This document shows, in pieces, positions 1-64,000 of a stretch of DNA of 64,000 nt. Under the pieces are notes generated by a model. It did not search any database, was not told the origin of the DNA, and was given only the letters and a program-made list of their open reading frames with translations. Made by a program: the position numbers and the translations under genes. The stretch is from contig NZ_CP128400.1 of NCBI RefSeq assembly GCF_030389965.1, positions 2,294,001-2,358,000 of the forward strand, in the 5' to 3' direction. This stretch comes from Candidatus Chlorohelix allophototropha (GTDB taxonomy: Bacteria > Chloroflexota > Chloroflexia > Chloroheliales > Chloroheliaceae). Position 1 is the stretch's first letter. Each line of letters opens with the position of its first letter.

Positions 1-231
1 GTTTATCGCTTGGATATAGATGATACCGGCGAGATTGAGATTTTTATGACGCTTACCACGCCTGCCTGCCCTGCCGGACCGGAAATCCGGAATGATGTAA
101 AGAATGTATTAAGCGAACTACCGGGCGTGAACGGTGTTAAAATCAACTTTGTGTGGTCACCACCGTGGGGCGCGCATATGATAAGCGAGCAGGGTAAAGA
201 AGAGTTAGGCTGGATGGATGGCGAGTTTTAG
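1..231 (+). CDS. DUF59 / MIP18-type protein, 5' end outside window
   Basis: The reading frame is open from base 1, so the N-terminal half lies upstream of the window. The visible 76 residues match the C-terminal half of the complete DUF59 protein at 792-1109: both have an xDIDDxG strand, the conserved cysteine in a TxPxCPxG context, and the VWSPxW motif followed by a KEELG tail. DUF59 proteins (SufT, PaaD and MIP18 relatives) assist iron-sulfur cluster assembly or delivery in the cytoplasm. The next gene starts immediately after this stop codon (TAG then ATG at 232), so the three genes to 1109 form one operon. Family assignment is firm; the specific client protein is unknown. Confidence 0.85.
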   Translation, partial: VYRLDIDDTGEIEIFMTLTTPACPAGPEIRNDVKNVLSELPGVNGVKINFVWSPPWGAHMISEQGKEELGWMDGEF

Positions 232-786
232 ATGGATAACCCGTATCTGATAAAAAAATACGCAATGGTGGCGCTGCTGGCGGGAACTGGCATGAAAGAT
301 GATACCGAACTGGTTTCCGCTATTGTACAGCACACCGGCTATGACCCACAGAATCCTACCCCTGAAGTTGAGGTGTGGCAAGCGCGCCGGATATTGGAAT
401 TGATAGCAGCGCGGGTCTTGCCGGGTGAGGACTTGCAAGAATCCATGCGTAAGCTTGGCAGGCTTAGTTTTGAGGGTTATGGCAATAGTGCAGCGGGCAA
501 AATACTGCTGGCTGTAATAAAAGCGTGGGGTACTGTGCGGTTGGTCAAGAACTCGCCGCTGGTATATCAGGGTATTTTCCGCTATGGCGAGCGCAGCGCG
601 AAAGAGCTAGAGCCTAATCGCTGGGAGCTTTTGCATTTTGATGAACCCGGCTATATCGAGTTTATGGCTGGTATCACCGAAGCAGTAGTAGCCGCTAGCG
701 GGGCGCAAAATATACGGTTGGATATAGAAAAAATTGAAGATGAAAGCAAGCGGGATAATTACCGCTTTGAGTTAAATTGGGAGTAA
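232..786 (+). CDS. DUF2378-like protein between two DUF59 genes
   Basis: A 184-residue cytoplasmic protein with no signal peptide or membrane segment. Its ATG directly follows the upstream stop and the next start is 5 bases after its own, implying tight co-expression. From residue 55 to the end the pattern (a helix ending in RRLxELIA, then ESMRKLGRLSFEGY, a strand GIFRYGE, and a final strand YRFELNWE) resembles the DUF2378 proteins of myxobacteria and Chloroflexota, a poorly characterised group with a fold like ligand-binding V4R/heme-NO domains. That match is by eye. There are no cysteines, so it probably does not hold an iron-sulfur cluster itself. Its position between two iron-sulfur assembly paralogues suggests a shared role, which is inference. 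Confidence 0.5.
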   Translation: MDNPYLIKKYAMVALLAGTGMKDDTELVSAIVQHTGYDPQNPTPEVEVWQARRILELIAARVLPGEDLQESMRKLGRLSFEGYGNSAAGKILLAVIKAWGTVRLVKNSPLVYQGIFRYGERSAKELEPNRWELLHFDEPGYIEFMAGITEAVVAASGAQNIRLDIEKIEDESKRDNYRFELNWE

Positions 787-791
787 AACAC

Positions 792-1109
792 ATGAGCTTG
801 CCGACTGAAGAAGAATTAAAAGAAGCCCTTAAAACGGTCTATGACCCTGAAATCGGGATAAACATTGTTGATTTAGGGCTGATTTATGGGGTGGATATAG
901 ATGATGAAGGTCTAGTTGACATAACTATGACGCTTACCTCGCCCGGTTGTCCGCTTGGTCATGTAATAGGGGCGCAAGTGCGCGAGGCGTTGGACGGTAT
1001 GCCCGGTGTCAACGATGTAAAACTCAATCTGGTGTGGTCGCCCTCTTGGAATCCTACTATGATGACCGAAGATGCCAAAGAAGAATTGGGTATTGACGGG
1101 ACATACTAA
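792..1109 (+). CDS. DUF59 / SufT-like iron-sulfur assembly protein
   Basis: A 105-residue complete DUF59 domain. It has the N-terminal helix LPTEEELKEAL, the YDPEIGINIVDLGLIY motif typical of the family, a TLTSPGCPLG segment with the single conserved cysteine, and an LVWSPSW strand. The start is the ATG at 792 rather than a TTG at 777, because GGGAG at 779-783 sits 8 bases upstream and the protein then begins with the usual MSLPTEEE. It is a paralogue of the truncated gene at the window edge. The family role is helping to mature or transfer iron-sulfur clusters; PaaD-like members act on oxygenase complexes, but no such genes are nearby. Confidence 0.85.
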   Translation: MSLPTEEELKEALKTVYDPEIGINIVDLGLIYGVDIDDEGLVDITMTLTSPGCPLGHVIGAQVREALDGMPGVNDVKLNLVWSPSWNPTMMTEDAKEELGIDGTY

Positions 1110-1198
1110 GCCTGTTTCGAGCGGCAAGAAGTGAGCTTGTGCTTTGAGCCGCCTTTCCTCATAAAATTGCGAATACCAATTTTCAAACAACCTCAAAT

Positions 1199-1238
1199 GT
1201 AAGTTGACACTTACGTAAGCGTATGCTAAAATAACATC
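1199..1238 (+). promoter_or_regulatory. Promoter with overlapping palindromes for arsR
   Basis: TTGACA at 1204-1209 and TAAAAT at 1227-1232 are separated by 17 bases, a near-consensus sigma-70-type promoter. A perfect inverted repeat GTAAGT-TGAC-ACTTAC (1199-1214) covers the -35 box and a second palindrome CTTACGTAAG (1210-1219) lies in the spacer. The -10 box ends only 6 bases before the ATG at 1239, so the transcript would be leaderless or nearly so. Autorepression by the encoded ArsR protein is the simplest reading. Confidence 0.7.
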
Positions 1239-1568
1239 ATGCTAGATTCAGTATTACACGCCATAGCCGAGCCAAATCGCCGCCAGATTTTACAACTGCT
1301 GCACTGGAAGGAGTTGTCGGCTGGAGAAATATCAGCGCAGTTTTCGGTAAGTCGTCCGGCTATCTCGCAGCACTTGAAGGTGCTGGAAGAGGCGGGGCTG
1401 GTTTTGGTTCGCGCGGAAGGCACTCGCCGTTTGTATCGCTTCCGCCCTGACGGTCTTTCCGAGCTAAAGAGCTTCCTAGAGCAATTCTGGGATGAGCAGC
1501 TTTTTATGCTGAAAGAGGTAGCAGAGGCAGAAGAAAAGCAAAAAGGAGTTATTAAGGTTGAATCTTGA
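1239..1568 (+). CDS. ArsR-family transcriptional regulator
   Basis: A 109-residue winged-helix DNA-binding protein. Residues 10-80 carry the typical ArsR pattern: LHAIAEPNRRQILQLL, the recognition helix VSRPAISQHLKVLEEAGLV, and the wing RAEGTRRLYRF. It lacks the ELCVCDL-type metal-binding cysteines, so it is unlikely to sense arsenite or zinc that way. It belongs to the type commonly paired with an SRPBCC protein, here encoded by the next gene, which overlaps it by 11 bases. The promoter carries two palindromes that are candidate operators. The ATG at 1239 follows the -10 box so closely that no Shine-Dalgarno sequence fits, in keeping with leaderless translation. Confidence 0.9.
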   Translation: MLDSVLHAIAEPNRRQILQLLHWKELSAGEISAQFSVSRPAISQHLKVLEEAGLVLVRAEGTRRLYRFRPDGLSELKSFLEQFWDEQLFMLKEVAEAEEKQKGVIKVES

Positions 1569-2016
1569 AGCATTTACGGTGGAACGTGAAATCTGGATTG
1601 ACGCTCGCCCTGAAACCATCTTTCCTTTTTTCACAGACCCGGTTAAATTGACCAAGTGGAAAGGTGTAAAAGCTACCCTCGACCCACAACCGGGTGGCAT
1701 TTACCGTACCAATATCACAGGGCGCGACATTGTAAGTGGAAAATATGTGGAAGTATCGCCCTATAATCGGGTGGTGTTCACATGGGGTTGGGAAGGCGAA
1801 GGTAGCCCGCTCCCGCCCGGCACATCCACCGTTGAAATAAATCTTGTACCGGATGGGCAAGGCACTCGCTTGCACCTGAAACATTCCAATCTGCCCACGC
1901 CGGAGATGCTTAAATCACATACCGAGGGTTGGGAACATTTCCTGCCACGCTTGGTAGAAGCCTCTCTGGGCAACGACCCGGGACCGGATCCATGGGCATC
2001 CGGTAACAACCAATAA
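1558..2016 (+). CDS. SRPBCC / AHSA1-like protein
   Basis: A 152-residue protein of the START-like SRPBCC superfamily in its AHSA1 branch, shown by VEREIWIDARPETIFPFFTDPVKLTKWKG, then GGxYRTNITGRD, VVFTWGWEG, TRLHLKHSNLP and a closing EGWEHFLPRL helix. Such proteins form a deep hydrophobic pocket for lipids or small aromatic ligands. The likely start is the TTG at 1558, 11 bases inside arsR, with AAAGGAG just upstream in the arsR coding sequence, so translation is probably coupled. ArsR-SRPBCC pairs are widespread; the protein may bind or process whatever the regulator responds to. The ligand cannot be inferred. Confidence 0.85.
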   Translation: MNLEAFTVEREIWIDARPETIFPFFTDPVKLTKWKGVKATLDPQPGGIYRTNITGRDIVSGKYVEVSPYNRVVFTWGWEGEGSPLPPGTSTVEINLVPDGQGTRLHLKHSNLPTPEMLKSHTEGWEHFLPRLVEASLGNDPGPDPWASGNNQ

Positions 2017-2173
2017 TAATCATCCCATTTTACGTTCTAGCTAAATAACGCAACCGTTACTTGAAGCCACTGCTTGAGAGTCGCAGTTTTAATCTGCTCT
2101 TTCGGTAAGCTTGCCACAACAGGTTTTATTAGATGTGCCTTTTTTGATTTCAATTCATGAAGGAGATAAATTC

Positions 2174-2827
2174 ATGTCCTCAACTCAATTATTCCTGTTA
2201 ACTATAAATGGTACTCAAGGTCAAGCTAGCCTTGAGCAAACCCGCGCTATTCACAATGCTACTGCCGGAGCGCCTGCAAATATCGCTACAGCACAATCTC
2301 TGGGAGACCTCAGTCATTCGGTTTTTGTGCCGGTTCAGGACGAAAAGGGTGAGTTCTTTATTATGGATGTTTGGAATGATATGGAAGGACTCAACCAGTT
2401 TTTTTCCAATCCTCATGTTCAGGAACAAGCCGGGCAAATTTTCGCCACTCGCGACCCGGTGGTGTGGACTCCTGCCAACGATATTTTCCACTACAGCCTG
2501 CTTGCGCCAGCCGGAAAAAATGAGCGGTTTCTTGGGGTTGTGCGCGGGACTGTTTCTTCCAAAGAGCAAGCCCGCAAAACTATGGATGCTGCCACCAGCA
2601 ACGGTCTCAGCAAGGCGCGTAAGCTCGGCGCAATCTCCCACCAGAACTTTTTCCGCATGGGTGGGGAATCGCTCGAATTTCTGGGGGTAGAGGTATGGTA
2701 TAGCCTTGAGGGGGCGTTTGCCTATTACGGTGACCCGGCTTTTGGGGAACAATTTCATGGGATGTACACGGCAGAACCAGCCTCATGGATTTTGCAACGC
2801 CCAGAAGGAACATGGTCTGAATGGTAG
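2174..2827 (+). CDS. Tandem dimeric alpha/beta-barrel protein, unknown function
   Basis: A 217-residue soluble protein. I place the start at ATG 2174 because AGGAG at 2161-2165 is 8 bases upstream; a longer frame to 2111 has no ribosome site. Two halves share a pattern: FFIMDVWNDMEGLNQFFSNPHVQEQ with DPVVWTP, and LGVEVWYSLEGAFAYYGDPAFGEQF with PASWIL. This suggests an internal duplication of an antibiotic-biosynthesis-monooxygenase-like (ABM, dimeric alpha/beta-barrel) domain, making a single-chain barrel. No cofactor-binding residues are obvious, as is usual in that fold. Function is unknown and the fold is inferred from spacing and character of strands and helices. Confidence 0.55.
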   Translation: MSSTQLFLLTINGTQGQASLEQTRAIHNATAGAPANIATAQSLGDLSHSVFVPVQDEKGEFFIMDVWNDMEGLNQFFSNPHVQEQAGQIFATRDPVVWTPANDIFHYSLLAPAGKNERFLGVVRGTVSSKEQARKTMDAATSNGLSKARKLGAISHQNFFRMGGESLEFLGVEVWYSLEGAFAYYGDPAFGEQFHGMYTAEPASWILQRPEGTWSEW

Positions 2828-2841
2828 AATAAGCGCGAAAC

Positions 2842-2872
2842 AAAAAAGCCCGGTTCAACGCCGGGCTTTCTT
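2842..2872. terminator. Bidirectional intrinsic terminator
   Basis: Stem GCCCGG (2848-2853) pairs with CCGGGC (2861-2866) around a 7-base loop, flanked by an A run on the left and TTT on the right. It lies between the convergent genes ending at 2827 and 2894 and can end transcription from both sides. Confidence 0.85.
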
Positions 2873-2893
2873 CATGCCTATTGCAAAAATTCG

Positions 2894-4303
2894 TTAGACT
2901 CCGGTGATAGCTTTGCCTTGCGCTAGGATGGCTTCGACCTTTTCAGGAGAAGTGGTTTCGGTGTAGGCGCGCATAATCGGTTCGGTGCCGCTGAAGCGAA
3001 TCAGCAACCAACTGCCGTCCTCGCTGTAATATTTGAAACCATCATCAAAACGGGTGTTGACGAGTTTTGAGCCAGCCAAATCCTTTGGCGTATTATCGCG
3101 GATGCGTTGCATAATCTCGCCCCGTTTTTCCTGCTCAAAGGTAAAGTCGATGCGGTTGTAATAGTGGGGCCCGACTTTCTCAAAGAGCCAATCAATCAAG
3201 CCGGAAACAGTTTTCCCGGTTTTGACCAACATATCCGCCAGAAATAGACCGCAGATGATACCGTCACGTTCGGGAATATGCCCTCGGAAGCCGAACCCGC
3301 CCGACTCTTCGCCACCCATCAAAGCATTTTCCGCCATCATTTTCGGTCCGATATGCTTGAAGCCCACCGGAGTTTCAAACACCGGGACATTGTAAAGCTT
3401 GCCAAGTTGGTCAAGCATTGAGGTGGTGGAAAGCGACCTTACAATCATGCCACGCTCGCCTCGCACTTCCAGCATGTAGAGTGCGAGTAGGGCGTACACC
3501 CGCAATTGATCTACAAACTCGCCCTTCTCATCCACTAAGCCCACCCGGTCAGCATCGCCATCGTTCGAGATACCGATGTCATACTTGCCGGTTTTCATCA
3601 GTTCCATATGCTCGGTCAGGTTGCGGGCAATCGGTTCGGGGTTGTGCATGCCGGGGAAAATCGGATTGCGCTCGTTGTGCATATTGGTGACGGTGGCAGT
3701 CCCACCGCTCAGGATGCGCGGGAAATAGCCTTGCCCTGCGCCATACATCGAATCCACCAAGATTTTAAGATTGCTCTTGCGGATACCCTCGATGTCCACC
3801 ATTCGCCCCAATTGCTCGATATAGCCTTCGGTTGCATCGAAATATTCCACCAATCCGGCTTTCACCGCATCCTGAAACTTCATGCGCTGTATCGGAGTGT
3901 CGAGATAACCTTCAATGGCGGTCACAATTTCGGGTGAGGCGCTGCCGCCATAATGAGGCTTAACCTTGAAACCGTTGTCGGTGGCAGGGTTGTGGCTGGC
4001 AGTAATGACCACGCCGCCGCCCGCTTTCTTCTCGATAATGGAGTAGCTGAAAACCGGAGTCGGGGCAAAATTGTTACTCAGATAAACTTTTACACCGTTA
4101 GCGGCAAAGACTTCGGCGGTAGCAGCAGCGAAATGTTCCGAGTTGAAACGGGTGTCGTAGCCTATTACCAGACCGTCTTTAGCGTAACCTTCTTTTTTGA
4201 AATATTCGCAGGTGGCTTGCGCTACTTTACGTACATTGTCGAAGGTATAATCTTCGGCGATAACTGCTCGCCAGCCGTCGGTTCCAAATTTGATTTGTGC
4301 CAT
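2894..4303 (-). CDS. Phosphohexomutase (phosphoglucomutase/phosphomannomutase family)
   Basis: A 469-residue cytoplasmic enzyme of the alpha-D-phosphohexomutase superfamily, interconverting hexose 1- and 6-phosphates for glycogen, cell-wall and glycan precursors. All four signature regions are present: the phosphoserine loop TASHNP with Ser103, the magnesium loop NDGDADR, the sugar-recognition loop GGEESGGFGFRGHIPERDG, and the phosphate-binding RFSGTEPIMRAY near the C-terminus. Length matches bacterial members. Sequence cannot reliably decide glucose from mannose or glucosamine; the GEESGG loop favours glucose/mannose types over GlmM. It appears monocistronic, with the shared terminator at 2842-2872 downstream and an interspersed hairpin repeat upstream. 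Confidence 0.93.
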   Translation of the reverse strand: MAQIKFGTDGWRAVIAEDYTFDNVRKVAQATCEYFKKEGYAKDGLVIGYDTRFNSEHFAAATAEVFAANGVKVYLSNNFAPTPVFSYSIIEKKAGGGVVITASHNPATDNGFKVKPHYGGSASPEIVTAIEGYLDTPIQRMKFQDAVKAGLVEYFDATEGYIEQLGRMVDIEGIRKSNLKILVDSMYGAGQGYFPRILSGGTATVTNMHNERNPIFPGMHNPEPIARNLTEHMELMKTGKYDIGISNDGDADRVGLVDEKGEFVDQLRVYALLALYMLEVRGERGMIVRSLSTTSMLDQLGKLYNVPVFETPVGFKHIGPKMMAENALMGGEESGGFGFRGHIPERDGIICGLFLADMLVKTGKTVSGLIDWLFEKVGPHYYNRIDFTFEQEKRGEIMQRIRDNTPKDLAGSKLVNTRFDDGFKYYSEDGSWLLIRFSGTEPIMRAYTETTSPEKVEAILAQGKAITGV

Positions 4304-4410
4304 GTCATCCTCTGCTTTACATTATGTAACCTAACGTGGGCGTATCGGGGGCAATAGCCCTTTCCCACAGAACGATTGCCCCCAACCCCATGAGATTTGT
4401 GCCACCGAAC

Positions 4411-4540
4411 GAGGGCGCATCAGAATGCGCCCCTACCAATTAAAACTTCTCACCAATATCAAGAGAATTAACCCGTAGGGGCGTATTTGAATACGCCCTT
4501 CGTCCGTTGTCCTACCGAACGAAGGCGGCACGCCTACGAA
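4411..4540. repeat. Two interspersed hairpin repeats, family A
   Basis: Two palindromes sit between the mutase and rpe genes: GGGCGCAT-CAGA-ATGCGCCC at 4413-4432, and GGGCGTATT-TG-AATACGCCC at 4479-4498. Flanking segments such as CGAACGAAGG and CCCCTACCAATT recur beside other copies in the window (near 11,374, 29,997, 50,748, 58,213 and 59,659). No coding content. The second copy ends within the last bases of rpe's downstream region. Confidence 0.75.
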
Positions 4541-5211
4541 ATCGCTTGCCGGATAGCCACTCGTATGTCCGTGATATTCTGTGCCACGCTTTGGCGTTTG
4601 TTGAATACGGCAGACCCGGCGACAATTACGTTTGCGCCTGCTTGCACTACCGTACCGACGTTTTGTGCGCCCACACCGCCATCTACTTCAAGCTCAATCG
4701 CCGGATTGACCCGCTCAATCATATCACGCATTCGGCGGATTTTATCCGTGGTGGTTTCGATGTAGGATTGCCCGCCAAAGCCGGGGTTCACGCTCATGAG
4801 CAAAACTAAATCCACATAGGGCAAGATTTCTTCCAGCACGTTAATCGGGGTGGCAGGGTTGATAACTACTCCCGCTTTCGCGCCCGTATTTTTGATTTGC
4901 TGGACGGTGCGGTGTATATGAGGGCAGGTTTCGTAATGCACCGTGACAATGCTTGCCCCCGCTTTTACAAAGTCCTCGATGTAGCGTTCGGGCTTTTCAA
5001 TCATCAAGTGCGTATCGAAGGGAATGTCGGTTACGGCGCGCAACTTTTCCAATATTATAGGTCCGATGGTGATATTCGGCACGAAATGACCATCCATAAC
5101 ATCCACATGCAGGTAATCCGCCCCCGCTTTGACCGCTTCGGTGGCGTGTTCGCCCAACCGCGCAAAGTCGGCTGAAAGAATAGAGGGGGAAATTTTTATC
5201 TTATTTGTCAT
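4534..5211 (-). CDS. rpe: Ribulose-phosphate 3-epimerase
   Basis: A 225-residue TIM-barrel enzyme interconverting ribulose 5-phosphate and xylulose 5-phosphate in the pentose phosphate (and Calvin) pathway. Diagnostic motifs: ISPSILSADFARLG at the N-terminus, the metal-binding LHVDVMDGHFVPNITIGP, FDTHLMIEKPERYI, VTVHYE, MSVNPGFGGQSYI, LEVDGGV and the phosphate-binding VAGSAVF. The start is the ATG at 5211, preceded by GAGG at correct spacing; the frame remains open for 26 more codons upstream but that region overlaps the preceding gene's end. It is the last gene of a minus-strand run with the lipoprotein gene 16 bases upstream. Confidence 0.95.
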   Translation of the reverse strand: MTNKIKISPSILSADFARLGEHATEAVKAGADYLHVDVMDGHFVPNITIGPIILEKLRAVTDIPFDTHLMIEKPERYIEDFVKAGASIVTVHYETCPHIHRTVQQIKNTGAKAGVVINPATPINVLEEILPYVDLVLLMSVNPGFGGQSYIETTTDKIRRMRDMIERVNPAIELEVDGGVGAQNVGTVVQAGANVIVAGSAVFNKRQSVAQNITDIRVAIRQAIS

Positions 5212-5227
5212 ATTAATATCCTCGTAA

Positions 5228-5692
5228 TTATAACTTTTTACACTGTAGCACGTTACCGCGAGTATCGGCGCGATAATCATAACGTACATTTTGAGATTTA
5301 ATCAGCACCGTAATCTGATAACCGGGCGTAAGCACCTGTTGGTACGAGTAATCGGGTTGGGGGCAACCCATCGAGCTATCAGGGAAGGTGCGCGGCAATA
5401 TCGTAACATATTCAAGGTCGTTTTGGGCAATATTCAGCGTAGCTTTCAAGTCTTTAGCTATAGCGTTTTGCGCCAATTCAATTGCCGGGTCGCTTGGGGC
5501 GGTAGTAGCGAGGGCGGCGGTAGTAACAGGCGCGGCAGTATTCGCCGCAGCGGTAGTAGCGAGGGCGGCGGTAGTAGCGGCTGGAATGGTAGTAACAGGC
5601 GCGGCAGTATTCGCGGGAGCGGTTGTCGTGTCACCGCAAGCGGACAAAACTATCAGAGCGAGGCATAAGAGTATGACATGCTTAAATTTCAT
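5228..5692 (-). CDS. Small Ala/Thr-rich lipoprotein
   Basis: A 154-residue predicted lipoprotein: a charged start (MKFKH), a hydrophobic core and the lipobox LSAC, so Cys19 would be lipidated after cleavage and the protein anchored outside the cytoplasmic membrane. A linker of about 50 residues of Ala/Thr repeats (units such as AATTAA) follows. The C-terminal domain of about 85 residues contains FPDSSMGCPQPDYSYQQVLTPGYQITV and YDYRADTRGNVLQC; the two cysteines may form a disulfide. This domain is known to me as a conserved domain of unknown function in exported bacterial proteins. Start ATG 5692 is chosen because it begins a proper signal peptide and has AGGA upstream. It sits 10 bases after the DUF2851 gene. 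Confidence 0.8.
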   Translation of the reverse strand: MKFKHVILLCLALIVLSACGDTTTAPANTAAPVTTIPAATTAALATTAAANTAAPVTTAALATTAPSDPAIELAQNAIAKDLKATLNIAQNDLEYVTILPRTFPDSSMGCPQPDYSYQQVLTPGYQITVLIKSQNVRYDYRADTRGNVLQCKKL

Positions 5693-5702
5693 TGCAAATA
5701 TC

Positions 5703-7547
5703 CTATCCAAGCGGGCAAGTCCCCCAATTCTGTTCGTTGCAAAAGCTATGATGTAATTGGATTAATCCTTGCTGGCGCATTGCACCGCCTAACAAACGGT
5801 TTAGCTTAACCTTCTGGTTCTTATCGCGGTATTCTTCCGGCAATTCGCCGTTCCCCTCCAGCCAAAAGCGAAACACCTGTCGCGCTACGTTCTCCACCAG
5901 TTCATTGCTGCCCTTGCTAGGATAGCTATGGTACACGGCAAGGGCATTTTGCTCAAGCGGAGAGTTTCGAGTGTGGCGAGCATACGCCCAAAGAAAGGGC
6001 AAAGTGGCGTTTATAGTTATCTCTGTCGCTCTGTCCGCGCCGATTAGGGCGGGTGCGGTGCGGGCGTTATCGCTGCCGGGGAGCTTTTCAAGCGTTAGGT
6101 CGTAGCGTTGCGCCCAGAATTGGCGGCTGGCGCTTTCCGTTTTCGGTAGCTCTACCACAAAGAAGGTAGCCAGAACTTTGGCAGCTTGCGCGGGTTCAAG
6201 CCCGGTGATTTTCGCTTCGAGCCTTTCAAGAAGCTCGGTTTCTTCCACCAGTTTGAGCGAAACCGCCCAACGCGCCAAGCCTGCTATGCGCCGCGCCGGG
6301 TGATTTACCGGGCGCACTCGCGCAAAATTCCAGTCTTGCTCGTGCATAGGTTGGAATTGATAGGCGCTTTCCCGTAGGTAACGCTCTAGCCATGCCCAAC
6401 GCCTGTCTAGTTCTTCGGCGTATTCGGCGGCAGCCCAATCTTCCGGGTCAATATCATCTTTAGAGGGGTCAAAAAGCGGTTTCGGACGCGGTTTGCGTTG
6501 GGAAGGCAATAGCCCGGCTGCGCCTAAAATCGCCGCTTCTAGGGTGATAATGCGTTCTTCTGCTTCGTCTGTGGCAGAATCATTCAGCAAATCGAGCAAG
6601 CTGCTCAAGGGCACAATTTGCGATAGGCGTTTGAATTGGGCTTTATTCTGCGCATAGCCCAACGCTTCCAGCAAACCGCTCCAGAAGGGTTGCACAAGGC
6701 TATCTTCCTGCGCACAGGCTGCTTCATATTTCTGCCCTTTTTCCTTAAATCTGCTCTCGCCCAGTTCATCAATTCGCGCCAGCACTTCCGCCAAATTGGG
6801 GTGATGTTGCGCCACCAGTTCACAACAGGGACCCTCGCTTTCGGAAAGAGAGCCAAGCCGAGTTCCACTTGCTTGCGCTAATCTGATAGCTTCCAGCAGT
6901 TCATTTTCATTGCCGAAGCTTTCCAGCAAAGCGAGGGTAGCAGGGTTTTTGCCGTTCAGGGTAGTTACTGCGCCGCCGAGAAGCGCCACATGCAAGATTA
7001 CCTCGTTATAGCGGGAATCGGCAGCATGCCCATGCGCTTGCCAATCCTGTGTGGATAGGTGCAATTCCACATCGCCCCGCAATAGCTCGCCCCCAAGGTC
7101 AATTATTGCCCCTCGAAAATCGGGACCAAGCCCACCACTCCACCTACCCCGATATACGATTTTCAAAGTGCGCCCATCGCTTGCTGTTAATTTACGCCCC
7201 TTCTCCCAGCCTTGCGCGTTCCACAACTCTGCCAATTCGCGCTCGTTGAAAAGACGCGCCAGCCTTGCCATATCGGCGATGTTATCAGATTGCGCCGACG
7301 CTTTGTCCGGCTTGGCGAAAATGATAGAATCATCCTTCGCGCTTGGTTTTAATGAATCGTGGGGAAAGGACATATCCCCAAAGTGAGAGTTTGGGGGATT
7401 TGGAAGGGTAGGTTTTACAACTTCGGGTACAGCTTCAGGGCGTGGCAAAGTTGGAGACGCAGTAGGCTTTCCTGCGGGTTTTTTCTCAGGTCGGCTCTTT
7501 TTCTTGGGTAGCGGATAAAGAAAACGTCCTTCTTCATCGTATGGCAT
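5703..7547 (-). CDS. DUF2851 family protein
   Basis: A 614-residue cytoplasmic protein. The first 90 residues are Lys/Pro-rich and probably disordered (KKKSRPEKKPAGKP). The remainder matches the DUF2851 family: RELAELWNAQGW, the core YRGRWSGGLGPDFRGAIIDLGGELLRGDVELHLSTQDWQAHGHAADSRYNEVILHVAL, and a late AKVLATFFVVELP. GPDF, RGDVELH and Y-NEVILHV are highly regular. The DVELH core with Asp/Glu/His residues hints at a metal-dependent enzyme, perhaps nuclease-like, but no activity is established to my knowledge. It lies 14 bases after the PHP phosphatase gene and 10 before the lipoprotein gene, so the four genes to rpe are likely co-transcribed. Confidence 0.8.
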   Translation of the reverse strand: MPYDEEGRFLYPLPKKKSRPEKKPAGKPTASPTLPRPEAVPEVVKPTLPNPPNSHFGDMSFPHDSLKPSAKDDSIIFAKPDKASAQSDNIADMARLARLFNERELAELWNAQGWEKGRKLTASDGRTLKIVYRGRWSGGLGPDFRGAIIDLGGELLRGDVELHLSTQDWQAHGHAADSRYNEVILHVALLGGAVTTLNGKNPATLALLESFGNENELLEAIRLAQASGTRLGSLSESEGPCCELVAQHHPNLAEVLARIDELGESRFKEKGQKYEAACAQEDSLVQPFWSGLLEALGYAQNKAQFKRLSQIVPLSSLLDLLNDSATDEAEERIITLEAAILGAAGLLPSQRKPRPKPLFDPSKDDIDPEDWAAAEYAEELDRRWAWLERYLRESAYQFQPMHEQDWNFARVRPVNHPARRIAGLARWAVSLKLVEETELLERLEAKITGLEPAQAAKVLATFFVVELPKTESASRQFWAQRYDLTLEKLPGSDNARTAPALIGADRATEITINATLPFLWAYARHTRNSPLEQNALAVYHSYPSKGSNELVENVARQVFRFWLEGNGELPEEYRDKNQKVKLNRLLGGAMRQQGLIQLHHSFCNEQNWGTCPLG

Positions 7548-7561
7548 GGGCTATTGCTCTT

Positions 7562-8386
7562 TTAGGGCTGTAAACGGGCTTTCAGTTGACCAATTACCTC
7601 GTCTGGCACCAAACGTTCACCAAGATATACCTGACCGCCATCGTCTCGCCCGTGAAAGTCGCTGCCTCCGGTTGGCACGATATTATACTTTTGGGCGAGT
7701 TCCAGAAAACGTGCCACCGTCTCCTCATCATAGTGTCCGTAGTAGGTTTCGATACCCGCTAACCCGGTTTGGACGGTTTCTTCCAGAATTCGGTCAAGGT
7801 CATTAACCCAAGTGGGGTGCGCCAAAACTGCCAAACCGCCCACTTCGCGAATCAGTTGCACCGCTTCAACCGGAGTGATTTTCTCGCGATCTACAAATGC
7901 GGGACCACCGTTATAAAGATACTTTTCGAAAGCTTCGGCGATGGTTTGTACATAGCCCTTTTCCTTCATGGCTTCGGCGAAGTGAGGTCGCCCAATTGAT
8001 GCGCCGTTTGCAATTTCCTGCACCCGCGCCCATTCAATCGGCATACCCAGTTCCGCCAATTTTTGGACAATTAGCTCGCCTCGATTAAAGCGGGTATCCC
8101 GAAAATGCTTGAGCTTTGCTTGAAACTCTTGGTTATCATAATTTAGAAAGTAGCCCAAGATATGCACTTCGCCGTTGTCTTCCGCGCTAAGCTCAATACT
8201 GGGGATTACTTCCAAGCCCAGTTTATTCCCAAACAAGATTGCAGCATCAAGCCCGGCGGTAGTATCGTGATCGGTTAGGGCGATGGTTTTCAAGCCCAAA
8301 CTAGCCGCCAACCGGACTAATTCTTCCACGTTAAGAGTTCCATCTGAAGCGGTGCTGTGCATATGAAGATCTACAGTGCCGGGCAT
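7562..8386 (-). CDS. PHP-domain phosphoesterase (nucleoside bisphosphate phosphatase-like)
   Basis: A 274-residue PHP-family metal-dependent phosphoesterase. The metal ligands appear in order: VDLHMHSTASDG (His8, His10), ALTDHDT, SIELSAE, VHILGYFL, LAHP and GGSDFHG near the C-terminus. Length and the insert carrying GASIGRPHFAEAM match the YciV/RNase AM-type branch, which removes the 3'-phosphate of 3',5'-nucleoside bisphosphates or trims 5' ends of RNA. Phosphatase activity on small nucleotides is the most probable role. First gene of a probable PHP-DUF2851-lipoprotein-rpe operon. Confidence 0.85.
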   Translation of the reverse strand: MPGTVDLHMHSTASDGTLNVEELVRLAASLGLKTIALTDHDTTAGLDAAILFGNKLGLEVIPSIELSAEDNGEVHILGYFLNYDNQEFQAKLKHFRDTRFNRGELIVQKLAELGMPIEWARVQEIANGASIGRPHFAEAMKEKGYVQTIAEAFEKYLYNGGPAFVDREKITPVEAVQLIREVGGLAVLAHPTWVNDLDRILEETVQTGLAGIETYYGHYDEETVARFLELAQKYNIVPTGGSDFHGRDDGGQVYLGERLVPDEVIGQLKARLQP

Positions 8387-8421
8387 ATTAAAGTCTAACC
8401 TCCTAGGAAATATTTACAAAC

Positions 8422-8454
8422 AAAAAAGGCTCCATAATAAATGAAGCCTTTTTT
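8422..8454 (-). terminator. Terminator after spoVS-like gene
   Basis: GGCTCCAT (8428-8435) pairs with ATGAAGCC (8441-8448) with one internal mismatch, flanked by six A on the left and six T on the right. On the minus strand it follows the gene ending at 8500; it is symmetrical and could act both ways. Confidence 0.8.
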
Positions 8455-8499
8455 ATCTATTTTACCACATCAATATTCTAGATTATAGCCTAGAAAGAG

Positions 8500-8925
8500 C
8501 TATTGCATTACGGGTGAAGTACTAGAGCCGCTAAAACCGGGTCGTCTTTCAACTAGCAATTTAATTGCAGTTCGTTCTTCATCATCTATTAGAACGTCAA
8601 TAAAAGCGGGGATACAGACAATATCAATCCCGCTACTTATTAGATAGCCACGAGCTATCGCTACAGCTTTAATAGCTTGATTGGTAGCGCCTGCGCCTAT
8701 AGCTTGAATCTCGACACGTCCTGTTTGCCTGATAACTCCTGCAATCGCGCCAGCGACACTGCTCGGTCGAGATTTACCGGAAACTTTCAAAACTTCAACT
8801 TCGCTCACATGTGCCTCATGTTGTTGTTCGTTAACAGGTCGTATGGGTGTTACATAGCTTACTGGACGGTCTCCTTGTTCTGTTCCCGGTTCGGTCGTGC
8901 GGTTGAAGGTAAACTTGGATTCCAT
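8500..8925 (-). CDS. SpoVS-family protein with extended termini
   Basis: A 141-residue protein whose residues 42-128 are a clear stage V sporulation protein S domain: EVLKVSGKSRPSSVAGAIAGVIRQ, VEIQAIGAGATNQAIKAVAIARGYL and IPAFIDVLIDDEERTAIKLLVE. The domain has an Alba-like fold thought to bind nucleic acid. Bacillus SpoVS is essentially this domain alone (about 86 residues); here a 41-residue polar N-terminal extension and a 13-residue tail are added. AAGGAG precedes the ATG. Flanked by its own terminator and a long upstream non-coding region. SpoVS homologues occur in many non-sporulating bacteria, so no claim of sporulation follows. Confidence 0.92.
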   Translation of the reverse strand: MESKFTFNRTTEPGTEQGDRPVSYVTPIRPVNEQQHEAHVSEVEVLKVSGKSRPSSVAGAIAGVIRQTGRVEIQAIGAGATNQAIKAVAIARGYLISSGIDIVCIPAFIDVLIDDEERTAIKLLVERRPGFSGSSTSPVMQ

Positions 8926-9595
8926 AATTGTTCTCCTTGTTGTGTTGTTTCAGCGCGTGTGAGTAGGTGGTGAAACCTTCTCCGGATATCAAAATGGCTC
9001 TCCTGTTTTATTTTAATCAACCGTTGACTTAAAATGCATAATATTCTGCATTCTTGAGCTCAAGTTTGCCTTTTAAGGTACTGTTCCGGCGATCACAAAT
9101 GATTAACCAAATGAATCAGTAACAAATTAATTATGCAAAAAGCAATAATCTAGCTAATTTGGATAACCCAACAAACAAAATACCCAAATAAGCCGTTATT
9201 CGATTGATTAAACTAAAACGAGATTGTCCCCTAACCGGGTCAACCTATTAAGTATAGCCTTCGCGCTCTCTATAGAAACGGCAAAGCAAACAAAGAACTT
9301 TATACTGCTATCCGCTCTTTAAGAAAAGCTGTATTCAAGTTTTGCCGCCACTGCCTACTTAAAATCGGGTTAAGATTTCCAGAGAAATAAGTTCTCTTAC
9401 CTATCCCTCTTTAGTAGTTCAACTAATTTAACAACTGTTTAAATCATTATAGCAGACATTGGGAAAAAGAGTCGAGTTTTGCTTACTACATTTAGGAGAA
9501 TTATCGAAATTGTCTCAGCACAAAATAAGGCACTCCAAGTAAAATGAAGCGCCATAGAAATTACATATAGTAACACTTAGAAGCATTAAATATGA
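8926..9595. other. Long AT-rich intergenic region, spoVS to rny
   Basis: About 670 bases with no plausible gene in any frame, frequent stops, and AT-richer than the flanking genes. The left part must hold the leader and promoter of the SpoVS gene, whose Shine-Dalgarno sequence is at about 8931-8936. The right edge holds the rny terminator. The middle third shows no repeats or strong hairpins that I can identify; a small RNA cannot be excluded. Confidence 0.5.
9522..9553 (-). terminator. Terminator of rny
   Basis: On the minus strand GGCGCTTCA (9553-9545) pairs with TTGGAGTGCC (9538-9529) through nine pairs including two G-U wobbles, followed by TTATTTT. It lies about 45 bases after the rny stop codon. 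Confidence 0.65.
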
Positions 9596-11128
9596 TTATT
9601 TGGCGTAATCTACCGCACGGGTTTCACGAATAATAGTTACTTTTATTTGTCCCGGATATTGTATATTTTCTTCAATTCGGCGGCTAAGTTCATGCGCCAT
9701 ACGCATCGCTGAGACATCATCTATTACTTCAGGGCGCACTAGGATACGAAGCTCACGTCCGGCTTGGATTGCAAAACAACGTTCCACACCCTCCATAGAG
9801 TGTGCCAACTCTTCCAAAGCGGTTAGCCGCTTGACGTAGGTTTCGACTTGTTCGCGCCTTGCGCCCGGTCTGCCGCCGCTCAAGGCATCTGCTGCCATTA
9901 CAATCCACGCTTCCACCGATTGCGGGTCTTCCTCGCTGTGGTGTGCCGCTACGGCGTGAATTACCTCTGGCGTGTTCATAAAGCGTTTTATGCGGTCTGC
10001 GCCGATAAGCGCGTGTGGACCTTCCATCGAATCCTGATCAATTACTTTGCCAATATCATGGAGTAAAGCAGCGGTTTTAGCCACTTGCACTTTTGCGCCC
10101 AATTCAGAGGCGATTACTCCGGCAAGTTTACTGGCTTCAATGACATGCTCTAGTTGATTTTGTCCATAGCTGGTGCGATAGCGCAACTTTCCTAGCAAGT
10201 AAAGAATTTCAGGATGGATGCCTTGCACGCCTACTTCATAGGCGGCTTTTTCGCCATCTTCGCGTAATTGTTGTTCTACTTCTTGTTTGGCTTTGTTGAC
10301 TGCTTCTTCGATACGCGCCTGATGGATGCGCCCGTCTGTCACCAACTTGGTTAATGCGCGGCGCGCTATTTCGCGGCGAATTGGGTCAAAGCAACTGAGG
10401 GTTACTGCTTCGGGAGTGTCATCCACTATCAAATCTACTCCGGTAGCTTGCTCGAATGCCCGAATATTGCGCCCTTCTCGTCCAATGATGCGACCCTTCA
10501 TTTCATCGCTAGGCAGGGGCACGGTGCTTACAACGGCATCACTTATATAATCGCTGGCAATTCGGCTAACCGCAACCGATAAAACTTTACGGGCTTTTTC
10601 TTCTGATCTTTCGCGTGCTTCTTCTTCAATTTTTCTGACTCGCACGCTGGCGTATTGGCGCGCATCATCCTCTATTTTTGCAATTACCAATTCTTTGGCT
10701 TGCTCGGTGGTAAGTCCTGCAACTCTTTCCAATTCAAGAGCTTGGCGTTGTTTTAGCTCGTCCGCCTGCTTGCGCACCTTCTCAATATCACGTTCGCGAT
10801 CATTCAGATTACGCTCACGTCTTTCTTGATTTTCCAGCTTATGCTCAAGGTTTTCTTCTTTTTGCTGGAGGCGACTTTCGCGCTGTTGGAGTTCAACGCG
10901 CCTTTCTTTCAACTCATTTTCGGCTTCTTGTTTAAAACTCAAAGCCTCATCTTTTGCTTGTAAAACAATCTCGCGCTGTTTGGATTTTGCTTCTTCTATA
11001 AGACGGTTAATATTTTCTTTTTCAAGGGCTAACTGGATGTTTGCTTTACCTTGTTTGTAAAATACAAACCCTAGACCGCAGGCAAGCCCTGCTAGAATAC
11101 CGAACAAAATGGTAAGAAGCGTCTCCAT
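9596..11128 (-). CDS. rny: Ribonuclease Y
   Basis: A 510-residue membrane-anchored endoribonuclease that initiates mRNA turnover. Architecture is canonical: an N-terminal transmembrane helix (residues about 4-24), a long charged coiled coil (about 30-190) with heptad-like ERRERNLNDRERD stretches, a KH domain with GRIIGREGRNIRAFEQATGVD, and an HD domain with the catalytic LLHDIGK and later AAHHSEED. It ends in the conserved VTIIRETRAVDYAK. Length fits the family exactly. It stands alone, with its own terminator. Presence of RNase Y in place of RNase E as the main decay nuclease is common in Chloroflexota and Firmicutes. Confidence 0.97.
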   Translation of the reverse strand: METLLTILFGILAGLACGLGFVFYKQGKANIQLALEKENINRLIEEAKSKQREIVLQAKDEALSFKQEAENELKERRVELQQRESRLQQKEENLEHKLENQERRERNLNDRERDIEKVRKQADELKQRQALELERVAGLTTEQAKELVIAKIEDDARQYASVRVRKIEEEARERSEEKARKVLSVAVSRIASDYISDAVVSTVPLPSDEMKGRIIGREGRNIRAFEQATGVDLIVDDTPEAVTLSCFDPIRREIARRALTKLVTDGRIHQARIEEAVNKAKQEVEQQLREDGEKAAYEVGVQGIHPEILYLLGKLRYRTSYGQNQLEHVIEASKLAGVIASELGAKVQVAKTAALLHDIGKVIDQDSMEGPHALIGADRIKRFMNTPEVIHAVAAHHSEEDPQSVEAWIVMAADALSGGRPGARREQVETYVKRLTALEELAHSMEGVERCFAIQAGRELRILVRPEVIDDVSAMRMAHELSRRIEENIQYPGQIKVTIIRETRAVDYAK

Positions 11129-11475
11129 TGCTAAGCTCCAAATCTATATATGTTTCAGAATTTATATTAATCATAGTAACAAACCAAAATTAGAGTCTTA
11201 CCCCTACGTTCCGCTACATTTATTTTGGACAATGCTTACTGTCACAATAGGTGAAATGCCGGTGACCGGAGATGGGAATTTTGCTAGGATAGCACAATAA
11301 CTTATTGTTATGTATCCTATATCAGACGAGTATTTACTGTCAAGTTTAGCACCTATTAAATTAGGTTGGTCGAGGGCGCATCGGGATGCGCCCCTGCCTT
11401 GTCTATCAAATAATAAGACCCCCCCTCAAGTGGAAGGGGGAGCTTGTATTCATAATACTTTGATCTGAAGCTGGC
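11129..11475. other. Intergenic region with hairpin repeat, rny to cytochrome c
   Basis: No gene. It must contain the rny promoter region (right of 11128). At 11374-11393 lies a family A palindrome (GGGCGCAT-CGGG-ATGCGCCC) flanked by CGA and CCTGCC, like the copy at 29,997. A C-rich/A-rich stretch (11418-11443) resembles the beginning of family B repeats. Nothing else is recognised. Confidence 0.6.
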
Positions 11476-12228
11476 TTACTTCAAATTTACATTGATAGAG
11501 AGAACGAAAGCAACCAGATTGTTGAGAGTAGGTTCGTCAATGGTATCTGTATCAAAGACAGGCATCAGATTTCTACCATTGCGAACGTTGCCGCGAATGT
11601 AAGCCGGGTCTAGCGCGTTTGTGCTGGTGGACAGGTTAGGGCATCCGGTTGGGCCTACTGTTGTTCCCATGTTGGTATGACAGCCTTGGCAAGTGATTTT
11701 GAACATTGAAGCGCCCTTAGTTGCATCTCCTTTTTCCGCTGCCCTTGCTGTTGCAAATTCCTTTACCCTTGCTGCTGCAACCGGGTCGCTAGGTCCTGCG
11801 CCTGCTGCTGCCGCGGTAGTTGCACCCGCTGCTGCTGCTGCCGCGGTAGTTGCACCCGCTGCTGCTGCTGCCGCGGTAGTTGCACCCGCTGCTGGTGCTG
11901 CTGCCGCCGCTGTAGTCGCGCCTGCTATGGTTGGTCCAGCAGGGAGGTTGGCTATAGTAACAGTGGGACGTGTAGCAGGTGTGCTGGTGGCGCCGGCTAC
12001 AAGCGCTGCGCTCTTGGAAGGATCAATTGGGACACCGCCTTGGGGGTTATTATTTCCTTGCGCCGTTTGAACGACAGCAGCGGGTCGTAGAGTGCCGGAT
12101 GCTATGGTCGAGTTCGCATCAATGTCGGTCTGACAAGCGGCTAATAACAGGGTCAGAATCAGCAGCGCCGTCAATCCGCCGGTTGCCGCTAAAAACTTCC
12201 CAGCTTTAGATGAGGTTAGCTGGCTCAT
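11476..12228 (-). CDS. Cytochrome c lipoprotein with Ala/Thr linker
   Basis: A 250-residue predicted lipoprotein. The signal peptide ends at lipobox LLAAC (Cys32). About 120 residues of low-complexity linker follow, including three near-identical GATTAAAAAA blocks. A class I monoheme cytochrome c domain forms the last 85 residues: heme attachment CQGCH (Cys180, Cys183, His184) and axial Met222 in NLMPVF. It probably shuttles electrons on the outer face of the cytoplasmic membrane, tethered by lipid. The domain is about 60% identical by eye to the cytochrome c fused to cytochrome b at 18311-20056. It has its own promoter (12354-12382) and AAGGAGAG before the ATG, and appears monocistronic. Confidence 0.92.
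   Translation of the reverse strand: MSQLTSSKAGKFLAATGGLTALLILTLLLAACQTDIDANSTIASGTLRPAAVVQTAQGNNNPQGGVPIDPSKSAALVAGATSTPATRPTVTIANLPAGPTIAGATTAAAAAPAAGATTAAAAAAGATTAAAAAAGATTAAAAGAGPSDPVAAARVKEFATARAAEKGDATKGASMFKITCQGCHTNMGTTVGPTGCPNLSTSTNALDPAYIRGNVRNGRNLMPVFDTDTIDEPTLNNLVAFVLSINVNLK
11811..11895. repeat. 30-bp tandem repeat coding the linker
   Basis: A 30-base unit beginning TGCACCCGCTGCTGCTGCTG repeats at 11821 and 11851, with a diverged third copy at 11881 and a partial one before. Each unit encodes ten linker residues (GATTAAAAAA) of the lipoprotein cytochrome. Copy number is likely to vary between strains through slippage. Confidence 0.85.
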
Positions 12229-12353
12229 TGTTTCTCTCTCCTTCTAAACTAGCGAGTAATTACCCCCTGAAGCAGCTATGCCGGGGTTTGGTGCGTACGA
12301 TCGATTATCAGTGAGATGAGCAAGTGAAATTTTGAGTGGTTTTACTTCTGTAC

Positions 12354-12382
12354 AGTATAACGCTATTGTATGGAAACTTCAA
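12354..12382 (-). promoter_or_regulatory. Promoter of cytochrome c lipoprotein gene
   Basis: On the minus strand TTGAAG (12382-12377) and TATACT (12359-12354) are exactly 17 bases apart. It predicts a leader of about 120 bases before the ATG at 12228 and diverges from the tRNA promoter 40 bases away. Confidence 0.6.
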
Positions 12383-12419
12383 TTATTCAGACTACCATTA
12401 ATTGTAGATTTTGTAACGG

Positions 12420-12448
12420 TTGACAGTATTAATGCAAAGCGATATAAT
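12420..12448 (+). promoter_or_regulatory. Consensus promoter of tRNA-Ala
   Basis: TTGACA (12420-12425) and TATAAT (12443-12448) are both perfect consensus and 17 bases apart; transcription would begin about 10 bases before the mature tRNA. It shows this organism uses ordinary sigma-70-type boxes. Confidence 0.85.
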
Positions 12449-12464
12449 TCAGTTCGCTATTGAT

Positions 12465-12540
<76 letters not shown>

Positions 12541-12844
12541 TCAACTAATCACGACTTTGTTGTCTTTTTCCACTAACCCTTCTTAATTTTCGCCGCCTTG
12601 CCTAATTTTTCGATGCGCAAATACAGCTACGGCATAGATTCTCAAATAGAGTTGTAACTCTCAAGGGGGAAAGAGGAAAGAGGAGTCCAAGGGGACACCC
12701 CTTGCGACCCCGCACATGGGTTGCACCCCTGAGAACCCCGCTCGGATTCCTTTAGTCCCCTCAAGGGGAAAATAGGAGAGAGGAATCCAAGGAGACACCC
12801 TTGCGACCCCGGCAGGCGTTCTGCTTCTCAAAAAGAGTTACTTG
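12541..12844. repeat. Intergenic region with two family B repeats
   Basis: No gene. Two tandem copies of a G/C-rich non-coding repeat lie at 12661-12752 and 12755-12828, both with the core CCAAGG-GACACCC-TTGCGACCCCG. The first is nearly identical over some 65 bases to the copy at 61513-61577, including CCCCTGAGAACCCCGCTCGG. Other copies are near 31,190, 43,830 and 63,460. Confidence 0.8.
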
Positions 12845-14539
12845 TTATTTCAGCAACTCAGGATATACTGCACTTGGTTGCAAGCGGGGTAACGCTGGTA
12901 AAGGAAGGGCGATTAGCGGCAGATAAATTGTAAAAGTGGTAAACCCTTCGCTGCCGGTCAGAGGAAATGGGTAATTGAAAACATAGGTCAGTGGCACACT
13001 TTGAACTTGGACGCTACCTCGGTGTGAATCTATTAATTCTTTGGCGATTGCCAAGCCTAACCCGGTACTATCGCCCTTCTTTTTGGAACGAGATTTATCC
13101 AGCTTATAAAAACGTTCGAATATACGGTTTAATTGATCGGCAGGAATAAGCGGGCCTGTATTGCTGATTCTGACTTGCGCCCAACAATATAAATTGCCTG
13201 TCAATGCCATTGTTGCCGGAACGGATACGGTTTCGTTTCCGGTAAGCCGCAATTCTACTTTTACTTCGCCACCTTGCGGGCTGTATTTGATGGCATTATC
13301 CGCAATGTTTGTAAAAACTTGCTCAAGTCGGTCTGAATCCCCCCAAACTATTGGACCCGGAATCGAATCTTGGGGCAAGAGATTTTGAGAAGAATCCTTA
13401 TTAATTCTGCGTTCTTTTTGCGCCAACTGCGGATAGTAGTCGTTGATGGAAGAAACGAGATTTATACCTTTTTGAAGGATGAGCGGTTCGAGCTTTTCTA
13501 ACACTCGTTCCAGCACTCTTTTGAGGTCAATGTCACGCCAATTATAGTCAATTTGCCCTGATTCAATGCGACTCAAATCGAGCAATTCATCCACAAGACG
13601 GCGCATTCTGGCAGATTCTTCGTTAATCACTTTTAGCGAGTGTTCTAGCATCGGGCGCGTATCTACCGTACCATCCAGAACAGCCTGTGAGAATCCTTGA
13701 ATACTGGTTAGGGGGGTTTTTAGTTCATGGCTGACATTTGCCACAAAATCGCGCATACTTTGTTGCGAGCCGGCTACTTCCTCTGCCATCCGATTAAAGC
13801 TAATTGCCAAGCGGCTTATTTCGTCCTCGCCCTTCCCGGCTTGTTCTAGGCGATGATTGAAATCTCCCTGCGCGATTGCTTCGCTGGCGCGGGTCATTAG
13901 GATGAGAGGGCGGGCGATGTTGCGCGCAATAAAGTAGGCAGCCAGAATTGAAATTAGCACAACTACCAGCGTTGCCAACGCTAAGCCTCGCAAGAAGGCA
14001 AGCCAATCAAAGGCTAGTTGCGCTTCCGGTACGGCAAGGATCAAATCGGTTTTTAGTATAACCGGAACACTGGTACGGCTGTTAGTATTATCGGTAGTGC
14101 TTGGTGAGTCACTTATATTCGGACCGGGTAGGGCAAAATATACGTAATTTACCCCGTTCAGATTCAAATAGCCCCGATAAGCGTTTTGATCGCGGGGCGC
14201 GAGTTTGTAATCTGGAAGTTTTGAATGGGTTAGTCTATCGCTACCACTTGCCGTATCCAGTAACACATCTCTAGTTTCATCGATTAGCATAAAGCGGGCA
14301 TCGAAAAGCGCCGCAAAAGTGCTAATATTTTGAAGATAAGCAGTGAGTTGATAGTTATAATTGGGAGGAGGTAATATTTGTAGTACAATTTCAGCGTTCC
14401 GCTGAAGGCGGAGTTCAGTTTTATTGCGTTCGTCCTGTTGGGTTTGTTGCACTACGAACGAAAACAAGGCGAGCGCGACCAACAGCGTTAGCAACATTAT
14501 CAGGATATATGTGATTATTAGTTTGGTACGAAAACCCAT
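12845..14539 (-). CDS. Membrane sensor histidine kinase (orphan)
   Basis: A 564-residue two-component sensor. TM1 (residues about 6-30) and TM2 (179-204) enclose a periplasmic sensor region of about 150 residues; a HAMP domain follows (about 200-255). The dimerisation/phosphoacceptor motif VANVSHELKTPLTSIQGFS carries His271, and the catalytic domain shows the N-box (FTNIADNAIKYSP) and the G-box region STGLGLAIAKELID. AAGGTAGG precedes the ATG. No response regulator gene is adjacent, so its partner lies elsewhere, possibly the receiver protein at 17361-18143. The ligand is unknown. It is divergent from the methyltransferase gene 50 bases away. Confidence 0.93.
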   Translation of the reverse strand: MGFRTKLIITYILIMLLTLLVALALFSFVVQQTQQDERNKTELRLQRNAEIVLQILPPPNYNYQLTAYLQNISTFAALFDARFMLIDETRDVLLDTASGSDRLTHSKLPDYKLAPRDQNAYRGYLNLNGVNYVYFALPGPNISDSPSTTDNTNSRTSVPVILKTDLILAVPEAQLAFDWLAFLRGLALATLVVVLISILAAYFIARNIARPLILMTRASEAIAQGDFNHRLEQAGKGEDEISRLAISFNRMAEEVAGSQQSMRDFVANVSHELKTPLTSIQGFSQAVLDGTVDTRPMLEHSLKVINEESARMRRLVDELLDLSRIESGQIDYNWRDIDLKRVLERVLEKLEPLILQKGINLVSSINDYYPQLAQKERRINKDSSQNLLPQDSIPGPIVWGDSDRLEQVFTNIADNAIKYSPQGGEVKVELRLTGNETVSVPATMALTGNLYCWAQVRISNTGPLIPADQLNRIFERFYKLDKSRSKKKGDSTGLGLAIAKELIDSHRGSVQVQSVPLTYVFNYPFPLTGSEGFTTFTIYLPLIALPLPALPRLQPSAVYPELLK

Positions 14540-14589
14540 CCTACCTTAAGACAACCTCGGTACGGATAATAGTTCAAAATTACGAGAAT

Positions 14590-15771
14590 ATGATAACACC
14601 AACAGAGAGTGAAGACAATCAAATTGTCAAAGCAGCGCTTATGGAAATTTTACAGCAAAAAAACCGCCTAACTTTTGCTGAATTTATGGAGTTGGCGTTG
14701 TATCATCCCAAGGGCGGTTATTATAACAACCGTTCTTCGCTGATCGGTGCGCGTGGGGATTTTTATACTGCCCCCCAATTGACTCCGGTTTTTGGTGAGC
14801 TTATTGCCTTACAGTTAAAAGAGATGTGGGAACGGTTGGGGCAACCTTCTAACTTTGCGATAGTGGAAATGGGAGCGGGACAGGGCACGTTGGCGGGAGA
14901 TATTTTGCTCTATCTAAAGGCAAATGCGCCGCAGCTTTGGGAGAACCTTGTTTATCGCATTGTCGAAATCAGCCCCATTTTAGCGGAAGCTCAGGCGCAT
15001 CGTATCGGCGTATTGCCGGATGGCGCAGATTTGCTGAAACACGTAGCTTGGGTTGGTTGGGATGAGATAGCGTCAGACAGCGTGATAGGTTGCTTCCTTT
15101 CCAACGAATTGGTAGATGCTTTTCCGGTGCATTTAGTTTCGGTCAGCAATGGAAAGCTACAGGAAATATATCTAACTCAGAACGAAGCGGGCGAGCTAGT
15201 GGAGGAAACGGGCGAGCTTTCCACGCCTGCTCTGGAAACCTACTTTAAAACGTTGGGTTTGGATATAGCGAGCTATGAGGAGGATTATCGCACTGAGGTT
15301 AATCTGCATGCCTCGCCTTGGTTGAGCCGCGTAGCCGAGAAGTTGCAGCGGGGCTATATTCTGACGATAGATTACGGCTACGAAGCGAAAAGCCGCTTTC
15401 ACCCGCGCCGCATGTCCGGCACACTCCAATGCTATTATCGGCATCAGGTAAGCCATAACCCCTATTTAAATCTAGGAAATCAGGATATAACCGCTCATGT
15501 GGATTTCTCAACGCTGCTAAATACGGGCGTAGCTTTGGGCTTAACCACACCCGGACTGATTTCACAGGCGGAATTTTTGGGGGGGTTAGGGATTGGTGAG
15601 CATTTTGTCCAAATGAGCGCGAGTACCAATAGCCCCAATGAGGTGTTAGCGCAACGAGAAGCGTTGCTAAGGTTGATTAGCCCCAACGAGATGGGTAATT
15701 TCAAGGTTTTATTGCAGGTAAAAAACGCGCCTCTAGAACCCACCTTAAGCGGGTGGAGCGCCTGCGTATAA
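14590..15771 (+). CDS. MidA/NDUFAF7-family SAM-dependent methyltransferase
   Basis: A 393-residue protein of the MidA (DUF185) family. It begins with the family helix FAEFMELALYHPKGGYYNNR and GARGDFYTAPQLTPVFGELIA, followed by the SAM-binding loop VEMGAGQGTLAGDILLYL, VEISPILAEAQ, FLSNELVDAFPVHLV and the late LTIDYGYEA and HVDFSTLLN. The mitochondrial relative methylates an arginine of a complex I subunit; bacterial members are thought to be protein arginine methyltransferases too, with substrate unproven. Length and motif order are normal. It ends inside the bidirectional terminator at 15775-15806. Confidence 0.9.
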   Translation: MITPTESEDNQIVKAALMEILQQKNRLTFAEFMELALYHPKGGYYNNRSSLIGARGDFYTAPQLTPVFGELIALQLKEMWERLGQPSNFAIVEMGAGQGTLAGDILLYLKANAPQLWENLVYRIVEISPILAEAQAHRIGVLPDGADLLKHVAWVGWDEIASDSVIGCFLSNELVDAFPVHLVSVSNGKLQEIYLTQNEAGELVEETGELSTPALETYFKTLGLDIASYEEDYRTEVNLHASPWLSRVAEKLQRGYILTIDYGYEAKSRFHPRRMSGTLQCYYRHQVSHNPYLNLGNQDITAHVDFSTLLNTGVALGLTTPGLISQAEFLGGLGIGEHFVQMSASTNSPNEVLAQREALLRLISPNEMGNFKVLLQVKNAPLEPTLSGWSACV

Positions 15772-15812
15772 AAAATGCCCCCTTCGCCCATTGAGGAAGG
15801 GGGCATAGCTTT
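15771..15812. terminator. Bidirectional terminator between convergent genes
   Basis: Stem ATGCCCCCTTC (15775-15785) pairs perfectly with GAAGGGGGCAT (15796-15806) around a 10-base loop, with A run left and TTTT right. Serves the genes ending at 15771 and 15812. Confidence 0.9.
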
Positions 15813-16498
15813 TAATTAGCGTAGAGATTCTGGATGGTTTCTCTAAACTCTTCTTTTTCAGCAACGGTCATCACACGTTTGACTTCGAATACATTCCTAT
15901 CAACCATTGCCAACATTTGGATGTGTTGGAATAGCGGCAACACTTTGTCATAGGCAGGGCGAGGCATAATTTGGACATATACGCCGTATCTTTCCTCAAA
16001 AACCACAGTGGATGAGCCAAACACTCCGTATTTTTCCACCCCGCCTGTATGGGATTCCTTGAGGGCAGCGGCAAGATAAGGGTCGCTACCGTTAAAAGCA
16101 TCATTAACATTAACTTCGGCAGTTTGCGCTGCCTTCAAAATGGTGGCTTTATCCAGCGGTTGTTTTTCCTGATGATGTAGCTTTCCAAGCTCTAGGTAAA
16201 AAGCATTCAAGGCTCTTTGCCCGCCGGATTTTAAGGCTGCTGCACCCGCCAAAAATGCCAGTAAACCACTTGCGTTAGGGTCTTCTGGGGTAGTATCCCA
16301 GATATTCCAAGATTCATCTTTGCGATTCGCCTGTGCTAGAGAGAAGAAATAGAAGCGCAGGTCAACTAAATCGTCGCCCATTAACTCTACCACATCCCGC
16401 AACCACAGGGAGGTTTGGTAAGCAAAAGGGCATTGGAAGTCAAAATACAGGTCAATTTCTAGTTTACCGCTTGCATTGAGATCGAGGAAAGCAGACAT
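15812..16498 (-). CDS. DsbA-fold thioredoxin-like protein, copy 2
   Basis: A 228-residue protein of the DsbA/2-hydroxychromene-carboxylate isomerase-like superfamily. The N-terminus EIDLYFDFQCPFAYQTSLWLRDV is the typical first strand and active-site helix; the motif here is CPFA, so the second cysteine of CxxC is absent. The helical insert and the late strand SSTVVFEERYGVY correspond to the cis-proline region. There is no signal peptide, so it acts in the cytoplasm. Family relatives include Rv2466c-type nitroreductases and FrnE-like proteins. With one cysteine it would act through a mixed disulfide with a low-molecular-weight thiol or as an isomerase/transferase. A paralogue lies 56 bases upstream. 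Confidence 0.8.
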   Translation of the reverse strand: MSAFLDLNASGKLEIDLYFDFQCPFAYQTSLWLRDVVELMGDDLVDLRFYFFSLAQANRKDESWNIWDTTPEDPNASGLLAFLAGAAALKSGGQRALNAFYLELGKLHHQEKQPLDKATILKAAQTAEVNVNDAFNGSDPYLAAALKESHTGGVEKYGVFGSSTVVFEERYGVYVQIMPRPAYDKVLPLFQHIQMLAMVDRNVFEVKRVMTVAEKEEFRETIQNLYAN

Positions 16499-16554
16499 TT
16501 AAAACCGCTCCTTTCATGCTAAGAGTTACACCTGATAGCTGAACCCTAATATCA

Positions 16555-17253
16555 TTATTGAGGATTGCTGTTTCTAATATTAGAAAATGCCGATTTCATT
16601 CTTTCAATTACAGCCGCAGATTGAGGACGTTTTAACTCGTAAACTCCCTCATCGACCATTGTGGTTAACAAGATACGCTGAAAGACTTCAAGCGCCCGAT
16701 CTGAGGAAGGCTTTGGCAATATTTTTACATACATTGCGTATTTTTCCTCAAAAACTATGGTGGGCACTCCGAAAGCGCCATATTTGATTACTGCTTCGGT
16801 ATGGTCTTCTCTCAATAAATCGTACCCTGAAGTATCTATTCCGTCAAATACAGGTTGTAAGATAGCGGCATCTACTCCCGCCTTCAGGGCGGCTTCTAGG
16901 ATGGTTTCAGACTGGTTTATGGCTTTGCCTTGTTCGTGGTGCAAGGCAGCCGCGGCAAGGAAGAATTTCCCAAGCATTGCGTTGCCCAATTGGTTTTTAA
17001 CCGCTGCGGCAGCAAGGAAAAACCAGAGGCTTAAAGCTTCATCCGGCTTTTGTTCCCAGATATTCCAGCTTTCGTCCTTGCGATTGATCTGTTCGAGGGA
17101 GAAGAAACGCCATCTTAAATCCATATCCGCGCCATATACGTCCGCAACTTCTTGCATCCATAGTGCGCCTTGGAAAGCAAAGGGACATCTAACATCGAAG
17201 AAAAAATCCACTTCTAGTTTTCCGGTTTGATTTATATCAAATGGCTGGCTCAA
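16555..17253 (-). CDS. DsbA-fold thioredoxin-like protein, copy 1
   Basis: A 232-residue paralogue of the next gene: LEVDFFFDVRCPFAFQGALWMQEV, FSLEQINRKDESWNIWE and VPTIVFEEKYAMYVKILPKP align directly with the copy. It also has CPFA in place of CxxC. I choose TTG at 17253 as start because GGAGGA precedes it and the N-terminus MSQPFDINQTGKLEVD then aligns residue for residue with MSAFLDLNASGKLEID of the copy. The two genes are a tandem duplication and probably one operon. VPTIVF retains the classical cis-proline context, whereas the copy has SSTVVF, so the two may differ in activity. Confidence 0.8.
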   Translation of the reverse strand: MSQPFDINQTGKLEVDFFFDVRCPFAFQGALWMQEVADVYGADMDLRWRFFSLEQINRKDESWNIWEQKPDEALSLWFFLAAAAVKNQLGNAMLGKFFLAAAALHHEQGKAINQSETILEAALKAGVDAAILQPVFDGIDTSGYDLLREDHTEAVIKYGAFGVPTIVFEEKYAMYVKILPKPSSDRALEVFQRILLTTMVDEGVYELKRPQSAAVIERMKSAFSNIRNSNPQ

Positions 17254-17360
17254 AGAATCCTCCAAATCTATTTATAGGAATTGCAGATAAAAGACAAACT
17301 ATATACGTAAAATATTCAAAATAGTAGCGAGCAAGTTAAGGTAGATTCAAAGAAAGTGGG

Positions 17361-18143
17361 TTACTGACGACCCAGAGGACCAGTACCTTTGCGCGCTTCG
17401 GTAGCCAGATGCTCTAGTTTCGTAGTGACTTCTAGCGCTTTCTTCAACTCATCTACCAGCAATTGCAGGCGCGGTAAAGACAGGCTACCATCGCGCAACC
17501 CGTTTTGAGATAGGTTGATGGCGCTGGTTAAGGGCGCTTCTAGTTCGTGCCAAATGGCTGAGGAGATTCGAGCTGCTAATTCGCGTTGGCGGTGTTGCAG
17601 AGTAACCCGTTGCGCCAACACTGCATTCTCTTTTTTTAGGTCAAGATAGCGTTTGTCCGCCCCCTCGATAAGCGCTTTATTTTCTTCCAGCTTTCGATTG
17701 AGCGTATCAAGCGCTTTTTTAACTTTGAGTAGGCTCTTGACGCGGGCTTGTAGCTCAGCCCGATTAACCGGCTTGGTGAGAAAGTCGTCCGCGCCACATT
17801 GTAGGGCAGCGGCGCGATCAATCGTACCGTGATATGCGGTAATGAGGATTACCGGGATATAGGGTAGGTGACTTCCTTGCTTGATATAGGTTATCAACCC
17901 CAACCCACCTATTCCGGGCATAACCAAGTCAGTTAATACTAGATCAGGATGTGGCTGTTCTTCGAGCAGCTTTATGGCATCTTGAGGGGTGTAGGCTTCG
18001 TTAGTTTGGTGTCCTTCAAGGGTCAAGACCGCCGACAAATAACCGGCAATATCCTTATCGTCATCCACCACGAGGATATTAGCTCTGGTATCTTCATCAT
18101 TGTAGCTTCTAGGATCAATTAAGTGATTTTCGTTTGAACTCAT
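17361..18143 (-). CDS. Receiver domain fused to a DHp-like helix pair, no ATPase domain
   Basis: A 260-residue protein. Residues 22-140 are a complete CheY-like receiver: acidic pocket VVDDD, phosphoacceptor Asp72 in LTDLVMPG, Thr/Ser switch ITAYH and Lys124 in LTKPV. A coiled-coil linker (140-190) leads to ARISSAIWHELEAPLTSAINLSQ, strongly resembling the H-box of histidine kinases with His199, and a second helix to the end. No N, G1 or G2 boxes of an ATP-binding domain follow, and the stop is clean. So it may be a phosphotransfer or dimerising relay rather than a kinase. The ATG at 18143 is preferred over an adjacent TTG. Confidence 0.85.
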   Translation of the reverse strand: MSSNENHLIDPRSYNDEDTRANILVVDDDKDIAGYLSAVLTLEGHQTNEAYTPQDAIKLLEEQPHPDLVLTDLVMPGIGGLGLITYIKQGSHLPYIPVILITAYHGTIDRAAALQCGADDFLTKPVNRAELQARVKSLLKVKKALDTLNRKLEENKALIEGADKRYLDLKKENAVLAQRVTLQHRQRELAARISSAIWHELEAPLTSAINLSQNGLRDGSLSLPRLQLLVDELKKALEVTTKLEHLATEARKGTGPLGRQ

Positions 18144-18260
18144 CAATCCGTCTTTTGCATGTAATGACTGGGGATTTAACAGTGACTTTTATTGTAACCT
18201 TGAACCCGCATAATTTTGGACGCTGCTGTAATGATAGCAGAGCTTAAAATCATTTGCAAT

Positions 18261-18291
18261 AAAAAAGAGCCTCCCAATCAATGAGAGGCTC
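18261..18291 (-). terminator. Terminator of Rieske/cytochrome b operon
   Basis: GAGCCTC (18267-18273) pairs with GAGGCTC (18285-18291); the A run at 18261-18266 becomes the U tract on the minus strand. It lies about 20 bases after the stop of the cytochrome b-c gene. Confidence 0.85.
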
Positions 18292-18310
18292 AAAACTTTT
18301 ACCGTGAAGC

Positions 18311-20056
18311 TTATTTCACTCGTATAGACGCGACGTAAGCTACCAGATTTTCCAGTTCCGCGTCGCTAATGGTGCTTACATCAAATGCAGGCATTAGATT
18401 TTTACCATTGCGAATATTGTTACGCACGTAAGCTGGGTCTCCGGCATTCGCGCTATTGGTAAGGTTGGGCTGTCCGGCTGGACCGGGTGCTTTACCCATG
18501 CTACTATGGCAGGTTTGGCAAACGGTGCGGAACAGTGCCGCGCCTTTTGTTGCATCACCGGTTGTGGCTGCTGTACCACCTGCTGCAGTTGTAGCGGTAG
18601 CGCCACCTGCCGCAGTTGTAACCGCCGCGGCCGTTGTAGCGGTAGCGCCACCTGCCGCAGTGGTTGTAGCTGCTGGCGTGGTTGTGGTTGTAGCTGCCGC
18701 AACAGGTTTAACTGCCGCATTCAGGTCATTGATTGCCAACACGGTAAGAACCACACAGGCAACCAAGAAGACCAACATGGACAATGAAGCGATAGGACGA
18801 TTTAGTGGGCTGCGTTTGGTACCGCGATCCAGCACCGGAGCCAACAACAACAGTAGCAACAATATTGTCGGCACGATTATACCGCCTATCGCCTCTCCGG
18901 TTATCGTAAACAATCCCAGATTTAATTCGGGCGGGAATATCTTCAAGAACTGGAATAGGAACAGGAAGTACCATTCCGGCTGAGGAGCCATTTGAACTTG
19001 CTTGAGGCTGGCAATATCACTGGCTGTCAGCGTTACGTTGTTGCCTTTGAGGTCAACATACAAAGGCTGATTGGTTTTTGCATCCAGATAAGGTGTGCCA
19101 TCGGGCGCTAAGTCCTGCTCAACTCTCACACCGGCGCTAGTTTCATAAACGGTGCTGGATTTACCTTCAAGGGTGCTGGTAGAGTTGTTAGGGTCTACCG
19201 GGTTAGAGTTCTCAAGGGGCCAAAAGATAGTGGCAAGCACAATCAACCCTACGATGGCTACTGAAGCTACCGCATCCTTGAAGATGATGTAAGGGAAGAA
19301 GGCGCGTCCGGCTTTCTTTTTCTTTACACTGCTAGTATCAAACAAGCTATCACTTGTTTTTTCGTTCAGAATAGGAGGCTGACCGCTGATGCCGATTTTA
19401 ATTACAAGGAACATGTGGACGGCGATCAACAAGCCTGTCAGAACCGGTAGGAGCAAGACGTGTAAGGCATAGAACCTTGTGAGGGTTGCTGCACCAAGAG
19501 ATGGGCCACCTTTAAGGATAGTTTCCACCGCTGGGCCTAGAACCGGGGCAGCGCCACCGATTTTAACGCCCACTTGAGTAGCCCAATACGCGCGGTTATC
19601 CCAAGGTAGTAGGTATCCGGTGAAGGAAAAGCCTAGAACCATTAAGAGGATACCAACGCCGATGAACCAAGTTAGTTCGCGTGGGTATTTGTAGGAACCC
19701 ATGAAGAAGACACGTACCATATGGATCATTACGACAATGACCATCATGTTCGCGCCCCAACGGTGGAAGCCGCGCATCCAATCCCCAAAAGGAATTGTGT
19801 TGGTAATGTGACGCACGCTTTCCAGCGCTTCGTTGCTGAGAACTCCGTCCGGGCGCAGCACCGACGCGGTGGAAGGAGTGTAGCCCATGCCGAGGAAAAT
19901 ACCCGAAACTACCTGAATTAGGAAAATCGTTAAGCTGGCGCTACCAAAGGTAAACCACCAATTTACACTCTTGGGGATGCGTCGGTAAAGCACGTAATCA
20001 ACGGCGGGCTTTATACCGGTACGCTCGTCTACCCATTCATAGACTCGGTTTGCCAT
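18311..20056 (-). CDS. Cytochrome b (b6 + subunit IV) fused to cytochrome c
   Basis: A 581-residue quinol-oxidising subunit of a cytochrome bc/b6f-type complex. Residues 1-230 are the cytochrome b6 part with heme ligands His98/His112 and His199/His214. The 14 and 15 spacings are those of b6-type rather than mitochondrial cytochrome b. The cytochrome b6 cysteine that binds heme c_n is replaced by Thr36. Residues 230-440 are the subunit IV part, with PEWY at 360-363. Between the TM helix ending near 287 and PEWY lies a hydrophilic insert of about 60 residues. An Ala/Thr/Gly linker (450-500) joins a class I cytochrome c domain with CQTCH (513-517) and Met555. ATG 20056 is chosen over TTG 20062. 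Second gene of the operon. Confidence 0.95.
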   Translation of the reverse strand: MANRVYEWVDERTGIKPAVDYVLYRRIPKSVNWWFTFGSASLTIFLIQVVSGIFLGMGYTPSTASVLRPDGVLSNEALESVRHITNTIPFGDWMRGFHRWGANMMVIVVMIHMVRVFFMGSYKYPRELTWFIGVGILLMVLGFSFTGYLLPWDNRAYWATQVGVKIGGAAPVLGPAVETILKGGPSLGAATLTRFYALHVLLLPVLTGLLIAVHMFLVIKIGISGQPPILNEKTSDSLFDTSSVKKKKAGRAFFPYIIFKDAVASVAIVGLIVLATIFWPLENSNPVDPNNSTSTLEGKSSTVYETSAGVRVEQDLAPDGTPYLDAKTNQPLYVDLKGNNVTLTASDIASLKQVQMAPQPEWYFLFLFQFLKIFPPELNLGLFTITGEAIGGIIVPTILLLLLLLAPVLDRGTKRSPLNRPIASLSMLVFLVACVVLTVLAINDLNAAVKPVAAATTTTTPAATTTAAGGATATTAAAVTTAAGGATATTAAGGTAATTGDATKGAALFRTVCQTCHSSMGKAPGPAGQPNLTNSANAGDPAYVRNNIRNGKNLMPAFDVSTISDAELENLVAYVASIRVK

Positions 20057-20131
20057 TGCCAATTTTTCCTTCTAGCCTATAGCTGTGTGTGATGCGAGTT
20101 GTTTTGAGCAGTTAACAGACAACCCACGTGA

Positions 20132-20695
20132 TTATGCTTTACGCTCGACACTTTTGAAGACGTTGATTTTAATCTCTCCGGCTTCGATTTTTACCTCGTA
20201 CTTATCCAGCGGGCGGGGAGCAGGTCCTGCGGTTCGGAAGCCGTCCTGGTCATATTGGCTACCGTGACAACTGCAAAACAGGTCTTTCTGGGCAGCCCGA
20301 TAACTCACGGGACAACCTGCGTGCGTACACATTGAGCTTAGTACCAAAAAATCTTCTGCGTTGGCGGCATTGCTCTTTGTAGCGCGAATAAATACTTTTC
20401 GGGTGATGGTGGCGGGCTTGAATGAATCGGTGTACGCTATATCCCTTAGCAATTTCTCTTTGATTTCCAGTTGGTTGGCAAAATCTGTCACCTTACCCAC
20501 CGACACGAACACATCTGCACTTTCTGAAGAAGTAGCCGGAGCAATGAAGTAACCCACTGCCGGAACTGCAATTACTGCAGTTACCCCCGCGCCTACCGCG
20601 TAGATACCCCATCGTAGGAAAGTGCGACGGGATGGTGTAGGGTCGCTCTCCGCGGTATCGAAATCCATTATTTTTTTGTCTTGCGTCAGAGCCAT
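20132..20695 (-). CDS. Rieske iron-sulfur protein
   Basis: A 187-residue Rieske subunit. The N-terminus has a twin-arginine-like stretch PSRRTFLRWG followed by a single transmembrane helix (about 31-53) that serves as signal and anchor. The cluster ligands lie in CTHAGC (Cys123, His125, Cys128) and CSCHGSQYD (Cys141, Cys143, His144); Cys128 and Cys143 would form the stabilising disulfide. It accepts an electron from quinol at the Qo site and passes it to cytochrome c. GGGGAGA precedes the ATG. It is the first gene of a two-gene operon with the cytochrome b-c fusion 75 bases downstream. Confidence 0.96.
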   Translation of the reverse strand: MALTQDKKIMDFDTAESDPTPSRRTFLRWGIYAVGAGVTAVIAVPAVGYFIAPATSSESADVFVSVGKVTDFANQLEIKEKLLRDIAYTDSFKPATITRKVFIRATKSNAANAEDFLVLSSMCTHAGCPVSYRAAQKDLFCSCHGSQYDQDGFRTAGPAPRPLDKYEVKIEAGEIKINVFKSVERKA

Positions 20696-21018
20696 TTGTG
20701 GTCTCCCCGTAGTGAACTGTAAATTTTATGGGTTGAGCAGAACCGCATACATTGAACCTAATGCCAACACCCCAGAAACTGCTTGAAACAGGTCCGGCTT
20801 AGCTCATACCCGCACTCGGTAGCTAATCATTTACACACTTAAACAGGCTGAAATTGCAACAGTAGCAAAGTTGCGATTAAGCTAGCATAACCCTTGTAAG
20901 GGTTTTTTGTCAACATTGTATAAATTATAATCCTCATGATGAGATGCGGGCAAGTTGAACCTTTGCGCTGATAGAGTCTGTTGTGTTAACAATGTATAGT
21001 AAATTAATTCACATAATA
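20696..21018. other. Intergenic region, Rieske operon to pcp
   Basis: No gene. It contains the operon promoter described separately (20884-20913) and a predicted leader of some 180 bases before the Rieske ATG. I see no clear terminator for the pcp gene in the AT-rich stretch 20,950-21,018. Confidence 0.5.
20884..20913 (-). promoter_or_regulatory. Promoter with central palindrome, Rieske/cytochrome b operon
   Basis: On the minus strand TTGACA (20913-20908) and TATGCT (20889-20884) are 18 bases apart. The spacer and -10 edge hold a perfect palindrome AACCCTT-GT-AAGGGTT (20889-20904). A two-base centre makes it a poor hairpin but a good operator for a dimeric regulator that would block or modulate RNA polymerase. 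Confidence 0.6.
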
Positions 21019-21654
21019 TCATTTTTCGAGAAAGGCTGCAACGCAGCTTAAAGCATGGCTTATTCCGGCAAGTTGCGTTTCAAAATTCATGCTTGGTTGG
21101 TGTGCCCCAGTTGTTCCGGTTACCATTTCCGGTAGCGCCGGGAGATGTATAAATCCAGCCCTTGTAATATGACGGTGCGTAGTGGCGTAGTGCAGGCTAG
21201 TGTATAGCATCTGGTTGCACAGGTATAAACCTGCGCTTTCGGACAGGTAACAAGGGATACCGACACTGTGCAATTCTTTCTCGATGGCGCGTAAAGGTAA
21301 GGTTGAAAAGTACGCTGCTTGCCCATTCTCAATAATAGGGCGGTCGTAGCAGCCGTTTCCGGCGTTATCTGCTTTAAAATCTAGCAGGTTTATTCCTATT
21401 CTCTCAAGGCTAATGGCTGTTCGACCAACCGCCAAGCCTAACCCGATTACGGCTTTCGGTTGTATCTTTTCGAGCAAACTATATAGCCGAACGGGCATTT
21501 GGGCGCAATCAACCGGTAATTCAGCCCCGGTTATGGTGAAGCCTGAAAACTCGCTGCCGTCCAAAGCTTGCGCTAACAAGCCGGAAGGGTTTTTATCCAT
21601 TCCGCCGAAAGGCTCGAATCCGGTTAGTAGTATTCGCCCTGAAGCCTTAGCCAT
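21019..21654 (-). CDS. pcp: Pyroglutamyl peptidase I
   Basis: A 211-residue cytoplasmic cysteine peptidase (family C15) that removes N-terminal pyroglutamate from peptides. The fold signature ILLTGFEPFGGMDKNPSG is at the N-terminus. The catalytic triad is visible: Glu in ISLERIGIN, Cys in SAGLYLCNQMLY and His in AGFIHLPALP. The length is typical. The start lies 11 bases after the end of upp, so the two are probably co-transcribed, although no functional link is known. The region after GYCD-like NAGNGCYDRPI is normal for the family. Confidence 0.93.
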   Translation of the reverse strand: MAKASGRILLTGFEPFGGMDKNPSGLLAQALDGSEFSGFTITGAELPVDCAQMPVRLYSLLEKIQPKAVIGLGLAVGRTAISLERIGINLLDFKADNAGNGCYDRPIIENGQAAYFSTLPLRAIEKELHSVGIPCYLSESAGLYLCNQMLYTSLHYATTHRHITRAGFIHLPALPEMVTGTTGAHQPSMNFETQLAGISHALSCVAAFLEK

Positions 21655-21665
21655 TATTTCTCTCG

Positions 21666-22292
21666 CTAGACTGTACCGAATTGCCGATCTCCGGCATCGC
21701 CAAGACCCGGTACTATGTAGCCAAGCTCATTAAGATGGTCGTCTAATGCGGCAAGGTAAATAGGTACATCGGGGTGGGCAGCGTGTAGCGCCTGCACGCC
21801 TTCGGGTGCGCCTATCAGCCCCATATATTTAATTTTTCGCGCTCCCCATTCTTTTAGAATAGAGATGGTTGCAACCGCTGAACCTCCGGTAGCCAACATG
21901 GGGTCGAGTACCAAACACAATTCGGTAGGACTGTTAGCGGGCAGCTTGTTGTAATATTGCACGGGCTGTAGCGTATCGTGGTCGCGATACAAGCCGATAT
22001 GCCAAACCTGTGCGCTTGGTATCAACGCCAGCATTGCCCCAACCATTCCTAAGCCGCTTCTCAAGACCGGAACCAAGCCGATTACGGTTGCCAGTTCACG
22101 ACTTGGGGTGTCTTCCAAGGGGGTGGTAACTATAACTTCCCGCGTGGGTAAATCAGCGGAAGCTTCGTAGGCTAGCAGCATGGTTATTTCGTAAATCACT
22201 TCCCGGAAGCGTTTAGGTTCGGTGTTAACGTCTCGAAGGATAGTCAATTTGTGTTGGACTAAGGGATGAGACGATACAAATAATCCATCCAT
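21666..22292 (-). CDS. upp: Uracil phosphoribosyltransferase
   Basis: A 208-residue enzyme converting uracil and PRPP to UMP in pyrimidine salvage. Motifs: HPLVQHKLTILRDVNTEPKRFREVIYEITMLLAYEA at the N-terminus, VPVLRSGLGMVGAML, the PRPP-binding loop LVLDPMLATGGSA and the C-terminal uracil-binding YIVPGLGDAGDRQFGT. Length is the family standard. It follows glyA after a terminator, and pcp follows it closely. Glycine/one-carbon and pyrimidine salvage genes often neighbour one another in bacteria. Confidence 0.97.
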   Translation of the reverse strand: MDGLFVSSHPLVQHKLTILRDVNTEPKRFREVIYEITMLLAYEASADLPTREVIVTTPLEDTPSRELATVIGLVPVLRSGLGMVGAMLALIPSAQVWHIGLYRDHDTLQPVQYYNKLPANSPTELCLVLDPMLATGGSAVATISILKEWGARKIKYMGLIGAPEGVQALHAAHPDVPIYLAALDDHLNELGYIVPGLGDAGDRQFGTV

Positions 22293-22305
22293 TGCACAAA
22301 ATCCT

Positions 22306-22334
22306 GTAAAAAAGGGCGAACTACTCGTTCGCCC
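22306..22334 (-). terminator. Terminator of glyA
   Basis: GGGCGAAC (22314-22321) pairs perfectly with GTTCGCCC (22327-22334) around a five-base loop, with seven A giving the U tract on the minus strand. It sits between glyA and upp and may attenuate rather than abolish read-through, as no separate upp promoter is evident. Confidence 0.85.
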
Positions 22335-22348
22335 TAGCCATTCATAGA

Positions 22349-23644
22349 TTAGTCGATACCCGGCACAGGGAACCTTTTTACTACTGCTGCCACCCGATTG
22401 CGGGCTTCTTCGTAGGCGGTTTCGCTGTCGAGGTTCTTGAGGGTGAAGGCAATAATTCGCCCGATTTCCTCGGTTTCGCTCTCTCCAAACCCGCGAGTGG
22501 TGGTGGCGGGTGTACCGACACGGATACCGCTGGTTACAAAAGGCGATTTGGGGTCAAAAGGAATCGTGTTCTTGTTAACGGTGATGTTTACTTCGTCCAA
22601 CGCCAATTGCGCCTTCTTGCCCGTTACATCAACCGGACGCAGATCGACCATCATCAAGTGGTTGTCGGTTCCGCCGCTAACAATGCGCAAGCCTTCATCT
22701 TGAAGTGTCGCCGCCATCTTTTGGGCGTTCTTGATAACATTTTCGCCGTAAACGCGGAATTCAGGCTGTAGCGCCTCTTTGAAGGCTACCGCTTTGGCGG
22801 CGATAACGTGCATCAAAGGGCCACCTTGCATACCCGGAAATACGGTTTTATCTATTTGCTCTCCTAACGCCGGGTCAGAGGAAAGTACCATGCCCCCGCG
22901 TGGTCCTCGCAGGGTTTTGTGGGTAGTGGTAGTGACCACATGCGAGTAAGGAATCGGGCTAGGATGCAAGCCAACCGCTACCAAACCGGCGATATGCGCC
23001 ATATCTACGATTAGGTATGCGCCCACGCTATCGGCAATTTCGCGGAAACGCTTGAAGTCAATAGTACGGGCGTAGGCGCTTGCTCCGGCAATAATCGCGC
23101 GTGGTTTGTGTTCTTCCGCCAGTTTCGCCAATTCCTCGTAATCAATTGCTTCGGTTTCTTTATTAACACCGTAGGGGATAACATTGTAAAGCTTGCCACT
23201 AAAGTTGACCGGAGAACCGTGTGTGAGGTGTCCACCTTGTGAAAGGTTCATACCCATAATGGTATCGCCCGGTTTCAGGAGCGTGAAATATACCGCCATG
23301 TTTGCCTGTGCGCCGCTATGAGGCTGCACATTAACCCATGCGGCATCGAAAAGCTTTTTGGCGCGTTCGATTGCAAGGTTTTCGGCTAAGTCCACATACT
23401 CGCAACCGCCATAGTAACGCTTGGCAGGATAACCCTCGGCGTACTTGTTGGTCAGTACCGAGCCTTGCGCTTCTAGAACTGCACGGCTGGTGTAATTCTC
23501 GCTGGCAATTAGCTCGACTTTGTCCTTCTGACGAGCTTCTTCTTTCTTAATAGCATCAAAGATTTCAGGGTCAAATCTCTCAAGCGATTCCATTTCCTTC
23601 ATGGCGGCTTTGACGATTTTCTCAGCAGCAGAATTTAACGTCAC
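22349..23644 (-). CDS. glyA: Serine hydroxymethyltransferase
   Basis: A 431-residue PLP enzyme interconverting serine and glycine with transfer of a one-carbon unit to tetrahydrofolate. Clear signatures are [41 protein letters not shown] at the N-terminus, the PLP-contacting [11 protein letters not shown], the Schiff-base lysine in [16 protein letters not shown], and [22 protein letters not shown] near the end. Length is normal apart from a slightly extended N-terminus ([19 protein letters not shown]). A terminator follows at 22306-22334. Confidence 0.98.
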
Positions 23645-24129
23645 TCTGCTTCTCCTTTCTCAATTTTGACGCATCCCATGCGCCTTTTTCACGGAAGCGA
23701 GCAGTTCTGTAGTGGCATGGCAGTTTTTGTGTAAGATTGAGGTGTTTAACTATGGCGAACCGACCCTTCCCGGTCTTCCTCCCCAGGAGACAATTTTTAG
23801 TATATTCTTTTTTTAGGACACTCGCAACCGTTTATTTTTTCTTGCTCAGAGCGGGTTCTAAGAATGAGATTGCTGCCTACCGGATGGTTCTCAAAGCGGT
23901 TTGGGTAAGGGCGTGGGATAGTATATTTTGCGGTTCTTTTGTTGGATTTTAGAGGGATAACCAAAACCTTACCGGGGGTTAATAGCCCTATACACCCTGA
24001 AAATGAGGATAGCAGATTTTCTCTCCAAGTGTATTTATGCTATAATCAACACTTAGCGAACCAATATATACCTGTTGTCAGGTACAATATTCAGTAGTTT
24101 TGGGACGCTTTATCTTAGGAGATTGTTTG
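23645..24129. other. Divergent intergenic region glyA / mreB
   Basis: About 485 bases between the divergent glyA and mreB genes. The mreB side has an extended -10 element TGCTATAAT (24038-24046), a hairpin-forming palindrome TACCTG-TTGT-CAGGTA (24069-24084) in the leader, and AGGAG at 24117-24121. The glyA side has a leader with AAAGGAGAAG. I looked for folate or glycine riboswitch cores and recognised none. A 71-codon frame inside it lacks support. Confidence 0.5.
24038..24046 (+). promoter_or_regulatory. Extended -10 promoter of the mre operon
   Basis: TGC followed by TATAAT (24041-24046) is an extended -10 element; the -35 region (TTTCTC at 24018-24023) is poor, as usual for this promoter type. 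The leader would be about 75 bases and contains the TACCTG/CAGGTA palindrome. Confidence 0.6.
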
Positions 24130-25203
24130 ATGTGGAATTTACCGAACTTATTGTTCGGATTGTTTAGCCGGGATCTCGGTATAGATCTAGGTACTGCAAA
24201 TACGTTAGTGCATGTGCGCGGCAAGGGTATCGTAATATCAGAACCCAGCTACGTAGCAATTGACAAAAAAACTAAAGAAGTAAAAGCGGTGGGCGCGGAT
24301 GCTAAAGCAATGGCAGGTAAAACACCTGCCAGTATTATCGCAATTCGCCCTCTCCGCGATGGTGTTATCGCAGATTTCGATGTGGTCGAGCAAATGCTCC
24401 ATGAATTTATTCGAAAGGTGCATACCCAAACAGTAGTAGGACCTCGCCCTCGTGTGGTAGTGGGTATTCCCAGTGGTGTAACTGAAGTAGAGAAACGCGC
24501 TGCGCGTGAAGCCTCCTTAAATGCAGGGGCGCGTGAAGCTTACGTGGTGGAAGAACCAATGGCAGCGGCTATCGGGGCAGGTTTGCCGGTAAATGAACCC
24601 ATCGGTAGCATGATTGTGGACATCGGCGGTGGTACAACCGAAGTGGCGGTAATTTCGCTTGGCGGTATCGTCATCAACCACTCATTGCGTACTGCCGGAG
24701 ACGAGATTGACGAAGCCATTATTCAGTATGCCCGCCGTGAGCATAACCTTGTAATCGGTGAGCGCACCGCAGAATCTGCCAAAATTGCCTGTGGTAGCGC
24801 CTATCCTTTGGATTTGGAGTTGCGTTTTACCTTACGCGGTCGCGATGTGCTTACCGGCTTACCAAAAGCAGTCGAGTTGAGCAGCGTGGAATTGCGTGAA
24901 GCAATTGCAGGACCTGTAAATAGCATCGTTGAAACCGTGAAGCTGGCGTTGGAAGAAACCCCTCCGGAACTTGTCGCGGATATTATGGAACGTGGCATTA
25001 CGCTGGCAGGTGGTGGCGCTTTGTTGCTTGGTCTGGACAGGCGTTTACAAATGGAAACTAAAATGCCTGTTTACGTGGCAGATGACCCTTTAACCTGTGT
25101 AGTGCGCGGAACCGGTATTATGGTGGAAAGCCTTGAAGATGAAAAATACCGCCGTATTATCGCCGCCAGCCAGGAAGGTCGTCGCCTGAAGTACTCACGA
25201 TAG
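24130..25203 (+). CDS. mreB: Rod-shape actin homologue MreB
   Basis: A 357-residue bacterial actin that polymerises under the membrane and guides elongation of the cell wall. Actin-fold motifs: phosphate-1 loop DLGIDLGTANTLV, VVVGIPSGVTEVEKRAAREA, EEPMAAAIGAGLP, phosphate-2 loop MIVDIGGGTTEVAVIS and adenosine motif ITLAGGGALLLGLD. The N-terminal LPNLLFGLFSRD is the usual membrane-binding helix. Start ATG 24130 has AGGAG 8 bases upstream. First gene of mreB-mreC-mreD-PBP2; mreC begins one base after its stop. Predicts rod-shaped or filamentous cells. Confidence 0.98.
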   Translation: MWNLPNLLFGLFSRDLGIDLGTANTLVHVRGKGIVISEPSYVAIDKKTKEVKAVGADAKAMAGKTPASIIAIRPLRDGVIADFDVVEQMLHEFIRKVHTQTVVGPRPRVVVGIPSGVTEVEKRAAREASLNAGAREAYVVEEPMAAAIGAGLPVNEPIGSMIVDIGGGTTEVAVISLGGIVINHSLRTAGDEIDEAIIQYARREHNLVIGERTAESAKIACGSAYPLDLELRFTLRGRDVLTGLPKAVELSSVELREAIAGPVNSIVETVKLALEETPPELVADIMERGITLAGGGALLLGLDRRLQMETKMPVYVADDPLTCVVRGTGIMVESLEDEKYRRIIAASQEGRRLKYSR

Positions 25204-25204
25204 T

Positions 25205-26083
25205 ATGCTTCGTAAGCTACGGGCTGATGTTCAGGTTCGGTTTATTTTCTTCGGCGTATTGTTGGTTGCCTCCAGCCTATTGATGGTACTCGACCGAGTC
25301 GGCTTTTTGCGTCCGGTCGAGCAAGTTATTACCGCCCTAACCTCTCCAATTGAACAGGGCGCATATAACCTTGGGCACAACCTCTCAGACCTTTCGACTT
25401 TCTTAAAAGACCTCAATGCTCTGAAAGAAGAAAATAGTCAATTGCGTCAGCAGTTACAGACAGTCCAAGAGGATCGCGCTAAGGCTGCTGATTTGGCAAG
25501 CCAGCTTTTGGAACTAGAAAAAGAACTTGCCTTCAAGAGCAATCCCGAAAACAAACGCTTCCAGACTGTCAGTGCCGATGTAATTAACCGCGACCTCACC
25601 GGCAATAATCAGGCGATTCAAATCAATAAAGGCTCAAACGACAATATTACTAAAGGTATGCCGGTAGTAGATGTCTCCGGGTTTTTGGTTGGGCGGGTGG
25701 AAAAGGTCGAAACGAAACGCTCTACGGTATTGCTCATTACCGATACCGGTATGGCTGCCAATGTTTATAACAAACGTTTCGGACAGAATGGCAAACAGCT
25801 TACTATTAGTAAGAATGCCGATGGTACTGCGGTAGGACAATGGCAGCGCGGTGGGCGTATCACGATTTTCAGAATCAGTAAGGATGCTGATATTAAACCG
25901 GGCGACTACATTTTTACCGATGGTAAGGGCGCGACCTTCCCTGCCGATATTTTGGTCGGTTTCGTAACCGATGTGATAACTTCCGATAGCGCCCCGGATA
26001 AAGAAGCGGTGCTTGCGCCTTCCTCGGATATTGAGCGTATTCAACGTGTGCAGGTTATACTCGGCACAAATGAGACTAATTAA
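25205..26083 (+). CDS. mreC: Rod-shape determining protein MreC
   Basis: A 292-residue bitopic membrane protein of the elongasome. One N-terminal transmembrane helix (about 12-30), a coiled coil (about 60-110; LKEENSQLRQQLQTVQED), then the extracytoplasmic beta-barrel domain with VSADVINRDLTGNNQAIQINKGSNDNITKGMPVVDVSGFLVGRVEKV and LLITDTGMAANV. It links MreB to PBP2 outside the membrane. Length matches the family. It starts immediately after mreB, so translation is coupled. The frame runs on past its stop into mreD without another stop codon. Confidence 0.96.
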   Translation: MLRKLRADVQVRFIFFGVLLVASSLLMVLDRVGFLRPVEQVITALTSPIEQGAYNLGHNLSDLSTFLKDLNALKEENSQLRQQLQTVQEDRAKAADLASQLLELEKELAFKSNPENKRFQTVSADVINRDLTGNNQAIQINKGSNDNITKGMPVVDVSGFLVGRVEKVETKRSTVLLITDTGMAANVYNKRFGQNGKQLTISKNADGTAVGQWQRGGRITIFRISKDADIKPGDYIFTDGKGATFPADILVGFVTDVITSDSAPDKEAVLAPSSDIERIQRVQVILGTNETN

Positions 26084-26119
26084 GGGGAATCAGCCGTTAA
26101 CCCGTATATAGCCGCCATC

Positions 26120-26599
26120 TTGATATTCGTTTTTGTGCTAGTTCAGGCACATTTTTTGCCCGGTTTGTTGCCGGCTCAAAATGACCTACTCCCCGACCTC
26201 TCGTTGTTGTTGGCGATTAGCTGGGGGTTGTTGCTGGAATGGACATGGGCGTTACCGTTAGCATTCTTTACCGGGCTGGCGCTTGATATAAGCTCGGCTT
26301 CGTTGCTGCCCATCGGAATGCAGGCGTTGTTATTCAGCATCGTAATATTATTTGTAACTCTGGTCAGCCAAGATTTTATTCATTCTAGCGCGTTAAGGGC
26401 TGTAACAGTTAGCCTATTTGCGGCTTTGGGCTATCGGATAATGCTATTGCTGGCAGGTCAGTTACTAGGTTATAATACTTTTCAGGTACAAAACTTTACA
26501 CAGGTGGTTCTTCCGGTTTCGTTTATTGATGCGGCTATTATGTTGGGCATCTTTGTGATTGTGCGTCGCTTGAGCAAATATGGCGCATCGCGAGAATGA
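26120..26599 (+). CDS. mreD: Rod-shape determining protein MreD
   Basis: A 159-residue or slightly longer integral membrane protein with five or six hydrophobic helices and a short tail, in the position of mreD. Motifs include LPDLSLLLAISWGLLLEW, LAFFTGLALDISSASLLPIGMQALL and a late AAIMLGIFVIVRRL. The first acceptable codon is TTG at 26120, but it would cut the first helix: codons upstream read VNPYIAAILIFVFVLVQ, a normal MreD start, and GGGG at 26084-26087 is correctly spaced for GTT at 26096. The true start may therefore be non-canonical. It overlaps nothing and PBP2 follows after 3 bases. Confidence 0.88.
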   Translation: MIFVFVLVQAHFLPGLLPAQNDLLPDLSLLLAISWGLLLEWTWALPLAFFTGLALDISSASLLPIGMQALLFSIVILFVTLVSQDFIHSSALRAVTVSLFAALGYRIMLLLAGQLLGYNTFQVQNFTQVVLPVSFIDAAIMLGIFVIVRRLSKYGASRE

Positions 26600-26602
26600 A
26601 GT

Positions 26603-28996
26603 ATGGTTTTACGGCTAGACGAAGACAACCTAACCAGAGATAACGAACGCGAAGAAGATAATTCATCCCGTAAAAAAGTTGGCAAAGCCTTACTGATGAG
26701 CCGAGTTAATTTTTTGCGGGTGGCGCTTATGGGTGGCTTTACCGTATTGGGCTGGAAGCTTTGGGATTTACAGGTTAACACCCCCCCAGAAGAACGCCAG
26801 CTTGCAACCCGTACTCAGGTTCGAGATATTACAATCAAACCACCTCGCGGTGTTATTTATGACCGCTTTGGCAACCCACTAGTTCGTAATAACCCAACTT
26901 ATTCCGTAACAATTACCCGCGCCGGTCTTCCGCCCCGTCTAAGTGATAAAGAGATACAGGCGATGATTAAAGCCGGGAAAAAAGTGGTTGACCCGCGCCA
27001 AGAAGTTTATGATAACCTTGCCCGCTTCCTCGGTATGACTTATGTAATTGGTTGTATCCCCGATCAAATCCTTGATTCCTCCCGGCGCAATGAAACGCTG
27101 AATATTCTCGAACCATATCTTCGAATTTCAGCACAAGATATTGAAAAGAAATTATATCTGCGCAAAGCTCAGAAACTTGCCACCAGCTTTATGTCGTTGT
27201 TGGAGAAAATCCCGCTGGCTGATTACGACCGCTATTTGCCTTTGCGCGATATGCCCGGTGTATATTTTCTAAGTCAGGGTGAGCGGTTAGTGCTGGAAGC
27301 CGAATTCCGTACCGCCGATTTTGAACCGGTGGTAGTGTGGTCTAGTATCAGCCGTGAAGACGCGAATATTCTGGATGAGAAACGCTTGGACTTGCCGGGT
27401 GTAGGCATTTTGCAAGGTTACGTGCGCCAATATGAGCGTCCCGATTTGTTATCGCACTTGTTGGGTTATACGGGCGTGTTGCAGGATAATGATGAATTGG
27501 ATCGCTATAATCGCAAAGCTTCCGGCAACCAACCCGCAGTTTATCCTGATGGTACAGTACCGCGCAAGGTTTATAGCATAGATGACCAAGTTGGCAGGCA
27601 GGGTATTGAGGCATCTATGGAAGAATTCCTGCGGGGCGAAAAGGGCGGGCGCGCCGTTCAAGTCGATAACGCGGGTAACATAGTTCAAACCCTAGCCGGA
27701 AGCGAACAGAAGGCTGTACCGGGGCATAGTGTCTATCTTGCAATAGATCCGAATATACAGGCGGCGGCTACCAAAGCAATTCTCGAAGAGATTGCGGCTG
27801 CTAGCGCGAAAAAACAAGCCAGTAGCCTTACCGGCGCATCTGTAGTGTTGGATGTGGAGACAGGCGAAGTGCTGGCACTCGTTTCTATACCCACCTACAA
27901 TAACAACTTGTTCCGCCCTAATCTCACTACGGCTGAAGACAATGAACTGGCAACTCAGCTAACCGATAAACGCAACCCCTTAATCAATCGCTCTATTCAA
28001 GGGGTGTATTCACCGGGATCAACCTTTAAACTTATCACTTCGTTGGCAGGTTTGAACGAGAACTCTATTAATCTTAGCACGACCTTTGATTGTACCCAAT
28101 ATATCTGGATTCCCAGCAACGTTGGGGATGGGACAAGCCGCGACAAATTTAAGTGTTGGGGTAAGCACGGTAGTGTGAACATAGAAAGCGCAATTACTCA
28201 ATCCTGCGATATTTTCTTTTATAACGTGGCTCAAAACGCCAGTAAAGACGCAGTTACCGGTAAGCAGTTGGCTTATTACACCGCCCCGGACTCCAAAGAC
28301 CCGATAGCTTTCAAGGGAATGGGCATTACCAAACTGCAAAAATATATGGATATGTTCGGACTGGGAAAACAGACCGGCATCGAACTGCCAGATGAATATC
28401 CCGGCTTGCTCCAGACTCCCGAAACTTTCCCCAAAGACCATCAGGGCAACCAGTGGTCGTTGGGTGATACCATTACCACTGCTATCGGGCAAAACGATAC
28501 TCAGATGACACCGCTTCAGGTTTGCCTAATGACCGCAACCATCGCAAACGGTGGTACTCTAATCAGACCGCGCCTTGTTAAGCGGGTGTTGGATAATGCC
28601 GGAAATGAGGTTGTAAAAGATGAGCGTTTCATCATGTCGGTGCTGGAAGTATCACAAACCCACCTGAACACGGTCAAGCGTGGTATGCGCAAAGTAGTGC
28701 TGCCGGGGGGTACTGCCGAAAGCCAGATGGCAAATCAAATGGGTAACCTCACTGTGGCAGGTAAAACCGGTACGGCGGAATATGGCGAATCTTACGGTCA
28801 AGATGCATCTGGCAACCTATTGTTCCCTACTTTGGCGTGGTTTACCTGCTTTGCACCCTATGAGAAACCTCGCTACGCTGTAACCACACTTATTACCACC
28901 GCTGAAAACCAGATTGAAGGTTCAACCTTTGCAGTGCCTGCTGCTAAAAAAATATTACAAGCTTTATTCCCCAAAGAAACCGGGGTAAAAGCTTGA
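26603..28996 (+). CDS. mrdA: Penicillin-binding protein 2 (elongation transpeptidase)
   Basis: A 797-residue class B penicillin-binding protein that cross-links peptidoglycan during elongation. A short charged cytoplasmic tail precedes a TM helix (about 36-52); the dimerisation domain begins with PPRGVIYDRFGNPLVRN; the transpeptidase domain has the SxxK motif S473-T-F-K476 in YSPGSTFKL, a SxD motif S534-C-D (SCN or SCD in relatives), and K721-T-G. It is longer than the usual 600-650 residues because the dimerisation part (about 110-300) carries extra helical segments. Last gene of the mre operon, with its partner MreBCD directly upstream. Confidence 0.95.
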   Translation: MVLRLDEDNLTRDNEREEDNSSRKKVGKALLMSRVNFLRVALMGGFTVLGWKLWDLQVNTPPEERQLATRTQVRDITIKPPRGVIYDRFGNPLVRNNPTYSVTITRAGLPPRLSDKEIQAMIKAGKKVVDPRQEVYDNLARFLGMTYVIGCIPDQILDSSRRNETLNILEPYLRISAQDIEKKLYLRKAQKLATSFMSLLEKIPLADYDRYLPLRDMPGVYFLSQGERLVLEAEFRTADFEPVVVWSSISREDANILDEKRLDLPGVGILQGYVRQYERPDLLSHLLGYTGVLQDNDELDRYNRKASGNQPAVYPDGTVPRKVYSIDDQVGRQGIEASMEEFLRGEKGGRAVQVDNAGNIVQTLAGSEQKAVPGHSVYLAIDPNIQAAATKAILEEIAAASAKKQASSLTGASVVLDVETGEVLALVSIPTYNNNLFRPNLTTAEDNELATQLTDKRNPLINRSIQGVYSPGSTFKLITSLAGLNENSINLSTTFDCTQYIWIPSNVGDGTSRDKFKCWGKHGSVNIESAITQSCDIFFYNVAQNASKDAVTGKQLAYYTAPDSKDPIAFKGMGITKLQKYMDMFGLGKQTGIELPDEYPGLLQTPETFPKDHQGNQWSLGDTITTAIGQNDTQMTPLQVCLMTATIANGGTLIRPRLVKRVLDNAGNEVVKDERFIMSVLEVSQTHLNTVKRGMRKVVLPGGTAESQMANQMGNLTVAGKTGTAEYGESYGQDASGNLLFPTLAWFTCFAPYEKPRYAVTTLITTAENQIEGSTFAVPAAKKILQALFPKETGVKA

Positions 28997-29110
28997 CGGG
29001 ACTTGCCGGGACTCCAGTTCATGCGGTTTAGAAAATAGCCCACAGTATCTCGCTCGGCTTTGTACCGTTTTTGAAGTTGCCTTACTGTGGTTGATATTAT
29101 GAGGTGAAAT

Positions 29111-29842
29111 ATGGCACCCGGCAGCGATAAAAAAAATACCGCCGTAACGATTAAAGGTAATGCTGGCGGCTTGCTGGTTAGATTTCTGGATGATGAAGAA
29201 TATCACTTTTCCCAACTGCTGAATGAGTTTGAAGCTAGGTTAAAGCAATCGGGAAAATTCTTTTTACGCGCCAACACCTCTGTTGATTTGGGTAGGCGAG
29301 AGCTTGACCAATCGGATTTGGAACTATTGCAGGGCTTGATGGCACGTTACGAAATAAAGTTGGAGAAAATAATCAGCGGTTCTAATGCCACCCGCAGTGT
29401 GGCGCGTCACGTTGGGATAGAATATGTTCTGCCCAACCGCGAAAATACTCGCTTACCGCTCCAAACTAGCCGTGAAACCACCGGCGCGTCCTTTGATAAT
29501 GCCGAAGCTTTGTTTGTACGGCGCACCTTGCGCAGCGGGCAACTTCTCAAGCATCACGGTGATATTTGCCTACTGGGGGATTTAAATCCGGGCGCACAGA
29601 TTACGGCAGGCGGAAACGTTATTGTTTGGGGCACGGTGCACGGCGTGATTGAAGCCGGGCTTGACGCTTCTCCTGAGCAGGAAACAGTAGTTTGCGCATT
29701 GCAACTAACCCCAACTTTGTTGCGTATTGGTGAGGTGGTAGCGCGCGCACCTGAAACACGCTCTCGAAACTATCATCCAGAAATTGCCAGAGTCAGCAAC
29801 GGTTCGATTGTAATTGAGCAATGGAAGCCGCCTCGAAAATGA
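29111..29842 (+). CDS. minC: Septum-site determining protein MinC
   Basis: A 243-residue inhibitor of FtsZ assembly. The N-terminal domain contains VRFLDDEEYHFSQLLNEFEARLKQSGKFF; a variable linker (about 100-135) leads to the C-terminal right-handed beta-helix that binds MinD: RRTLRSGQLLKHHGDICLLGDLNPGAQITAGGNVIVWGTVHGVIEAG. Start ATG 29111 is preceded by GAGGTG. It lies 114 bases after PBP2, linking the shape and division-site gene sets. A block of interspersed repeats separates it from minD. Confidence 0.93.
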   Translation: MAPGSDKKNTAVTIKGNAGGLLVRFLDDEEYHFSQLLNEFEARLKQSGKFFLRANTSVDLGRRELDQSDLELLQGLMARYEIKLEKIISGSNATRSVARHVGIEYVLPNRENTRLPLQTSRETTGASFDNAEALFVRRTLRSGQLLKHHGDICLLGDLNPGAQITAGGNVIVWGTVHGVIEAGLDASPEQETVVCALQLTPTLLRIGEVVARAPETRSRNYHPEIARVSNGSIVIEQWKPPRK

Positions 29843-30343
29843 AAGGTAACTACTCAGCCCTTGAGACGAATTAACGAAAAGGGGTGCAGTAACAAGGGGC
29901 TTATGAACTTTAAGAAATTAATCCCTAAATATGGGAGATTTCCGAAGGGCGGTTCTCGAACCGCTACAAATCGGTTCTCATGAGATTTGGTTCGTAGGGG
30001 CGCATCGGGATGCGCCCGCGTTGGATAGGTTTAATTTGAGGGATTCAGGCAGGGCGGTTCGCCTGCGCCCCGTAGAGGGTGCGAACCGCCCACCTGTCCC
30101 CCGGATGGGGGATACAAAAACGATTTTCTTAACGTTTGGGCGAAAGTTGAAAATGGAAATACCGACCTTGCAACAGCTTGGACTAGTTACACTGAAAATT
30201 GACAAAATCAGAACATGGGTACAAAATAGTTAGCTAACTTGAAAAATTGCATTAACGAATTTTAAATTGAAGGTGAAATGCAATCAAGGCGCATATCTTG
30301 TAACCAATATGTAGCCATACTCTACAGGGGAAAGATATAATTT
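29843..30343. repeat. Repeat mosaic between minC and minD
   Basis: About 500 non-coding bases built of repeats: ACTACTCAGCCCTTGAGACG at 29849-29868 (recurs after minD), a segment beginning TTAAGAAATTAATCC at 29910 (recurs at 50,768), palindrome GCGGTTC/GAACCGC at 29949-29964, family A hairpin GGGCGCAT-CGGG-ATGCGCCC at 29998-30017, GGGCGGTTCGC/GCGAACCGCCC at 30052-30091 and TCCCCC/GGGGGA at 30097-30112. The last 200 bases are AT-rich and presumably hold the minD promoter. Confidence 0.75.
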
Positions 30344-31141
30344 ATGCCGGGTAAGGTTATCACAATCACCAGCGGCAAAGGTGGCGTAGGGAAAACTACT
30401 ACCACTGCCAATCTAGGGATGTCGCTGGCGCAATTTGGCAAGAAAGTAGCAGTGGTAGATGCCGATATCGGTTTGCGAAACTTAGATGTGGTTCTTGGTT
30501 TGGAAAACCGGATTGTTTATGACCTTGTAGATGTAGTGGAAGGTCGCGCTCGCTTACGACAGGCGTTGATAAAAGATAAACACACCAACAATCTGTGTTT
30601 GTTACCTGCCGCCCAGACTCGCGACAAAAACGCGGTTAGCCCCGCTCAGATGGCAGATTTATGTCGGCAACTTGCCCTAGAATTTGACTATGTGTTGGTA
30701 GATAGCCCGGCAGGGATTGAGCAAGGCTTCAGGAATGCAATTGCGGGCGCAGATGGTATTTTGATTGTCACTGTACCGGAAGTATCTGCCGTTCGCGATG
30801 CCGATCGCATTATCGGTTTAGTTGAAGCTGCCGAACTCCCCACGCCTGAGTTGATTGTCAATCGACTGAAACCGGCGATGGTGAAGCGCGGTGATATGAT
30901 GAGCGTAGAAGATGTGAAGGAAATTTTGGCTGTGCCTGTAATCGGCATTGTGCCAGAAGATGAGTCAGTGGTGATTTCTACAAACCGCGGTGAAGCGGTA
31001 ATCTTCGATAATACCTCCAGAGCGGGCAAAGCTTTTCAGAACATCGCGCGGCGTTTGATGGGTGAAAGCGTGCCGTTTTTAAGTATAGAAGAGCCAAAAC
31101 AAGGCTTGCTATACCGAATCTTTGGTGGTGACAAAAGATAA
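30344..31141 (+). CDS. minD: Septum-site determining ATPase MinD
   Basis: A 265-residue deviant Walker ATPase that recruits MinC to the membrane. Motifs: GKGGVGKTTTTANLG (signature lysine and P-loop), VVDADIGLRNLDVVLGLENRIVYDLVDV, the Walker B-like YVLVDSPAGIEQGF, and VNRLKP. The C-terminal EPKQGLLYRIFGG forms the amphipathic membrane-targeting helix. Length is standard. Flanked on both sides by the same short repeat (29846-29876 and 31150-31180). With MinC and MinE it forms a complete oscillating or polar division-site system. Confidence 0.97.
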   Translation: MPGKVITITSGKGGVGKTTTTANLGMSLAQFGKKVAVVDADIGLRNLDVVLGLENRIVYDLVDVVEGRARLRQALIKDKHTNNLCLLPAAQTRDKNAVSPAQMADLCRQLALEFDYVLVDSPAGIEQGFRNAIAGADGILIVTVPEVSAVRDADRIIGLVEAAELPTPELIVNRLKPAMVKRGDMMSVEDVKEILAVPVIGIVPEDESVVISTNRGEAVIFDNTSRAGKAFQNIARRLMGESVPFLSIEEPKQGLLYRIFGGDKR

Positions 31142-31489
31142 AATTTTTTGTAGCTACTCAGCCTTTGAGACGAATTAACGCCTGTGCCGCGCCTGTGCCC
31201 CGTATGGGGTATATGGGGTGCAGGGGATTTCCCTGCCGGGGTCATAGGGGTGTCCCCTATAACTCCTCCCGCTCTCCTTTCCCCCTTGAGGGGGTGAGGG
31301 GGTGAATAGGTACAATTTTTATTTATTCAATGGGTACTTTTGGTTTATTATAAAGGGATATTGTTGTTTTAAATATAGTTTGGGTTTATACTAAGTAAAA
31401 TCTGCTGCAAACGTTGAGAGAAAGATTCAACATTATCCCTGCTAAAAGTTTTCCTAGCGTTGCCCGAAAATATTGCCGGGAGGTATCCA
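31142..31489. repeat. Repeats between minD and minE
   Basis: CTACTCAGCCTTTGAGACG (31154-31172) copies the segment after minC. A family B repeat in reverse orientation spans about 31188-31302, with GACCCC-like and CAAGGGG-like cores read on the minus strand. 31303-31480 is AT-rich without a recognisable gene and probably contains the minE promoter; GGGAGG at 31478-31483 is the minE ribosome site. Confidence 0.7.
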
Positions 31490-31756
31490 ATGGGGCTTTT
31501 TGATAAATTGCTTGGTAGGAACATTGGCGGTAAACCTGCCAAAAGCTCTACCGTTGCTAAAGACCGCCTCCAACTTGCCCTAATCTCGGATAGAATCAAA
31601 GTAACTCCAGAACAGATGGAACTCATCAAAGAAGAAATCGTATCTGTTATCAGCCGTCATTTTGATATTGATCGGGAAGCAATGGAAATTACATGGGGCG
31701 ACAAACACGATAAACTAGTGGCTAACATTCCGGTGCGTCGTTCAAGAATGCTATGA
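31490..31756 (+). CDS. minE: Cell division topological specificity factor MinE
   Basis: An 88-residue protein. The N-terminal amphipathic helix MGLFDKLLG targets the membrane; the MinD-contact segment VAKDRLQLALISDRIKVTPEQMELIKEEIVSVISRHFDID and the C-terminal dimerisation part EITWGDKHDKLVANIPVRR are complete. I use ATG 31490, 6 bases after GGGAGG, since the resulting N-terminus is the standard MinE one. It stimulates MinD ATPase and displaces MinC, keeping the division site at midcell. Confidence 0.95.
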   Translation: MGLFDKLLGRNIGGKPAKSSTVAKDRLQLALISDRIKVTPEQMELIKEEIVSVISRHFDIDREAMEITWGDKHDKLVANIPVRRSRML

Positions 31757-31796
31757 GTAATGGGGTTCTGTTTATTATTTACTAGTGAGGCTAAAA

Positions 31797-32276
31797 ATGA
31801 ATAAATTGCAGCCTGATAAAAATCCTGCAACGTTTCCAACTTGGTCTAGGACCGGATTTAGAGTTTTAACCAAAAACATCCGAATCCAAACCCATGGGGA
31901 TGGGGATATTCTGGATATAACCAAACAGGCTCAAGAGCGCATCAGTGAAACAGGGCTTCAAAATGGCACTGTGACTCTGTTTATTCAGGGTTCTACTGCA
32001 GCACTCACTACTATGGAATTTGAACCGGGTTTGATACAGGATTTGACAGCTTTGTTTGAAAAGCTAGCGCCTCGTGAAGCTTACTATAAACATCAAGATC
32101 GCTGGCAAGATGGCAACGGTTTTTCACATATCAGAGCGGCTATGCTAGGTCCCTCTCTCACAGTACCATTTAGCGATGGTTTTTTGACTTTGGGAACGTG
32201 GCAACAAATTATCATTGTTGATTTTGATAATCGCCCGCGACAACGGGAAATTGTATTACAAATTATGGGTGAATAA
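31797..32276 (+). CDS. YjbQ / UPF0047 family protein
   Basis: A 159-residue protein of the YjbQ family, described as having weak thiamine-phosphate synthase activity; the physiological role is uncertain. The family signature is complete: VTLFIQGSTAALTTMEFEPG, YYKHQDRWQDGNGFSHIRAAMLGPSLTVPFSDGFLTLGTWQQIIIVDFDNRPRQREIVLQIMGE, with the histidines and aspartates that form the putative metal site. Start ATG 31797 is 6 bases after GTGAGG. It is the last gene of the plus-strand run from mreB, and a strong terminator follows. Confidence 0.9.
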   Translation: MNKLQPDKNPATFPTWSRTGFRVLTKNIRIQTHGDGDILDITKQAQERISETGLQNGTVTLFIQGSTAALTTMEFEPGLIQDLTALFEKLAPREAYYKHQDRWQDGNGFSHIRAAMLGPSLTVPFSDGFLTLGTWQQIIIVDFDNRPRQREIVLQIMGE

Positions 32277-32283
32277 ATAAATA

Positions 32284-32323
32284 TAAAAAAAGAGGGACGT
32301 AACCGATACGTCCCTCTTTTTTT
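32284..32323. terminator. Strong bidirectional terminator
   Basis: AGAGGGACGTA (32291-32301) pairs perfectly with TACGTCCCTCT (32307-32317) around ACCGA, flanked by A and T runs. It ends the convergent yjbQ-type and 75-residue protein genes; the latter's stop codon sits in the T run. Confidence 0.95.
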
Positions 32324-32549
32324 ATGCGTCTCGACCTATCCAGAAATAATTTTGAGGCACATTCTTTGCCGTTTTAACCTCTATCTCAAGGCTACTGGCT
32401 AAAGTTGTAAAATCTCCCACTTGTACTTTTTCGCTCAACATGCAAAGGCTAGGTTTTTTTCCATACTTCTGCCGATAGCGTAGCACCGCTTCATCAATTT
32501 TTTTGCCTAACGGCTTTTTCGGGTTATCATCAAACCAGACGAAAAACAT
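32322..32549 (-). CDS. Small protein in FtsK-like cluster, unknown
   Basis: A 75-residue basic protein (FVWFDDNPKKPLGKKIDEAVLRYRQKYGKKPSLCMLSEKVQVGDFTTLASSLEIEVKTAKNVPQNYFWIGRDA; read here in fragments: FVWFDDNP, KKIDEAVLRY, NYFWIG). It has a consensus GGGAGGT ribosome site and a 3-base gap from the preceding gene, so I regard it as real. I do not recognise a family. The predicted mixed alpha/beta composition and a YxxKYGxKP motif suggest a small soluble domain. Its placement in operon with a membrane protein and a soluble FtsK-type motor suggests it works with them. Confidence 0.7.
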   Translation of the reverse strand: MFFVWFDDNPKKPLGKKIDEAVLRYRQKYGKKPSLCMLSEKVQVGDFTTLASSLEIEVKTAKNVPQNYFWIGRDA

Positions 32550-32552
32550 TTT

Positions 32553-33119
32553 TTACCTCCCTGCATCTCCTATTGTGCGATAGTCCGCCTCTACTACACC
32601 CGGTTCGTTGCGCCTGCCGCGCTTGCGATTGTTTCGAGGGGCGTAATCCATAACTTCTTCGCCATAATATGCTTCATAAGCGGTAGGGTCAGCTACCGGA
32701 TAATCATATAAATAACCCGGTTCGTATTCGTAATATGCCTGTGGTTGTTGCGCTTTGCGGCGACTGGGCAGGTTGCGTTGCGCCGGGTTAGCGCGGCTTG
32801 TTCTACTATCGGGATAAGGTAAGGGATTTTGGTATTGTTGGTAATCAGGCAAATATTCCGGTTGTTGGTAGGGCGTACCATAGCCGGGAGTTTGCATAAT
32901 AATAATCGGTTGCACCGGGTTCTGCCGTTCTAGCGGTTGCGCCGGATGAGTCCGGTTTAGAAAAACCAGCATCACCAATATAACCGGAATAACTGCCATT
33001 AGCCCTAGCAGCACTCCCACGATTACAGCCCAACTACCCGGCGGCATTGTTACTATCACTAGCACCGCCAGCGTAACCCCGAAACCCATCATCAGACTGA
33101 CAAAGCTCTTTTTGACCAT
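32553..33119 (-). CDS. Two-helix membrane protein with Tyr/Pro-rich tail
   Basis: A 188-residue protein. Two adjacent transmembrane helices (residues about 8-26 and 28-53) form a hairpin, followed by a long polar tail of about 130 residues rich in Tyr, Pro, Gln, Asn and Arg (for example YQQPEYLPDYQQYQNPLPYP and YYEYEPGYLYDYP), almost certainly disordered and probably cytoplasmic given the positive residues. ATG 33119 is chosen over a longer frame because it starts a proper membrane protein and has an upstream GAGAG. It stands between the FtsK-type gene and the small gene. No known family recognised; the arrangement suggests a detached membrane anchor for the motor. Confidence 0.75.
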   Translation of the reverse strand: MVKKSFVSLMMGFGVTLAVLVIVTMPPGSWAVIVGVLLGLMAVIPVILVMLVFLNRTHPAQPLERQNPVQPIIIMQTPGYGTPYQQPEYLPDYQQYQNPLPYPDSRTSRANPAQRNLPSRRKAQQPQAYYEYEPGYLYDYPVADPTAYEAYYGEEVMDYAPRNNRKRGRRNEPGVVEADYRTIGDAGR

Positions 33120-33226
33120 ATTTTTACTCTCGCTACTATTTCTTAAGGTCACGCTTGGCGCATGCCCCACTTGAACATTCCGTATGCAATTTTGCTATCC
33201 AACGGATGCCATCCGTTTCCTGTTCC

Positions 33227-34696
33227 TTATTGCGAACTGGTACGCCGGGTAGTTTCGTAATTTCTAGGGTTAGTAGGCTGTGACGGCGCAACTCTTGGCA
33301 AGGGGCGGGGCGGTTGTGCCACCGTTTTAGGCTGTGGCTTCTCCTCGTCCCATAAATCCACTTGTCGGGCTGGTTGCGGCTGCGGCTTGGCTACCGTTCG
33401 GACTTCCTCGTCCTCATCTCGGTAATCATAATTGCTGTCCATCCGGGGATATTCAGCCTTTAGCTCTGCCACCCGCCGCCTTTTGCCTATGCCTTGCTGG
33501 TAGTTTTCAAAGCGTTCGGAAACGCCCATCGCCTGTTCATCGTAGCCATAATCTCGGTAAGAGGGCGCGGGTTGGGTTTCGGTTCTGATTTCCCGGCGAC
33601 TTAGGTAATTCGGTGTTGGCACATAGGGCGTTTCGTATTCTTCCTGCACCACTGTTTCCCGCTTGGGGCGAGATGGGCGCGTTTGTTCCAACGTACCGCC
33701 CAAATGCACTACCGTTTGCTCCATCTCGGCGTTTGAAATGTACGCCCCCTGTAAACGAGTAGAGATATTGCCGGAGAAAAGCAGAAAATCGCCGCGCCCC
33801 ATCAATTTCTCTGCGCCGCTACCCGCCACACCGCTGGCGACTCGCGCATCTTCCGGTGACACAACTTTACCCACAATCCGAGTGGGGAAATTGCTTTTAG
33901 CAATGCCCCCGATTACGCTGGCGGCAGGCTTTTGGGTACTGGCTATCAGGTGGATTCCCGCTTCGCGCCCGCGTTGGGTAATGCGCGTTACCAGTTGTTC
34001 CATCTCGCGCCCGTTTACCATCAGTAAGTCAGCCAGTTCATCAATGAAAATTGCCAGCACCGGGCTACTAACACCCGTTTCATCGCGCTTTTCCATGTGG
34101 CGAACCGCCCACTTCAGGCGATGCAAGCCATCGGTGGGGTCGGTGATTACCGGGCAAACCAGATTTGGCAAACCGTTGAAATGCTTGTAGCCTCGGCTCT
34201 TGGGGTCAATCAGCAACATCCGCAATTGCTCTGGAGGATTCTGCAAGGCAAGGCTGGCAATCATGCTACGCGCTAACGCGGTTTTGCCGCTTCCGGTAGT
34301 GCCACTAATAAGCACATGCGCAATATCCGGCGAAGTAAGACGCACCAGCAAAGGCACGCCGTTTTCATCCAACCCCAATATGGGCGAATGTGTCGGCAAA
34401 TCGGCAGGCAAGGTACGCATCAACGGGAAAAGCTGCACCGCTACCGGGTCGGGTCGGGGTACTTCTACTTTGACGAAATAACCATCTCTGGTGATACGGC
34501 AACTATGCACCCCTAATGCCAGCGCAATTTCATCCGCAAGATTCGTCACACGGCTATATTTGACCCCGCTTGCCAATTTCACGTGGAATTGGATTAAGCG
34601 CGGCGAAATATTCCCCCCTACTACGCTCCCCTCGATATTGTGGGAGTGTAGGGTATATTCGATGCCATCAGCTTGGTGATCTAAAAGAGAACGCAT
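33227..34696 (-). CDS. Soluble FtsK/SpoIIIE-type DNA motor, alpha and beta domains only
   Basis: A 489-residue protein. Residues 20-95 resemble the FtsK alpha domain (GPRLIQFHVKLASGVKYSRVTNLADEIALALG with CRI and VEVPRPDP). The RecA-like beta domain has Walker A GTTGSGKT (132-139), LLIDPKSRGYKHFNGLPNLV, Walker B AIFIDELADLL with Asp219-Glu220, TQRGREAGIHLIASTQKP and SNFPTRIVGKV. There is no N-terminal membrane region and no C-terminal winged-helix gamma domain; the last 150 residues are disordered, rich in Arg, Tyr, Glu and Pro. ATG 34696 follows AGGA at 9 bases. Translocation of double-stranded DNA is the expected activity; the membrane anchor may be the next gene. Confidence 0.88.
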   Translation of the reverse strand: MRSLLDHQADGIEYTLHSHNIEGSVVGGNISPRLIQFHVKLASGVKYSRVTNLADEIALALGVHSCRITRDGYFVKVEVPRPDPVAVQLFPLMRTLPADLPTHSPILGLDENGVPLLVRLTSPDIAHVLISGTTGSGKTALARSMIASLALQNPPEQLRMLLIDPKSRGYKHFNGLPNLVCPVITDPTDGLHRLKWAVRHMEKRDETGVSSPVLAIFIDELADLLMVNGREMEQLVTRITQRGREAGIHLIASTQKPAASVIGGIAKSNFPTRIVGKVVSPEDARVASGVAGSGAEKLMGRGDFLLFSGNISTRLQGAYISNAEMEQTVVHLGGTLEQTRPSRPKRETVVQEEYETPYVPTPNYLSRREIRTETQPAPSYRDYGYDEQAMGVSERFENYQQGIGKRRRVAELKAEYPRMDSNYDYRDEDEEVRTVAKPQPQPARQVDLWDEEKPQPKTVAQPPRPLPRVAPSQPTNPRNYETTRRTSSQ

Positions 34697-34894
34697 TTGA
34701 GCAGTCCTGTAGTTCAAGGGATAGTTTGGATAGCCGTAATCCTGTTTGAAACACAAGTTCTACAGAACATAATATCAGAACAAATACTCTAAGTCAAGAA
34801 CATGTTTCTACCGTTTCGCCGAAACCGCAAATTTAGGGTAATATCTATTTCGCTAACGAATAGGAAAAATAACGAATCGAGGAGGTCTATAGAG

Positions 34895-35803
34895 ATGACA
34901 AAAACACAGGTTGGCTTCATTGGCTTAGGCATAATGGGGCGCGGTATGGCGCTGAATTTACTAAAAGCCGGCTTCCCGCTTACTATTTATGCCCGAAACC
35001 CCCAGAAGGTGCAGGATATAGTAGCGGCAGGGGCGTTACTGGTTAATTCATCCCGCGAAGTTGCAGAGAAGTCGGAAATTACAATCACGATTGTGCCAGA
35101 TTCCCCGGAAGTGCTGGAAGTGATATTGGGACAAAACGGCGCATTGGAAGGGGCGCAACCCGGCTCAATTATTATAGATATGAGTACCATTAATCCTGCT
35201 ACCAGCCGCAATGTAGCCGAGCATTGCAACGCCAAAGGGGTTCATTTTATGGATGCGCCTGTCAGCGGCGGTTCAATCGGGGCGCAAACCGGCACGCTGG
35301 CTATAATGGCGGGTGGCGATGCGTCAGTATTTCAACGGGCGTTGCCGATTTTTCAGGCAATGGGACGCGCCGAAGCCATTTACCATGTGGGCGTGGTTGG
35401 TTCGGGCGAAGTGGTGAAAATAGTCAACAATGTAATGGGCGCAATTATCACGGCGGCATGCGGCGAAGCGTTGGCAATGGGGGTGAAAGCGGGAGTTGAG
35501 GTTGAGAAAATCGCCGAGATAGTTACAAACAGCAGCGGCTCAAACTGGCAACTGGCTAACGCTTTCCCGCGCAACGTGTTTAGCGGCGCGTTCAAACCCG
35601 GCTTTTTTACCGAGCTAATGTACAAGGATGTGGGGTTGGCGTTGCAACTTGCCGAGCAGGTTGGCACTCCCGCCACAATGGCACAACTGGCGCGTGGCAT
35701 GTTCGAGAGCGCAATCGCGGCGGGCTATGGTCGGGATGATTACACCTCGGTGGTGCGTCCGGTTGAAGCGGCGGCAGGGGTTGAGCTTCGCGCTAAAAGC
35801 TGA
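34895..35803 (+). CDS. Beta-hydroxyacid dehydrogenase (3-hydroxyisobutyrate dehydrogenase family)
   Basis: A 302-residue NAD(P)-dependent oxidoreductase. It has the Rossmann motif VGFIGLGIMGRGMALNLLKAG, the substrate-binding DAPVSGGSIGAQTGTLAIMAGG, the catalytic lysine in GSGEVVKIVNN and a helical C-terminal domain ending in YGRDDYTSVVRPVEA. Substrates of relatives include 3-hydroxyisobutyrate, tartronate semialdehyde and glyoxylate; NARNP at the end of strand 2 (IYARNPQK) fits NADP binding. ATG 34895 is chosen because GGAGG lies 9 bases upstream. It appears monocistronic, divergent from the FtsK-type gene. Confidence 0.9.
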   Translation: MTKTQVGFIGLGIMGRGMALNLLKAGFPLTIYARNPQKVQDIVAAGALLVNSSREVAEKSEITITIVPDSPEVLEVILGQNGALEGAQPGSIIIDMSTINPATSRNVAEHCNAKGVHFMDAPVSGGSIGAQTGTLAIMAGGDASVFQRALPIFQAMGRAEAIYHVGVVGSGEVVKIVNNVMGAIITAACGEALAMGVKAGVEVEKIAEIVTNSSGSNWQLANAFPRNVFSGAFKPGFFTELMYKDVGLALQLAEQVGTPATMAQLARGMFESAIAAGYGRDDYTSVVRPVEAAAGVELRAKS

Positions 35804-35896
35804 AGCAAGCGTGGGCAATTAGCCTTTACCCCGCCTTTAAGGTAAAATCAATCAGGCTGGAACAAGCGATCTTATGAATTCGGTGAAGGGAAAAGC

Positions 35897-36634
35897 ATGT
35901 TTTTATATCTGGTTCGGCATGGGCAATCGGTTTGGAATGCGGAAAACCGCCATCAGGGCTGGCAAAATGTGCCGCTCTCCCCGTTAGGTGAATTGCAGGC
36001 GCAGCGCATTGCCCAACGCTTGAGCAACATGCAATTCGACTATCGCTATACCAGCCCGATTTTGCGCTGCTATGATACCGCCGCTACTATCGTTAAAGCG
36101 CAAGGTCTTGCGCCTGAAACCGCGCTGGAAGTGGACGAGAATATTAAAGAGGGGCGGATAAGTGCGCGGCGTGAGGGTAGGCTTAACAAAGAGCTTTTTA
36201 GCGATTGGACGGACGAAGAAAAACGGCTCTTTCGTGAGGACTATTCCTTCAAGTTTGAAGATGGGGAGTCGGTGAAGGGCGTTATCGAACGCACCCTTGC
36301 TTTCTTTGAACGGGTTGCCGCTCTCAGCGAAGAGCCTTTGCCCGATGAGAAAGAGGAGGAGCTTGAAACCAGACCTAAACCCACCCCGAAAACCGCGCTA
36401 GTAGTGGCGCATCTGCTCAATATCCAGATACTGACGCTTTATGCCTTAAATTCGTTGGATGCAATCCAACGTCGTCAGGACAATATTGACCGTCTAGCCA
36501 TCGGTAACTGCTCTTTAACTGTAATCGAAACCAACCTGAAAGGTAAAGCGCCTTTCTTCCGGGTGCATACCGTCAGCGATGCTTCGCATCTGGCGGGGCT
36601 GAAAGCGCCCGAACCACCTATTGCACAGGGTTAA
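35897..36634 (+). CDS. Histidine phosphatase (phosphoglycerate mutase-like)
   Basis: A 245-residue member of the histidine phosphatase superfamily. The catalytic RHG motif is in LYLVRHGQSVWNAENRHQGWQNVPLSPLGELQA, followed by RYTSPILRCYDTAATI and a Glu in VDENIKEG. The second histidine would be in TALVVAHLLNIQILT. An acidic stretch (EEPLPDEKEEELETRPKP, about residues 148-165) is inserted before it, which is unusual. Substrate cannot be read from sequence; many such proteins are broad phosphatases rather than glycolytic mutases. Confidence 0.85.
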   Translation: MFLYLVRHGQSVWNAENRHQGWQNVPLSPLGELQAQRIAQRLSNMQFDYRYTSPILRCYDTAATIVKAQGLAPETALEVDENIKEGRISARREGRLNKELFSDWTDEEKRLFREDYSFKFEDGESVKGVIERTLAFFERVAALSEEPLPDEKEEELETRPKPTPKTALVVAHLLNIQILTLYALNSLDAIQRRQDNIDRLAIGNCSLTVIETNLKGKAPFFRVHTVSDASHLAGLKAPEPPIAQG

Positions 36635-36702
36635 GCGCAACAAGTTGGACTTACACTTTGAAAATTCCAAAAAACCATTGAAATTTGAGAAGAGCAATCA
36701 AA

Positions 36703-37326
36703 ATGGAAAAAATCAAATATGAATTGATACCAAGTGTAGGGATAGGTCCTGTTCGGTTTGGAATGACACATCAGGAAGTATATGAGGCAATGGGTACAAA
36801 GCCCTCGACAACGCTTCCGAGAGGAAAAGCTGTAGGGGAAGAGGAGCGCAGTTCTTTTCATCTTCACAATTGTTTTGCGGTTCATTATTCTACCGAAAAT
36901 TCCACTGTCGAATTTATTGAGGTCTCTAGTGACTGTGATATCGATGTCTTTTATAAGGATATTGATTTCTTTAACACTGAAGTTGAAGAATTATTAGTTC
37001 TTCTGACGAAAGAAACTCCCTATGATGAAGATGACCCAGAATTAGGTTATAGCTTTATATTTCCCGAACTTGAGCTTTCCTTATACCGCCCTCACGGACC
37101 AGAAGATATAGAACCTCTTACTGAGGAGAGTTCCGAAGAAGATATAAAATATTATGAAGGGGAACTTAAAAGATTAAAATATATTGAGTCAGTGGGATTA
37201 GGTATTACCGGGTATTATGGTGCTGATTGGGAAAGGCTAAAGGAAAAGTCGAATCAAAGTAATAATTATGACCATACCCTCATTCAACGTATTATGAGAG
37301 TTGTAAGGCACAATTCATTAGATTAG
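36703..37326 (+). CDS. Acidic hypothetical protein, AT-rich gene
   Basis: A 207-residue acidic soluble protein with no signal peptide. The start ATG 36703 gives MEKIKYELIPSVGIGPVRFGMTHQEVYEAMG; the pattern IPGxGIGPxxFGMTxxEV occurs at the start of many bacterial proteins of unknown role, some next to toxins, so an immunity-type function is one guess. Acidic clusters (DIDVFYKDIDFF, TEESSEEDIKYYEGE) dominate the rest. The gene uses visibly more A/T-ending codons (AAA, ATA, GAA, TTA) than its neighbours, suggesting recent acquisition. No partner toxin gene is adjacent. Confidence 0.7.
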   Translation: MEKIKYELIPSVGIGPVRFGMTHQEVYEAMGTKPSTTLPRGKAVGEEERSSFHLHNCFAVHYSTENSTVEFIEVSSDCDIDVFYKDIDFFNTEVEELLVLLTKETPYDEDDPELGYSFIFPELELSLYRPHGPEDIEPLTEESSEEDIKYYEGELKRLKYIESVGLGITGYYGADWERLKEKSNQSNNYDHTLIQRIMRVVRHNSLD

Positions 37327-37375
37327 AACCCTTTGCTAAGTTGAGAATGTTGAAAGTAATCATACAAACACTATA

Positions 37376-38302
37376 ATGAGCAATTCACTGGATTTCAAAG
37401 CGCATCCGCGTAGTTGGCGCGATTTCAAACTGGTTTATCCTGTAATAGCGCGGCGCAGCAAGGGACTATCCATCGGTGTAAATCTCAATCCCGACCGGGT
37501 ATGTAACTTCGATTGTATTTATTGCGAAGTAAATCGCACCGATTTTCACCCCGGCAAGGGCTTGATACCGCTGCCTCCCAAAAACCTGCCGCGTCCTAAA
37601 GTAGAGCTTGCCGAGATAAGCCGCGAACTACTCTCGCTGTTGGCAATAGTAAAGGACGGCACGCTTTGGAATGAGCCGGAATTTGCTACCACACCGGAAA
37701 ACCTCAAGCGATTGAATGATATTGCTTTTAGCGGTGATGGCGAGCCAACCGCTTGTCCACAATTTAGTGGGGCGGTTCAGGCGGTTATAGAAGCGCGGGC
37801 ATTAGCGGGCTTTTCTTCGCAGACGGTAAAACTGGTATTGATAACCAACGCTACCCGCTTCCATCGCCCCAATGTGCGGGAGGGTTTACGCGCAATTGTG
37901 GCAGCGCAAGGCGAGATTTGGGCGAAACTCGATGCCGGAACGCCCGAATATTTCCGCAAGATTGATAAGACTAATATTGATTACGGGCGAGTGTTGGAAA
38001 ATATTCTCAGCGTTTCAGGCGAGTTGCCGCTTAACATCCAAACCTGTATGATGCGGGTAAACGGTGATGCGCCTTCGCTCGCTGAAATTGAGGCGTATAT
38101 CCACAGGTTGGTTTATTTTCTGGAAAATGGGGCAAAACTTAACACTGTACAGCTATATACGGTAGCGCGTCCCCCCGCGCAAGCTTTTGTTACCAGCTTG
38201 AGTGTGGCTGAACTGGCGGAAATAGCCGAGCTTATCCGGCAACGTACCGGGTTGAGCGTGGAATTTTTTGGTGGTAGTGTGGGTTTGACACAGAAAGGTT
38301 AG
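37376..38302 (+). CDS. Radical SAM protein (COG0731-like)
   Basis: A 308-residue radical SAM enzyme. The 4Fe-4S ligands are Cys43, Cys47 and Cys50 in RVCNFDCIYCEVNRT, preceded by RSKGLSIGVNLNPD. IAFSGDGEPTACPQF corresponds to the SAM-binding GGE motif, and later LVLITNATRFH and IWAKLDAGTPEYFRKID are typical. This resembles the family of Fe-S oxidoreductases related to the wybutosine enzyme TYW1/COG0731, for which bacterial functions are unknown. No further cysteine clusters are seen, so a single cluster is likely. It is followed 8 bases on by the phosphodiesterase gene, probably the same transcript. Confidence 0.88.
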   Translation: MSNSLDFKAHPRSWRDFKLVYPVIARRSKGLSIGVNLNPDRVCNFDCIYCEVNRTDFHPGKGLIPLPPKNLPRPKVELAEISRELLSLLAIVKDGTLWNEPEFATTPENLKRLNDIAFSGDGEPTACPQFSGAVQAVIEARALAGFSSQTVKLVLITNATRFHRPNVREGLRAIVAAQGEIWAKLDAGTPEYFRKIDKTNIDYGRVLENILSVSGELPLNIQTCMMRVNGDAPSLAEIEAYIHRLVYFLENGAKLNTVQLYTVARPPAQAFVTSLSVAELAEIAELIRQRTGLSVEFFGGSVGLTQKG

Positions 38303-38310
38303 ATTGACAA

Positions 38311-39195
38311 GTGCTAGACCTGTTGCGACCCAGAACGGGTTGCTTAATGGTGGCGGGGCATCGTGGTGCGCGTGGTTATGCGCCCGAAAACACCATGCCC
38401 TCCTTTATCAAGGCGCATGAATGTGGCGCGGATACCATCGAATTTGATGTCCATCTCACTAAAGATAAACGTTGCGTCATAATCCATGACGAAGAATTGG
38501 AACGTACTACCGATGGGCATGGGCTGGTGCAGGATTATACTTGGGCGGAATTATCCAAACTGGATGCCGGAAGCTGGTTTGACCGCAAGAGTCAAGCCAC
38601 TTTGGAAGCTCTAGCAAAAAAAGAAGGCAAGTTTGCCGACCCCAACTACATCCCTCCGCCTATTCCGACTCAAAGCTTCGCCGGAACTCGCTTGCCCTTG
38701 CTGGAAGAGACGCTAGAATGGGCTAAAGCGGTGGGGATTGGAGCTTCGATTGAAATTAAAGTACCGTTCCCCTTTTATAGCGGTACGTTTGCAGACAACG
38801 AGATTATTGATCGCACCCTTGAAATCGTAGCTCGTTACGGCGATGAAGAAAATACCCAAATACACAGCTTTGACCATCGCTTGATGCGTCGGGTCAAAGA
38901 GCTTAACCCCAATATCAGCACCACCATCAGCTTTTATGGCGCAATTATGGTAAACCCTCTGAGCTTGCTGGATGATGCGCTGGCAGATGGGGTGGCAATC
39001 GGCAGTATCTGGGTCACTCGCGAATTGGTGGATATATACCATGCACATGGGCGCACTGTTTTTGCGTGGGGCGGTCCCGGCGAAGACCCGTATAATGAAG
39101 AAGCAGAACTGGGCAAACTGGTACAAATGGGGGTAGATTACGTCAGCGGCGGCTTACCCGACCTGTTGCGGGAGGTAGCTGAAAAATACGTTTGA
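38311..39195 (+). CDS. Glycerophosphodiester phosphodiesterase
   Basis: A 294-residue TIM-barrel enzyme hydrolysing glycerophosphodiesters to glycerol 3-phosphate and an alcohol. The signature is complete: VAGHRGARGYAPENTMPSFIKAHECGADTIEFDVHLTKDKRCVIIHDEELERTTDG, with the two catalytic histidines and Glu/Asp metal ligands, then ASIEIK and HSFDHRLMRRVKELN. No signal peptide, so it is cytoplasmic. The likely start is GTG 38311, 8 bases after the radical SAM stop; ATG 38347 is an alternative that still retains the catalytic core. Confidence 0.92.
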   Translation: MLDLLRPRTGCLMVAGHRGARGYAPENTMPSFIKAHECGADTIEFDVHLTKDKRCVIIHDEELERTTDGHGLVQDYTWAELSKLDAGSWFDRKSQATLEALAKKEGKFADPNYIPPPIPTQSFAGTRLPLLEETLEWAKAVGIGASIEIKVPFPFYSGTFADNEIIDRTLEIVARYGDEENTQIHSFDHRLMRRVKELNPNISTTISFYGAIMVNPLSLLDDALADGVAIGSIWVTRELVDIYHAHGRTVFAWGGPGEDPYNEEAELGKLVQMGVDYVSGGLPDLLREVAEKYV

Positions 39196-39199
39196 GCGA

Positions 39200-41236
39200 C
39201 TAGCGCGTCTGCTCTATCGTCTCGATTTCATCGGGCGTTAGCTCATAAAGGGCATAGCTGATATCGGCGGCGGCGCTTATATCAAGCTTTGCCTCGAAAA
39301 GTTGCGGGAATTGCTTGAGCCTTTCCGGGAATGGGATAGCTAGGTTTTTAACGGGGTTGGCATAATAATCATACTGTCCCCCGCCTACCTGTTTGCTATA
39401 ACTGCGAAATTGCCATGTGGAGAGAGGCGTGTTCAGAAAATGCGCTGCCGCTTGCTCAAAAAGCAATCCCTCCGGCGCGATTCCCTCTTTCGCCGCTTCG
39501 TTAAAGACTACCGAAACCACATCGGTGCTGAAATAAAATTGGCGGGTGTCCAGCGCAAAGCGGTTTCGAGGGGCTTTGTAGGGCGTTACCAGCTTGGCAG
39601 ACGCTTCAAAGAGCGCACAAGTACGCGCCCATTGTAATTCGTACCACGGGAAGGGCTGGCGATAGCGCAACCGTTGCTCAAGTTGCTGCCGAAATTGCGC
39701 AAGGTAGGCGGCGGTGTTGGGATAATCTAGTAGGTTCGTCCCGGTTTCAAGATAAATCAAGTACAAATCTTCGTTCCATTGCAATACACCGGGCGGCACA
39801 ATCTGCCCGTTTTTTATGGCAGGTTTAACCACTTCTGCTTCTAGCCCCCGCGCAATTTCAGCCGTAACCATAAAAGCTGCATCCAGCCCGGTTTGCACTC
39901 CGGTGCGACATTCCGCAACTTGTCCTAGCAATAAAGACCGCTCCTGAATCTTTGCCAGCAGCATTTCTTCATGCGGCATCCGGCGCAACCATGCCCAAGG
40001 TGCGCTGCCGAGCTTGCGCTGTTCCACCGACTTTTCTTTTTCACCCACGCAATAAGTGAGCGTGTGTTCAGGGGCGGGCGCTTTCTTTTCCAGAAATATC
40101 AGGCAATTATCCACTTCTGCCTCGCTGAAAAGACGCTGCCCCCGCATATCTTCCAGCTTTATGACTGTCACGCTTTGCGCCAGCCATTCACGCAAACGCG
40201 CCCCAAATGCTGCTTCCTGCCAGAATCGCGCCGTAATAAAACCCAAGCGTCCCTCTGCTTTGAGAATATCAATTCCCCGACATAAAAAGTAATAGAGCAT
40301 GTCGGCTTTGAGGTTATACGCTTGCGGGTAAGCATAATTGAAATAGGCTTTTTCCACGCCGCTATAATCGTTAAAACCGATATAGGGCGGGTTTCCAAGC
40401 GCCACCGCGAAACCGCCTTGCTCGAATACTTCTTGCCATTCCTCGCGCCAGTTGAAGGGCATTAAGCTTGCCAGATATGCGCCATCGCCGGGATTATCAA
40501 AAAGGTCGAGGCTTTCCAATTTCTCCGGCGAGTCGGAAATTATCGCGTTTCCGCTCCTGATGTGGCGTGCTAACAGGCGCAGAGTTTCGAGGGATTGTTG
40601 CCCTTCCAGTTCGTACAGGCGCATAAATAAGGTGAGTCGCGCAAGGTCGGCGGCATCCGGGTTCAAATCCAGCCCATAGAGCTTTTCTGCCAAAGTATGG
40701 GGGGCTGTACTGGGTTCTAATTCTCGCAGCTTATCCAGCGCCGCCAGCAAAAACACCCCTCCCCCACAAGCCGGGTCTATAATCGCCCCTTCCGGCGCGT
40801 TTTGCATCGCTTGTTCAGTAATGTAGGTTGCCAGTTCAGGCGGGGTATAAAAAGACCCTGCCCGTTTGCGCTTCGACTCTCTTGGTTTCTCCAGTTGTAG
40901 AATTGCAAGACTTTTAGCATTTAAGAGTGGCGGTTTTAATTGCTCTAGCTCTAGCTCATTCGGGCAAACCTCCGCAATCTTGAGACATTCGAGCGGGTAA
41001 ACTTCTTCGGGCTTGTAGCTTTCCAGTGCAATTTCCAGCACTCGCCGCGCCAATTGAGCCAGCACTATATGGGCAGAATCGTTTCCGATAGCCTCTTGCG
41101 GCAACCGTTTCTGTCTCTTTAAGGGTGATAGCTGCGCCAAGGGGTGAATTCTGCTGGATAGGTTTTTACCGGATAGCAAACTTAGCCAGCGGTTGGCATG
41201 CGCCTGTAAATCCGCATTGCTGCTTATAGGTATCAT
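39200..41236 (-). CDS. N6-adenine DNA methyltransferase (Eco57I/TaqI-like)
   Basis: A 678-residue class I methyltransferase. Motif X-like GSFYTPPELATYITEQAM (128-145), motif I IIDPACGGGVFLL (152-164), GLDLNPDA (188-195) and motif IV NPPY (282-285), typical of N6-adenine enzymes, are all present. After residue 430 a TaqI-type specificity region is expected (GVQTGLDAAFMV, KQVGGGQYDYYANPVKN). No PD-(D/E)xK endonuclease motif is evident in the 125-residue N-terminal part and no restriction or phage-defence gene is adjacent, so it may be solitary. It starts 3 bases after the stop of the Ser/Thr kinase gene, so both share a transcript. Confidence 0.88.
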   Translation of the reverse strand: MIPISSNADLQAHANRWLSLLSGKNLSSRIHPLAQLSPLKRQKRLPQEAIGNDSAHIVLAQLARRVLEIALESYKPEEVYPLECLKIAEVCPNELELEQLKPPLLNAKSLAILQLEKPRESKRKRAGSFYTPPELATYITEQAMQNAPEGAIIDPACGGGVFLLAALDKLRELEPSTAPHTLAEKLYGLDLNPDAADLARLTLFMRLYELEGQQSLETLRLLARHIRSGNAIISDSPEKLESLDLFDNPGDGAYLASLMPFNWREEWQEVFEQGGFAVALGNPPYIGFNDYSGVEKAYFNYAYPQAYNLKADMLYYFLCRGIDILKAEGRLGFITARFWQEAAFGARLREWLAQSVTVIKLEDMRGQRLFSEAEVDNCLIFLEKKAPAPEHTLTYCVGEKEKSVEQRKLGSAPWAWLRRMPHEEMLLAKIQERSLLLGQVAECRTGVQTGLDAAFMVTAEIARGLEAEVVKPAIKNGQIVPPGVLQWNEDLYLIYLETGTNLLDYPNTAAYLAQFRQQLEQRLRYRQPFPWYELQWARTCALFEASAKLVTPYKAPRNRFALDTRQFYFSTDVVSVVFNEAAKEGIAPEGLLFEQAAAHFLNTPLSTWQFRSYSKQVGGGQYDYYANPVKNLAIPFPERLKQFPQLFEAKLDISAAADISYALYELTPDEIETIEQTR

Positions 41237-41239
41237 GGG

Positions 41240-43591
41240 TTAAGGGGTAGTGGCGGTTGGTGGTGGCGTGGTGGTCGGGGTAGCGGTAACCGAAGGCGTG
41301 GTAGCAGCCACAGTAGTTGGCGCAGCGGTAGTGCTAACCGCAGGTGTGGTAGTAGCTACAGTGGTAGTGCTAGGCGGAGGTGTGGTAATAACCACAGTGG
41401 TTGGCGCAGCGGTAGTGGTGGTCACAACCGCAGTCGTAGTAGTGCGTATCGGCGTTGCGGTCGCAGTAACGGTAGTAGGTTTGGCAACTATTTTGAAAGG
41501 AATCGGGCCTGTTATAATTTTATCGTTGAACTTGATCACCAAATCATAATTAGCAGGTAAGATATAACTCAAAGGCTTGGCAAAAGAGATAATCCCATCT
41601 GACTGTGTTAATTTGGTTTTATCGGTTAAGAAAGCTTGGCTAACTCCCCGCACTCTAAATTCCAACACCAAATCCTCGCCGGGCTTACCATCGCTGATTT
41701 GCATCATGAAGTAGAGGGTATCGCTTTGTTCGAAAGTATCGTTATTTGTACCGCTCAAGCTACTGCTATAATTTTTTGCCAGCAACGATTTTACCACTAC
41801 GGGAATTTTAGGTTCGGCTGTGGCGGTTGGGGGTAGCGCCGTAGCGGTTGAAAATGGCGTAACTGTGGGTTGTGCGGTGGCGGTTAATGCCGCAAAAAAC
41901 GTGACAGTCGCCGCTACATTTGGCGTAATGGTTGGGATCGGCGGTTGCGCTGTGTCGCTAACGTCAATTGTGTCGGTAGCAATCGCCGCAATTGTAGGGC
42001 TACTAGGTTTGGGATTGCTTTGTCCGTTCAAAATAACGAAACCGGAAATGACCAACACCGCGCCTAAAATAAAAACCGCAATGATGCCAACTAACGCCCA
42101 TTGTATTTGCATTTTGGGCTTAAAGGGTGACAAGCTAGAAGAAACATCTTTTTCTACAGCGTGTTCCACTGCAAAAGATTCTGGTATTTCCGAAATCCTT
42201 TTGTCATAGCCATTTTTATCGGCTACGCTTGATGGTAGGCTATTATTTACAGCCCCATTATTTATCACATTCTCATAGCCCTGATCAAAATTGCCAGAAG
42301 AAGCCTGTGGGCTTGGAGTCGGTTTTAACTCGTGCTGCGGGTTCAGATATGACGCGCTGGCATAGCGTGGTGCACTACTAAGGCTCGCGGCAGCCCCATT
42401 TTGGGAGGACACTGCGCCAGCGGCTTTATCCACAGATGACGGTGAAGCGCCATTAATTGCCGCCGCTTTTGCCTTATCCGAAATTGCTCCGGCATTTGGT
42501 TTTGATTGCGCGGGGGGGGTGCTGGAATCCGGTTCTTTTGCCGGGTAAGCCAGTTCCTCATCTTCAGGGCTTAGCCACTTATGCGCGAATTCTCGATGTT
42601 CTATAGCTTCGAGATATTCATCCTCTATAGCTAATACTCGGTCATAGGCTTTTATGGCGATAAGCCATTTTCCGGTATTGAAAGCGGCTTCAGCTTCGGT
42701 GTAGGCTTTATCCCGCTCATTTTCAAGCAAGGTGCGCACTCGATTTAGCGCAACGCTCACATCATCGGCGCTAGCGTAACGCTCTTTAGGCTCTTTCTCA
42801 AGGCAGCGCAATACCACCGCATTCAGCATGGGCGGGCAGTAGGGATTATATTTGCTTGGTTTGTCGGGAGTACGTTCGCGCACCAGCTTGAAGTTGTAAG
42901 CCATTGTATCGTAGTCAAAATCGCTTTTAACGGCGCGGAAAGGCAAATAATAGCGTCCGGTTATAGCGGCGTAAAGGGTTGCCCCAACCGAATAAATATC
43001 GGCAGCCGGGGTAATGCGATTATCCCCCCGCGCTTGCTCTGGAGCCATATAGTTTATTGTGCCCAAATTTGAGCCGCTAACCGTTAGATCGGCTTCACGC
43101 CCTTCATGGGGTTGGTGGGCTATCCCGAAATCGCTTATCTTGGCATGCCCATCGTAAGTTAACAGGATATTGCTAGGCTTTACGTCCCGATGCACAATTC
43201 TGAGACGATGTGCGGCGGTAAGACCATTACATACTTCCGCCATTAGGATAACGGATTGCAATAGTGGAAGCTTACTTCTGCTCTTGATTAGCTCGGTCAG
43301 ATTGCCGCCGCTAATAAATTGCATAACATAAGCGTTTTCGTCACGCAACAAATCGGTTAGGTGTACTATGTTGGGGTGTTCGCTGAGGCTGGCAAGCGCT
43401 TGCCATTCTGTCTCAAACAAGCGGCGCGCTTTGGGGTTAGATTCGTCAGCAGAGAATTGCTCATGTAGTTGTTTTACTACCACATCGCGATTTACCAATA
43501 AATCGCGGGCGCGATAAGCTATCCCGAAACCGCCCCGCCCGATTTCTTCGAGTATTTGGTATCTATTGCGAACAATTCCTTTGAGAGGCAT
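41240..43591 (-). CDS. Membrane Ser/Thr protein kinase (PknB-like)
   Basis: A 783-residue eukaryote-like kinase. Catalytic features: glycine loop GRGGFG (18-23), Lys40, catalytic loop IVHRDVKPSNILLT with Asp136, DFG 154-156 and APEQ. A short helical repeat (about 293-345, AYTEAEAAFNTGKWLIAIKAYDRVLAIEDEYLEAI) resembles a TPR. A polar linker leads to one TM helix (498-521). The outer part has Thr/Pro-rich linkers around an Ig-like segment of about 120 residues (VVVKSLLAKNYSSSL ... ITGPIPFKIV) and ends in a low-complexity Thr/Val tail. It probably senses envelope state. Operon with the DNA methyltransferase gene. Confidence 0.93.
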   Translation of the reverse strand: MPLKGIVRNRYQILEEIGRGGFGIAYRARDLLVNRDVVVKQLHEQFSADESNPKARRLFETEWQALASLSEHPNIVHLTDLLRDENAYVMQFISGGNLTELIKSRSKLPLLQSVILMAEVCNGLTAAHRLRIVHRDVKPSNILLTYDGHAKISDFGIAHQPHEGREADLTVSGSNLGTINYMAPEQARGDNRITPAADIYSVGATLYAAITGRYYLPFRAVKSDFDYDTMAYNFKLVRERTPDKPSKYNPYCPPMLNAVVLRCLEKEPKERYASADDVSVALNRVRTLLENERDKAYTEAEAAFNTGKWLIAIKAYDRVLAIEDEYLEAIEHREFAHKWLSPEDEELAYPAKEPDSSTPPAQSKPNAGAISDKAKAAAINGASPSSVDKAAGAVSSQNGAAASLSSAPRYASASYLNPQHELKPTPSPQASSGNFDQGYENVINNGAVNNSLPSSVADKNGYDKRISEIPESFAVEHAVEKDVSSSLSPFKPKMQIQWALVGIIAVFILGAVLVISGFVILNGQSNPKPSSPTIAAIATDTIDVSDTAQPPIPTITPNVAATVTFFAALTATAQPTVTPFSTATALPPTATAEPKIPVVVKSLLAKNYSSSLSGTNNDTFEQSDTLYFMMQISDGKPGEDLVLEFRVRGVSQAFLTDKTKLTQSDGIISFAKPLSYILPANYDLVIKFNDKIITGPIPFKIVAKPTTVTATATPIRTTTTAVVTTTTAAPTTVVITTPPPSTTTVATTTPAVSTTAAPTTVAATTPSVTATPTTTPPPTATTP

Positions 43592-43962
43592 AAACGTAAT
43601 CCGAACCGAATTGCTAAAACGTATTATTAGAACTCAATTCACCCTTTTTCACCGCAATATCGGTTTGTGAGGGTGAAAAATAGTTATCAGCTTTGAACTA
43701 TAAAAATATAACATTATGGTAATTAACGCAATAAAGTATATCACATCATAATATGAAGATTTTGTAATGGGTTGTCAGCGCGGTTGCAAGAAACGTTTTT
43801 AGGCAATAACCTGCTGCTTCCGCCGGAGAGGAGGAGAGCGGGTGAGTTCAAGGGGACACCACTTGCGACCTCGGCAGGCGTTCCCCCTGCATTCCCTTCG
43901 GCATGGAGGGCTGGAATTACTCTCCATACTTGGAGGTTATCCGCTAGGTTAAGGTTCTTAGC
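43592..43962. repeat. Kinase upstream region and family B repeat
   Basis: 43592-43770 is AT-rich and should hold the kinase promoter. A diverged family B repeat lies at about 43828-43905, with GTTCAAGGGGACACC and CTTGCGACC then CGGCAGGCGTTCCCCCTGC. A possible 64-codon frame across it is repeat-derived and not believed. Confidence 0.6.
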
Positions 43963-45318
43963 TTAAACTGCAATGGCATGCGATACGGGTATAGAGGGTA
44001 ATTTGAACATTACGCGGGTTCCCTGCCCGACTTCACTTTCCAGACCGATTTCGCCGCCCATCGCCTGAATGGCATCGCGCGCGATTGCCAAACCTAATCC
44101 TGTTCCCCCTGTTCCTCGGTCGCGGCTCTTATCTACCCGGTAAAACCGCTCAAATACAAAGGGCTGATGCTCGTTTGGAATACCGCAACCGTTATCGCGC
44201 ACTTCGAAATAAATCTGTCGTTCCTTTGGCAATTCTTTGACTTCGACTCGGATTTCTCCGCCTACCGGCGTGTAGCGTAATGAGTTATCAATCAGATTAT
44301 TCAGGATATGGCTTAAAGCTTCGGGATTGGCAAACACATGGGCGGAAGGCTCGCTTACATCGAGGCTAAGTTTGATATTTTTCTCTTCTGCGGCATGCCG
44401 GAAGCGGTTAACGATCAGTTGTAGTTCTGGTCCTATTTCAATTTCTTCGGGTCTGACAGTTTCCAATGACTGTTCGTTATTAATCCACTCACGCATCGAG
44501 TTGACCATTGATGACATGTGCTTAACTTCCAGCAATATATGGTCATAAATATTGTTTCTTCGGACTGAATCGGTAACAAGACCATCCCGCAATACCTCGG
44601 TATAACCCTGCACACTGCTCAAAGGAGTACGCAATTCGTGCGATAGGTCTGCCACTAGGTCTTTACGCTTTTGTTGGGTCAGGCGCAAAGCCTTGCTCAT
44701 CTTGTTAAAACTGGCTGCCAACCTACCTAAGTCATCCTTGCCTTCCGGGGTTATGAGTAGGTTATAATTGCCATCTGCTATTCGTTCGCTGGCTTGTTCA
44801 AGTTTGCGGAGTGGGCTAATTACAGTGCGCGAAAGCAGAAAGCCTAGCACAATTGCGAACAGAGCCGAAATTCCAGAGGCGATTATAATTGAATTGTACA
44901 TTGGGCTAGTGACATATCCCGGTAGGGTATCATCCTTAATTTTATATACGCCTCCGGTGTTTGGATTCTGATTGTTTGCCACAACCACTCCTCCGGGCTG
45001 GATGGGCCAGCCGCTATCTGCCGCCGCTTGCCGGATTCGATCCTGATCAACCTGTGGGCTATGAATACTTTGCCGCACCTGCGCTAATTGCGCGTCTGCC
45101 GAAAGGTCAGGGTTACTAATAATAGTTTTGAGCTTATCAATCACATCGGCGGCGGGCGGAGGAGTAGCCGCTTGCGACATCACCTTTTCGAGGCGTGATT
45201 CGAACTCACGAGTTTGATTATTTATAATTATGAGGAAAACTACTGAGCAAGCCAAAGATGTAAGGAAAACCATTCCGGTCATACTCAGGATGATTTTTAC
45301 ATTCAGAGATACTCGCAT
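43963..45318 (-). CDS. Sensor histidine kinase of a two-component system
   Basis: A 451-residue sensor with TM1 (about 8-32), a periplasmic loop of about 105 residues, TM2 (141-164), HAMP, DHp with LVADLSHELRTPLSSVQGY (His227), N-box LNNLIDNSLRYTPVG, and G boxes VRDNGCGIP and GTGLGLAIARDAI. The extracytoplasmic part has no recognised sensor fold. It is 3 bases downstream of its response regulator gene, an unambiguous pair. Similar in layout to BaeS/PhoR-type envelope or phosphate sensors, but sequence does not decide. Confidence 0.95.
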   Translation of the reverse strand: MRVSLNVKIILSMTGMVFLTSLACSVVFLIIINNQTREFESRLEKVMSQAATPPPAADVIDKLKTIISNPDLSADAQLAQVRQSIHSPQVDQDRIRQAAADSGWPIQPGGVVVANNQNPNTGGVYKIKDDTLPGYVTSPMYNSIIIASGISALFAIVLGFLLSRTVISPLRKLEQASERIADGNYNLLITPEGKDDLGRLAASFNKMSKALRLTQQKRKDLVADLSHELRTPLSSVQGYTEVLRDGLVTDSVRRNNIYDHILLEVKHMSSMVNSMREWINNEQSLETVRPEEIEIGPELQLIVNRFRHAAEEKNIKLSLDVSEPSAHVFANPEALSHILNNLIDNSLRYTPVGGEIRVEVKELPKERQIYFEVRDNGCGIPNEHQPFVFERFYRVDKSRDRGTGGTGLGLAIARDAIQAMGGEIGLESEVGQGTRVMFKLPSIPVSHAIAV

Positions 45319-45321
45319 GTA

Positions 45322-46071
45322 CTACACCGCCTCACGCGAAAGTTTATAACCTACACCGTGTATTGTTTCTACTAAATGAGCGTTTGGCAATTTTGCCCGC
45401 AAATTCGAAATATGTACCCCTATTGCCCGCGAGGCAACCAGAGAATCACAATCATAGAGCGCTTCTTCCAATTCAGTTTTGGTGAAAACACGACCGGGTT
45501 GCTGTGCCAACGTAATTAGCAGTTCAAATTCTTTATTGGTTAGCGGCGGGATTAGCTTATTTTCAATAGACACCTCGCGGGTATCAAAATTGATGGAAAG
45601 CCTTCCCAGATTAAGCACTTTTTCAGTTTGAGGGCTGACAGACTCTTCTTTGGGGCTTTTTTCCAAGCGTCGGAATATTACCCGGATGCGTGCCATCAAC
45701 TCGCGTGGGCTAAAGGGTTTGGTCAGGTAATCGTCTGCCCCCGTTTCAAGCCCCAATAATTTATCAACCTCATCTATACGCGCCGTGACCATAATTATTG
45801 GCACTTCGCTGGTAATGCGAATCTGGCGGCAAACTTCTAGCCCATCTACGCGAGGTAGCATCAAATCAAGCAGTACAAAATCCGGTTGTACCTGCTTAAA
45901 TAATTCGATGGCTTCTACTCCATCTCGCGCATGCGTAACTTCATAGCCTTCAGATTGGCAATAGATTGAGACGTAATCCACAATTCTAGGGTCGTCTTCA
46001 ACAATTAAAATCCGTTTTTGTTTATGCCCATTCTGACGCGGTGGTGTAGAATTATGATAAGTGGCAGACAT
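45322..46071 (-). CDS. OmpR-family response regulator
   Basis: A 249-residue regulator. Receiver domain: ILIVEDD acidic pocket, phosphoacceptor Asp69 in VLLDLMLPRVDGLEV, MVTARIDEVDKL and Lys in YLTKPFSPRELMARI. The C-terminal winged helix has the OmpR/PhoB pattern LNLGRLSINFDTREVSIENKLIPPLTNKEFELLITLAQQPGRVFTKTELEEALY and a final IHGVGYKL. A 20-residue polar extension precedes the receiver. A G-rich ribosome site precedes the ATG at 46071. Operon with the kinase gene immediately after. Confidence 0.96.
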   Translation of the reverse strand: MSATYHNSTPPRQNGHKQKRILIVEDDPRIVDYVSIYCQSEGYEVTHARDGVEAIELFKQVQPDFVLLDLMLPRVDGLEVCRQIRITSEVPIIMVTARIDEVDKLLGLETGADDYLTKPFSPRELMARIRVIFRRLEKSPKEESVSPQTEKVLNLGRLSINFDTREVSIENKLIPPLTNKEFELLITLAQQPGRVFTKTELEEALYDCDSLVASRAIGVHISNLRAKLPNAHLVETIHGVGYKLSREAV

Positions 46072-46199
46072 GTTCCCCCCTGCCTTAACAACATTTTAAA
46101 ATGAAAAATTACAAGGTTATTTTGCATAACCTAATAAGTAATTTTAGCACGAAATAATTGTTAAAATCCCAGGGTAGATGTAAAGAAAGTGCAAAATAC

Positions 46200-46988
46200 T
46201 TAATAGCGAAATTTAATTTGCCAGACTCGCCAAGCAGCCTCTAAAGCTATTTTTGCGCTCATTTTAGATTTGCCTAACTCACGGTCGCTAAAATGTATCG
46301 GGACTTCCACTACTTTGAAGCCGTTTTTTTGGCAGAGATACGCCATTTCAACCTGAAAAGCGTAGCCGTTCGAGCGCACTTTTTCCAGAGGCAATTTTCG
46401 CAAGACCTCAGCGCGGAACATTTTGAACCCGGCGGTAGTATCCTGCACTTTCAAGCGCAGAACCGCCCGCGCATATATTGAGCCGCCCTTGCTTATTATG
46501 CGTCTGATAAGTTTCCAACGCTCATCAATTGAGCCGCCCGCTACATAGCGAGAACCGACCGTGACATCGGCTTTCTTTATAACCCGCGCAAATTCCTTAA
46601 GTACCTTTGGATCATGTGAGAAATCTGCATCCATCTCAACGATGAAACTAGCTCCCCGACTCAAGGCATGCTTGAAGCCAGTGATATAAGCTGACCCCAA
46701 GCCCATCTTGCCGGGTCGTTTAAGCACCTCTAGTTTGCCGGGGTAATCATCCACCGCTAATTGGTTTGCCAACTGCCCCGTTCCATCGGGCGAGTTATCA
46801 TCTACAATTAGAACTCGTAGGTTTAAGCCCAAACCAAATAAAACTTTTAGCAGAGAGGGTAAATTCTCGGCTTCATTGTAAGTTGGAACCACTACCATTA
46901 TGAACTTGTCTTCAGTTTCGGGAATGATTGGGCTAACATCCGCGCCAATAGTTGCACTACCAGAACCTGAGAAGGATAAACTGAACAT
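46200..46988 (-). CDS. Family 2 glycosyltransferase (polyprenol-phosphate mannosyltransferase-like)
   Basis: A 262-residue GT2 enzyme similar to dolichol/polyprenol-phosphate mannose synthases. Motifs: VVVPTYNEAENLPSLLKVL, VLIVDDNSPDGTGQLANQL, KMGLGSAYITGFKHAL, the metal-binding VEMDADFSHDP, VGSRYVAGGS, TTAGFKMFRAEVL and EVPIHFSDRELGKSKMS. It has no C-terminal transmembrane helices, as in single-domain Dpm1. It would charge a lipid carrier with a sugar in the cytoplasmic leaflet; the neighbouring membrane transferase could use that donor outside. Starts 6 bases after that gene's stop. Confidence 0.9.
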   Translation of the reverse strand: MFSLSFSGSGSATIGADVSPIIPETEDKFIMVVVPTYNEAENLPSLLKVLFGLGLNLRVLIVDDNSPDGTGQLANQLAVDDYPGKLEVLKRPGKMGLGSAYITGFKHALSRGASFIVEMDADFSHDPKVLKEFARVIKKADVTVGSRYVAGGSIDERWKLIRRIISKGGSIYARAVLRLKVQDTTAGFKMFRAEVLRKLPLEKVRSNGYAFQVEMAYLCQKNGFKVVEVPIHFSDRELGKSKMSAKIALEAAWRVWQIKFRY

Positions 46989-46994
46989 TCGGTA

Positions 46995-48815
46995 TTATCT
47001 CACCTTATAAATCCTGATTGTCGGGCCGGGGTGCTCTGTGCTATCCCCCGGAAATTCTTTTACCAATTGCGCTTCTTGGAAAATTGCGCTGTAGTTCAAG
47101 GCAGCCTGCGGGTCGGTTGCAATAAGTTCTTTATATTCATAGCTGCTGGCTACCAGATAATCGTAGCCCTGTTGCTGATACCAATCCAGACCTCTCCCGC
47201 CGATAGGACGTTGTTCGGTAGCGCCCTGAAAACGCTCAGGCGAGAGATATGGCGTAAAAGGCTCAAGCCGCAATTTTGATCCAACCGGGAGGTTTTGGGT
47301 AATCCATGCTCCCGCTTGTGTTCTTGTATCCGGCTGTAAATTATAGCGTGTTGTTAAAATACTATTGCGTATTCCAAAGAAGAAAAATCCCAGAGTTAAT
47401 ATTACCACAATAAAGGTTTTAATTACTAACCGGCTATTGCTATCGCGTATCTTACCCTGAAATAGCTTGAAACCTTGCGCTGTCAGCCACAGGATAAATT
47501 CGGCGGCAAGTAGCGCCATAGGCGGCAATAACGGAATCAGATTGCGGGGAAAGTGAACTAATGCCGTTGAGAAGAAAAAATAGCCAATTGCCGGGAGTGA
47601 TAAAATCAGCCAATCGGCTCGTTTTTGGCGCAACAACGCCAGTAGGATTCCACCGCCCAAAGCCACTATGCCTTGATATACAAACCCCTCGTTGAATATA
47701 TAGGATAGGTAGGCTTTCCAACTCTCTCCCGTAAAGTTTGCGCCGTGTCCCTCCAACGTGTAATGGCGCACTTGGAAAGCCATTTCATTTAAGAACCCGC
47801 TCAAATCTAACACTAGAAATGGCGTAGTCAGAATAAATACGCCCACCGCTAGCCCTACTGTTGCGCCAAGCCTGCCAAAGCCTATTCCCTTGCGTTTCTC
47901 GCTCAGGAAATGCGCCAGCGCTACTGTTACCAGCACAATTGCAACATTGTATTTTGTGCCGATAGTCAAACCAGCCGCAACCCCCGCCCACAAATACCAC
48001 TTTAGTTGTCCTGTCTTGAAAATCAAAACAGCAAACAGCAAAGTTAGGGTAGCAAAAAAGCCCACCATAATATCTGGCGTAACATAGCGCGAGTTTTCGC
48101 TGTGCAGTGGGATAATTGCCAGAATAAAAGCTGCGCTCAAACCTGCTGCCGGGGAATAGACGATGCGCCCGATTAGATAGGTTAAGCCCACCGTAGCAAT
48201 GCCGAGCGTAGCCGACAAAAGCCGCCCCGCCAGATAGAAATTATCCGGCACAATTTGGTTTAGCCCTGTAAAAGCCCCGCTACCGACCCCTGACAGGAAT
48301 TGAGGTAAGGACAGAATAAATTGAGTGTAAAAAGGTAGGCTGGGCCACCGAAAGAAATGCGGATTCAAATCACCCGTTTGCAGCATCTTGATTGCGGCAG
48401 TTACGGTTGTAGGCTCATCGGGGTTATCGAGATAGGGCAAACTTTGGGAGATACCGGGCAACCTGACTCCCACCGCTACTATCAAAATCAAGCCAAGCAA
48501 TAGGTTTTCAGGCTTTAAAAGGGTTTTAGCCCATTCTCTCGCTTTTGAAGGCTGTTTAGCATATAACGCCGCTCCCACTCCCGCCAACGCCAACCCAAAA
48601 AGTATAATAGCCGGTATTCGGGTGGGTAGCACCAGCCACAGAATATATCCTGCAAAGACCAGCAAACCCAATGTACCTTCAAACCATGGCTTGGTGAATA
48701 ATATTATTTTGTCGGGTAGGGATTTTAGGTTTTTATCCAACCAGCGCTGCTTTCTGAAATTTGCTACAAGCCTCAAAACAGGAAGGATTTTAACAGTTTG
48801 AGCTTCAAGGCGCAA
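46995..48815 (-). CDS. Membrane glycosyltransferase (PMT/ArnT-like, GT-C fold)
   Basis: A 606-residue polytopic protein with about 12 hydrophobic segments and a short periplasmic C-terminal part. The first extracytoplasmic loop carries the GT-C acidic pair in LPYLDNPDEPTTVTAAIKMLQTGDLNPHFFRWPSLPFY, similar to family 39/83 mannosyl- and aminoarabinosyltransferases. It probably moves a sugar from a polyprenyl phosphate, made by the adjacent GT2, to a protein or lipid. The start at TTG 48815 is uncertain: I see no good ribosome site, and the first helix begins around residue 45. Confidence 0.85.
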   Translation of the reverse strand: MRLEAQTVKILPVLRLVANFRKQRWLDKNLKSLPDKIILFTKPWFEGTLGLLVFAGYILWLVLPTRIPAIILFGLALAGVGAALYAKQPSKAREWAKTLLKPENLLLGLILIVAVGVRLPGISQSLPYLDNPDEPTTVTAAIKMLQTGDLNPHFFRWPSLPFYTQFILSLPQFLSGVGSGAFTGLNQIVPDNFYLAGRLLSATLGIATVGLTYLIGRIVYSPAAGLSAAFILAIIPLHSENSRYVTPDIMVGFFATLTLLFAVLIFKTGQLKWYLWAGVAAGLTIGTKYNVAIVLVTVALAHFLSEKRKGIGFGRLGATVGLAVGVFILTTPFLVLDLSGFLNEMAFQVRHYTLEGHGANFTGESWKAYLSYIFNEGFVYQGIVALGGGILLALLRQKRADWLILSLPAIGYFFFSTALVHFPRNLIPLLPPMALLAAEFILWLTAQGFKLFQGKIRDSNSRLVIKTFIVVILTLGFFFFGIRNSILTTRYNLQPDTRTQAGAWITQNLPVGSKLRLEPFTPYLSPERFQGATEQRPIGGRGLDWYQQQGYDYLVASSYEYKELIATDPQAALNYSAIFQEAQLVKEFPGDSTEHPGPTIRIYKVR

Positions 48816-48965
48816 TTAGGCTGTTATTAAAGAGTAGCAAAAGAGAGGAATCCTGCATTGCGAAGGGAAATTGAGCGACTACAGGATTAATTCGTTATGT
48901 TTGGGTTAAAAATACTGGCACAACTCTAAAATAAGCGAGCCATTTATTTTTATGCTAAAAATATC

Positions 48966-48974
48966 TGGTATAAT
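48966..48974 (+). promoter_or_regulatory. Extended -10 promoter of ubiB-like gene
   Basis: TGG followed by perfect TATAAT (48969-48974) gives an extended -10 element; the -35 region is weak. It lies about 65 bases before the start codon. Confidence 0.5.
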
Positions 48975-49038
48975 CAAAATGTTATTTAAAGCTTTTTAGC
49001 GCATAAATAATTCAGCTTGTTATTTGCCGAGGATACAT

Positions 49039-50712
49039 TTGAAATTTCTAGGTCAACATCAAAAGAAAGCTCGGTTAGGGCGTTACTACCAAATTGCCGA
49101 AGTGCTTGTACGGCATGGTTTGGGTTTCATGCTCAGTATTTTGGGCATGGATCGTATGGCTCCTTTCGGCAAAGAATTATTCAACCGGGGTAAAGCCACC
49201 AGCCGCCCCGAACATATTCGGCTCGCTTTTGAAGAATTAGGACCTACCTTCATAAAGTTGGGGCAACTTCTCTCCACCCGTTCCGATCTGTTACCGCCGG
49301 AGTATGTAGAGGAACTTGCCAAGCTACAAGATCAAGCCCCGCCTGTTCCTTTCAAGTTTATTGAAAAAGCCATAGAAACCGAATTAGGTCGCCCTCTTTC
49401 CGAGATTTTCGCCAGCTTCGATGCCACTCCGTTAGCGGCAGCTTCGATCGGTCAGGCGCATGCGGCTGTTCTGCACGATGGTACTGAGGTGGTAGTAAAG
49501 GTGCGCCGTCCGGGCGTAGTGCCACGGGTTTCAGAAGACCTTGAGATTTTACAAAATCTGGCGGTTCGGGCGCAGCACTACTGGAAACAGGCTGAGAACT
49601 ATGATTTGGTAGGCTTAAGCCAAGAGTTTGCTCAAACTATTCGGGCGGAAATGGATTACTTGCGCGAAGGCAAGAATGCCGAACGGCTTGCCAAAAACTT
49701 TACCGATAGCGAGTCTATCCGTATCCCCCAAGTTTATTGGGATTATACAACTATTAGCGTGCTTACTTTGGAACGGATTCGAGGGGTTAAAATTAATGAC
49801 ATCGAAGCCATTGACAAAGCCGGGATTAATCGCCATAAGTTGGCAGTAAATGCCACCAACGCCATCATGAAAATGTTCTATGAAGATGGCTTTTTCCATG
49901 CCGACCTGCACCCCGGAAATTTCTTTATCCAAGAAAACGGGCAGATTGGGCTGATAGATTTTGGAATGGTCGGTACACTGGATGATCGCACCAGAGAATT
50001 GATGGTGCAGTTTGTTATATCCATTGCCAGCCATGATATTGATCGTTTGGTGGATGTGTTTATCTCTTTAGGGGTCACCAGAAGCCGGGTTGACCGCACA
50101 ATGCTGCGGCGCGACCTTGACCACCTGATTGCGCCTTACTATAACCTCGCACTCGGTGAAATTGCCCTCGATCTAATGCTGGAAGAAGCGTTAGTTATAA
50201 TTCGTCGCCATAACCTGCAATTGCCCTCCAACCTGATGCTGTTATTCAAGACCTTTATGATGGCAGAAGGCATGGGGCGTACCTTAAGCCCCAATTTCCA
50301 CCTGATTAAGATTGTGATGCCCTATTCAAAACGGTTGATGGTGCAACAATATTCACCGAATACGTGGATCAAAAAATATAATAGAACCGTGCTTGATACT
50401 GCTCAATTGGGCGCAGAGCTACCCGGTCAAATGCGCCGAATATTGGCTGAGTTAGAGCGCGGGACAATTGAATTTAGCGTAAAACATGCCGAGCTTGAAA
50501 AGGGCTTGCAACGCCTCGAACGTCTTACCAACCGCGTGGTTATTAGCATAATTACGGCAGCTTTTATAATCGCTTTGGCGGTGCTGATTACCGTATATCG
50601 TCCGCAAGGTTTGGATCAGTTCGCCGGAATTTTCATTGTGGGTGGCTTCTTGTTTGCCAGCGCAATGGGTTTGTATTTGGCTTGGACTATCCTACGCACT
50701 AATCGTTCCTGA
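49039..50712 (+). CDS. UbiB/ABC1/AarF-family atypical kinase
   Basis: A 557-residue member of the UbiB (ADCK/Coq8) family, ATPases that support ubiquinone or menaquinone-type lipid metabolism. Family features: the KxGQ motif in FIKLGQLLSTRSDLLPPEYVEELAKLQDQ, Ala-rich loop AAASIGQAHAA, Lys in VVVKVRRPG, catalytic HADLHPGNFFI and metal-binding LIDFGMVG. Two TM helices at the C-terminus (about 500-520 and 532-552) anchor it. I choose TTG 49039, as GAGG at 49029-49032 is correctly spaced; an earlier TTG at 49024 has no ribosome site. Monocistronic with an extended -10 promoter. Confidence 0.93.
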   Translation: MKFLGQHQKKARLGRYYQIAEVLVRHGLGFMLSILGMDRMAPFGKELFNRGKATSRPEHIRLAFEELGPTFIKLGQLLSTRSDLLPPEYVEELAKLQDQAPPVPFKFIEKAIETELGRPLSEIFASFDATPLAAASIGQAHAAVLHDGTEVVVKVRRPGVVPRVSEDLEILQNLAVRAQHYWKQAENYDLVGLSQEFAQTIRAEMDYLREGKNAERLAKNFTDSESIRIPQVYWDYTTISVLTLERIRGVKINDIEAIDKAGINRHKLAVNATNAIMKMFYEDGFFHADLHPGNFFIQENGQIGLIDFGMVGTLDDRTRELMVQFVISIASHDIDRLVDVFISLGVTRSRVDRTMLRRDLDHLIAPYYNLALGEIALDLMLEEALVIIRRHNLQLPSNLMLLFKTFMMAEGMGRTLSPNFHLIKIVMPYSKRLMVQQYSPNTWIKKYNRTVLDTAQLGAELPGQMRRILAELERGTIEFSVKHAELEKGLQRLERLTNRVVISIITAAFIIALAVLITVYRPQGLDQFAGIFIVGGFLFASAMGLYLAWTILRTNRS

Positions 50713-50744
50713 GTATAACCACCAGCTTTACATAACCCAAGCCC

Positions 50745-50815
50745 AACGAAGGGCGTATTCATGGATTTTAAGAAATTAATCCGTAAATATGGGAGATTTC
50801 CGAAGGGCGGTTGAT
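50745..50815. repeat. Truncated family A repeat and companion segment
   Basis: CCCAACGAAGGGCGTATTCA begins like the left arm of the hairpin repeat at 58,206 but then switches to the TTAAGAAATTAATCCGTAAA segment (50,767 on) that also occurs at 29,910, ending CGAAGGGCGGTT in both. No terminator-like U run. Confidence 0.65.
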
Positions 50816-50818
50816 GGT

Positions 50819-51817
50819 TCAAATCACCAGCCAACTAGTGACACGCTTGGAGGCTTGGAACGCTGCCCACGCGCATGCCGCAATCAGCGACTTATCTTCG
50901 CGCAAAGTAACCCGCGCTTGCTTAATCGTTTCCTCGTCCACCTGATAAGCTGCCAGCGCCACCAATAATAATAACCGCGCCAACGCCTTATGCTCTTCCT
51001 CCAAATCCGCTACAGCCTCTTCAACCCATTTACGGCTAATCCCCATCGCTTCCCCATGCCAGTTATCCAGCGAAGTTAGAACCCGGCTACGTATTGGCGC
51101 AGGTATGGCGGCTTGTCCGGCAGTTTCAATTACTGTGGCTAAACGGGCTAAAGCTTCGGCAATCGCTTTGTTGGGGGTTGCCCAAGCCAGTTCCTGCGGC
51201 AAAGGGGCACTCGGTAGCAAGGTGAGCGATGTGCCGGGCTTGACCTTCTGGTGAGCTACCAGCCACAGCACCGGCGCAAATACCCCACTTCTGACCAAAC
51301 CTGTCAGTGCGCCCATTTCAGGGGTTAACCCGCCCTCTACGAAAATAGTGACCATGCGGTTGATATAGTGAAATATAAAAGCCGTACCGAGGTATTCGGG
51401 GGCAGTACTGCTCGAAAAAGGCGGGGTTTTTAGGGTTGCTTCTTCTGGCGTTCGTATAGCTTTTGCCCACTGTATCGCTTTTTTCTTCTCAGCGTCATTT
51501 TTCTCTGCCGAGTAAGCGCGCATTAACATGCCATGCACTTCCCGGCAATAGGGGCAAGCATTGGATTCTGATACGGTCGTTGCAATTGCTTCCTTGATTT
51601 CGCGCCGCACTTGCCCGTGCAGCATCGTTTCCCGCACCAGCATCCAAATTCCTGCCATTATTTCAGGTTGGGACGAATGTATTGTAAAAGGTGGGCTGAT
51701 TACAAAATCACGTTGCATTTGCCGATAGGCTTCTGCTACCAAACCTTGCGCGTTTCGAGGCGACACCGCTTTTACATATTTGATACGCCCTGTTGCTACC
51801 CCTTCCATCACTCTCAT
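50819..51817 (-). CDS. AhpD-like / carboxymuconolactone decarboxylase family protein
   Basis: A 332-residue helical protein. Residues about 55-110 carry the AhpD core: LVRETMLHGQVRREIKEAIATTVSESNACPYCREVHGMLM, with the CPYC dithiol and the downstream histidine of the peroxidase-like EAxxxxSxxNxCxYCxxxH signature. The remaining C-terminal two thirds is a variable helical region with a second low-similarity repeat. It is probably a thiol-based reductase or peroxidase. AAGGGA precedes ATG 51817. It follows the secreted glycosidase gene after 21 bases, so they may be co-transcribed, although the roles appear unrelated. Confidence 0.82.
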   Translation of the reverse strand: MRVMEGVATGRIKYVKAVSPRNAQGLVAEAYRQMQRDFVISPPFTIHSSQPEIMAGIWMLVRETMLHGQVRREIKEAIATTVSESNACPYCREVHGMLMRAYSAEKNDAEKKKAIQWAKAIRTPEEATLKTPPFSSSTAPEYLGTAFIFHYINRMVTIFVEGGLTPEMGALTGLVRSGVFAPVLWLVAHQKVKPGTSLTLLPSAPLPQELAWATPNKAIAEALARLATVIETAGQAAIPAPIRSRVLTSLDNWHGEAMGISRKWVEEAVADLEEEHKALARLLLLVALAAYQVDEETIKQARVTLREDKSLIAACAWAAFQASKRVTSWLVI

Positions 51818-51838
51818 GGCTTTTCCCTTCTGGATTTT

Positions 51839-54115
51839 CTATAGCCAACCGCGCCCAATTACTACTTGCCAGCCTAGCAAGCCCAACAGTGTTTCGAAGC
51901 GTGTCCCCTTTAATTCCGGGTGGTATTCAAAACGCGCCCGTTGGAAATATTGCACCGTATATATTTTGCCATCGGCAGGGTTTAATTCGCTAAATTCCTC
52001 GCTGATGGGGAATCCGAATTGCGCCAGCCCACCGTTACGTTCCCAGTAGAAGCGGAAGCCATAACTAAGGCTATGCCCAGTTTCCTTAAAATAAAGGCTG
52101 TTGGCGTTGGAGGTAAAGGCAGTAACACTGCGGAAGGCGGCTTCTTGACTGCGTCCGGCAGTTATATCGCTTCCTAGCAAGCCTAGCAATACCTCGTAGC
52201 GCGTCCCCTTATTTTCAGGGTGGTATTCAAAACGATTTCTTTGGAAATACTGTACGGTGAAGCCGTTTTCGGTTAATTCTTCGCTAAGCGGATAACCGTA
52301 CATTGCCAAACCGCCGTTATTTTGCCAGTAAGTTAGGAAACTGCCTTTCAGGTTATGTCCGGTTTCGGGGAAATACCACGCGCCGTTACCAAGCGCGGCA
52401 ACTTTCTTGAAAGCGGGCGGTTGCGCCGGGACGTGGATATAATACAGTCGGTTCGCTTCGGCATTGAAATTAAGGCTCGCCGCGCCACTTGTCATATTTG
52501 TATCAGGCAAACCCGGTGTAGTAATTTTTAGCTGCGCACTCTTGTCACGGAAGGGGAAAAGCGTGTCAAGGTCGAGCGTAATTGGGGTAGGCTGCGTTGC
52601 CAGCAACCATAAATCCGCCCCTTGCCAGAATGCCGAGAAAGGCGAAGCTTGGGGTTGAGTAAAGCGTATCACCCCACTTTGGCGGTTTGTGGCGTTGGTA
52701 AATAGGGCGTGCGCTCCCTCATAAAGGTAATAAATGTTGCTACCGTCCGGTTTTAAATCGGACAGATTAAGGGTAGGCAAGAAATTCTCGCCGCGCATAA
52801 AAGCGGCAAAAGTGCTTAGCGCGTAATAGGAGGGCTTGGGTTGGGTGTTGTTATCCAGCAAGCCGTAATTATTCTCAACCGCATTAAAGCCGGACGGAAA
52901 ATTAACCAACATCCATTTCAGCCCACCCGCGAACCCGCGTGATGCTAGAAATAACCATAAGGCGGTTTCCTGCGAGGCGGTGACGTTCAACGGTACGGTT
53001 GCTCCATCGCTATGGGCGTTAGAATAACCAAACTCTTCCAATGTTACCGGGCGTTGGGGGAAAGTGCTTTGCAAATTGGTCAGCAGGTTCATGGTAGTTA
53101 CTACCCCGCTGTAGCCTTCGGAGACAAAGCGATGCAGTGACACAAAATTCAGGCGTTCGTTTGCTTGCAACTTGGCGAAAACAATATTGCTCCAACCAAC
53201 GGTAACGGGCGCGTCCGGTTCGGCTTCCCGTAAGGGTTGCAAGCGGGTGCTGAGCCATGCGTCCAATGTGCCGCTCAAGGCATCAAGATAAACACGCCAT
53301 TTATTTGATTCGGCAGAATCTATGTAATCCAGCGTGGTTTTGCCGGACTGAGATAGTACCCATTTGGAAGAATCCGCCAAAAATTCGGTATAGAGCTTGT
53401 AGGCGTTAGCGTAATAATAGCCGCCTTTGGCATCCAGACGCGCCGGAACTACTCTTTTGCCCTCGGCGGTTTGTCGCCAAGCGTCCACTTGCGCCTGAGA
53501 CATACGCTCACCATATGCCTTGATAAAATCGTCGCGTTGTAGCGGCACGTTTGTACCGGCTGGATAGGTGGCGGGTACTACATCGCCGAATTGCGGCTCA
53601 TTTTTCAAGTCGTAGCCGAACAGGGCAGAGTTATTGCGGTAACGGGCGACGATGCGCTTGTTCAATTGCGCTTCTTTTGCCAAATCAGGCTCATCATAAT
53701 CGTTAAAGGCGAGCAGAATCAGCAACTTACGAGCGGCGGCTATTTCAAAAACCTTATCCAGTTTGGAAAAGTTATTGGCATTTATATCATCACGTAGCGG
53801 TTTCATCACAAATATGCGAACCGTGTTCAAACCCGCATCGGCAACCATCTGGAAATTACGTGCTATCAAGTCGGCATCAAACTTGTCGTTATCCCACATG
53901 AGCCATGCACGATCGGTGTTGCCGACATAGTTTGCGCCCATCATAAAAATGGGTTGTCCTGAACCGTTTACAAAGTGTGTGCCGGAAACCCGCACCGGTG
54001 CATTGGTATCGGTTGCTTGCGCGGGGGTTGTGCCGGGGTTAAGCGTGGTTAGCAGCAGCGACAGGCTTAACAGTATAACTACAACAATACCACCCCGAAT
54101 TGTACCTTTTGACAT
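51839..54115 (-). CDS. Secreted glycoside hydrolase (GH5-like) with C-terminal repeats
   Basis: A 758-residue exported protein. A signal peptide (about 1-35) is followed by a clan-A TIM-barrel glycosidase resembling family 5 mannanases: FMMGANYVGN, NTVRIFVMKP, the acid/base Glu in YDLKNEPQFG and the nucleophile Glu in VTLEEFGYSNAH. The C-terminus holds two copies of a roughly 65-residue repeat: YFPETGHNLKGSFLTYWQNNGG ... YFQRNRFEYHPENKGTRYEVLLGLLG, and YFKETGHSLSYGFRFYWERNGG ... YFQRARFEYHPELKGTRFETLLGLLG. Such repeats recur on exported Chloroflexota proteins and may bind cell-surface polymers. Substrate is inferred as a beta-mannan or similar glycan, not proven. Confidence 0.85.
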   Translation of the reverse strand: MSKGTIRGGIVVVILLSLSLLLTTLNPGTTPAQATDTNAPVRVSGTHFVNGSGQPIFMMGANYVGNTDRAWLMWDNDKFDADLIARNFQMVADAGLNTVRIFVMKPLRDDINANNFSKLDKVFEIAAARKLLILLAFNDYDEPDLAKEAQLNKRIVARYRNNSALFGYDLKNEPQFGDVVPATYPAGTNVPLQRDDFIKAYGERMSQAQVDAWRQTAEGKRVVPARLDAKGGYYYANAYKLYTEFLADSSKWVLSQSGKTTLDYIDSAESNKWRVYLDALSGTLDAWLSTRLQPLREAEPDAPVTVGWSNIVFAKLQANERLNFVSLHRFVSEGYSGVVTTMNLLTNLQSTFPQRPVTLEEFGYSNAHSDGATVPLNVTASQETALWLFLASRGFAGGLKWMLVNFPSGFNAVENNYGLLDNNTQPKPSYYALSTFAAFMRGENFLPTLNLSDLKPDGSNIYYLYEGAHALFTNATNRQSGVIRFTQPQASPFSAFWQGADLWLLATQPTPITLDLDTLFPFRDKSAQLKITTPGLPDTNMTSGAASLNFNAEANRLYYIHVPAQPPAFKKVAALGNGAWYFPETGHNLKGSFLTYWQNNGGLAMYGYPLSEELTENGFTVQYFQRNRFEYHPENKGTRYEVLLGLLGSDITAGRSQEAAFRSVTAFTSNANSLYFKETGHSLSYGFRFYWERNGGLAQFGFPISEEFSELNPADGKIYTVQYFQRARFEYHPELKGTRFETLLGLLGWQVVIGRGWL

Positions 54116-54432
54116 TTTGAACAGACTTTCCTCTTGCCTCTATAGTTAACTTGTAATCGCTATTTTAACTCTTTTGGCACTTTGATGAAATAGCCCTTTT
54201 GTAGCACTAGAATATCTTATAAACGTTCAGGAAGGAAGTAGGTAGCATTTATAGTCGAATTAGATAGATAATCACAAAAATGTGACAACATTATTGCATC
54301 CTTTTAGCCCTTGTCGCGTTCATATAATGGTAATAAAATAATGATATAAATATTACTGGAACGATTTAACACTAAATATTACCAGCCCAGCTTTCTACTA
54401 AAATCACGCTAAAGCCTTTCACTGCGGTGATT
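54116..54432. other. Divergent AT-rich intergenic region
   Basis: About 310 bases between the divergent secreted glycosidase and the large C39-like protein, holding both promoters. Several -10-like TATAAT variants occur (for example around 54,324-54,345) but no convincing -35/-10 pair or repeat is identified. Confidence 0.4.
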
Positions 54433-57400
54433 ATGGAATATTCGTTAAAATTGTCTTCGGGTACACTCGAAGTTGAAGCCGGAAAACAACAAGCCTTACG
54501 CATTTTGCTAACCAACAGCGGTGAAAAGGCAGCTTTTCTTATGCTTGAGGCGCGTGGTATTGATCCTGCTTGGTTTGGCTTTATCCCTCCCGCTTTGAAG
54601 TTGGGCGCACGTTCTTCCGCAGTTGTAACCGCCACTTTGAACCCGCCTAGCGGAGTTAGCGCGGAACGGCTATTACCCTCGATTGTGCTTGTGTCGGTTG
54701 AAACCCGCGAAACGCTGGCATCCGAAAACTTTATTCTATCGGTAATAGACCCCACTGCGCCGAAAAAAAGAAAACGCCCCTTCCGCTTAATCCCCAGTGT
54801 CAGCCTGTTCAGCCTTTTAATGGCTCTTTCCTTAGCTTTATCGGGGGTAGTGCTGTTTAACGGTACTATGCCCGGTACAATCAAGCAGGCAGATGCCGCA
54901 CCAAAGATTTGCGCGATTCAACCCGCTAAGTTGGTGAGCCTGTTCAGTGACGATAAAACTACCGCTATTAGGATAAGCAATCCCGACCTTACCGATATGC
55001 AGGTTTTGCGCACCGAACCGGGCGAATGGCTACCCGGTCTTTTCGATTCGTTGCTCTCCCTCTCCTCGGATAGCAGCCGTCTCGCCTATGTGACGGCGCG
55101 TAACCAGCTAATGGATGATGCCCATATCTACTTTATAGATGTGAATAAGCCTAGCGAACGGCAGGAATTAGTCTATATCCCCAAAGGATTCTGGACGGTA
55201 AAGCCGGTATGGTCGCCGGATAAAAAACGGCTGGCTTACCTTAAATTGAATGAGGTTTTGGCAGCGCGTGGCGTTTCGCAACTTGAATTATGGGTGGTAG
55301 AAGTGGGCGGGATGCCCCGCAAGATTGCAACCCCGCCGGAGCTAAAACCCGATTTATTCTTTGGAAATCCTAGCCTACCGCTTTGTTGGGGCGAGGATAA
55401 TAGCACCATTATTTTTGAAAATGCGCCCAATACGGGCGGCGGCGGCGCGGTGCAGACCGAGATAAACGTCAATACCGGCGAAAGCACCAGTGCCCCACGC
55501 CCTGTACAGCCCCGCCCGGTTGTGCGGGAAGACCTGAATGCGCGTCAGGTAGCGGGTGGTTCTGCTTGTGGCGTACCGATATTCAGCCAGAATGACCCCG
55601 CATGGCGAAATGTGGTGATGCAGGGCGCGGGTGAACAAATCGGCGATTCGGGTTGTGCCTTAGCTTCCGCCACAATGCTGCTCAATTATTACGGAATGGG
55701 TATTACGCCCGTTCAGCTAAACGCTTGCCTCGGACCTTACGCCGACCCCCTCTATTGGTCACAAGTGCCGCGTTGCACCAATGGCGTAATTTCTGGTGGA
55801 AATCGTCCTGATTTTAGCTGGGATAAATTGGATGAGGTTTTGCGTGCGGGTGACCCGGCAATTGTGGGCATGGTGCGTGGGAAAACCGGCATGCACTTTG
55901 TGGTGGTAACTTCGGGCGGTGGGGCGAACGGCGCAAATTATGCCGTTACCGACCCGTGGGATGGCAGCACTAATAAAACCCTGCAATATTTTTTCAACGT
56001 GGGCTATAACCCCACTTGGATTGTGACTTACAGCGGTCCCGGACACAATTGCAATCGTCTTGTAGCTTCTGAAGGTGAACCGGTTTCGGTGACAGGCATT
56101 TCTGACGGCGCGGTTTATCGCAACCCGGTTACGCTAGGTGAAATAAAGGGCGCAAGCACCAGCCTTATAACGGCAGAGGTGGTGAATGTTGCGCCGGACT
56201 CCGGGGATAGCTACAATGCAAATCCTTCTTCTCCGGGACTGATACCGGGGGTAGCGCCCCAGCCATGCTCTACGCTTACCCCAAGCTCATCAGCAGCCAG
56301 CAAGAGCGCCGCTACCCAACCTTATATTCAGGGGATGCGGCTGGAAAAAGAAGGAATTTACTACATAAATATCAGCTTGCGACTTTGGGACGATACGAGA
56401 GGTCCCGCGCCTTCTAATACCAATTTGGTGGGGGTGACGCGCTTCAAGTTTACGATTGATCGCACCCCGCCGCGAGTGGTTGCCACTTTATTGAGCGATA
56501 CCAACACCGGAAATCTGATTCCGGGCGTTGGTGCGTCCCAACCCTCGCCTTGCTTAGGCGCTACGCAAAGTGTTCAAGGGCAAAACCAGCCGCCTGAAAT
56601 AAAAGGCACCGCCCGGATTCGGCTAACCGGAATTGATGTGCTGAGTGGCGTAACCAGCATTGAATATCAACTTGACGGGGGCAAATGGGATCTTTACAGT
56701 ACCGATACTAACTTTAATCGCGTGTTGGAAGTAAGTCAGGAAGGCTATCATACCGTTACTTATCGCGCTACTGATGTGGCGGGAAACGTTTCGGCTACCG
56801 AGAGCTTTACTTTCAGGGTGTTGCCCGGCGATCAACCTACCGCTGCGCCGCGACAGGCTGCCCCCGCTTTTATCCCCACTCCTGTGGTTGCGCCCGCTGC
56901 CAACCCGACATCAACACCCTTGCCTACCGCTACTTACACGCCTGTAACGCTAACCGCTACTCTAACGCTGTCGGCTACCGTTACCCCGAAACCTTCGATT
57001 ACACCTACTTTTTCACCGACAATAACCCCTACTTCGGTGATTACTTCTTCCACGCAAACGCCGTTCATTACGGCTACTGCCACCGTTACTGCTACCACTC
57101 CGACTCTCTCTCCAACGCTAACGACTACCGTTACGCCGGGTATAACTGCCACTGTCACAACCACCAGCGTGAGCGCTACTGTGGCTACGACTGTTACCCC
57201 TACTGCCACCTCAACCCCTACTCAGGTGTTGCAAACAAGCGCGTCTGTACTGAATTTTGCGCCCGATGCCAGCGACTTACCCTTAGTTATCAGCAATGGC
57301 GGAACTTCGGCTATAAATTGGAGTGGGGTATTTAGCGGTACTACCCTGTTGGGTAGCCTTTCTCCTGCCAGTGGCACTCTAAGCCCCGGACAGAGCATAA

Positions 57401-58200
57401 CCCTTACGGTATCTGTAGTCAGACCGTTGGTGCTGGATGCGCCTACCAGCGCACGCTTGTTGCTCGATTCGAACGGCGGGAAGGTGGAAGTCGCTTTGAA
57501 CGTGCAGCCTAGCCCCATCAGCGCGACTTTTATTACCCCCCCGAATGGGACAGTTTTGAGCGGTACAGTCCCGATAAGTTTTTCGGTCAAAGGGACAGTT
57601 GACCATATCAGCCTTTCTGCCAGTTATATTGCGCCGCTAACTGCCACGCCTACTCCGGTTACAGGCACAGTTACTCCTACTCCCACAATAGTAAAATTGG
57701 GAAAGGCAAATGCGGCTTCTCGGTGGCAATATCAGTTTGATACTACCGCTATTCCACCCGTTGATAACCTCACGCTGTTGGCTAATGCTTGCCGCAGCCC
57801 GGATGAATCGGTGTGTACGCTTGCGTTGGTTTCGCCTGTGAACCTATCTGTGGCGCGTCCGGTGGCAGAATTTGCTGCCTCCTTAAGTGGCGCGAGTTTC
57901 CCAATTGATAGCGGCTTGCCTGTAACTGCAACCGTTTCAGGTGGTTATGCCAATCACATAAATGTAACTTTGACTCCTGCCGATTCAACCGCGCCGATTC
58001 TAAGCGTGAAGCTGACCATTTTGAGCGGTTGGCATGCGCTGGTAACTACAAATTTAAAAGTAGGAAAGTACGCTCTAACGGGTGTGGTTTGTTGGAGTGC
58101 GGATGAGTCGTTGTGTTACCCAATGACCGAGCGGGATAACCTGAATGTAATTGCTGCGGCTGTACCAACACCAACTCCAACACCAACGCCTACTCCGTAG
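54433..58200 (+). CDS. Membrane-anchored multidomain protein with C39-type peptidase domain
   Basis: A 1,255-residue protein. The first 110 residues form an Ig-like segment on the cytoplasmic side; one TM helix (120-143) follows. The outer part contains a beta-propeller-like region (about 200-330, SPDKKRLAYL and LCWGEDNSTIIFE), then a papain-like C39_2 peptidase domain (380-535) with Gln386, Cys408 in GDSGCALAS, His488 in MHFVVV and Asp507 in VTDPWDGS. Next are Ig-like regions (550-800), a Thr/Pro linker (about 810-935) and two more beta domains, ending in a PT repeat. It may process or bind secreted peptides or cell wall. The active-site residues appear intact; targets are unknown. GTG 54427 is a possible alternative start. 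Confidence 0.85.
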   Translation: MEYSLKLSSGTLEVEAGKQQALRILLTNSGEKAAFLMLEARGIDPAWFGFIPPALKLGARSSAVVTATLNPPSGVSAERLLPSIVLVSVETRETLASENFILSVIDPTAPKKRKRPFRLIPSVSLFSLLMALSLALSGVVLFNGTMPGTIKQADAAPKICAIQPAKLVSLFSDDKTTAIRISNPDLTDMQVLRTEPGEWLPGLFDSLLSLSSDSSRLAYVTARNQLMDDAHIYFIDVNKPSERQELVYIPKGFWTVKPVWSPDKKRLAYLKLNEVLAARGVSQLELWVVEVGGMPRKIATPPELKPDLFFGNPSLPLCWGEDNSTIIFENAPNTGGGGAVQTEINVNTGESTSAPRPVQPRPVVREDLNARQVAGGSACGVPIFSQNDPAWRNVVMQGAGEQIGDSGCALASATMLLNYYGMGITPVQLNACLGPYADPLYWSQVPRCTNGVISGGNRPDFSWDKLDEVLRAGDPAIVGMVRGKTGMHFVVVTSGGGANGANYAVTDPWDGSTNKTLQYFFNVGYNPTWIVTYSGPGHNCNRLVASEGEPVSVTGISDGAVYRNPVTLGEIKGASTSLITAEVVNVAPDSGDSYNANPSSPGLIPGVAPQPCSTLTPSSSAASKSAATQPYIQGMRLEKEGIYYINISLRLWDDTRGPAPSNTNLVGVTRFKFTIDRTPPRVVATLLSDTNTGNLIPGVGASQPSPCLGATQSVQGQNQPPEIKGTARIRLTGIDVLSGVTSIEYQLDGGKWDLYSTDTNFNRVLEVSQEGYHTVTYRATDVAGNVSATESFTFRVLPGDQPTAAPRQAAPAFIPTPVVAPAANPTSTPLPTATYTPVTLTATLTLSATVTPKPSITPTFSPTITPTSVITSSTQTPFITATATVTATTPTLSPTLTTTVTPGITATVTTTSVSATVATTVTPTATSTPTQVLQTSASVLNFAPDASDLPLVISNGGTSAINWSGVFSGTTLLGSLSPASGTLSPGQSITLTVSVVRPLVLDAPTSARLLLDSNGGKVEVALNVQPSPISATFITPPNGTVLSGTVPISFSVKGTVDHISLSASYIAPLTATPTPVTGTVTPTPTIVKLGKANAASRWQYQFDTTAIPPVDNLTLLANACRSPDESVCTLALVSPVNLSVARPVAEFAASLSGASFPIDSGLPVTATVSGGYANHINVTLTPADSTAPILSVKLTILSGWHALVTTNLKVGKYALTGVVCWSADESLCYPMTERDNLNVIAAAVPTPTPTPTPTP

Positions 58201-58212
58201 CCGTCCAACGAA

Positions 58213-58233
58213 GGGCGTATTCAAATACGCCCC
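58213..58233. repeat. Left hairpin repeat flanking the IS
   Basis: GGGCGTATT-CA-AATACGCCCC is a family A palindrome abutting the left end of the insertion sequence. The same 21 bases occur at the right end (59660-59680), so it behaves as a direct repeat flanking the element. Confidence 0.8.
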
Positions 58234-59658
58234 ATGGTCGTCAATTTAAGAGCTGCGGAAGCAAAATAGGAGGACTATTAAGCAGCTGAAAACTGGAGGG
58301 TTTGGATTTTTTCCTATCCAAACGACAGCCTTTTTGCATACTAGCACAAATATAAATCAATTCTTGCAGTAAGTGGGGCGGATTATCAATACGAAACAGT
58401 AAGCTGCGGGCGTGTGCTCGCACAATACGACTAGCCTTGATGAGACTGCGTTCCGCTTCTTGCCATACCCCTGCCAGCACTAACCAGTGCTGAATAATTT
58501 GCCCAATCAGTTTGGCATATATTTCGCATAATATCGCCCAAGGCTTGTGGCTATGCCAGCGTTCCAATCCACCCCCACTTTTCCACAATTTGAAAAGAAG
58601 TTCAATCTGCCAGCGTAACCGATACAATACTGCCACTTCTGCGGGACTAGCCTGCTCCTGCGATAGATTGGTTAGATACACACTCCAGTAGCTTAAGGCT
58701 TGACGTTCGGCGCTGACCGGACGCTGCTGCTTGCGTGCCAACTCCTTGAAAGCCTGCTGACGAGTTTGTACTACTCCAGAAGGTACTTGCCATGCCACTA
58801 ACCGACAGCGCAAACGTTCTTTTACCCCCACCTCTACTACCCTATCTATCAGCTTTTGTGACTGCTGTCCCAACCATTTACTCAAAGCTAGGGGTTGTTG
58901 GTGCGCCCCGTACACTTGTAGTCCGGTTTGAGCTTTGGTTAGGTACAATACCGCTTGCGCTTCTAATTCTTTCAATCGTGCCAATTTGAAATAGCCTAAA
59001 TCGGTTATCCGTAGCGCTCCCGCTGGTAAACTTAGCTTTTGATGCGGTCCTTGCCGATCGTGCAGACGGGCTGGACTTAATTCCGGTCCCAGTAGCGCCC
59101 CGCTTAGCAGTTCCAAACCCACGTGCAGTTTCAGACCAGCCTCACTTTGACTACCCTCTTTCCCACACCCTTGCCAATGGGCGCTCAAGGTTGGCGGTAA
59201 ACTGATAGTCGAACTATCCAGTACATACACCCCTTTGAAGCGTTGCAGTAGGCTCAAACTCGCTGGTTCCTGCCCTAGCATTTTTTCTACACACCAACCT
59301 AACAAAGCCTGTAAATAACTTGCCGCTTGGCTTGTAAAACTCTGGTCAAGCGCTTGTTTGCTAACCTTGGCTATTTGTGCCAGTTCACTCCGACTTGCCT
59401 CAGGATTGGACAGCCAGCCTCCGATTAGCGCTTTGGCGAATGTGGCGCCATCCAGTTTTGAACGGCGTTGTCGAAAACCCGTCTCCACTGCCAGATGTTG
59501 CGCTGTTTCATTAAATAGGGCTTGCAAATTCCCCGCTATTTGTTTAAGCTTTTCCATGAAAGTACCTGTGTTTGGCTTAAGGTTTTTTTTTGCAATTAAA
59601 TCTTTGCCACAGGTACTTTCTTTTGTCTACTTCCCATTCTTTTTAAATTGACGACCAT
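58234..59658. mobile_element. IS4-family insertion sequence
   Basis: A 1,425-base element with perfect 16-base terminal inverted repeats ATGGTCGTCAATTTAA at 58234-58249 and its complement at 59643-59658. The single gene is a transposase on the minus strand whose stop codon falls inside the left repeat. Both ends abut the same palindromic interspersed repeat. Intact gene and perfect ends suggest recent insertion and possible activity. Confidence 0.9.
58241..59557 (-). CDS. IS4-family DDE transposase
   Basis: A 438-residue transposase, apparently intact. DDE residues: Asp114 in VYVLDSSTISLP, Asp186 in LRITDLGYF and Glu319 in the YREK signature Y312-R315-E319-K326 (YRLRWQIELLFKLWK), diagnostic of the IS4 family. 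An N-terminal helical domain (1-100) would bind the ends. Translation begins about 90 bases inside the right terminus. Cut-and-paste transposition is the family mechanism. No passenger gene is present. Confidence 0.93.
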   Translation of the reverse strand: MEKLKQIAGNLQALFNETAQHLAVETGFRQRRSKLDGATFAKALIGGWLSNPEASRSELAQIAKVSKQALDQSFTSQAASYLQALLGWCVEKMLGQEPASLSLLQRFKGVYVLDSSTISLPPTLSAHWQGCGKEGSQSEAGLKLHVGLELLSGALLGPELSPARLHDRQGPHQKLSLPAGALRITDLGYFKLARLKELEAQAVLYLTKAQTGLQVYGAHQQPLALSKWLGQQSQKLIDRVVEVGVKERLRCRLVAWQVPSGVVQTRQQAFKELARKQQRPVSAERQALSYWSVYLTNLSQEQASPAEVAVLYRLRWQIELLFKLWKSGGGLERWHSHKPWAILCEIYAKLIGQIIQHWLVLAGVWQEAERSLIKASRIVRAHARSLLFRIDNPPHLLQELIYICASMQKGCRLDRKKSKPSSFQLLNSPPILLPQLLN

Positions 59659-59752
59659 GGGGCGTATTCAAATACGCCCCTACGAATTAAAACCGCCTCG
59701 TTCGGATGCGGTTCGGGGGACGGGTGGGAGCATCGCGATGCTCCCGGTTTCC
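59659..59752. repeat. Right hairpin repeat and second palindrome
   Basis: A family A hairpin (GGGGCGTATT-CA-AATACGCCCC, 59659-59680) followed by CCTACGAATTAAAACC as in other copies, then a second palindrome GGGAGCATCGCGATGCTCCC (59726-59745). The latter could serve as a transcription terminator for the sugar-kinase gene on the minus strand, although no U run follows. Confidence 0.75.
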
Positions 59753-60724
59753 TTATTTCGCCGGGTGCGACTCCAGATATTGATCTACTTCCTGACGGGT
59801 GGGCATTGCCGGAATACCGCCCGAACGCCCCACTACGATTGAGCCTACTGCTGCCGCCTGACGACAAGCTTTTTCTATCAGCTTGGCATCCTCAAAGTTA
59901 AAATTGCCGCGCCAGAGTTGATCCAGCATTCCCGCCAAAAAGCCGTCTCCCGTTCCCACCGTATCAACCACTTCGGCGACAAAAGCCGGGACGTAGCCTT
60001 GCGCGGTTTTGGTTTGGTAATAGCAGCCATCTTTATCCAGCGTAACTATTACCAGCTTGAATTGCTCTCGCCACAATTTCTTGCACCCCGCTTCTAAATC
60101 GGTTTCGCCCGTAATGAAAGTTAGCTCGGCGCGATTCAGCTTCACGATGTTGGCGTATGCAAGTGGCTGGACTACCGCTTTCCGGGCGGTAGCTTCATCT
60201 GCCCAGACCGATAAGCGTAGATTTATATCATAAGAGAGCAGCACCCCCGCTTTGCTGGCGAGTTCTAGGGCGTGATAAGTGGCGCTGGCGGAAGGTTCGG
60301 TTGCCAGCAAAAGCGAGCCGAATTGTAAAACCTTGGCGTTAGTCAAATATTCTGAGTCAATATCGCTCGGTTCTAATAGAGTGTCGGCGGAAGGGTTGCG
60401 ATAAAAGAGATATTCGGCATCGTTTCGCTCGTTCCAAGTTACAAAAGCAAGGCAGGTATTAGCGCGTTTTTCGCTTAGCAAGAAGGTTACATCGACTCCG
60501 TTTTTAGCCAGTAAATTTTTCAGATGTTGCCCGAAGAAATCAGCCCCAACCTTGCCGATAAAGCCCACCGGGCTACCCAATCGTGCCAGCCCTACCGCTA
60601 CGTTGGCAGGTGCGCCCCCCGCGGCTATCCGCAATTCACCCCGTTCTATAATGCTGGTTCCCAATTCAGGAGGAACCATATCAATCAAAGCCTCTCCCAA
60701 ACATAAAATTTCGGGCTTACCCAT
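59753..60724 (-). CDS. PfkB-family sugar kinase (fructokinase-like)
   Basis: A 323-residue ribokinase-fold kinase. Signature 1 GGAPANVAVGLARLGSPVGFIGKVGADFFGQHL and signature 2 DTVGTGDGFLAGMLDQL with the catalytic Asp in GTGD are complete; the N-terminus ILCLGEALIDMVP is typical of fructokinases and related KdgK/ribokinase members. The RNPSADTLL segment also fits fructokinase. It phosphorylates a sugar, most likely fructose, at the 6-position equivalent using ATP. AGGAG precedes ATG 60724. Adjacent genes give no pathway context. Confidence 0.9.
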   Translation of the reverse strand: MGKPEILCLGEALIDMVPPELGTSIIERGELRIAAGGAPANVAVGLARLGSPVGFIGKVGADFFGQHLKNLLAKNGVDVTFLLSEKRANTCLAFVTWNERNDAEYLFYRNPSADTLLEPSDIDSEYLTNAKVLQFGSLLLATEPSASATYHALELASKAGVLLSYDINLRLSVWADEATARKAVVQPLAYANIVKLNRAELTFITGETDLEAGCKKLWREQFKLVIVTLDKDGCYYQTKTAQGYVPAFVAEVVDTVGTGDGFLAGMLDQLWRGNFNFEDAKLIEKACRQAAAVGSIVVGRSGGIPAMPTRQEVDQYLESHPAK

Positions 60725-60779
60725 TAATTATCTCCTCTTTCCAATTCAATCCCCCAAACTTACCAGTGGGGAGTAATCG

Positions 60780-61403
60780 CTATGCGTCTGCCACCATAAA
60801 CCAGACATCCGGGCCGCCTTTTGGCACAATCCCTTTCCCGGCAAGCCGAAAGCCTAACTTTTGATATATTGCAACGTTGGTTTCTTTCATTGTTTCAAGA
60901 TAACAGGCGTACCCTTCACTTGTGGCTTTATCGAGCATTGGCTGGAGAAGTGCGCGAGCATGCCCACGACCATGGAGGGTGGGGTCAATTCCGAGGATTT
61001 GCAAGTACCAGTGAGGCTCAGGTGCAAACCTTCGGCGCATTTCCTGTGTATAGATTTCCATTGTGACGAAACGCTGGATTTCACGCATCTTAAGGCGGAA
61101 TACACTCTTTAAGCCTTGCGCGAGTAAGCCCGATTTTAACGAATCTGCGAGGGCTAATTTTTTCGGATGAGGGCTAAACCAGATTGCCACTCCCTGTACA
61201 TCGGGAGTAGCTTGCACTGTTCCGCATACCATCCCGTAGAGCAAGCTCACTTTGAAAAAAGGAATTAAACGGCTAACTCGGCTTGCTTCATCTGAAACGG
61301 CGTATGCCATTGCCGGGTCGTTGGAAAAAGCTTTGGCAAGCAGCGTTGCCGCCTTATCAACCTGAGTTAATTGCAATGTTTCAGGTTTGTATGATTTTAG
61401 CAC
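60780..61403 (-). CDS. GNAT-family N-acetyltransferase
   Basis: A 207-residue acetyltransferase. The acetyl-CoA site is LQILGIDPTLHGRGHARALLQPML, close to the consensus Q/RxxGxG/A, followed by CYLETMKETNVAIYQKLGFRL. The N-terminal half AFSNDPAMAYAV resembles GNAT enzymes of the Rv1347c/MshD-like broad group. The substrate is unknown. The start is GTG at 61403, with AGGAGC 9 bases upstream. Monocistronic by spacing. Confidence 0.88.
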   Translation of the reverse strand: MLKSYKPETLQLTQVDKAATLLAKAFSNDPAMAYAVSDEASRVSRLIPFFKVSLLYGMVCGTVQATPDVQGVAIWFSPHPKKLALADSLKSGLLAQGLKSVFRLKMREIQRFVTMEIYTQEMRRRFAPEPHWYLQILGIDPTLHGRGHARALLQPMLDKATSEGYACYLETMKETNVAIYQKLGFRLAGKGIVPKGGPDVWFMVADA

Positions 61404-61470
61404 GTATATAAAGCTCCTGATGATATTCTGAAAGAGAAAACAGGCGTTTTCTATGTCTCACTGTAACAAT

Positions 61471-61578
61471 TCACCCCCCAGCCCCCTCAAGGGGGGAAGA
61501 GGAGAGAGGGGTTCAAGGGGACACCCCTTGCCACCCCGCACAGGGGTTGCACCCCTGAGAACCCCGCTCGGATTCCTT
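61471..61578. repeat. Family B repeat
   Basis: Starts CCCCCCAGCCCCCTCAAGGG and contains TTCAAGGGGACACCCCTTGC, GCACAGGGGTTGCACCCCTG and AACCCCGCTCGGATTCC. Almost the same as the copy at 12,686-12,752. It forms several hairpins. Frames reading through it are artefacts. Confidence 0.8.
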
Positions 61579-61614
61579 CACTTACATAGGTCTATTTTCT
61601 ATCTGGCTGAATTG

Positions 61615-62154
61615 TTATGCCTCACTATTGCTTTCACTACTCTTTTGTTCAAATTGCTTTGCCGCTCTTTGGCGGGCTGTTTCAGGCACATGCCCACGTT
61701 TGTAAATCAGCATTGCCCGCTTGAATTCAATTACAGTTGTACCATGCTGATTGAAGCCTATGGTTTTAATTCGAATCAGCCCCACATTCGGGCGTGATTG
61801 TGATTCGCGCTTTTCCAGCACTTCCGAGCGGGCATAGAGCGTGTCGCCTTCAAAGACGGGGTTTGGCAAGCGCACCTCGTCCCAACCCAGATTCGCCATC
61901 GCATTTTGGCTTACATCTGTCACGCTCATTCCGGTAATCAAGGCAATGGTGAAGCAGCTATTTACCAGCGGACGTTTAAATTCAGTGGCGGCGGCATATT
62001 CATGGTCAAAATGCAGCGGGTTAGTGTTTAGGGTAAGCAAGGTAAACCAGCTATTATCGGTAGAGGTAATGGTTCGCCCGCTAGGATGGATATAAACATC
62101 CCCCACTTCAAAATCTTCGTAACAGCGACTTTCCCAACCGGGTTTTAGAGACAT
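61615..62154 (-). CDS. MaoC-like acyl dehydratase
   Basis: A 179-residue hotdog-fold protein. It begins with the MaoC pattern YEDFEVGDVYIHPSGRTITSTDNSWFTLLTLNTNPLHFD; the hydratase dyad is Asn-His in TNPLHFDHEYA, with SCFTIALITGMSVTD and LGWDEVRLPNPVFEGDTLYARSEVLEKRES after it. Relatives hydrate enoyl-CoA intermediates or act on mesaconyl/beta-methylmalyl-CoA. It begins 13 bases after the acyl-CoA dehydrogenase gene, so the two enzymes probably act in sequence: desaturation, then hydration of an acyl-CoA. Confidence 0.88.
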   Translation of the reverse strand: MSLKPGWESRCYEDFEVGDVYIHPSGRTITSTDNSWFTLLTLNTNPLHFDHEYAAATEFKRPLVNSCFTIALITGMSVTDVSQNAMANLGWDEVRLPNPVFEGDTLYARSEVLEKRESQSRPNVGLIRIKTIGFNQHGTTVIEFKRAMLIYKRGHVPETARQRAAKQFEQKSSESNSEA

Positions 62155-62167
62155 GTTTCCACCTCGC

Positions 62168-63334
62168 TCAGTAGCTTTTTGGCATATTCAAGACGTGCTG
62201 CCCGATGTACGCCAGCACTAGATTATTATTTATCGGGGCTACCTGATATAGTCGGGTTTCCCTGAATTTGCGCTCTATGTCGTATTCACAGGCAAAGCCG
62301 TAGCCCCCATGGGCGTTGAGGCAGGCGTTAGCGGCATCCCACGAGGCTTCAGAGGCAAGCAACTTAGCCATATTTGCCTCCGCGCCGCATTTTTCGCCGC
62401 TATCAAAAAGGGCGGCGGCTTTGTAGCGCATCAAATCGGCGGCTTCAACCGCCGCATAGGCTCGGGCTAATGGGAATTGCACTCCCTGATTCGCCCCGAT
62501 GGGCTTCCCAAAAACAATTCGGTCGCTGGTATATTTGGCGGCACGTTCAATAAACCAATGTCCATCGCCGATACATTCTGCTGCAATCAGAATACGCTCG
62601 GCATTCCAGCCATCTATGATGTAGCGAAAACCCATGCCTTCTTCGCCGATTAGGTTCTCTGCCGGGACTTCCAGATTATTAATAAAGACCTGATTGGTTT
62701 CATGATTTACCATGTTCAAAATCGGGCGCACTTCCAGCGCGTCTCCAGCTTTTCGCAAATCTACCAGAAATACCGAAAGCCCCTTAGTCTTATCCTTGAG
62801 TTGGTCGTAAGGGGTAGTACGTGCCAACAACAGCATCAGGTCGGAGTGCTGCACTCGCGAAGTCCAGATTTTCTGACCGTTTATGATATAGCGGTCACCT
62901 TTGCGGACGGCGGTGGTGCTGATACGGGTGGTTTCCGACCCGGCATCCGGTTCGGTTACGCCGAAAGCTTGCAAGCGCAAATCGCCGGAGGCAATGCCCG
63001 GTAAGTAACGCTGTTTTTGTTCGGGGTTGCCGTGTCGCAAAAGTGTTCCCATGATATACATTTGGGCATGACACGCGCCCGAATTACCGCCGCAATGATT
63101 AATTTCTTCGAGGATTATACTGGCTTCGGTAATGCCCAAACCTGCGCCACCGTATTCTTCAGGGATTAAAGCTGCCAGCCAACCCGCTTTGGTCAGTTCC
63201 GTTACAAAGGCTTCAGGATAACCACGCCTCTCATCCACCTCGCGCCAGTAGGTATCGGGATAACGGGCGCAACTATCTCTTACGCCTTCGCGGATAGCCT
63301 TTTGTTCATCGCTCAGTTTGAAAGAATAGTTCAT
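62168..63334 (-). CDS. Acyl-CoA dehydrogenase
   Basis: A 388-residue flavoenzyme. Standard motifs are LIPEEYGGAGLGITEASIILEEI, the FAD/substrate region QAFGVTEPDAGSETTRISTTAVRKGDRYIINGQKIWTSRVQHSDLMLLLART, and the C-terminal dimer helix ANACLNAHGGYGFACEYDIERKFRETRLYQVAPI. The catalytic base would be the Glu at ACEYDIERKFRE (the GFACEYD loop). It abstracts hydrides from a short or branched acyl-CoA; specificity is not decidable from sequence. AAGGA precedes ATG 63334. Paired with the MaoC gene. Confidence 0.93.
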   Translation of the reverse strand: MNYSFKLSDEQKAIREGVRDSCARYPDTYWREVDERRGYPEAFVTELTKAGWLAALIPEEYGGAGLGITEASIILEEINHCGGNSGACHAQMYIMGTLLRHGNPEQKQRYLPGIASGDLRLQAFGVTEPDAGSETTRISTTAVRKGDRYIINGQKIWTSRVQHSDLMLLLARTTPYDQLKDKTKGLSVFLVDLRKAGDALEVRPILNMVNHETNQVFINNLEVPAENLIGEEGMGFRYIIDGWNAERILIAAECIGDGHWFIERAAKYTSDRIVFGKPIGANQGVQFPLARAYAAVEAADLMRYKAAALFDSGEKCGAEANMAKLLASEASWDAANACLNAHGGYGFACEYDIERKFRETRLYQVAPINNNLVLAYIGQHVLNMPKSY

Positions 63335-63661
63335 CGCAACATCCTTTTTGAGGGCTATAATTATCGGGCGGGAAAACCGAATACGGTTAAATTTTCAGAC
63401 ATTTTTTGCCCGGTGTCAAACCGATTTGAAGGCATATTATTTCGTAATTACTCACCCCCTCACAAGGGGGAAAAGAGAGATGAGTTCAAGGAGACACCCT
63501 TTGCGACCCCGGCAGGGATTCCCCTGCACCCTTTTTCGTTCAAACGACCTGAGTAATTACATTATTTCAAGCGATAACGCTTGTAAATAGCTCACTGTCT
63601 GAATAAGGGGTAAAATAGGGCTACGAAATAACTATCAAACGTAAAATAAAGGAATAGGGGA
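63335..63661. repeat. Intergenic region with family B repeat
   Basis: Between the divergent dehydrogenase and epimerase genes. 63451-63532 is a family B copy (CTCACCCCCTCACAAGGGGG, GTTCAAGGAGACACC, GCAGGGATTCCCCTGC). No gene is supported; the rest is ordinary sequence that must hold both promoters. Confidence 0.65.
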
Positions 63662-64000
63662 ATGCAAGAAAAGATTCTGGTAACGGGCGCAAATGGTTTT
63701 ATAGGCTCGGAAATTTGCCGATTAGGGGTTCTAATGGGGCATAAGGTGGTAGGTGTGGCACGTAAGGGGCGCGGTTCACTAAAAGAGGGTTGGGCTGATA
63801 AGGTGGAATGGGTAAAAGCCGATGTACTCAAGCCCGAAGATTGGGTTGAGAATCTTCAAGGCTGTAAAGCGGTAATACATTGCGTTTCAATTATCATCGA
63901 AAACGGCAAAGATTCAACCTATCAGCGCGTTAATATCGGCACTGCCGAGGTAGTAGCGCGTGAAGCGGAAAAGGCGGGCGTTGCAAAAGTAATTTATCTG
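63662..64000 (+). CDS. NAD-dependent epimerase/dehydratase, 3' end outside window
   Basis: The first 113 residues of a short-chain dehydrogenase of the extended (atypical) type. The Rossmann start is KILVTGANGFIGSEICRLGVLMGHKVVGVARKG, followed by VEWVKADVLKPEDW, CKAVIHCVSIIIENG and VNIGTAEVVAREAEKAGVAKVIYL. This resembles the complex I NDUFA9-like/UbiH-neighbour group more than classical sugar epimerases, although the C-terminal part needed to decide is missing. AGGGGA precedes the ATG. The sequence runs off the window end in frame. Confidence 0.88.
   Translation, partial: MQEKILVTGANGFIGSEICRLGVLMGHKVVGVARKGRGSLKEGWADKVEWVKADVLKPEDWVENLQGCKAVIHCVSIIIENGKDSTYQRVNIGTAEVVAREAEKAGVAKVIYL

Follow-up and report, generated by a model that had tools for sequence, protein, structure and literature searches.

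In the Bacillus b6c and heliobacterial PetABCD complexes, the b6 gene is separate and cytochrome b carries a covalent heme. Heliobacterial PetA is a diheme protein (PMC7143216). Cytochrome c domains fused to cytochrome b itself have also been described. In Chloracidobacterium thermophilum, the petB product of the second petAB operon has a C-terminal cytochrome c domain with an unusual membrane linkage (PMC10968294), and in Kuenenia, cytochrome b and a c domain are joined in the two-gene complex Kuste3096-3097, described as a diheme form with bc1 as its nearest counterpart (PMC12954380). Among Chloroflexota, a type I reaction centre (RCI) was first described in the lineage of Candidatus Chlorohelix, and we found no published account of electron return to that reaction centre. 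The locus analysed here is a concrete candidate for this step. It lies in a stretch of 64,000 nucleotides from Candidatus Chlorohelix allophototropha, referred to below as the window. The source genome (G000) comprises 5 contigs and 6,086,194 bp, with replicons that include 2,961,161, 2,453,413 and 375,274 bp; the Chlorohelix paper gives 2.96 Mb, 2.45 Mb, 375 kb, 241 kb and 55 kb for strain L227-S17 (PMC10972752). The gene may already be listed in that paper, whose main text names no locus for a bc cluster (PMC10972752), and no analysis of its architecture was found in the literature.

Two adjacent genes on the minus strand make up the locus, with the Rieske gene upstream. Their parts are listed with the basis of each assignment, residues being numbered from the TTG start.

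18311..20062, minus strand: cytochrome b6 - subunit IV - linker - monoheme cytochrome c fusion (ORF, Pfam and AlphaFold2 model)
19328..20062, minus strand: cytochrome b6 part, residues ~1-245 (Pfam PF00033; heme ligands H100/H114 and H201/H216)
19949..19951, minus strand: Thr38 codon, at the heme c_n cysteine position (alignment with spinach b6 Cys35)
18707..19327, minus strand: subunit IV part, residues ~246-452, three membrane helices (Pfam PF00032 at 361-452; model helices 255-280, 389-406 and 423-450)
18968..18979, minus strand: Qo-site PEWY motif, residues 362-365 (alignment)
18569..18706, minus strand: disordered Ala/Thr/Gly linker, residues ~453-498 (composition; pLDDT <50 at 458-498)
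18314..18568, minus strand: monoheme cytochrome c domain, residues ~499-583, CQTCH at 515 (Pfam PF13442 at 503-577)
20132..20695, minus strand: Rieske iron-sulfur protein (PF00355), with CTHAGC and CSCHGS and an N-terminal twin-arginine-like RRTFLRWG (ORF, Pfam and motifs)

The fusion gene is an open reading frame of 583 codons from a TTG start, or 581 from an ATG two codons on (20056), with a ribosome-binding-site-like AGAAGGA upstream. Pfam placed Cytochrome_B (28-222), Cytochrom_B_C (361-452) and Cytochrome_CBB3 (503-577) in that order, and the linker (453-499) was found to consist of 20 Ala, 17 Thr, 6 Gly, 2 Pro and 2 Val. Reading frame, domains and composition thus bear out an earlier note on this DNA, which described b6, subunit IV, a linker and a monoheme cytochrome c in one chain beside a Rieske gene. 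Its b6-type heme-ligand spacing of 14 and 15 was recovered at H100/H114 and H201/H216, respectively. Alignment also agreed with its placing of Thr36 where a cysteine would hold heme c_n: this residue, T38 when counted from TTG and Thr36 from ATG, aligned with Cys35 of spinach b6, the heme c_n attachment site. A single CxxCH was present (CQTCH, 515-519), with Met557 within NLMPAF as the candidate Met ligand. The AlphaFold2 model (mean pLDDT 82, pTM 0.73) showed seven membrane helices, disorder at 458-498 and a folded c domain, and its top Foldseek matches were cytochromes b from bc1 and bcc complexes. Given an internal N-terminus and seven helices, the c domain would sit outside, where c-type hemes get attached. 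The reading frame is uninterrupted and a family relative (locus L054) has kept this layout, indicating that the fusion did not arise by chance.

The pair has the parts of a complete bc complex, namely four His for two b hemes, PEWY at 362, a neighbouring Rieske protein carrying its two ligand motifs, and a c-type heme. Judged by these sequence features, it is a candidate quinol:cytochrome c oxidoreductase. The earlier proposal that the tethered cytochrome c replaces c1 or f in a two-gene complex is plausible, as neither the cytochrome c1 nor the cytochrome f family had a Pfam match in the fusion, the c domain being CBB3-type.

Gene layout was read for 75 related cytochrome b loci, nearly all from Chloroflexota, taken among the better matches of a phylum-wide search. 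The single-chain b6-IV-monoheme c arrangement was found in 28 of them, the window included. One further locus had a single chain with a diheme c, 16 had a split b6 and IV-diheme c, and most of the remainder were without fused c. A Rieske gene adjoined nearly all 75 loci. In a second set of 75, which included added loci from another phylum, the 14/15 ligand spacing was universal (75/75) and the four heme His were conserved in all rows. The c_n cysteine occurred in 8/75, one of the eight being a fused b-c. From these counts, a cytochrome c tethered to cytochrome b and the absence of heme c_n are routine in Chloroflexota rather than oddities. The earlier note had singled out both the fusion and a b6 core without the cysteine, but the counts do not support either as unusual. 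We accordingly rejected the ideas that the fusion is rare and that lack of the cysteine sets this protein apart. Fused b-c proteins have, moreover, been described in the literature, but no biochemistry was found on those of Chloroflexota. The earlier note named a widespread, characterised Chloroflexota fusion as grounds for refutation, and these grounds thus hold by half.

One feature was unique to the window protein among the relatives examined, an insert just before the PEWY motif.

18995..19180, minus strand: 62-residue insert, residues ~295-356 (alignment, which sets the edges)

Between the fifth helix and PEWY, the window fusion has a loop of 77 residues, compared with 22 in L054 and 14-15 in nearly all relatives. 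The insert was modelled by AlphaFold2 as short strands, with moderate confidence. No Pfam family scored above threshold in it, and its identification as a known domain was rejected, the only match being a sub-threshold one to DUF903. In bc complexes this region lies beside the Qo site and the Rieske docking surface, and the insert may therefore shape docking.

The distribution of the window complex was examined in five genomes of the family: the source genome, G303 (the fragmented Chloroheliaceae MAG L227-5C, which carries L054), and three without RCI or FMO. The source genome encodes a PscA-like protein of 596 aa with PCLGPAYGGTC on contig 1, and FMO on contig 2. Within the family, RCI and FMO were found in G000 and G303 only, and the same two genomes were the only ones with FMO above cut-off among 150 sampled from the class. 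The window b-c type was present in both RCI/FMO genomes and in 0/3 of the others. The three non-phototrophs carry another single-chain b-c type, with 37-41% identity and PDWY, and an aa3-like COX1 lies ~3-5 kb from their b-c gene. The source genome has one CcoN-like COX1 gene, and G303 gave no match to COX1 (heme-copper oxidase), a gap being possible in this fragmented MAG. A second b6 type occurs in all five genomes and bears the c_n cysteine in G000. There, a second Rieske/cytochrome b cluster (L055 4881-11253, contig 1) encodes a Cys-bearing b6, subunit IV, another Rieske protein, a diheme cytochrome c and an NAD(P)-type flavoprotein. Across the five genomes, therefore, the window b-c type tracks the reaction centre, and the second b6 type does not. 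This co-occurrence is suggestive rather than proof, because the two phototrophs are close relatives and probably represent one evolutionary event. The family offers a testable contrast between phototrophs with the window complex and non-phototrophs with an oxidase-linked one.

In the phylogenetic tree, the window protein and its L054 counterpart grouped with loci from a different phylum (support 99/96), which are split or fused and mostly of diheme form. A 28-member clade of Chloroflexota-type single chains, holding the non-phototrophs of the family, was separate (100/100). This placement suggests inter-phylum transfer, with the monoheme fusion reached independently, although an AU test did not reject a topology that unites these two proteins with the common clade (p = 0.337; p = 0.725 with an earlier sample). 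The window complex was perhaps acquired from outside the phylum.

A counterpart of the fused c domain is encoded elsewhere in the window.

11476..12228, minus strand: free lipoprotein-type monoheme cytochrome c with an Ala/Thr/Gly linker, a candidate mobile carrier (ORF, Pfam and alignment)

This gene lies ~6 kb from the fusion, and its c domain shares 60% identity with that of the fusion. Between the window and L054, the fused c domains share 41% identity and the b cores 64-66%. The DNA of the two window c domains is only 69% identical over 227 bases, so that any exchange between them would be old; recent copying of the domain out of the free gene was rejected. The N-terminal part of the free cytochrome c was matched in G303 but in none of the three non-phototroph family genomes. 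Its linker is encoded by tandem repeats of 30 and 60 bases (window 11734-11926), and linker length may for this reason vary readily.

Other genes were recorded in the course of the analysis. An orphan Rieske gene (L056 7937-8485) on contig 3 of G000, a chromid, encodes a protein 62% identical to the window Rieske protein. No cytochrome b was found beside it in the stretch examined, and it is possibly an alternative subunit for the window complex. In the Rieske protein of L054 (7201-7764), CPCHQSKF takes the place of CSCHGSQY in the window protein, so that the Gly and Tyr typical of this motif are missing, and the redox potential of the L054 protein may differ. Lipoprotein-type cytochromes with at least two c domains on Ala/Thr linkers (L057 7774-10542 on contig 1 of G000; L101/L105 in G303) are numerous in both phototrophs. 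The window also encodes two tandem DsbA-like/mycothiol-dependent nitroreductase-like proteins (PF22234; 15812-17265, minus strand) and an Eco57I-type restriction-modification methylase (PF07669; 39200-41236, minus strand). The earlier note did not mention the reaction centre link, the insert at the Qo region, the second Rieske protein or the free cytochrome c that resembles the fused domain.

We consider it fairly likely that the two-gene Rieske/cytochrome b complex oxidises quinol and serves the type I reaction centre of this Chloroheliaceae phototroph, and we infer its role, electron path and quinone as follows. Quinol, presumably menaquinol, would be oxidised at the Qo site beside PEWY. The first electron would pass to the Rieske cluster and from there to the cytochrome c domain that the b chain carries on its tether. 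By our own estimate from standard polymer scaling, the disordered linker of ~48 residues would have an average span of ~50 angstrom, enough for the domain to meet the Rieske head of either monomer. The second electron would cross the membrane via hemes bL and bH and reach a Qi site that lacks covalent heme c_n. From the tethered c domain, electrons would reach the reaction centre directly or through a lipid-anchored cytochrome c, the leading candidate being the free protein encoded at 11476-12228. Protons moved in this cycle would drive ATP synthesis, and the complex would probably be the light-driven proton-pumping step of the two phototrophs.

The complete bc parts, the co-occurrence with RCI and FMO, the retention of the complex in G303 and the distribution of the free cytochrome c all point to this photosynthetic role. 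Against it, the two phototroph genomes belong to one family, and the Cys-bearing b6 cluster could also serve the reaction centre. The fusion gene is not beside photosynthesis genes; according to the Chlorohelix paper, no large photosynthetic gene cluster occurs anywhere in the genome (PMC10972752). A more specific version can be offered tentatively: a bc complex dedicated to RCI and gained with phototrophy from outside the phylum. In it, the tethered cytochrome c would swing between the Rieske protein and either the reaction centre or the lipid-anchored twin of that domain, and the unique Qo-side insert would shape Rieske docking.

The CcoN-like oxidase of G000 fits the best surviving alternative, an ordinary respiratory complex III in which the tethered cytochrome c would pass electrons to a free cytochrome c and a cbb3-type oxidase, its link to phototrophy being incidental. 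Similar single-chain b-c pairs near aa3-like oxidase genes in the non-phototrophs of the family are also consistent with it. However, this oxidase-linked type falls in a different clade of the tree, and the window complex is kept in G303, where the lack of a COX1 match makes an oxidase an unlikely electron sink, though this absence could be a gap. We regard a purely respiratory complex as rather unlikely. A reverse or branched chain, in which an external donor such as Fe(II) would reduce quinone by way of cytochrome c, seems improbable. Iron(II) treatments do feature in the culture work on Chlorohelix (PMC10972752). A related split complex (L053) lies, on our reading of the ORFs, near multiheme cytochromes and a probable outer-membrane beta-barrel protein (2756-7826), a gene set that resembles an extracellular electron conduit, but no conduit genes were found in the neighbourhood of the window genes. 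Reverse flow is also less needed with a type I reaction centre. Cutting of the linker after translocation, freeing the c domain as a soluble or loosely bound carrier, is the least probable: the linker is disordered and of low complexity, and the fused domain is close to a separate cytochrome c, but the single-chain layout recurs across many lineages, and release of the domain is not needed because the window already holds a gene for a separate anchored carrier.

Electron return to the reaction centre remains the preferred reading, and the complex to which it is assigned compares with described systems as follows. The window pair has the Chloroflexota single-chain layout, in which Rieske adjoins one chain with a b6-type core, subunit IV and a C-terminal monoheme c (e.g. 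L047, L093 and L122-L125), nearly always without the c_n cysteine. Those pairs differ from it in having PDWY, mostly Val at the c_n position and a short pre-motif loop, in forming a separate clade in the tree and, in the family relatives, in lying near an aa3-like oxidase gene. The Chloracidobacterium thermophilum petB-c, likened to it here by description, is also a fused c of an RCI phototroph, from another phylum (PMC10968294). The Kuenenia complex is likewise a two-gene b-c fusion, but diheme where the window chain is monoheme (PMC12954380). Bacillus b6c and heliobacterial PetABCD share with the window a b6/IV-type core and a c-type acceptor other than f or c1. The heliobacterial complex, however, has a separate diheme cytochrome c subunit, whereas the window has a single, fused CxxCH, and Firmicutes b6c (QcrABC) has a separate b6 and an IV-c fusion, whereas b6, IV and c form one ORF in the window. 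Cytochrome b6f matches in its 14/15 spacing and seven-helix b6/IV core; the window chain departs from it in lacking the c_n cysteine (Thr38) and a cytochrome f match, and in fusing b6 to IV. Finally, cytochrome bc1 has an eight-helix cytochrome b and a c1 subunit, in contrast to the seven helices predicted by the model and the lack of a c1 family match in the window.
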